Shown piece after piece: positions 1-32,280 of a DNA stretch of 32,280 nt. The translations under genes and the position numbers were made by a program. This DNA is from Cladochytrium replicatum. Its lineage: Eukaryota > Chytridiomycota > Chytridiomycetes > Cladochytriales > Cladochytriaceae. Under the pieces are notes generated by a model that saw only the letters and a list, made by a program, of their open reading frames with translations, made no database searches and was not told where the DNA came from. Every line of letters starts with the position of its first letter. The first letter of the stretch is position 1. The DNA lies in NCBI GenBank assembly GCA_025526935.1, contig JAHLKD010000165.1, forward strand, positions 1 to 32,280. Direction: 5' to 3'.

Positions 1-796
1 GCAGCCTCGGCACTGAAAACCATCCTGTACACAGACTCCTGGGATTGGGGTAAATGAGGCAAGCTTGTTGTTGTCTCTGTCTATACGCTCCAGAATGACC
101 TTGTTGTTCCACAGCGGTGTAAGCTGGTTAACCACGTTTAGATTCAAAAGTGCTCTTGAAGCAATCAGGCGGGTGCTCCTGTCGACCTGACTGTGGTACT
201 TTTGGACATGGGCCCCGCATGAAGACGCGTCCACGAGAATGCCACAGCTGATACAAACCAGCACACCAAACTCTTCTGCTATGAAGAAATCCAAGGCTAT
301 GCCTGGAGGATAGGAAATGATAGAGGTGAGATGCTTTCAGCAGTCCTGATGAAGGAAGCTTACGCCTAAGGTTTCCTGTAGCTATGGCGCTCTGAATCAG
401 AGGGTTGTTCACAGGGTTCTCATTGTGAAGGGGTGCTACACGTACGTTGGCGAGGTCCTCTTCGTAACTGTCATTGTTGAGGCTGTTCTTATCTCTCTTG
501 ACAGTGCCTTGCAGAATGCGAAGAACCATGTCAACCCCTTCTTGGCCAGCAGCCGGGAGGCCCGCAACCTCGAACGCGTCGCGTAGGAACTCCTCTGTAT
601 GAACTCTAGGATTGGTGCCCAACCCTTCCTTGGCGGGATGGGAAGCTCGACAATGCTTCCTCAAAGCATCTCTCTCCTTGTATTCCCTGTGGTCCTTGCC
701 AGTGCAAAGCGTGCACACGAGCATGCCATCTTCACTGGTGATCCACTCCATCCTGGGTTCCTTGATGCGGTTGCTCAGCTGGTCTAACATGGACAT
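1..796 (-). CDS. OrsD-like zinc-finger protein, 5' part (runs off left edge)
   Basis: Minus-strand gene starting at ATG 796. My model has exon 1 at 796-364, a 61-bp intron at 363-303 (GTAAGC donor, CTCCAG acceptor) and exon 2 from 302 to the window edge with no stop. The splice keeps phase and avoids the nonsense-like reading seen without it. Exon 1 carries a C-x2-C...H-x4-H finger near residues 28-53 (CTLC ... HCRASH). Exon 2 carries a second finger (VLVCISCG ... HVQKYH) followed about 55 residues later by DGFQCRGC at the edge. The order finger, spacer, GFQCxxC resembles the OrsD domain (formerly DUF3505), which in fungi often sits in transposon-like proteins. The adjacent 1081-1615 module, found again at 9995-10510, suggests this gene belongs to a mobile element. 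Function is unknown; a downstream helicase or recombinase domain may lie outside the window. Confidence 0.6.
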
Positions 797-1080
797 GATC
801 GAGATTGGCCCGGCTACTCAAAAAACATGAGCCCTTTAGTGAGAAAGGTCGAGATTGGGTATGTTCACATGTAGTGAGAAGCTCACCAGGGGCAGATTTA
901 GGAGTGGTTTCAGTGATACCTGGTTGAACAAACTCATTGCAGTCCATTGCAGAAACATCACTGCTGCTAGATTGCATCTAACGGTAATGAGCACCTAGTA
1001 TATACTGTACCGTGTGAGAGCATACTTCAGATTGTTGACTAGCTTTGACGAGAGTGGAAGTTGCACTAATAGCAGCGGTA
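797..1080. other. Upstream region of the OrsD-like gene, no gene seen
   Basis: About 280 bp between the start of the OrsD-like gene and the start of similarity with the second module copy at 9995. Presumed 5' flank or promoter. I see no convincing TATA box or coding exon. Confidence 0.4.
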
Positions 1081-1615
1081 GAAGCTGTGGTATGGCCGGA
1101 GAGGAAGTTGAGATCCACTATCTATAGCAGGAAGACCCTGTGGCCAGGTCTTGCCCTGATAACCCCCGGGGTGGCAGAGAAGCTTGTTATCAAGGTGTAT
1201 GGTTGGTGGAGATTTTGGACAAACAAATACAAAGAATCAGTTCTCTACACCAGTAGCATGCTCTAGCCCACGAAATCAAAGGAGTCTCTCCCAACAGCAT
1301 CATCGCCTAACCCATGAAATGAAAAGACTTAGTGAAAAATCCACCTACAAGAGAGATTGAGATAGCATGAATTACAGTTGAAGCAGAATAAATTGCATCT
1401 GGAAGGTCCGTCCATGGTTAATAAAAATGGGTTGGACGGTCCATCCGCGCCTAATAAAAACGCGTTGGACGGTCCGTCCGCGCCTAATAAAAACGCGTTG
1501 GACGGTCCGTCCGTGGCTAATAAATTCGAGGTGGACGGTCCGTCCGCATTTAATAAATTCGCGTCGGACGGTCCGTCCGAATGTTATTAACATTCCGGCT
1601 TGGAATAACTGTTAG
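1081..1615 (-). mobile_element. Terminal module of the OrsD-type element, copy A
   Basis: This stretch matches 9995-10510 closely but imperfectly, ending in both copies at the same point (TAACTGTTAG). Beyond that point the flanks differ: here hAT codon 41 onward, there hAT codon 97. That makes the shared 3' boundary an element end. The last 40 bp hold two hairpins, the 17-bp odd palindrome GAATGTTATTAACATTC (1580-1596) and ATTCC-GGCTT-GGAAT (1593-1607). Inside lies an array of six GGACGG-T-CCGTCC dyads. The AG at 1614-1615 occurs in the target too, so the boundary is ambiguous by 2 bp. The element class is not clear; hairpins near an end recall Helitrons, but the CTRR end is not matched. Confidence 0.6.
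1401..1578. repeat. 33-bp tandem array of GGACGG-T-CCGTCC palindromes
   Basis: Six dyads start at 1401, 1434, 1467, 1500, 1533 and 1566, exactly 33 bp apart. Each is a 13-bp odd palindrome; the first two carry one mismatch. Spacers are AT-rich (AATAAA core). Position close to the element end suggests protein-binding sites, by analogy with subterminal repeats of other DNA transposons. Open reading frames on both strands across this array are a by-product of the 33-bp (multiple of 3) period. Confidence 0.75.
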
Positions 1616-1636
1616 GCGTCCAGCGAGGGGAACATC

Positions 1637-3931
1637 ATGCAGGACAAACGCAGACGTGTATCAGGACACAGTGGCAACAACAGCGCTCGAGAGCCGAGCT
1701 CCACATCTTCTTCCAATGACTCCAGCGAGTTTGGCCCGGCTTCTCAGCATGCACCAGAGCTTCCTGCCGACGTTAGTTTTGCTGACTCTTCAGTGCGACA
1801 GGAGCCTGCAGCTGGATCAGTTCAACCATCAATGCTTTCATCAGACGCAGATGTTGATAGCATGTCGGACTGTAGAGGTAGTCGAGGCGGCATAGCGAAG
1901 GATTACTATAAGGTTGATAATGGTCTGAGAACATGTTTGGTTGCGAAATGCAAGTGGAGCCAGAAGGTCGATAAGACGGGATCAACAAAAAACTTCCTCC
2001 GGCATCTGAAAAACCACCATGGAAGTATTGCCAGGTCGCTTGGACTGTTGGACATCGTCCCCAAGGGACAACAGACATTGAATTTTGGCTCGCAGGAGAA
2101 GGAGCAAAACTTTGTGTTCAATCCAGACGTAGCGTGGCGGTCGATTTTGGACTGGATTGCTGCAGACAATCAGGCTTTTACTGTTGTGGAGAACGAGTTC
2201 TTTGTCAGCATGCTGAAGACTTTTCAGCCAAACTATACACCAAAGACGGCAAAAGCAGTGAAGCAAAAGGAGATGGATCTTTACGATAGGCAGAAGGAGC
2301 TCATTAAAGGTCTGATTGTTGGTTCGCCTTCAAAAGTATCAATAACAGCTGACTGTTGGACATCGAAGAACCAGATTTCTTTTCTTGGAATTACTGCCCA
2401 CTTCATCACGAAAGAATGGGAGCCGCAGGACTTGCTGCTGCAGATGATTCCGATGGTTGGAAAGCATGAAGGCGTCGCCATGGCTAGTCAGCTTGTCAAG
2501 TGTCTGGATGAATTTGGCATGCTATCGGGTGAACGCTTATTGTGCATTACAACCGACAACGGTTCAAACAACTTTACCATGAGTGCTAAGCTGGAGACGC
2601 TCTTGGAAGATAGGGATATTGCGTGGTCTGCAGAAACTCAACACATGCGGTGTATGGCACACATTATCAATCTTGCAGCAAAGGATTTTATCGATACATT
2701 CGCGCCCGCAGGGGACACAGTCGCAAATGACGATAACTCCGGCGTTAATGTCATAAACCTTCTTCGACGGCTAGTCAGAGGAATCCGGTCTTCCCCAAAA
2801 CGACGAAGCTCATTTATTGATTCGTGCCGATTTGTGAAACTGGTTCCTCTATTACCAATTATCGATGTGACAACTCGCTGGAATAGCACGTTCTATATGG
2901 TCAAACGAGCCTTACAGCTACGAGAGGCAATGGACAAAATATGCTGGATTGAAGATTCTTTGAAAGATTGGTCAATAAATCCAAAGCAATGGGAGGTCCT
3001 ACAGAAGATCCGGGATGGTTTGAGTGTTTTCGAGGTTATATCAAAGGCAATCGAAGGGTCTAGATATCCAACACTTCCGCTTGTTATTCCATTTTACAAC
3101 GATCTTATCGATCAACTGGAGGACCTAGAGGATGCAGAATTAGATGAAACTTTCACCAAAGCATTTCGAAATGCACTAGAGAAGCTGAGAATATATTACT
3201 CAATCGCTAAGAGCCCGTGTTTAGCAGTTGCTACGGTACTCGATCCTCGTTTTAAGGATCAATATTATCGATTTTCAAAGGCTTGGGAGAAAGATGTAGG
3301 AAGGGATCAGGTCACCCTAGTGCGGAAAGTCTGGGAGGAATCGTATAAGTCACGGAAAATCAAGAACAGTGGTGCCGATGTTTTTGGAAACACGCCAGAA
3401 CGTCGACACGATTCGAGCGGAGCTTCCGGTGATAGACAGAAAAAAACGGACGCTGAACGCTTGAGAGCCATTAGATCCGTTTTCATCTGGCAAGAAGAGA
3501 TTCCTGAGGAAAAAGATGAGCTGGATCGCTATCTTGGCGATCAGGTACTCCGCGGTATTGATTCTGATGGGAAGCCAATCAATATTATGGACTGGTGGAA
3601 GACCGTTGGAAGTGTGAACTTTCCAGCCCTAAGCCAGATGGCAATGGACTATTTAGGAATACCAGCAACAAGCGCTCCAGTCGAACGAAAGTTTTCAGCC
3701 GGGGTTGATTTGGTACCTGCAACTCGCAACCGCCTTGCTCCAAGAACAATAAATGCGTTGATGTGCCGTCATGACTGGTTGCATCAATTGAGTGCTGAAG
3801 AACCGTTCAAAAATGATTCCCTAGATTCAAAAAGTGATGTTAGTGAGGATTTTGTAAAGGTGCATAATTTTGGCGAGGATTTTGATGTGGTATTAGAGTT
3901 GGAAGCAACTGATGATAACCCACTCTTTTAA
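1637..3931 (+). CDS. hAT-superfamily transposase with BED finger, copy A
   Basis: 764 codons, uninterrupted. A BED-type finger spans about residues 85-130 (Cys100, Cys105, His123, His127/128). RNase-H-like core residues are visible: Asp239 in ITADCWTS, Asp307 in CITTDNGSNN and Glu683 in SAPVERKFS, the last inside the C-terminal hAT dimerisation region (about 630-710, with DWWKTVG). hAT transposases cut and paste DNA with 8-bp target duplications. The other copies start 47 codons upstream (MDAAFVKPKRKAA...). Here that part is replaced by the OrsD-type module and a TAG precedes GCG TCC in frame, so Met 1637 is the first usable start. The lost segment contains the basic stretch KPKRKA, a possible nuclear localisation signal. 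The catalytic body looks intact; whether it is expressed without its own 5' end is unknown. Confidence 0.88.
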   Translation: MQDKRRRVSGHSGNNSAREPSSTSSSNDSSEFGPASQHAPELPADVSFADSSVRQEPAAGSVQPSMLSSDADVDSMSDCRGSRGGIAKDYYKVDNGLRTCLVAKCKWSQKVDKTGSTKNFLRHLKNHHGSIARSLGLLDIVPKGQQTLNFGSQEKEQNFVFNPDVAWRSILDWIAADNQAFTVVENEFFVSMLKTFQPNYTPKTAKAVKQKEMDLYDRQKELIKGLIVGSPSKVSITADCWTSKNQISFLGITAHFITKEWEPQDLLLQMIPMVGKHEGVAMASQLVKCLDEFGMLSGERLLCITTDNGSNNFTMSAKLETLLEDRDIAWSAETQHMRCMAHIINLAAKDFIDTFAPAGDTVANDDNSGVNVINLLRRLVRGIRSSPKRRSSFIDSCRFVKLVPLLPIIDVTTRWNSTFYMVKRALQLREAMDKICWIEDSLKDWSINPKQWEVLQKIRDGLSVFEVISKAIEGSRYPTLPLVIPFYNDLIDQLEDLEDAELDETFTKAFRNALEKLRIYYSIAKSPCLAVATVLDPRFKDQYYRFSKAWEKDVGRDQVTLVRKVWEESYKSRKIKNSGADVFGNTPERRHDSSGASGDRQKKTDAERLRAIRSVFIWQEEIPEEKDELDRYLGDQVLRGIDSDGKPINIMDWWKTVGSVNFPALSQMAMDYLGIPATSAPVERKFSAGVDLVPATRNRLAPRTINALMCRHDWLHQLSAEEPFKNDSLDSKSDVSEDFVKVHNFGEDFDVVLELEATDDNPLF

Positions 3932-3963
3932 ATATAAATTGTTGTTTAGACTGTTCATGTGTT

Positions 3964-5578
3964 GAAGTACCGTCCAGGAGTTGAGAAAGCGACCGCCTGG
4001 ACAGAATCCTATTACAAGTAGTATTTGTAGAGAGGTTGGTTGTACTTGATCGAGATCAGTGAAGTATCAGTGAAGTACCGTCAATGAGTTGAGAAAGTGT
4101 CCGGGTGGACAGAATCTTATTGCTAGTAACACTATTAGAGAGGTTAGCTGTACTTGATAGAGATCACTGAAGTACCGTCAATGAGTTGAGAAAGTGTCCG
4201 GGTGGACAGAATCCTATTGCTAGTAACATTGATAGAGAGGTTAGTTGTATTGGGTAGAGATCACTGAAGTACCGTCAATGAGTTGAGAAAGTGTCCGGGT
4301 GGACAGAATCGTATTGCTAGTAGTATTTGTAGAGAGGTTAGCTGTACCTGATAGAGATTACTGAAGTACCGTCAATGAGTTGAGAAAGTGTCCGGGTTGA
4401 CAGAATCGTATTGCAAGTAACATTGATAGAGAGGTTAGCTGTATTGGGTAGAGATAACTGAAGTACGTCAATGAGTTGAGAAAGTGTCCGGGTGGACAGA
4501 ATCTTATTGCTAGTAACATTGATAGAGATATTAGTTTGTACTTGATAGAGATCACTCAAGTACCGTCAATGAGTTAAGAAAGTGTCCGGGTGGACAGAAT
4601 CTTATTGCTAGTAACATTGATAGAGAGGTTAGCTGTACTTGATAGAGATCACTGAAGTACGTCAATGAGTTGAGAAAGTGTCCGGGTGGACAGAATCGTA
4701 TTGCTAGTAACATTGATAGAGAGGTTAGTTGTATTGGGTAGAGATCACTGAAGTACCGTCAATGAGTTGAGAAAGTGTCCGGGTGGACAGAATCCTATTG
4801 CTAGTAGTATTTGTAGAGAGGTTAGCTGTACCTGATAGAGATTACTGAAGTACCGTCAATGAGTTGAGAAAGTGTCCGGGTGGACAGAATCGTATTGCTA
4901 GTAACATTGATAGAGAGGTTAGCTGTATTGGGTAGAGATAACTGAAGTACGTCAATGAGTTGAGAAAGTGTCCGGGTGGACAGAATCTTATTGCTAGTAA
5001 CATTGATAGAGATGTTAGTTTGTACTTGATAGAGATCACTCAAGTACCGTCAATGAGTTAAGAAAGTGTCCGGGTGGACAGAATCTTATTGCTAGTAACA
5101 TTGATAGAGATGTTAGCTGTACTTGATAGAGATCACTGAAGTACCGTCAATGAGTTGAGAAAGTGTCCGGGTGGACAGAATCCTATTGCTAGTAACATTG
5201 ATAGAGAGGTTAGTTGTATTGGGTAGAGATCACTGAAGTACCGTCAATGAGTTGAGAAAGTGTCCGGGTGGACAGAATCGTATTGCTAGTAGTATTTGTA
5301 GAGAGGTTAGCTGTATTGGGTAGAGATCACTGAAGTACGTCAATGAGTTGAGAAAGTGTCCGGGTGGACAGAATCGTATTGCTAGTAACATTGATAGAGA
5401 GGTTAGTTGTATTGGGTAGAGATCACTGAAGTACCGTCAATGAGTTGAGAAAGTGTCCGGGTGGACAGAATCCTATTGCTAGTAGTATTTGTAGAGAGGT
5501 TAGCTGTACCTGATAGAGATTACTGAAGTACCGTCAATGAGTTGAGAAAGTGTCCGGGTGGACAGAAATCTGGGAGAC
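3964..5578 (+). repeat. 97-bp satellite array within the hAT element, about 17 units
   Basis: Units of about 97 bp, each with the core GAGAAAGTGTCCGGGTGGAC. Cores lie near 3993 (diverged), 4098, 4195, 4292, 4389, 4485, 4583, 4679, 4777, 4874, 4970, 5067, 5165, 5262, 5358, 5456 and 5553. Each core is a hairpin, TGTCC-GGGT-GGACA. Variant units (AGTAGTATTTGTAG; ACCTGATAGAG) recur about 485 bp apart, a five-unit higher-order repeat. The corresponding array of the inverted copy (28861-29330) has only about 5 units, so the array has expanded or contracted. Short reading frames here are repeat artefacts. Confidence 0.92.
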
Positions 5579-5850
5579 TGAGTGTCACTGTGTCTGTCTG
5601 GGTAGAATAGGATTCTGTCCCCCCGGACACTTTCTCAACTCATTGACGGTACTTCAGTAATTTCTATCAGGTACAGCTAACCTCTCTATTAATGTTACTA
5701 GCAATAAGATTCTGTCCACCCGGACACTTTCTCAACTCATTGACGGTACTTCAGTGATCTCTATCAAGTACAGCTAACCTCTCTATCAATTTTACTAGCA
5801 ATAAGATTTCTGTCCACCCGGACAGAATCCTCTCTATCAATGTTACTAGC
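5579..5850 (-). repeat. Inverted satellite units facing the main array
   Basis: After a spacer (5579-5605, GGGAGACTGAGTGTCACTG) the same 97-bp unit appears in reverse orientation (CTGTCC..CCGGACACTTTCTCAAC) for two to three units. It ends at 5805-5830 in a near-perfect palindrome, arms GATTTCTGTCC and GGACAGAATC around ACCC. Copy B has the same switch at 28840-28865. Direct and inverted units together could fold into a large cruciform. Confidence 0.88.
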
Positions 5851-5991
5851 CAGTTTCTTCCCTAGCTTATTATTATTTTCAGATCGGGTAGAAAACTATA
5901 GTGTCAGGGAAGTATTATAGCATACATTCCTGTAACATTCCGGCTAAGAACACCGGGCCAGTATCTTCCCACGACAAACAGTACAAACACC
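5851..5991 (+). promoter_or_regulatory. Leader of the second hAT-element ORF
   Basis: About 140 bp between the inverted satellite and the ATG at 5992, conserved in copy B (28442-28580). It contains TATTATTATTTTCAG, which could act as a splice acceptor, and a 13-mer TAACATTCCGGCT (5933-5945) also present at the end of the OrsD-type module (1588-1600). The promoter role is inferred from position only. Confidence 0.3.
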
Positions 5992-7674
5992 ATGCCTCGA
6001 ACTACAAAGAAGCGAGCGTTAAAACAATCCAGACCATCATCTGAAAGAGAATCAAGTGCAGAACCTGTGACTGCACCTGAAACATCTCTGGCATCGGGTT
6101 CTGAAGTGGAAGCAGAAGAAGTTGGCCTTGATGTCAAATCGACAGATGTCAAATCGACAGCTCCTTCAAAGAAACCGGCGCGACGTGGTACTAAAGGGGA
6201 TGCTGACTATTTGCTCATCGACGGACTCTGTCCTGCTTCAGACATACGACTTTGGTATCGAAAATTCAAAGCGAGCGGCCACAGCTACGACTCGGAGGCC
6301 TTCATCAGCAACTGTCAAACAAATCGTGATGAATGCGGCCCAAGATTTGTTCTTCAAGGGTTGATCGACTGACTTAACTCTGACAGCAAGCTAGTTCGTC
6401 AAGCCCTGAACGAAATTCACGATGAATGCAGTGGACGAACGGAGTTCATAACAGCAGCAAACGCCTATCGTATGGAGTGCTTGAAAAGCTCTTCCTTTCA
6501 GAAGGAAACAACATTTCTGGACTTTTACAGGCGGCAGGGACACAAGTACGGCATTTACAGAGGAATGCCCGTCACTGCAAAGGTTGATGAGTTCCAAGCG
6601 ACCATCAAACGAGCAGATGAGGACCGTGAAAGGACAAAACAGGTCCTCAAACAGTCAGAACGACTGTTGAACATGACAAAAGATCTTGAAGAGACTGCAA
6701 TGAACGAGAGAAGGACCCGCATCGCAGCAGAAGTGCGAGAGAAGGCTCTCATTGATGAATTGGGCAGGGCGGGTGCATTGATTCAGCACGGCGAGCACGA
6801 AGAGCTAGCAAGATTCAGGGAGATCACCGCTGCAATGGAAAGGGAGAAGCAGGCAACTTCCCAGGAGATTTCACAATGGAAATCACGTGTGACCGCCCTG
6901 GAGGGAGAGCTTGCTGCTCTGAAACGACAGGCTGGTCATTCAGAAGCTGCAGCACCTGCGGCGCCAACATCAACAGGCGGCCTAATAAGCATATCGTCGG
7001 CTATCAAGGGGATTGGTAGAATTCCGAAGGTACATCGAACCAGTTCTCCAACGAGTTCCCTTGCATTGCTTAGCCTGCAGCAGCATCGTCGTACGGCTAT
7101 CCTTTTGGTGAAAGAGGTCATCCAGGGTATCTGCTTCCAGATGCATAAGATCAATGAGGTTATTTATGACCTTAAATTGCCGTCTCTTCCACCAGCAATC
7201 AAGTACGTCAATGTAAACTACGAAGTCCTCTCCCGAAATGAGTTTTTACGGCCCATATTTGTTGAATCAGACGACCGCTCAAGCCGAATATCAACTTCAA
7301 GTAGCAGTTCTCGGAGCAGCCTTACTCTTCTTAGGGTGCACATTTTGCTCGGAAACTGGATACGGCACAATAATTCGCTAAGTATGTCTGCCACTATCTA
7401 TCGCATGTTCAGGGCATTAGTGGATGCATATCCTTCTGAGTGGCTAAGGTTCTGGACGGCATACATCGGGCATCTTTCGTCCATAACGCTCCCTGAGGTG
7501 GATTGGAAACCTTGGAAGACAGGTTTAGCCAAGGATTTCATGCTTTCAAATGACGACATTGATCGGTTCATCAGGACTGGGTTGGCGAAGGACGTAACCA
7601 GTGGTGGATGGGACTCTGACGATATGAACCAGATACAGAAGCTGATTTGGGCTGTTCCACCTATCAACTTGTGA
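5992..7674 (+). pseudogene. Second ORF of the hAT element (coiled-coil protein), copy A, one nonsense codon
   Basis: 561 codons in one frame with a single internal stop at codon 127 (TGA, 6370-6372), where copy B has CGA. I do not recognise the family. Residues 1-70 are basic and Ser/Glu-rich (MPRTTKKRALK). About 75-160 looks folded (LWYRKFKASGHSYDS). About 195-315 is a long charged coiled coil (FQATIKRADEDRERTKQVLK). Beyond it come a Ser-rich linker and a Trp-rich C-terminus (WLRFWTAYIGH, WKPWKTGLAKDF). No catalytic motif is visible. Conservation of place in both large element copies suggests it is an element gene. Accessory DNA binding, multimerisation or targeting would be plausible by analogy with two-gene DNA transposons, but this is inference. 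A start at Met 6472 would give a 400-residue product downstream of the stop. Confidence 0.75.
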
Positions 7675-7974
7675 TTGCTCAGTGGAGTTTTGTTTCTTTT
7701 TACGATAGTGTTTCTAAAATACACACTGTCCACACAGACACAAAGTGTTCATGTAAATATCCGTGGTCTAACTCAAAATTCAATCAATCCTCTCCTGGGC
7801 AGCAAAAACCCGGCGGGTCAGGGTCGGGTACGGGTTTCAACCACTTCGGGTCCGGGTATTCCCTTTGTACCCGTCAGTGACCCGGCGGGTCCCCAGACAA
7901 ACACGACCCGACCCAAAGGGTTTGGTGCGGGTCGCCACTGAAACCCGGACCCGACCCGGACCCGCCGAACCTTA
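7675..7974 (+). repeat. Right subterminal region and terminal inverted repeat of hAT copy A
   Basis: 3' flank of the second ORF, then clustered GGGTCGGGT/ACCCGACCC blocks from 7805. The outer end, read inward from 7974 on the minus strand, is TAAGGTTCGGCGGGTCCGGG. It agrees with YARNG and with the left end at 11529. If it is the true end, the 8-bp target duplication next to it would be TCGACAAC (7975-7982). Confidence 0.65.
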
Positions 7975-8144
7975 TCGACAACTGTCCAGAGCTCCTTGCC
8001 CTCGAGATAGGCCACCATGCGGAGTCGCCAGGTATGATAATTCTCTCCGTCAAAGACAAAGAGATTGTCATCCTGAGCTTTGCGGGTCATGAGCGCCGTT
8101 GGTTTCGGTTGTTGTTGGGAAGAGCGAGAATCCACTGCTACCAT
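7975..8144 (-). pseudogene. Ty1/copia gag, N-terminal fragment cut by the hAT insertion
   Basis: Minus-strand reading frame from ATG 8144. Residues about 25-57 (DNLFVFDGENYHTW, LRMVAYLEGKELWTVV) fit the start of copia-type Gag, the LxGxNYxxWxxxM...LWxVV pattern. Similarity stops after VVD exactly where the hAT TAAGG terminus begins, so the frame continuing to 7818 is a chimera with the hAT end. Gag would package the retrotransposon RNA; this fragment cannot. The first Met overlaps the predicted primer-binding site, so the real start may be the Met in ALMTRKAQ. Confidence 0.65.
8132..8143 (-). promoter_or_regulatory. Probable copia primer-binding site
   Basis: On the minus strand TGGTAGCAGTGG directly follows a sequence ending TACA (8147-8144). 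Copia elements usually prime from initiator tRNA-Met with a site beginning TGGTA immediately after an LTR ending in CA. Position just before gag supports this. The tRNA of this organism was not available for comparison. Confidence 0.5.
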
Positions 8145-8420
8145 GTAGAATTTCGTCGTAGGCAGGTAAGATCAGATAAGAGGTACTTGTTCGATGTATT
8201 GGAAGCTTAAGACTCACACCTTTTATAGGTTCTCCCATTCCCAACAAAGCCTCCCTTAATTTGTCCTTGCCACGTCAGCAGCGGCGCTCTCCTTCCTCCT
8301 TTGGTAAGTCCCCTTCAAGTTTGCTGGTGATCCGGAATTTTCTGGAACGCTGGTTTTTGAAGTTTTCGTCGAAGAACATAAAGCCGAAATAGAAACAGAA
8401 ATAAAACTCTTGGAAAACAA
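8144..8420 (-). repeat. Probable part of a copia 5' LTR with TATA box
   Basis: Upstream of gag on the minus strand lies CCTATAAAAGGTGTG (about 8231-8217), a good TATA box some 75 nt before the LTR end. No second LTR is in the window, so the LTR's outer limit cannot be set. 8250-8420 holds nothing else I can name. Confidence 0.4.
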
Positions 8421-8500
8421 CAAAGCTAGCGTCGTGGGTTAAACCACAAGCCATTCAACATCATGTCGCAAGTTCGATTCTGAGGATCAACAATAATCCT
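8421..8500 (+). other. tRNA-like or SINE-like segment with A and B boxes
   Basis: TAGCGTCGTGG (8427-8437) resembles a Pol III A box and AGTTCGATTCT (8471-8481) a B box. The context GTCGCAAGTTCGATTC looks like a tRNA T-arm. The T-stem does not pair properly and no clean acceptor stem is seen. It is therefore more likely a decayed tRNA or tRNA-derived SINE head than a working tRNA. Confidence 0.3.
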
Positions 8501-8589
8501 GTTTTTATCCTCAGCCGAACTTTTTCTTTTTGAAAGTAAAAACAAAGAAGGAAAACTTTTATGAACGAAACAACACTCAACAAGGCGCT

Positions 8590-9380
8590 ACTCGCATGCG
8601 GGTATGGTATCACGTAACCCTTGGGCTCGAGCTACAGATCTGGACCTCGAGTAGCTAAACTCACGGCCCCTGGGGTGGGATCCAGTACGGATTCTTACCT
8701 GCTCGCCAGACTCGGTATACCAACATCGATGTACTTCTTGTGGGTATGGTATCACGTAACCCTTGGGATCGAGGTACAGATCTGGACCTCGAGTAGCTAA
8801 ACTCACGGCCCCTGGGGTGGGATCGGGTACGGATTCTTACCTGCTCGCCAGACTCGGTATACCAACATCAATGTACTTCTATTCCGCTTGTATGAGGCAC
8901 TACTCGCATGCGGGTATGGTATCACGTTAACTTTTGGGATCGAGGTACAGATCTGGACCTCGAGTAGCTAAACTCACGCGACCCCTGGGGTAGGATCGGG
9001 TACGGATTCTTACCTGCTCGCCAGACTCGGTATACCAACATCGATGTGCTTCTATTCCGCTTGTATGACGCGCTACTCGCATGCGGGTGTGGTATCACGT
9101 AACCCTTGGGATCAAGGTACAGATCTGGACCTCGAGTAGCTAAACTCACGGCCCCTGGGGTGGGATCGGGTACGGATTCTTACCTGCTCGCCAGACTCGG
9201 TATGCCCCCATCGACGTACTTCTATTCCGCTTGTATGAGGCGCTACTCGCATGCGGGTATGGTATCACGTTAACTTTTGGGATCGAGGTACAGATCTGGA
9301 CCTCGAGTAGCTTAACTCACGCGACCCCTGGGGTAGGATCGGGTACGGATTCTTACCTGCTCGCCAGACTCGGTATACCA
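8590..9380. repeat. Tandem repeat, five units of about 146-171 bp
   Basis: Units share GGTATGGTATCACGT, a block with AGATCTGGACCTCGAGTAGC and the end GCTCGCCAGACTCGGTATACC. Starts lie near 8596, 8739 (shorter unit, lacking GCATGC), 8908, 9079 and 9249. Units 3 and 5 share the variant CGTTAACTTTTGGG while 1, 2 and 4 have CGTAACCCTTGGG. This alternation implies a two-unit higher-order pattern. The sequence is unrelated to the 97-bp satellite. Reading frames across it are repeat artefacts. Confidence 0.85.
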
Positions 9381-9994
9381 AAAGTGGCCTTCTTCATCTA
9401 TTTGGCTTGTATGGGGTGCCAGTCGCGCGCGAGCGCGGTTGAGCCGGAAACCAACTCCAAAGTTTGCGAGGTACGGACCTCGCGAAGTCGCGTGACTCAT
9501 AGTACCCAGTTGGAACCACTTTCCCGCGTGCAAGAGCAGGACAGAAGAACAGCTACTCCACATTGAAACTGCCGTGTTTCCTCTACATTCACCCGAACCA
9601 AATTAACTTCTACACTGCGCAGATGCAATCGATGTCAGACCCTATCCATATTCCGCGGACATTGCGCCGTTCTGAGTTGTCTGAGTCGGAATTGGTTCGC
9701 GGTTCAGTCTGAATCTGTCTGTCTTTTAACTGACCCTATCGTACAGGAGGGAAATTCCGTGCCTTTACTTGAAAAAGATTGCCTACTTCGTGCCACATCC
9801 ACCCATTGTCATGCAGCATACGCGATGAAGTCCCTTCTCTTCCTATATCTACAAAATACGGAAAAGTTTACAGAGCTTGCTCGAATTTGCCGTGGTCTTT
9901 TTCAGCTTCAAGAAGATGTTACTCTGCTGTCCGAAACTTTCTCAGATCATGGATGCCACTTTCTGGACTTCGCTGTTTGGAAATACCCTCGAGA
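9381..9994. other. No recognised gene
   Basis: About 600 bp between the tandem repeat and the second OrsD-element module. Short frames occur on both strands (for example 9759-10082 plus) without recognisable motifs. A GC-rich stretch at 9420-9500 (GTCGCGCGCGAGCGCGG) stands out locally. Probably decayed mobile DNA. Confidence 0.4.
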
Positions 9995-10510
9995 AGCTGT
10001 GGTATGGACACGGAGAGGGAGGTGGGATCCACTATCTATAGCAGGAAGACCCTGTGGTCTGGCCTTGCCTCTGGTTTCCTGACAAGGATATCTCCCGTTG
10101 TGGCTGAGAAGCTTGTTATCGCGGTGTAAGGTTGGTGGAGATTTTGGACAATCAAATACAAAGAATCAGTTCTCTACTCCAGTAGCATGCTCTTGCCCAC
10201 GAAATCAAAGGACTCTCGCCCAACAGCATCATCGCTCGGCCCATGAAATGAAAAGACTTAGTGAAAAACCAGCTACAAGAGAGACTGAGGTAGCATGAAT
10301 TACAGTTGAAGCCGAATAAATTGCATCTGGAAGGTCCGTCCATGATTAATAAAAATGGGTTGGACAGTCCGTCCGCGCCTAATAAAAACGCCTTGGACGG
10401 ACCGTCCGACGCGAATTTATTAAATGCGGACGGACCGTCCACCTCGAATTTATCAGCCACGGACGGTCCGTCCGAATGTTATTAACATTCCGGCTTGGAA
10501 TAACTGTTAG
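9995..10510 (-). mobile_element. Terminal module of the OrsD-type element, copy B
   Basis: Similar to 1081-1615 over its whole length, with substitutions and small indels, ending in the same hairpins and TAACTGTTAG. The gene is missing: sequence left of 9995 does not match copy A, so this is a truncated copy. Dyads start at 10329, 10362, 10395, 10428 and 10461, one fewer than in copy A, and two spacer units lie in inverted order. Its end abuts a hAT fragment at codon 97. Confidence 0.6.
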
Positions 10511-10802
10511 AGTCAGCAAAACTAACGTCGGCAGGAAGCTCTGGTGCATGCTGAGAAGCCAGGCGCAACTCGCTGGAGTCATTGGAAGAAGATGTGGAGC
10601 TCGGCTCTCGAGCGCTGTTGTTGCCACCATGTCCTGATACACATCTGCGTTTGTCCTGCATGCTGTTCCCCTTGCTGGACGCCTCTGAAATTTGGGGGGC
10701 TGGCAGACTTCGCTTCCATGTGTCAAGCAGATGACTGTCCACCAGTCTTTGGCTTGTGTCGGACGCTGCCTTACGCTTTGGTTTAACAAAGGCAGCGTCC
10801 AT
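10511..10802 (-). pseudogene. hAT transposase 5' fragment, copy C
   Basis: First 97 codons of the transposase (MDAAFVKPKRKAASDTSQRL at its start), nearly identical to the start of copy B at 31775. It stops within LPADVSFADS where the OrsD-type module begins. The BED finger and catalytic core are absent, so it is inactive. It shows the natural N-terminus missing from copy A. Confidence 0.8.
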
Positions 10803-11228
10803 TTTTGCTGTGGTGTGGCTGGAACGTTACTGACTCTAAGCAAGTGCACAAAGCACAGCTCTCGAGGTCTGTCGTGGTAGAAATTGTTTGTTACAGAACT
10901 TCCATTGTGACTTCTTGGAAAGTGTCCGGGTGGACAGAATCGTATTGCTAGTAACATTGATAGAGATGTTAGTTTGTACTTGATAGAGATCACTCAAGTA
11001 CTGTCAATGAGTTAAGAAAGTGTCAGGGTGGACAGAATCTTATTGCTAGTAACATTGATAGAGAGGTTAGCTGTACTTGATAGAGATCACTGAAGTACCG
11101 TCAATGAGTTAAGAAAGTGTCTGGGTGGACAGAATCTTATTGCTAGTAACATTGATAGAGTGGTTAGTTGTACTTGATAGAGATCACTGAAGTATTGTCA
11201 ATGAGTTGAGAAAGTGTCCAGTGGACAG
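10803..11228 (+). repeat. 5' satellite units of hAT copy C
   Basis: After the transposase start (leader 10803-10915, also seen at 31776-31890) come four satellite units with cores near 10921 (TGTCCGGGTGGACA), 11020, 11117 and 11213; the later ones are mutated. Relative to the transposase they run opposite to the 3' array, so the gene is framed by inverted arrays. Confidence 0.8.
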
Positions 11229-11594
11229 AAAATACATGCCTCGATGTCTGTTGTGATGCAAATTGTTTGATACATACAAAACTTATATTGCGTCTTCTTG
11301 GAAAGTGTCCGTGTGGACAGAAAGAACAATAGCTTCGTTTTAGCTTCCCTATCACTTCGGGTTTTACTCAGGTCTGATTTTTGACCTGAGAAGGGTTTTC
11401 CTACTGGACCCAATACCCGACCCGGATCCGACCTGAGAATTTTACATGAAAATCCGGCACTCGGGTCGGGTACATTTGGTCAATGGACCCGGACCCGACC
11501 CGAAAGACCCTAAAACCCGCCGATCCTTAGATCGGGTACATTTTGTCAATGGACCAGAACCTGATCCAAAGATGCAAAACCCAGCGGATCCTTA
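11229..11594 (-). repeat. Left terminus of hAT copy C with duplicated 65-bp end
   Basis: Contains one more diverged dyad (TGTCCGTGTGGACAG, about 11306) and then GGGTCGGGT-type subterminal blocks. Read inward on the minus strand, TAAGGATCGGCGGG begins at 11529 and TAAGGATCCGCTGGG at 11594. Both are followed by GGTCCATTGAC and AATGTACCCGA, so the end is present twice in tandem, 65 bp apart. The inner one matches the right end at 7974 best. Together these define the element ends. Confidence 0.6.
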
Positions 11595-11758
11595 ATTATT
11601 TATGTGTGTTCAGAAAACTCCACTTCCGGTATGTTGATGCGACTCATTGCTTTTGAAAGCAAATTCTCAAATTGAATGGACCCAGTCTTTTATATTGCAC
11701 GTTGCTACCGTTTATGAATCTTCTTCACGATGTACCAATTTGACTTTCATCATTTCAA
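11595..11758. other. Short spacer at the kinase gene 3' end
   Basis: AT-rich 160 bp between the outermost hAT terminus and the kinase stop codon. It should include the kinase 3' UTR. No other feature seen. Confidence 0.5.
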
Positions 11759-14661
11759 TTAGAAATCTTTGAAAAGCTCTCGGTATGGATCCACCCCGGG
11801 AATACTGTGACATGCCCCCTTTGGATTCTTCAGCTGATCTGCATAGTCTTCAATAGGCAATGGCTTCCCACTGGCTGCCTGTGCACCACTCTGTGCCGCC
11901 ATGTTATGCTCACTTACTGCCCTTGCTCTTTCTCTCTCAATCACCTCTGGCGCATCGCATGCTGGCATATACGGCGGGGTTGTTTGTCTGCATTCAACTT
12001 TTTTCCACACCACACCTTTAAACCACGTGTGGGCCTTGATCTCCTCTACCCCTCCTCGTTTGGGTGCTCCGAGCCGTTCATTTGTGTCCGGTTCAAGAAG
12101 TGAGCGGATGAGGAGCCGGCATGCACCTTTCAGCAAGGGGTTCCATTTTATCTTGCCTGCTGCGATGTTCTCATACACGCGGTCAGAAGATTCGTCGCCA
12201 AAGGGTGTTTTTCCAGACACAAGCTCGAAGACAAGTACACCGAGGGACCACCAGTCGACTGATTTGGTGTATGCGCGAGAGAGCACCACTTCAATGGCAA
12301 TATAATCAGGTGTGCCACAGAACGAGGCGGTTGTGGTTGTGACTCGCTTGGCAAAACCAAAGTCGGCAACTTTGATGTGGCCTGTTGTATCAAGAAGGAT
12401 GTTCTGAGGCAAGTAAGTGTGAAGCAGAATGAAATGTGTTTCTGAAAATACCTCTGGTTTCAGATCACGGTAGATCACATTTTCGGAATGGAGGTAGCCT
12501 AAGGCAACAATGACTTCACAGATGTAGAATTTCGCATCTTCCTCACTAAATCGCTGCAAGACCGAACACAAATTTATATTTTTGCTGCACAGTCTCTCTT
12601 GGTTACCTTGACTTTCCGCAAGTATGAAAACAGGTCACCTCCAGCAACATATTCCATCACCATGTATAGGTGATATGTGTCTTGGAATGTGCTGTACAGT
12701 TCTACGATGAGTGGATGCTTTACTGCCTTGAGTATGTTCTTCTCGTTCAGAACCTGTTTCTCTTGCTTCACTTTGACCACATCTGCTTTCTTGATGGCTT
12801 TTAGCGCAAAGTACCTCCCAGACGACGTTTTGAGCCGAACCAGAAATACGGTCGCAAATCCGCCTTTTCCTGCACGTTTGATAAGATGGAAGTCATCCAA
12901 TGTGAAATCTCGAGTGAGAGAAGGTGGACCGATCTCATATGCGGACATTGTTCCCGTCCGGGTTTGTTTCCCAAGTTGGTTGGTTTTGATTGACATGTAT
13001 GCCTGTGCGCTGGCTTCAGGTGAAGAAAGTGCGAAAGTGCTCCCTCCAATTCCACCACCACCTCCACCACCACCGCCACTGAGGTGCTGCGAGCTTGCGA
13101 ATAGGGTATTGTTGTAACCAGAGTTGAGGTTTGCTGCTGAGAGATACTTTCCAGAGGAGGTGAGGCTAGATCCTGGAGCTTGCAAACCTGGCGACGGATC
13201 TAAATATCCGTTGTAGATCTGTGTGGATAGGGATTGGGCAGCCTGGTTCACATGAGTCACTGACGATGATGTTTTTGGTCCAACTCGGTTTTGTCGTTGA
13301 TAGATCTGGGATGCTGCTTTCAGAGAATTTGAATTCGTTGCCGCCTGCGTGCCGTGTGGAGCGATACGGGGTAGTGAGCTCGCCGTTTGTTTCCCGGAGT
13401 TGAGATCTCCATTAGAGCTTCTAGATTGTCCGGTTCCAACTTGTGCGAGTCCGACAGCACTTGGGGCACGGGAGAGGCTCAATTCACTAACTTGATCAAG
13501 CTCCTCTTGCGACGGAGTTGAGCCAACCAGTGCATTTCCGGCGGATATGTGGCTCCGTACTCTATTCAGTCCGTGGGCGCCGCCGCTGCCGAACTGCGTA
13601 TCGTGCAGCACTGACATGCTTCTTGTTTTAGCGGAGTTAGCTCCACCTGCTGTATATACTGTTGCGAGTGATCCATGAGGAGATACTTCGGTCACGACAA
13701 CGCTTACAGACGGTGTATCTCCATGAGCCGACATCGTGCTGTCCATCCTCCCGCTGGTTGCCGTCGTTGGCCTTGAACGGCTTTGCCCTCGCACGCGACC
13801 TGACGATCCGTTCAGCTCACCGTGAGATGATCCTAAGCCCTGACGCTGTGGAGAGGTGGGTGAGGATTGTCCACCGCCGCCGCTTCCACTGTTCGGGTTC
13901 TGGGCTGGTGCGAGTGAATGTGAAGAGAGCGACCTGTGCGAGAGCGTGCTGATCGAAGATATACTTCTTTTTAGTTTCTGAGAGAAACTGCTCCCACCGC
14001 TATTTTCAGCTACTAATGCAACACCGAGATTCTCGGAATCGTGCACAGCTGCACCTCCTGCTATTTTCTCTGCACTCCTTCGTCTGATCAAATTGGAAAC
14101 GATATTACCCCCACCGGAGCCGGTATTTTGTCTGGATCGCGACGAACTAAACGCTTCGACGTCAGCACTTGCTTTCCGTGTCCGCTCGGCTCTTTTCTGC
14201 TCTGCTAACCAATCCGCGTAGGTTTGCCCTGGTTTCGGGCCTGAGACTTCGCCATTCGAACCAGAGAGATCCTGGTCAGATTTGTCGGGTCTCTTCCCAC
14301 GAGATAAAAGCGCACCCGCTGCAGCACGCAGGCTGAACGGTTGTTGCTGTTGCTTTTGCTGAGCGCTTTGATCAGAACTTGATCCACTGGAGAGCACACT
14401 CGATGACCCTGATCGACGCGGGATCATAGAGGGCTGTAAGGCATTTCCGGCTACCTGAGAGCTTGCAGATCCTGAGCGGTAGTGATATGAGCGGCCCAGG
14501 CTTGATGAATTGGTGTGGTTGAGCGAGTTGTACGTGAAGTCAGTATCGTGTACGCTTATGCCGTGCTGTGGATCATCGTTTGGTCGGCCGGACCCCGCGC
14601 GGGAATGCGTAGTTGACGAGATGCGGACTACATGAGAGTGGTCAAGTATCGGGTCCGCCAT
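11759..14661 (-). CDS. PKA-like (AGC family) protein kinase catalytic subunit with long N-terminal extension
   Basis: Spliced model, 933 aa: exon 14661-12607, intron 12606-12554 (53 bp), exon 12553-12452, intron 12451-12404 (48 bp), exon 12403-11759, all phase 0. Residues 1-580 are Ser/Gly/Gln-rich and low complexity, with a Gly9 run. The kinase domain follows: glycine loop GKGGFATV (about 597), Lys621 (FALK), LNEKNIL, MVMEYVAGG, RFSEEDAKFY, YRDLKPEN (Asp715, Asn720), ADFG (Asp733), CGTPDY, DWWSLGVLVFEL. It ends in FKDF, the C-terminal FxxF motif of PKA, and shows LYMVMEY and GFAKRV like PKA. Such kinases phosphorylate Ser/Thr downstream of cAMP. Odd: the APE motif reads Ala-Ile-Glu (755-757), and the activation-loop acceptor position appears to be Ser746. 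The second intron interrupts the catalytic loop. PKA is the best fit; another AGC kinase is possible. Confidence 0.88.
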
Positions 14662-15029
14662 TTAAATCGTGCTGTGATTTATTTCCAACAGCGTAGGAAG
14701 AGCGAGAAGAGTTTGAGAAGAAGCAGCGGATTAATGTGTCTATGTATGATGTGTTTTATCTGTGTCCCTCTTTTGCCACATTCGATCAACTCTTGATCTA
14801 TTGTTTTGGATTGGAGAAGTGGGTTGCCCAAAAACAGATTCAACATTTTAGGAACACGATGTGCTAAAAATGGATTTGGACTCGAATCAAAACAACTTGG
14901 TTTTACAGATTGGTGTGAATGTTCAATATCAAATATTTGTTCAACGACGTGGCCTCATGACTGTCGCCGCGCAAACGGAGAAAATGGTGCAGTGCGTACG
15001 GAGAAAATGGTGCAGTGCGTTGAGCAGGA
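14662..15029. other. Intergenic, likely kinase promoter; 22-bp tandem duplication
   Basis: Presumed 5' flank of the kinase. Contains a tandem duplication of GGAGAAAATGGTGCAGTGCG at about 14977-15020. A 61-codon plus frame (14861-15046) covers it but has no recognisable features and I do not call it. Confidence 0.4.
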
Positions 15030-15461
15030 CTAAGTCATATAAGTGAAAAATGTTGCAGGTAGGAGGTTTCTGTTCGACACACTATATTTTTGATGGCTGC
15101 CTCACGGTCAGGTTTCCGCCTCAAGGAAAGCATGGCGGGATAGAGAACTCACCAACGATGGAATCCGCTGAGTTCAACACAGCACCGAGGTAGTATCTTC
15201 GGTTTCAAGTTTGTCTCTCGCAGTTCCTTGTCAAGCGGAAAGCGAAGCACCGCTTCCTGACCATGTTCCTTCGCTTCTCGATCATTAAATTGCTTCTTCA
15301 TCATGCAATGTGCTCCGGTTGGAGGGCGAAGATCATCTGCGAGAGCTTGTTTAAGTGTTCCCACACACAGCGGTCTGGCCAAATCAAGATGGAAAGTCAA
15401 CGAGATTGAACAGAGCATCCCGAGTACGATCATACCTCCTTGGTTTATCTATGGTAATCAT
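15030..15461 (-). CDS. Possible small spliced gene, 104 aa, unknown function
   Basis: Model: exon 15461-15436 (26 nt), intron 15435-15375 (61 bp, GTATGA...GGCCAG), exon 15374-15153, intron 15152-15097 (56 bp, GTGAGT...GGCAG with CTGAC branch site), exon 15096-15030 ending in TAG. Phases agree and an in-frame TGA precedes the start. The middle exon reads like real protein (LADDLRPPTGAHC, FPLDKELRETNLKPKILPR), with charged segments and mixed composition. I recognise no family, signal peptide or membrane segment. Read without introns it is a 94-codon frame at 15433-15149. The coding case rests on intron signals and composition. The final exon is the weakest part, and more exons upstream are possible. 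Confidence 0.4.
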
Positions 15462-15641
15462 TCCCTCCTTTTCGTCGAATCACAGCAGTTTTCCTCCGTG
15501 ATCTATCTACTTAATGAGACGTTGTTGGCTTCTACCAATCGATGCTCATGTCCAGAACCGGAGCCCCGTTCAAGTTGATTAGGGAAGCAAGGGTAGGACT
15601 TTTGATCAAAACTCTCAGTCGCCGGTCAGGCTCTTATATTT

Positions 15642-15790
15642 TCAGCGCCGGATGAAACGCCGGTCCTTCAGCACTCTGCGCTTTGGCACTTGTACAGCTC
15701 CAGTAGCACCACAAATGGGACAATGATCATTGGACAACAAAGGATTTGTGTCGTCGACCGAGACAAGACCATAGCGATCTGTTCTCAATT
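15642..15790 (-). other. Possible exon with CPICGATG motif
   Basis: Minus-strand open stretch ending at TGA 15644-15642 and containing HRKLRTDRYGLVSVDD and DHCPICGATG. CPxCGATG is typical of the second knuckle of Nanos-type zinc fingers, but the downstream His and Cys are missing and no first CxxC is in reach. It lies in the 430 bp between the small gene and the arrestin-like gene. It could be an upstream exon of the small gene, a relic, or chance. Confidence 0.2.
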
Positions 15791-15889
15791 TGCGATGGAA
15801 TAAACCAGATTTTCACGTCTTTTTGGATTCCATCATCTAATACACTGATAAAACAGCACACACTCTCGTATCGCTATTTATAAGATCTC

Positions 15890-18800
15890 TCAGGACACCC
15901 GATTACTGACCAACTTGCTCTTGGACGTAGTCGCCGGCCCACTCCTCACCGCCATCCAATTCCCTACCCCACTTCCACCACGCCCGATCCCAAGGGCTCT
16001 TTGAAACACCGCAACCGCATCCTCTTTTACCGCTGCCGTCTTCCCATACTGCATCGCCTCCGTCCTCAACTGCGAACTCCTGGCCAACTCTCCTTCCTCG
16101 TCCCCGTCGTACATGTTGAGAATGTCGTCAGTAAGTCCCATGTTGGGCGTACCCGCGCTCGACACATCCGACTCTGCAACTGACACGCCCAAAATATTCG
16201 AGCCTCCAAGTGCATCCGAACCGCCATGCCAGTGCCTCAGCGTCGCTGACCCGCTCGAAGGTCGATGAACGCCTCCGTACAGGTCCCCGTACTCCTTTGC
16301 AAGCGCGTTGATCCGACGCGCCCAGTACGCACTCGTTCCGCTCCCTCGACGTCCCATTGAACTCATCCGCTTCAGGATCGCCGCCTGCTGCCCAAGCGCT
16401 TCCTTGCTCCTTTTCCCCTCTCCGTTCTGCTCCTCCTCAAATTCCTCCAGCTGGAAATCGGGCGCACTACTCCGTCGTCGCAAGCTCCCCCTCTCGCCTT
16501 TATGCCGTGCCACCGTCGCGAGTGTGTAGATGCTGTTCCGTGGATCCACAGCGAGATCGTACTCGCTCATAACGGCTTGTACAGTCTCTCCAGCAACCTC
16601 CTCGCCTTCCTCCCCGCCCGAAAACGTAAGTCGGACTTTCCACCTTGGAAATACCCCGTCGTCCTCACCACCGCCGTTCTCTTCGTCCGCGTCCGCAGCC
16701 CCTTGTTCAGCAAGCACAGCCGCCGCGATCGCAGCAAAGAAATTGCTGCTTTCACTCTCGCTGTTCCGATTCCCCGCTCGGCCGGCCAATGGTCCGTAGG
16801 CTCCAGGCGACATCCCGAACCTGTCCTCTCCACCTTCCGCGCTCTCGCTCGCTTTCGACGTACGTCTCGAGAATAACGGTTCGGCTTCAGGCGACGCCGG
16901 TCCAGCATTGCCCTTGTTCTCAACCTCGTCGGCTTCGAAATGGAACGTCCCTCCAATCGACCCGCGCTGCTGCTGAATCACGTTCGCATACAACACCGAG
17001 CTCCTCGCCGCGGATTTCGGCGGCACGATCGGCGAACCAAGTGCACCTTCGCTCCGTTTCCTTCCGACAGGGAGCGCACGGTCGGGAACAACAACGACGG
17101 GGGACATATTTGGCGGTGGTGGAGATTCTGCACTCGTGGTAGTCCTTACAGGCGTCGTCGGCTGCTTCCCTGCATTGGTTCCATTGTTTCCATACAGCAC
17201 ACCCATCTCTACTTCACCGTCTGCCCTAGCAAGCAACCCAACTCCAGAGAATTCTTTTGGTGGAGGTACCGGTGGAATTTCAAGCTGACTCAAAGATTCC
17301 TTCCTGAGAGGTAGTTCCATTCCAGCAGTAGTTCTCAGGGGCGTTGACGGCGCAGATTGCGTTGCCAGCGAGGGCAAGCTCGGTTTCTTTGTGTGCTGCC
17401 ACCGTTTCGGTCCCGACGAGTTGCGAGCTGGGATCAGGTGTGCTGGGAGGTGCGAGCCGACATCGATACCTGCAGCAGCTAGCTGCGGCGTCGTCGCGGC
17501 GTGCAGAGATGGCGTGCCGATCGCAGATCCTGAAGATACAGACGGCTGCCTCACGAGCGACTCTGTAGACTTCAACGTGCCCGTGGATTCGTTCGCATGG
17601 TGCGTGTATCCGCTTCGAGGAGGATTCCCGTTCTGTGTTGCTGAGCTGTTCTGTGGGACGGCGGTGAAAATGAGTGGTTGCGGCAGCCCCATGATCACGA
17701 CAGATTGCGCGGACTGGGGAGTTTGGATGGTTTGCTGATTTGTTGGAGGCGCCGATAGATTAGGTTGCGACAGCGAATACGGACCGAACCCTGGGCCAGT
17801 GCGCTCTTTGGGAGACCGTGGCAGACTTCCGGACAGTGAAGTTGGCGGTGGCGGCTGTGATGTCGGGGGCGGTGGGAGTGAAATAGCGGGTGACTGCAAC
17901 TTTGACGGCAAAGTCATCGAGCGCTGCCGGGCTGATCTCTACAAAAATTAAATACATCATATCTTCAACCCATCCTTCCCTAGAACTTTCATCAATAGAC
18001 TTACCGGCGATGACTCCTCGACTTGAGGCAGCATAGTCAAAAGTCTCTCCACCATCAACTTTGAGCTCTCCTCGTCCTTCTTGTCTCCCACTTTTTTCGC
18101 ATCTTTCCCAACCTCCTGTCCAAGCGGCGAAGGCCTATGCGTCCCATTCGCACCTCCCGCGCCTGCACCCCCCTGCATCATCTTGATCCCCTGCATCAGC
18201 ACACTCACATCGAGCAGCATCGACCCCGTATTGCTCGACATCAGGCTCAACACCGTTCGCCTCTTCTCTTCTTCCTCCGCCGCGCTCGTGTCCACCGAGC
18301 TATTCAGAGCTGCGTTCGACACCGCCGGAGATCCATCGCTATTCGTTCCCTGCACCGACAACGGACCCTGCCAGAACGTCGACACCGAGGGACTCACGAT
18401 TCCCGGGATCGGCGGGAGCTGTGGCGGTGTCGTGCCATCGTTGTCAAACTTGAGTTGTGGCAGACTGGCTTTGCGTAGGAATCCACCCCCTTCGTTGTTG
18501 TTCCTTACCGGTGTACCCATCGGCGTCGCGGTCGACCCAGACTTGTAAGACGGTACCGCGCTGTGCATCGATGCATAGGATACTTCCGTGGGGGACCGGT
18601 ACGGCGGTACGGCGGTTGCGTACGACACTTCCGTGGGGGTTTTCCGCAAGTTGGATCCGACGGATGACAATGGGTGAGTGACGACGGTGTGAGGGCTCAT
18701 GATCGAATCCACGTCCGAGTATACATCCGTTGCAGCGACTGCGCTCAGGTATCCCCCGTACTGAGGTGGCGACGACGGCGACGCAGGAAGCCCCGACCGG

Positions 18801-19271
18801 TTTGACGAGGCGTTCTCGTTTGTGTCCACCGCTTTGAGCCATTTCAGCACACGATCTGATTTCCCGGAGCGAGAGACACGAGGCGGGCTTTCTGAGTTCA
18901 TGTTCATGGTTGCGGAGCGTGGGGGTACACTCGGTCCACCTCCGCGAGATGAAGTGGTGTCGTACCGGACAGGAACTTCGGGCCGTGCTGCTGCAATGGG
19001 CGAGAATGTCGATGGGGACGTCCCGGGTGGAGTAGTGTATGAGTGAGGCGGGCTTGCAGGATTTCGCATAGAGCCATAGGTGGTGGGCGACGAGCCGTAC
19101 TGCACCATAGACGGTGGCTGAACCGAACCTCCGTAGGGTGTGTTGAATTGTTGGAGGTTTTGTTGCTGATGGGCGTATCCGATGGTCGAAAAAGGCTGGG
19201 GTGATTGCTGCTGAGTCAGCCAGCTCTGCACGGGCATTGATGCGGCTCTCTGCATCTGCAGGTACTGTTGC

Positions 19272-19318
<47 letters not shown>

Positions 19319-20719
19319 TTGCTGCTGCTGTTGCTGCTGCTGTTGCTGCTGCTGTTGCTGCTGCTGTTGCTGCTGCTGTTGCTGCATCGACGGTGCCGGC
19401 ACCTTCATCTGTGCAAATTGTAACTGTTGCTGCATCTGCCTCATCTGGAGCTGTTGCCTAGCTAGATCGCCACCTGGTGACATCGCACCAGCGGATAGCG
19501 ACGGCTCGCTCTGTGCAGCGTTTCCGATAACCACCAAAGAAGCCGCCCGGTTCACTGACGCAACAAATACTCTCTGGTTGGGAACCTCGATGACCGTCCC
19601 GGGATTGCGTAAGGTGATTCTGATGGACAGATAATGCTCGATTTCAACGAGCCGATTCTGACCCCAGATTCCGGAAGGGTTCACCATCGGGGCGGGCGGC
19701 ACCGTGATCAGATGCGTCTGCCTGATGCAGAAATCGAACGGTTGCTCCTCCTTCAACGTCCATTCGACCACCCGCTTCATCCCCTTCACTCTCAATTTTT
19801 TCGATGATGCGCCTTGCGCCTTCGAGGCCGCCGCCGCAACGGTAAACCTCTCGACGAGAGAAACACAAATATCTTGTATCATAACGTTATCTAATCGTGG
19901 TACAACAGTGAAAGTGACGTTGAACGAGTCCTCCGGACCCAAAAATGTACGGTCCACTTCGATATCGTACTCGACCGGGAGCGGCGGGTATACATTCTGG
20001 TTCAGCCAGCGATGGGGAGTTTGGTGGACCAATGACAACAGTGTCTCCTGATTCCACATTGTCATGGGCGCCATCAAGAACGGTTCTTCCCTCTCCTCTG
20101 TGGTGAACTCGTCGCCCACGAGCGAATTTTCTCTGAATTTAACAATGAGTCTGTAGTACGTCTCCCCAGCAAACGAGCTCGCTTCGATCGGACGTCTGTC
20201 CATGACGATTGGATCCATCCCAGCCGCGCGCGCAAGCTGCTCCGCCGCAGGATTTCTCGACGCAGAGCTCGTTGTGTCGTCCTCCTGCAATGGGGCGCCG
20301 TTCCGAATGTCCGAGTCCAGAAAACAGGAAGGGAGCAGGTTCTCGGGGAGCAATAGGGCAAAGTCGTACTCGTACTCTCCCGGTCGAAAGTGCACTGGCT
20401 CGTGCGGGAGAGCGGGTCGAGCGGTGTGGATGCCTCCAGCCTTTCCAGGGTGCGTGAGTTGGATGTCGGATGGGACGGAGCAAAGGATCTCCGAGTCGGC
20501 AGTTTCGCGGACGTATGTGCGGGTCAGTCCCTCAAAGACGATGCGGAGACCCTGAATGGTTCTGGTGTAGCCCATGACAGGGACACCATTATTGAGGGTG
20601 GGGCGGATTTTGAGTCGTACCCGTCCACGGAGCTCCAGGGGACCTCTGCCGTTCAAGCCGATGAAGAGAGAACTTCGGCCATCGAGAGGCAGGATGACAA
20701 CGCTGATGCCTTCCGACAT
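15890..20719 (-). CDS. Large arrestin-fold protein with polyglutamine tract
   Basis: Two-exon model, 1587 aa: exon 20719-18005, intron 18004-17939 (66 bp, GTAAGT...TTGTAG, phase 0), exon 17938-15890. Joining the exons turns two adjacent long frames into one protein. Residues 1-230 fit an arrestin N-domain (LELRGRVRLKI, then PGEYEYDFALLLPENLLPSCF near 110-135). Residues 235-400 fit the C-domain (PVEYDIEVDRTFLGPEDSFNV to RITLRNPGTVIEV). The rest is low complexity: Gln-rich 420-500 with 40 consecutive Gln (446-485), then Ser/Pro/Gln-rich segments with PPPPTSQPPPP soon after the splice (about 925), and an acidic segment followed by RWKVRLTF near 1335. Alpha-arrestins commonly act as adaptors for ubiquitin ligases in membrane-protein trafficking; I saw no clear PPxY motif. 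Its start is 763 bp from the MMTAG2-like gene, in divergent orientation. Confidence 0.85.
19265..19384 (-). repeat. 40-codon CAG/CAA tract (polyglutamine)
   Basis: 120 nt of uninterrupted Gln codons in the arrestin-like gene. Most of the tract follows a 12-bp period CAACAGCAGCAG, so every fourth codon is CAA. The antisense frame reads poly-Ala/Val and is a shadow. Such tracts are often length-polymorphic. Confidence 0.97.
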
Positions 20720-21482
20720 TGGGTTGTTGAACGAGGGTGCGTGATGTGGAGAGCCGAAGTGGGTCTCTGTTGGGCGTTGTTTGTCTGGGCGCTTTGGTGC
20801 GGAATGTCCTTTGTTGTTCCCTCCGTTTCGCTGAGGGGTAAGCGTTGGTTTTTCGAGTTGTCGTTTGGAATCACTGAAAAAAAGTCATAATGGTCCGGGT
20901 ATGTTGGTATGTGGTGGGGTCGTCTTGGAGCGAAGGAAAGGAGTCTAAATATAACGAACCGGAATGAAGGAGTCCGCACTGAGATAATGGTAGAGATAAG
21001 AAGGCTCGGTCAGTGTCCGTTGCAAGAGGGGAAGGCAATTTTTACACGAAGGCACGCTCACCTCCCAGGGGCAGGAAGCAAGGAGCAGGCAAGATTCGTC
21101 GCACACGTCCGCCAGGGTCCAGCGCAGCAGCCCAGTGGGTGGGTGGGGTGGGCAACCAAACAGGGGGATGGAAATGTTACTAGTACGCCAGCTAGCCAGC
21201 TACAGCTACAGCTACAGCTACAGCTACAGCTACAGCAACAGAAAGTAGAGTGACGCCAGTGAAACAACAGCGGTATTGTTGTTAAACGACCAACAACCCT
21301 GTTGATAAACAACAATAACAACAATAGTAATAGGGGGACATCAGCGGGTTTCTTATTATTATAATTATTATCACTGTTTACAACGTGGTGTGATGTGATG
21401 TGATCAGGGACTGTTGCCTCAGGTACTGTGGCTCAGGCCAATTACTATTACTATAGCAACCATCACGTGCTGCCCGTCGGAG
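20720..21482. promoter_or_regulatory. Divergent promoter region with AGCTAC microsatellite
   Basis: 763 bp separating the start codons of the arrestin-like gene (minus) and the MMTAG2-like gene (plus), so it should hold both promoters. A hexanucleotide repeat (AGCTAC, about 6.5 units) lies at 21198-21237. I see no certain TATA box. Confidence 0.5.
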
Positions 21483-22705
21483 ATGTTTGGCAACCACCAG
21501 ATAAGTGCGTGGTGACCATTGAAGAACCGAATGGCACTGGACTGACCGGGTTGTCAACAGGAGAAGGCTCGCGGGGCGGTCAGGGTCTATTCACTTGGAC
21601 AGGTATGCTTCGCTCCCATTTTCAATCCTTTACTGATGTTTTGCAGATGTGAAGGAGGATAAGGTGCCTCTTCATGCTCCTCTGTTGCTCTCGATTCTCA
21701 CTCGCTTGACCTTGAATAGCACCGAGAAAACTATCTCGGCCACTCGCTCATGGCTCCGGTCGGCCGTTGGCAAAAGGTATCTTGCTATCTTCCCTTACCT
21801 GTTCCCAATATTTATCCTCTTGTCACCAGAACAAGGATCTCCTCTGGTACAAGAAAGACTCCGGTGTCGTGCCCCCCACAGACCCATCTGCCCTCGCAGA
21901 CATTCCAAAGGACGAAATCCTGTTAATCAAACAGCAGGAAGCCGATGCCCTTGCAAACCTGCTCAGCGGCGGATCGATCGCCGCAAAACAACGCGGTCTC
22001 AACACTGGGAAGAATCAGGTCACGGCGGCAGAAATTCGCAATTTGGTCATGCGGGATCTTGGTGGTGCAGGAGAGAGCGGAGGAGCTGCACCAGAGCAAG
22101 AGGAGTTGGGTCTGGGAAAAGGGTTGGGTTTCGGGAGGTATGTGCATGTAAAAAGCAGTAACGTCGACCCTGTGCTGATCCCTGTCGTTAGGAACCAGTA
22201 TGTTTCGCAGAACGCGGATGGGAAGTGGGACCGTGCGCGCGATCCGGGCTCCAACGCACCGACGTCGTCCACCTCAGCCAACCCACAGTCCCACAACGAC
22301 ACTGTCGCAATCTCATCAAAAGATGACTCGTCGAACAGGAAGAAGGAGAAGAAAGATAAGAAGGAGAAAAAGGAGAAGAAAGTGAAGAAGGACAAGAAGG
22401 ATAAGAAGGAAAAGAAAGATAAGAAGAAGAGGAAGCTTCGATCACCGTCGAGGGAATCTGTGGATAATGGAAAAGGGTCTCATAAAAGGAGGCGTGACGT
22501 TGAGCGCGAAACAACCGCCCATCGAACAGATCGCAGTCCGGATGAGCGAGATCGCAGGAACAGGGATCGTAGTCGTAGTCGCGATCGGAGCGGAGATCGT
22601 CGAGAAACTAGTGACGGGTACCGATCTCGAAGAAGGGTATCTGATGACCGCGACGACCAACGACGTGAGTGGCGGAACCAAAGTCCACCACGAAACAGAT
22701 CTTGA
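21483..22705 (+). CDS. MMTAG2: MMTAG2-like nuclear protein (MMtag domain)
   Basis: Five-exon model, 337 aa: 21483-21504, 21561-21602, 21647-21663, 21720-21776, 21830-22705; introns of 56, 44, 56 and 53 bp, all GT...AG and in phase. The spliced N-terminus reads MFGNHQI..GSRGGQGLFTW, then DVKEDKHRENYLGHSLMAP and VGRWQKNKDLLWYKK. This is the conserved start of metazoan MMTAG2/C1orf35 (MFG..RGG.DQF.W, RENYLG.SLMAPVGRWQK), so the splicing is strongly supported. About residues 200-240 are Lys-rich (KKEKKDKKEKK) and the tail is Arg/Ser/Asp-rich (RDRSRSRDRSGDR), as in nuclear RNA-associated proteins. Its molecular role is poorly known. An alternative start at 21428 without intron 1 is also open, but it lacks the MFG start. 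Fungal homologues outside early lineages are, as far as I know, scarce. Confidence 0.88.
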
Positions 22706-24380
22706 AGTAGCCAAAATCATATATTGTATCGTTTGTCTTTAACAAACACAATTATCTTTGAAACGTTCTTATGTCCCAATGATGGAGCCATAATCAGAAC
22801 TTCTTCTCTCGTCAAGACTTTCTCACTCCTAATTGGAAACCAAATCCTCTGGATCAGTATATATCCTTTTATTAGGCACCTCAATTCAACAACCCCTTTT
22901 GATGGCACGCTAAAGTACAATTATATATTTGCACACTTCCAGAGGTACTGTTAGTGAAATGTATGAAAGGCCATATCAGGGATTTGTGCTTCTCCAGGCA
23001 AGTTGCTGGTGTAAAGTCAAAGAAATACAGAAGTTTGAAATGAGGACTGAGGCAGAAGCACTGGCAAGATGTTTGATCACTGTGGCACCATCAAATGGTC
23101 AAATCAGCAAGAGTTACTCTTGATATGCGCTACCGATTTCAGTTTCACAACTGTAGACCTAGAAACGCGTCTATAATCTCAAATAATGTTCTTTTTTTGC
23201 ACATACAGTGTAAGTAAGCATACCAATCATCGATCGTATCCACAGAGCATGCCATAGTGCAAATTACACTGTAAAAGGACTTTAACCTAACATTTCACTC
23301 CAGATGTTCTCTCAAGTTTATGTGGAGTAGCATTCCGCAATGCTTTGGTCTATAGTTATAATACTGAAATTAGAAGCTCATTTCATGAGTAACTACGCAA
23401 CATGCCACTGAAACGCATCCTATAGCAATAAATACCACAACAACAGTACACCAACCATAATAAATGATTGGGAGCCTGCAGCAAGGCGGAAAAAACATCA
23501 GACACTTCACCCAAGTCCCATAACTGTCTACTTGCACCAACGCAACACGATCGCTAGGGCTCTTCTATTTCCCTTACATATCGAATATAGTCACAAAACT
23601 TCACACTAGCGACACTGAGGGGCAATTTACCAGAGACATCTGGGACAAGTTCATACGTAATCATACATTACATGAAAGAACTGGCATTCCTAACTATTGG
23701 TCATGAAGACATCCCCCTTTACTCATTGGAATCTATTAGAGTTCTGTGAGTGATCGCGTGTTTGAGAAAGAATGTGCTGCTAATCAGTTTGCTGCTGACA
23801 GTTATATCATACTCGAGTACATCTCGTACAGTATTAATGCAAGGTACTACTACATACTTATTTCTCATGGAGAATATGTCATTGTAGCCAAGATTATAGC
23901 TAATCTTCATGTTCTGCTCACCATGGTTATAGTGATCAATCTCTGGGATCTATATCTCTCTATTCGAAAGAATAATGTTTATATAAGATATTCCTATAAA
24001 TCTATTGTCACAGGTTAATTATAATGGCCGAAACAACAGTATATTTGAATTGTTGCACAATTCAAAGAGCCTGTGGTGATAGAGATTTCGGTGCGGCTGT
24101 GACCTAAGAGCGTCATTGGAGAAACAAGAAACTCTGCACATACACACACCAACCTGAGGACTATCTCTAGCGTAAGTCCCAGATCAGCAGCACTTAAACT
24201 GATCAAATCACACACCCTCAAATCAAACTTTGACACAATAGTTATTGCCGCAAGGCGCTTCCCCGATCAACACCAGATCAGCAGTAGGTGGGTTCGCTTG
24301 CTCCTAGTGTTCGGACTTAGCCTTGCAGATTGCTGTAGAAGCAAGGACAGTTACTTGAAGATTACTTACTTTCAGGAGAC
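22706..24380. other. AT-rich intergenic region, no supported gene
   Basis: Starts with the MMTAG2-like 3' UTR. A slightly less AT-rich patch at 22,950-23,122 is open on the plus strand (QGFVLLQASCWCKV) but has no recognisable domain or start. A 90-codon frame at 23746-24018 has AT-driven composition. No tRNA or other RNA gene seen. Confidence 0.5.
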
Positions 24381-24410
24381 AGGTTGACAGTTGGTGCTCC
24401 ATACAGGGAG
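24381..24410 (+). promoter_or_regulatory. Possible gypsy LTR end and primer-binding site
   Basis: GGTTGACA (ending 24389) followed two bases later by TGGTGCTCCATAC (24392) resembles an LTR end and a tRNA-complementary primer site beginning TGG. It lies about 200 bp before a gag-like frame. No partner LTR is in the window. Confidence 0.35.
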
Positions 24411-24490
24411 TTTGTCGAGACCAATTTGTCTAGGATCCCAGGACAATTGAATTCAATTTAATTTCGCTGTTTCTAGATTTTCTAAGCTGA

Positions 24491-26531
24491 TTGGATCTTC
24501 TTTTGAGACATCTGTGTCGACAACACAGTTTTGAGGAGATCGAGTATAGAGACAAGGTTTCTACATCTTCTGGACTGCTGAGATTTTTGACGATGTCATC
24601 AGGAACACAAAAGCATGAGTGGGTTGTTTTGAATGGTACGAATTATCCAGCATTTCGAAACAGTTATCGTAGACTTGCGAGAAAAGAGAAATGGACTAAC
24701 AAGGAAGATATTAATGACATTCTTGGATACGTTGAAGAAGATTATGTTGATATAATTCAAGGAGTTGTCAATGATGTAGTGCGAGCGCAACAGATAGAGC
24801 GAAAGCACAGGCTGGAGGTCTAGGACCTACAACACCTGGTGGATCTACTGTTATTCCTACTATCCCATATGACGATAATGATGTGAATTGTTTTGGTACT
24901 AATTAGATACGATCTTCAAACATAAAGACCTACTTGGGATGATGTTAAGTCATTATCAATGGTTGCTGGAGAATCAGCTACTGGGTTTGTAACCAGGTTC
25001 GAGAGATTGATGAAATCTATTGGAAATACCATTGCTGGCGATCAATATTGACTTCTCAAAGAATTCTTACTTCATGACGTTTCATTGTATAAGAATGTTT
25101 TAGCAATTTTGAAACGAAAAAGAATGAGGAGAAGAATACAACTTATGATCAGCCAAAAAAGCTGCATTTTCAGAGTAAGTTGATGAAAATGATAAGATCA
25201 ATGATGAGAGGAAGAAAATTGATATACGTTCTGTTAGTCAAATGCCTCCTTTACGTCAAAACAGTAGTTTGACGCCATTAATTAGTATTGAGTAATTAAG
25301 CCTAATGGGACTAATTGTAATGTTCACTCTCAACCTTGACCAATTCCTGGTGTTAGGTCCACCAGTTACTAAAGAATTCTTCGAAGTTATGTCATCATTA
25401 GAGAAAAGAATGACAGAATTGAATTTGAATCTGCTGAAAATTCAGAGGAAACACAACCTATTGTGAATAATTATAGTTCTACAATTCAAATTCCTATTAA
25501 GAGACAACAGAATGAGCAGTGTGCTCGTGTGAGACAAATTGAGACTTCAAAGAAACACATGAAGAACGCTTGTGAGCATTTAACGAGATAAGAATGAAGG
25601 AAAGATTGCCATTGGAGAAGATAATCATATTTATCACCCTGGAGAAGGTGATTATGTTGGAGAAAAAGTTAAGCCTAACGGGAAACAAGGTGGCATGAAA
25701 GCATTTATTGATGCAAGATATGGAACTACTATTACTGGATTAAGCACTATCGCATCAATTTCTATTCAAAATAGGTATGAGGGAAATGTAAATTCAATAA
25801 AAGTCAAAACGGAAATACATTGGGGAGAAGTTGATTCCAAACGTACTTGGCGTCAACATGATGACCCAAAAGAAGACACTTCACAAACCAATAAAAAGAT
25901 GAAAAGAAAGAAGGTATACAAAACCCAGAAATTCTTGTAGATGAAAAAAATAAGGCCGAAAAAATTACACCTAAACGGATTTTAAGGTCGAAAACCATAC
26001 CCAAAGAAGATAAGATTATAGAGATTGCGTCAGATAAGAAGAATTCTCTTGTTATTAATGAAATTTCAGATCCAATGGATTCTGATCATGCCTTAGTTGA
26101 TGGAGAAACTCAAACTGATGCAAAAATTAAGAAACCTCGACAATTTCGTAGATCATCTGAAATAGAAGATGATCTTGATGCACTTCTTGAAAGTATACTT
26201 GATATGAAATCTCCTTTATCTATTCGAGAAACAATTGCACATATTCCTGACCACAGAAGCAAACTTCTGAATAAAATGAAGCAAAAGAGAATTCCTTTTG
26301 AAAAAATTGAAGAGATTTTGCAAGATGAAGAGAGTAAGATTGTGAATTCAATCTCATCGAGTGTAGAGGAATTACTTCCAAACAAAGCCAAGAGCACAAT
26401 TTAGGCAAACAATACATTAACGTTAAAGAAGTCGTCAATTACTGATAATGAACTTGGAGATGGCACTTATAGAGTATCCTCAGTATCTTCAGAGAATTCT
26501 CCAGAATTGCAAGGGAAACATGCTTCTGTCT
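24491..26531 (+). pseudogene. Decayed Ty3/gypsy gag region
   Basis: AT-rich stretch with many stops and frameshifts. From Met 24593 a Gag-like start is readable (EWVVLNGTNYPAFRN, DILGYVEEDYVDIIQ). At about 25,540-25,700 the sequence recalls a zinc-knuckle tail (HMKNACEHL) followed by NEGKIAIGEDNHIYHPGEG, then GGMKAFIDARY, as in fungal gypsy polyproteins. At 26,075-26,404 SPLSIRETIAHIPDHRSKLL matches the segment that precedes the protease in such elements. Reverse transcriptase and integrase are absent: the element is cut at 26531/26532 by hAT copy B. Non-functional. Confidence 0.6.
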
Positions 26532-26761
26532 GTGTTTGTCTGGGGACCCGCCGGGTCACTGACGGGTACAAAGGGAATACCCAGACCCGAAGTGGTTGAA
26601 ACCCGTACCCGACCCTGACCCGCCAGGTTTTTGCTGCCCAGGAGAGGATTGATTGAATTTTGAGTTAGACCACGGATATTTACATGAATACTTTGTGTCT
26701 GTGTGGACAGTGTGTATTTTAGAAACACTATCGTAAAAAGAAACAAAACTCCACTGAGCAA

Positions 26762-28441
26762 TCACAAGTTGATAGGTGGAACAGCCCAAATCAGCTTCTG
26801 TATCTGGTTCATATCGTCAGAGTCCCATCCACCAATGGTTACGTCCTTCCCCAACCCAGTCCTGATGAACCGATCGATGTCGTCATTTGAAAGCATGAAA
26901 TCCTTGGCTAAACCTGTCTTCCAAGGTTTCCAATCCACCTCAGGGAGCGTTATGGACGAAAGATGCCCGATGTATGCCGTCCAGAACCTTAGCCACTCAG
27001 AAGGATATGCATCCACTAATGCCCTGAACATGCGATAGATAGTGGCAGACGTACTTAGCGAATTATTGTGCCGTATCCAGTTTCCGAGCAAACGTGCACC
27101 CTAAGAAGTGTAAGGCTGCTCCGAGAACTGCTACTTGAAGTTGATATTCGGCTTGAGCGGTCGTCTGATTCAACAAATATGGGCCGTAAAACTTCATTTC
27201 GGGAGAGGACTTCGTAGTTTACATTGACGTACTTGATTGATGGTGGAAGAGACGGCAATTTAAGGTCATAAATAACCTCATTGATCTTATGCATCTGGAA
27301 GCAGATACCCTGGATGACCTCTTTCACCAAAAGGATAGCCGTACGACGATGCTGCTGCAGGCTAAGCAATGCAAGGGAACTCGTTGGAGAACTGGTTCAA
27401 TGTACCTTCGGAATTCTACCAATCCCCTTGATAGCCGACGATATGCTTATTAGGCCGCCTGTTGATGTTGGCGCCGCAGGTGCTGCAGCTTCTGAATGAC
27501 CAGCCTGTCGTTTCAGAGCAGCAAGCTCTCCCTCCAGGGCGGTCACACGTGATTTCCATTGTGAAATCTCCTGGGAAGTTGCCTGCTTCTCCCTTTCCAT
27601 TGCAGCGGTGATCTCCCTGAATCTTGCTCTCTTCGTGCTCGCCGTGCTGAATCAATGCACCCGCCCTGCCCAATTCATCAATGAGAGCCTTCTCTCGCAC
27701 TTCTGCTGCGATGCGGGTCCTTCTCTCGTTCATTGCAGTCTCTTCAAGATCTTTTGTCATGTTCAACAGTCGTTCTGACTGTTTGAGGACCTGTTTTGTC
27801 CTTTCACGGTCCTCATCTGCTCGTTTGATGGTCGCTTGGAACTCGTCAACCTTTGCAGTGACGGGCATTCCTCTGTAAATGCCGTACTTGTGTCCCTGCC
27901 GCCTGTAAAAGTCCAGAAATGTTGTTTCCTTCTGAAAGGAAGAGCTTTTCAAGCACTCCATACGATAGGCGTTTGCTGCTGTTATGAACTCCGTTCGTCC
28001 ACTGCATTCATCGTGAACTTCGTTCAGGGCTTGACGAACTAGCTTGCTGTCAGAGTTAAGTCGGTCGATCAACCCTTGAAGAACAAATCTTGGGCCGCAT
28101 TCATCACGATTTGTTTGACAGTTGCTGATGAAGTCCTCCGAGTCGTAGCTGTGGCCGCTCGCTTTGAATTTTCGATACCAAAGTCGTATGTCTGAAGCAG
28201 GACAGAGTCCGTCGATGAGCAAATAGTCAGCATCCCCTTTAGTACCACGTCGCGCCGGTTTCTTTGAAGGAGCTGTCGATTTGACATCTGTCGATTTGAC
28301 ATCAAGGCCAACTTCTGCTTCTTCCACTTCAGAACCCGATGCCAGAGATGTTTCAGGTGCAGTCACAGGTTCTGCACTTGATTCTCTTTCAGATGATGGT
28401 CTGGATTGTTTTAACGCTCGCTTCTTTGTAGTTCGAGGCAT
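26762..28441 (-). pseudogene. Second ORF of the hAT element (coiled-coil protein), copy B, three disabling changes
   Basis: Same protein as at 5992-7674. The first 270 or so codons are intact and have Arg where copy A has its stop at codon 127. Then come a 2-bp deletion near 27629, a CGA-to-TGA stop at 27399-27397, and a 1-bp deletion near 27090. Because the lesions differ from copy A, comparison shows what the undamaged frame of about 560 codons was. The N-terminal basic segment, coiled coil and Trp-rich C-terminus are otherwise nearly identical. Confidence 0.78.
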
Positions 28442-28589
28442 GGTGTTTGTACTCTTTGTCGTGGGAAGATACTGGCCCGGTGTTCTTAGCCGGAATGTTA
28501 CAGGAATGTATGCTATAATACTTCCCTGACACTATAGTTTTCTACCCGATCTGAAAATAATAATAAGCTAGGGAAGAAACTGGCTAGTA

Positions 28590-28860
28590 ACATTGATAGA
28601 GAGGATTCTGTCCGGGTGGACAGAATCTTATTTGCTAGTAAAATTGATAGAGAGGTTAGCTGTACTTGATAGAGATCACTGAAGTACCGTCAATGAGTTG
28701 AGAAAGTGTCCGGGTGGACAGAATCTTATTGCTAGTAACATTAATAGAGAGGTTAGCTGTACCTGATAGAAATTACTGAAGTACCGTCAATGAGTTGAGA
28801 AAGTGTCCGGGGGGACAGAATCCTATTCTACCCAGACAGACACAGTGACACTCAGTCTCC
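28590..28860 (+). repeat. Inverted satellite units, hAT copy B
   Basis: Equivalent of 5579-5850. Begins with a palindrome at 28606-28629 with 10-bp arms GATTCTGTCC and GGACAGAATC around GGGT, then two units, then the spacer containing CAGTGACACTCAGTCTCCC. Confidence 0.85.
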
Positions 28861-29330
28861 CAGATTTCTGTCCACCCGGACACTTTCTCAACTCATTGAC
28901 AGTACTTCAGTAATCTCTATCAGGTACAGCTAACCTCTCTACAAATACTACTAGCAATAGGATTCTGTCCACCCGGACACTTTCTCAACTCATTGACGGT
29001 ACTTCAGTGATCTCTACCCAATACAACTAACCTCTCTATCAATGTTACTAGCAATAGGATTCTGTCCACCCGGACACTTTCTCAACTCATTGACGGTACT
29101 TCAGTGATCTCTATCAAGTACAGCTAACCTCTCTAATAATGTTACTAGCAATAAGATTCTGTCCACCCGGACACTTTCTCAACTCATTGACGGTACTTCA
29201 CTGATACTTCACTGATCTCGATCAAGTACAACCAACCTCTCTACAAATACTACTTGTAATAGGATTCTGTCCAGGCAGTCGCTTTCTCAAATCCTGGACG
29301 GTACTTCAACAGATGAACAGTCTAAACAAC
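28861..29330 (-). repeat. 97-bp satellite array, hAT copy B, about 5 units
   Basis: Units read in the transposase direction, ending 10 bp after the transposase stop. The unit nearest the transposase is the diverged CGACTGCCTGGACAG type, as in copy A (3993). Five units here against about 17 in copy A. Confidence 0.88.
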
Positions 29331-29339
29331 AATTTATAT

Positions 29340-31775
29340 TTAAAAGAGTGGGTTATCATCAGTTGCTTCCAACTCTAATACCACATCAAAATCCTCGCCA
29401 AAATTATGCACCTTTACAAAATCCTCACTAACATCACTTTTTGAATCTAGGGAATCATTTTTGAACGGTTCTTCAGCACTCAATTGATGCAACCAGTCAT
29501 GACGGCACATCAACGCATTTATTGTTCTTGGAGCAAGGCGGTTGCGAGTTGCAGGTACCAAATCAACCCCGGCTGAAAACTTTCGTTCGACTGGAGCGCT
29601 TGTTGCTGGTATTCCTAAATAGTCCATTGCCATCTGGCTTAGGGCTGGAAAGTTCACACTTCCAACGGTCTTCCACCAGTCCATAATATTGATTGGCTTC
29701 CCATCAGAATCAATACCGCGGAGTACCTGATCGCCAAGATAGCGATCCAGCTCATCTTTTTCCTCAGGAATCTCTTCTTGCCAGATGAAAACGGATCTAA
29801 TGGCTCTCAAGCGTTCAGCGTCCGTTTTTTTCTGTCTATCACCGGAAGCTCCGCTCGAATCGTGTCGACGTTCTGGCGTGTTTCCAAAAACATCGGCACC
29901 ACTGTTCTTGATTTTCCGTGACTTATACGATTCCTCCCAGACTTTCCGCACTAGGGTGACCTGATCCCTTCCTACATCTTTCTCCCAAGCCTTTGAAATT
30001 CGATAATATTGATCCTTAAAACGAGGATCGAGTACCGTAGCAACTGCTAAACACGGGCTCTTAGCGATTGAGTAATATATTCTCAGCTTATCTAGTGCAT
30101 TTCGAAATGCTTTGGTGAAAGTTTCATCTAATTCTGCATCCTCTAGGTCCTCCAGTTGATCGATAAGATCGTTGTAAAATGGAATAACAAGCGGAAGTGT
30201 TGGATATCTAGACCCCTCGATTGCCTTTGATATAACCTCGAAAACACTCAAACCATCCCGGATCTTCTGTAGGACCTCCCATTGCTTTGGATTTATTGAC
30301 CAATCTTTCAAAGAATCTTCAATCCAGCATATTTTGTCCATTGCCTCTCGTAGCTGTAAGGCTCGTTTGACCATATAGAACGTGCTATTCCAGCGAGTTG
30401 TCACATCGATAATTGGTAATAGAGGAACCAGTTTCACTAATCGGCACGAATCAATAAATGAGCTTCGTCGTTTTGGGGAAGACCGGATTCCTCTGACTAG
30501 CCGTCGAAGAAGGTTTATGACATTAACGCCGGAGTTATCGTCATTTGCGACTGTGTCCCCTGCGGGCGCGAATGTATCGATAAAATCCTTTGCTGCCAGA
30601 TTGATAATCTGTGCCATACACCGTATGTGTTGAGTTTCTGCAGACCATGCAATATCCCTATCTTCCAAGAGCGTCTCCAGCTTAGCACTCATGGTAAAGT
30701 TGTTTGAACCGTTGTCAGGTTGTAATGCACAATAAGCGTTCACCCGATAGCATGCCAAATTCATCCAGACACTTGACAAGCTGACTAGCCATGGCGACGC
30801 CTTCATGCTTTCCAACCATCGGAATCATCTGCAGCAGCAAGTCCTGCGGCTCCCATTCTTTCGTGATGAAGTGGGCAGTAATTCCAAGAAAAGAAATCTG
30901 GTTCTTCGATGTCCAACAGTCAGCTGTTATTGATACTTTTGAAGGCGAACCAACAATCAGACCTTTAATGAGCTCCTTCTGCCTATCGTAAAGATCCATC
31001 TCCTTTTGCTTCACTGCTTTTGCCGTCTTTGGTGTATAGTTTGGCTGAAAAGTCTTCAGCATGCTGACAAAGAACTCGTTCTCCACAACAGTAAAAGCCT
31101 GATTGTCTGCAGCAATCCAGTCCAAAATCGACCGCCACGCTACGTCTGGATTGAACACAAAGTTTTGCTCCTTCTCCTGCGAGCCGAAATTCAATGTCTG
31201 TTGTCCCTTGGGGACGATGTCCAACAGTCCAAGCGACCTGGCAATACTTCCATGGTGGTTTTCAGATGCCGGAGGAAGTTTTTTGTTGATCCCGTCTTAT
31301 CGACCTTCTGGCTCCACTTGCATTTCGCAACCAAACATGTTCTCAGACCATTATCAACCTTATAGTAATCCTTCGCTATGCCGCCTCGACTACCTCTACA
31401 GTCCGACATGCTATCAACATCTGCGTCTGATGAAAGCATTGATGGTTGAACTGATCCAGCTGCAGGCTCCTGTCGCACTGAAGAGTCAGCAAAACTAACG
31501 TCGGCAGGAAGCTCTGGTGCATGCTGAGAAGCCGGGCCAAACTCGCTGGAGTCATTGGAAGAAGATGTGGAGCTCGGCTCTCGAGCGCTGTTGTTGCCAC
31601 TGTGTCCTGATACACGTCTGCGTTTGTCCTGCATGATGTTCCCCTCGCTGGACGCCTCTGAAATTTGGGGGGCTGGCAGACTTTGCTTCCGTGTGTCAAG
31701 CGGATGACTGTCCACCAGTCTTTGGCTTGTGTCGGACGCTGCCTTACGCTTTGGTTTAACAAAGGCGGCGTCCAT
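29340..31775 (-). pseudogene. hAT transposase, copy B, two frameshifts
   Basis: Full-length gene of about 811 codons from ATG 31775, nearly identical to copy A over the shared part and with the 47 N-terminal codons copy A lacks (KPKRKA basic stretch). It carries a 1-bp deletion in an A run near 31257 (AAAA against AAAAA), just after the BED finger His. It also carries a 1-bp T insertion near 30719, exactly at the second catalytic Asp (CITT/DNGSNN). All three catalytic residues remain encoded, in different frames. Non-functional as it stands, but damage is slight, so it decayed recently. Confidence 0.85.
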
Positions 31776-31890
31776 TTTTGCTGTGGTGTGGCTGGAACGT
31801 TACCGACTCTAATGTCCAGGTGCACAGAAAGCACAGCTCTCGAGGTCTGTTGTGGTAGAAATTGTTTGTTACAGAACTTCCGTTGTGACT
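31776..31890 (-). promoter_or_regulatory. Transposase leader region, hAT copy B
   Basis: 115 bp between the start codon and the 5' satellite, shared with copy C (10803-10915). Presumed promoter and leader of the transposase from position; no motif is certain. Confidence 0.35.
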
Positions 31891-32280
31891 TCTTGGAAGT
31901 GTCCGGGTGGACAGAATCGTATTGCTAGTAACATTGATAGAGGTTAGTTGTACTGGGTAGAGATCACTGGAGTACGTCAATGAGTTGAGAAAGTGTCCGG
32001 GTGGACAGAATCGTATTGCTAGTAACATTGATAGAGAGGTAGCTGTATTGGGTAGAGATAACTGAAGTACGTCAATGAGTGAGAAAGTGTCGGGTGGACA
32101 GAATCCTATTGCTAGTAACATTGATGAGAGGTTAGTTGTATTGGGTAGAGATCACTGAAGTACCGTCAATGAGTTGAGAAAGTGTCCGGGGGGACAGAAT
32201 CTTATTGCTAGTAACATTGATAGAGAGGTTAGCTTACTTGATAGAGATCACTGAAGTACCGTCAATGAGTTAGAAAGTGT
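31891..32280 (+). repeat. 5' satellite array of hAT copy B, to window edge
   Basis: Cores near 31902, 31995, 32088 (TGTCGGGTGGACA), 32183 (TGTCCGGGGGGACA) and a start at the edge. Several units have single-base deletions. Orientation is opposite to the 3' array relative to the transposase. Confidence 0.88.

Follow-up and report, generated by a model that had tools for sequence, protein, structure and literature searches.

Organisation of the locus

The window, by which the whole 32,280-nt stretch of Cladochytrium replicatum DNA is meant, holds three partial copies of a hAT transposable element, in which a transposase gene (ORF1) is accompanied by a second gene (ORF2) and by satellite arrays (Table 1). 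None of the three is complete, and the complete copies sit elsewhere in the genome. The preliminary description had read the same order of transposase, satellite, inverted satellite, ORF2 and a GGGTCGGGT-rich end in copies 1 and 2, and had taken the left terminus from copy 3 and the right terminus from copy 1; the self-comparison bears out this order, and both termini stand as read.

Its account of the genes needs amending. The first ORF of copy 1 is a hAT transposase as described, but it is truncated at its 5' end, where the first 118 nt of the frame are missing, so that the ATG at 1637 is an internal methionine of the gene and not its start. Similarly, the ORF2 of about 560 codons is open in other copies, but an in-frame stop in the window copy had been overlooked. 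Copy 2 aligns to copy 1 over 26528-31657 and then continues to the end of the window (99.4% and 97.7% identity in the matching pieces), its match stopping 67 bp before the right tip. No tRNA was found in a search of the window.

Table 1. Features of the two-gene hAT element in the window
Feature	Position	Strand	Basis or remark
Copy 1, two-gene hAT element, 5'-truncated within the transposase gene	1614-7974	+	Window self-comparison; complete copies L031 and L033 as guide
Copy 1 hAT transposase ORF, 764 of 811 codons, N-terminus lost	1637-3931	+	Pfam Dimer_Tnp_hAT, E 2.1e-20
97-bp satellite array	4066-5567	+	TRF; palindrome counts in L033
Inverted array of the 97-bp satellite unit, upstream of ORF2	5606-5824	-	TRF; window self-comparison
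Copy 1 ORF2, second gene	5992-7674	+	Frame broken at codon 127 (TGA, 6370-6372); 560 codons open in other copies
Right-end palindrome TGTCCACACAGACA	7727-7740	+	234 bp from the right tip; site also in L033
Right terminus CCCGCCGAACCTTA	7961-7974	+	Window sequence; paired copies
Copy 2, inverted, right part through upstream satellite	26528-32280	-	Right tip absent; left end truncated where the contig stops
Copy 2 transposase gene	29340-31775	-	99.3% identity to L033; frame broken
Copy 2 ORF2	26762-28441	-	99.0% identity to the L033 gene; frame lost near residue 270
Copy 3, a left end with terminus, left satellite and the initial 294 nt of the transposase gene	10509-11529	-	Self-comparison
Left terminus TAAGGATCGGCGGG, read on the minus strand from 11529 to 11516	11516-11529	-	Sequence; pattern search

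Two genes between hAT ends

Copies outside the window settle the claim that matching ends enclose both genes, given that L031 and L033 run from tip to tip with exact 8-bp Target Site Duplications (TSDs) and with both frames open. Intact copies with TAAGG ends, such as the preliminary description had proposed to look for, thus exist, and two genes lie between the same ends with the duplications of a hAT element. The order is the left tip, a palindrome satellite, the hAT transposase (811 aa), a satellite, an inverted satellite, ORF2 (560 aa) and the right tip, within about 6-8 kb. The tips are 14 bp long, begin with TAAGG and form short terminal inverted repeats (TAAGGATCGGCGGG and TAAGGTTCGGCGGG, alike at 13 of 14 positions); allowing up to two mismatches, 310 left and 359 right tips are present in the genome.

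Exact 8-bp TSDs flank 17 of the 34 large end-paired copies checked, six of these 17 having both frames open. Thirty of the 34 were all picked from pairs with an ORF2 match (the match-less pairs were read apart), and 15 of these 30 were exact, versus 1 of 870 mispaired combinations that came within one mismatch. The small end pairs gave an exact duplication in 4/6 cases, L036 having one mismatch by eye and L037 no duplication. In raw counts, the 21 exact TSDs lean towards nTnnnnAn (11 have T at position 2 and 15 have A at position 7), which is the duplication consensus of the Ac group. In two copies, L039 and L040, the right end is down to 144 and 84 bp, so the right palindrome is absent, yet their duplications are exact; this counts against the role proposed below for the palindromes, but the loss may post-date insertion.

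It is almost certain, then, that a two-gene hAT element is a real component of this fungal genome. Judged from its sequences, it appears to be a young, recently multiplied family of autonomous type that brings along two genes. Its copies are near-identical, and derivatives in which one or the other gene is deleted occur naturally.

The assignment of the transposase is clear. The C-terminal dimerisation domain of the hAT superfamily is present (PF05699, 72.7 bits against a cut-off of 21.4), the only two Pfam matches are both hAT families, and the full-length L033 protein matches the Hermes transposase in the PDB (E 2.3e-12). No relatives were found in a non-fungal collection of viral contigs. 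One copy, L118, was at one point taken for a diverged transposase, which was wrong: an insertion of about 0.6 kb within a near-identical gene distorts the protein alignment.

ORF2 as constant content of the element

An ORF2 match lies inside at least 40 of the 55 end pairs, and 12 of the 13 match-less pairs that were read also contain ORF2 sequence; two of the 15 match-less pairs (C6:264420-274117 and C24:500934-511680) are outside the count. In total, ORF2 lies between the ends, whole or partly deleted, in 52 of 53 pairs, so that it behaves as core content of the element. Another end is nested in four of the 55 pairs, all with an ORF2 match, and excluding them gives 48/49. Read from the gene side, 45 of the 59 near-full transposase genes listed have a downstream ORF2 match, one of them 11 kb off; gene matches cover the best 59-150 places and end patterns 100 exact places, and the gene counts are lower bounds.

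Full-length copies that consistently lacked ORF2 would have spoken against the two-gene structure, and among the copies read, none with both ends and a near-full transposase proved to lack ORF2 sequence altogether; in several it is partly deleted. The same applies to an ORF2 element with ends of its own, given that the ORF2-only copies L038 and L041 bear the ends of the hAT element, their ORF2 frame being open and their duplication exact; they look like internal deletions rather than a separate element, and the deletion in L037 and L038 probably took place between like-oriented satellite arrays. A separate element of satellites plus ORF2 beside the hAT is ruled out by the duplicated tip-to-tip copies that span both genes.

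The ORF2 protein and selection

The composition described earlier for ORF2 holds at its Trp-rich C-terminus, where seven of the nine Trp residues fall within residues 431-560, but the N-terminus is only weakly basic (14 K/R versus 11 D/E in residues 1-70). A helix is predicted confidently at about residues 200-260, in a model of the copy-2 frame that is out of frame past about residue 270, and the C-terminal part is predicted without confidence; the heptad pattern lacks significance, as 66 of 1000 shuffles score equally well. The profile search suggested in the preliminary description returned no family or fold beyond coiled-coil noise, which is how the weak matches to the HlyD, SMC and phage scaffold families, located on the helical region, are taken. 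Searches of viral contigs and of contigs from prokaryote genomes, collections that are non-fungal and uninformative on fungal relatives, found no relative, and ORF1 and ORF2, when compared, are not duplicates of one another.

The check on non-synonymous and synonymous change gave a divided answer. In the all-copies set, a test biased by the retrieval of L001-L030 through ORF2 similarity and leaving out L001, L006, L009 and L015 (the same places fetched again), 35 of 83 shared substitutions are silent versus 24.7 expected, a value reached in 18 of 2000 permutations (ratio 0.58). Among copies not picked by ORF2 similarity, the result is borderline, with 26 of 64 silent where 19.2 are expected, a value that 97 of 2000 permutations reach (ratio 0.63); an earlier run on such copies, with four fewer loci, had given 20 of 1000, so the added copies weakened the signal. 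Private substitutions look neutral (ratio 0.89). The depletion of amino-acid changes among the shared substitutions, at a ratio of about 0.6, thus modestly supports selection on ORF2.

The neutral look of the private substitutions and the modest signal in the shared ones would also suit a functionless ORF2, a fragment of another repeat trapped once and multiplied in a burst, given that the listed copies are nearly identical and whatever had been trapped could have spread in one recent burst. Such a dead hitch-hiker is very improbable, however, as its frame of 560 codons stays open in many copies and the older, shared substitutions are poor in amino-acid changes. That ORF2 is functional for the element is, by comparison, quite likely.

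Palindromes and the proposed role of ORF2

Each unit of the 97-bp satellite in L033 carries one TGTCC-N4-GGACA palindrome. The complete element contains 29, mostly in tandem arrays, versus 0.33 expected from shuffles that ignore tandem repetition, most of the 29 being copies of one tandem unit; the palindromes are far above chance. Near the tips, a palindrome starts at element position 210-211 in 7/7 copies measured and another ends 234 bp short of the right tip in 6/7. The left-end palindrome does not count as an independent site, since its flank resembles, at about 80%, the sequence that follows the last unit of the array. In five copies, a same-orientation array lies upstream of each gene, and in L033 the nearest palindrome is 37 bp before the transposase start.

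The explanation that best fits these features, with a probability of about one half, is that selection has retained ORF2 for an accessory protein that acts at the palindromes, in the manner of TNPA. ORF1 would be the hAT transposase and ORF2 an element gene maintained through selection, the product of which would most likely dimerise or multimerise and act with the TGTCC-N4-GGACA sites, found as arrays immediately upstream of each gene and in the stretch that separates the two, and as single sites about 210-235 bp inside each tip. By binding these sites directly, or jointly with the transposase, ORF2 would help to join both ends, and its presence there would tune the two element promoters, as TNPA does in maize En/Spm. 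The function of ORF2, its dimerisation and its binding of the palindromes are inferred, the role like that of TNPA by analogy; that the protein works at the palindromes at all is put forward tentatively, at somewhat below even odds.

A serious competitor for binding the palindromes is the BED finger of the transposase itself. Hermes BED fingers are described as binding quasi-palindromic subterminal repeats, and the BED fingers of hAT transposases as able to bind partly palindromic repeats in the subterminal regions, according to the part of one account drawn on here (PMC10368747). If the palindromes served this finger alone, ORF2 could be a passenger gene, captured from the host or from a foreign source, that benefits itself or the host and is dispensable for movement, which would agree with its lack of similarity to known families. 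There is a parallel in ToxhAT, hAT-type by name, which in the text consulted brings an effector gene as cargo in a 14-kb unit in wheat-pathogen fungi (PMC12506042), whereas in the present element nearly all examined end pairs contain the second gene, with hundreds of tips in one genome. The 52 of 53 end pairs with ORF2 sequence, the modest constraint on shared substitutions and the codon usage, in which ORF2 is closest to ORF1 among five genes compared (r 0.46, a weak sign), argue against a passenger, which is considered rather unlikely.

The arrays upstream of each gene, the palindrome close before the transposase and the ORF2-only copies with an open frame and exact duplication would likewise suit an ORF2 that acts only as an element regulator, a repressor or anti-silencing factor at putative promoters, corresponding to the regulatory side of TNPA outside the transposition complex; this is decidedly unlikely. 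The accessory role may also be taken further, to a hAT lineage with an obligate two-protein system parallel to En/Spm, in which an unrelated, TNPA-like ORF2 would bind the arrays as an expandable platform, assemble the distant ends and control both promoters, a proposal that is speculative and held to be doubtful.

Comparison with known systems

Ac, Hermes and Tol2, the best-studied hATs, are known as one-protein elements. The present element is like the hAT superfamily (Ac, hobo, Hermes, Tol2) in its dimerisation domain, Hermes match, TAAGG tips and exact 8-bp TSDs with a bias towards nTnnnnAn, and unlike it in adding a second gene and internal arrays of palindrome satellites. The statements cited here give a single transposase as the usual content of hAT elements (PMC4423477) and 2.5-5 kb as their size (PMC3942097), versus the 6-8 kb of this element. 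One gene per element is a usual rather than a strictly defining trait of hATs, and it does not hold here.

CACTA elements, the hallmarks of which are CACTA tips, a 3-bp TSD and a TNPD/Tnp2 transposase, are a separate group, given the TAAGG tips, 8-bp TSD and hAT-only transposase matches found. The likeness to En/Spm (TNPA, TNPD) lies in two element proteins, predicted in this case, and repeated sites near the ends, TNPA being described in the cited text as binding subterminal repeats and regulating En/Spm (PMC2613891). Apart from its hAT ends, TSD length and transposase, the element differs from En/Spm in that its two genes are separate frames and not splice forms, and ORF2, which is called unrelated to TNPA, is set beside it by description and not by sequence.

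The second ORFs of PIF/Harbinger elements are Myb-like, whereas no Myb-like match was found for ORF2. These elements share with ours a second ORF that adjoins the transposase, stated to be usual among them (PMC2528002, PMC4423477), and differ in their transposase and in their 3-bp duplications, given as mostly TAA or TTA (PMC2528002). For some groups of Mutator-like elements, two ORFs are listed in a table, the function of one being given as unknown (PMC6446971), and these belong to another transposase superfamily, with other tips.

Significance

Second genes are described, in the part of one account cited here, as usual in CACTA and Harbinger elements and not in hAT (PMC4423477), and a regular second gene next to the transposase departs from the usual one-gene description of hATs. 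For annotation, ORF2 represents an unknown protein family. Being young, with near-identical copies and deletions of either gene, the family is useful for testing the role of an accessory gene, and a regular second gene with palindrome arrays in a hAT element would be evidence of a renewed origin of the two-protein plan, in the superfamily whose best-studied members are known as one-protein elements.

Copies in the Window and Complete Copies Elsewhere

In a genome of 50.5 Mb in 198 contigs, of which the window is contig C165, self-comparison of the window bore out two large copies of the element, one of them inverted, and a third that supplies a left end. All three are incomplete, given that copy 1 starts 118 nt inside the transposase frame (ORF1), copy 2 is without the last 67 bp of its right end and is cut on its other side by the end of the contig, and copy 3 consists of a left end alone. 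The second gene (ORF2) is also broken here, by a TGA at codon 127 in copy 1 and by the loss of the frame near residue 270 in copy 2, and the frame of about 560 codons claimed for it is open in copies outside the window, but not within it.

Coordinates of the element copies and their satellite in the window
Feature	Position	Strand	Source
Copy 1	1614-7974	+	window self-comparison
Copy 2, inverted	26528 to window end	-	window self-comparison
Copy 3, left end only	11529 to 10509	minus	window self-comparison
Satellite, 97-bp unit	4066-5567; inverted at 5606-5824

Other repeats accompany these copies. A repeat with units of 33 bp around GGACGGTCCGTCC, found at 1080-1613 and 9992-10510, adjoins the cut transposase sequence in copies 1 and 3, the two junctions falling at different positions in the gene; it may be a further mobile element or an inverted duplication. 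A tandem array with units of approximately 142-173 bp lies between copies 1 and 3 (8600-9381), and the window self-comparison showed no similarity between it and the 97-bp satellite. The left tip is doubled in tandem, some 66 bp apart, at 11466-11594, as if an element end had been duplicated.

Five 10-kb regions outside the window were examined (L031-L035), two of which, L031 and L033, span TAAGGATCGGCGGG to CCCGCCGAACCTTA with exact flanking 8-bp duplications and open frames of 811 (transposase) and 560 (ORF2) codons, in the order left satellite (minus), transposase, plus satellite, minus satellite, ORF2 and right end. Both ends are present in L034 and L035, without a duplication, and the left end of L032 is not in place, while the plus array between the genes varies from 4 to 16 unit matches across the five copies.

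Association of the Two Genes across the Genome

With up to two mismatches, the left-tip pattern occurs at 310 places in the genome and the right-tip pattern at 359, against one place for each reversed-pattern control. Among the 100 exact places listed per tip, at least 55 left-right pairs lie within 15 kb, four of them enclosing another end, and 40 of the 55 contain a place among the 150 ORF2 matches listed. Of the 15 others, 13 were examined, and ORF2 sequence, whole or partly deleted, was recovered in 12, the sole exception being L039, which brings the total to 52 of the 53 examined pairs (48/49 when the four pairs enclosing another end are left out).

The junctions (40 bases) were compared in 30 large pairs, all selected from pairs with an ORF2 match, and an exact 8-bp duplication was present in 15, compared with 1/870 mispaired flanks within one mismatch. 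These 15 include 14 with a PF05699 (hAT dimerisation) place inside and four with both long frames open; with L031 and L033 added, both frames are open in six of 17 large flanked copies, so that intact copies with TAAGG ends, 8-bp duplications and both genes, as anticipated, do exist. The 21 exact duplications (15 large pairs, L031, L033 and L038-L041) show a preference for T at position 2 (11 cases) and A at position 7 (15 cases), the hAT/Ac bias. Nested insertion, or recombination of one copy with another, may account for the pairs without a duplication.

Two different copies, L076 and L105, have a common junction flank, CGAGAGAA, which itself derives from ORF2 and so points to the insertion of a copy into the ORF2 of another. 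The copies at G000:C8:8080-13990, 8 kb from its contig start, and G000:C23:465000-470910 are equal in length (5911 bp) and have the same right-end flank, suggesting a duplicated chromosome segment or an exchange.

Among the matches listed, at least 59 near-full transposase genes were found, 45 of them with a 68-aa ORF2 match downstream on the same strand, although one such match, at 11 kb, perhaps belongs to another copy. Of the remaining 14, three were left out, being no more than 2.5 kb from a contig end, and nine of the 11 examined retain part or all of ORF2, in some cases just the first 200-270 nt; the other two, L111 and L114, have neither ORF2 nor a right end in the stretch examined, and L121 has no ORF2 before the contig end. 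No two-ended copy with a near-full transposase and no ORF2 sequence was found among the copies examined. Conversely, ORF2-only copies with exact duplications (L038, with a 559-codon frame, and L041, with 595 codons) have the same tips rather than ends of their own and, like L039 and L040, appear to have arisen by deletion. The preliminary description is right in its observation and largely so in its interpretation.

Two interrupted copies were also encountered. L118, considered as a diverged transposase, was rejected as such, given that an unrelated insert of about 0.6 kb at 558-1150 interrupts the gene, and in L112 about 2.4 kb of other sequence splits ORF2, with element positions 5766-5771 overlapping on both sides, as would be expected if an insertion had duplicated its target.

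A transposase is usually the one protein encoded by transposons of the hAT, mariner and Mutator groups, in contrast to Harbinger and CACTA, which have a second ORF (PMC4423477); two ORFs are also listed for some Mutator groups (PMC6446971), and hAT elements measure 2.5-5 kb (PMC3942097). In the accessible literature on extra genes or ORFs in hAT elements, where ToxhAT turned up, and on chytrid hATs, no title or opening of an abstract described a hAT element that regularly carries a second gene; most subscription journals lay outside this search, which does not establish absence from print.

Test for Selection on ORF2, and Its Predicted Product

Substitutions were scored against L033, a complete copy, as shared (two or more copies) or private (one copy), with permutations that keep the base change and CpG context. 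Across all copies, with four repeated loci dropped, 35 of 83 shared changes are silent versus 24.7 expected (18/2000 permutations as high; non-synonymous to synonymous ratio 0.58); the 256 private changes give 0.89. In copies not selected by ORF2 similarity, 26 of 64 shared changes are silent versus 19.2 expected (97/2000; ratio 0.63); the 201 private changes give 1.07. An earlier run with fewer loci had a stronger signal (24/55 silent versus 16.5 expected; 20/1000). The proposed comparison points to modest constraint in the shared changes and, as these are not independent of ancestry, it offers support, not proof, for selection on ORF2. The ratio for ORF1 is 0.90, from only 23 shared changes, too few for power.

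Profile and structure searches of ORF2 (Pfam, NCBIfam, PHROGs and PDB) returned no match beyond coiled-coil noise. The structure predicted from one sequence has a confident helix at approximately residues 200-260, with low confidence elsewhere. The heptad pattern is not significant.

Palindromes and a Possible Role for ORF2

L033 contains 29 TGTCC-N4-GGACA sites (one mismatch at most), every one within the element, against 0.33 in shuffles, although most occur once per tandem unit, which the shuffles do not model, so 29 overstates the independent evidence. Three sites do not belong to full units: one is close to the left tip, one is 37 bp upstream of the transposase start and one is close to the right tip. 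They match the array consensus at 12/14 bases of the 14-bp core and at 9-16 of 45 in the 45-bp flanks. Caution is due on two counts, as the sites were selected by this very pattern and as the left one has a flank with about 80% likeness to the sequence after the last array unit, which makes this site a relative of the array. The left palindrome starts at element position 210-211 in all seven copies measured, and in six of seven the distance from the end of the right one to the right tip is 234 bp, L039 having lost it. Same-orientation arrays precede both genes in L031-L035.

Cutting and joining at the element tips is established for hAT transposases, and here the transposase would presumably act in this way at the TAAGG tips, while ORF2 would act with the palindromes, assembling the ends and controlling the promoters. 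The main rival is that the BED finger of the transposase uses the palindromes, as the BED domains of Hermes, another hAT element, use quasi-palindromic subterminal repeats (PMC10368747), and that ORF2 does something else. The exact duplications of L039 and L040, which have no right palindrome, argue against a need for this site in cis, unless it was deleted after insertion. The hypothetical function of ORF2 in end assembly and promoter control is modelled on TNPA, the accessory protein of the maize CACTA element En/Spm (PMC2613891).
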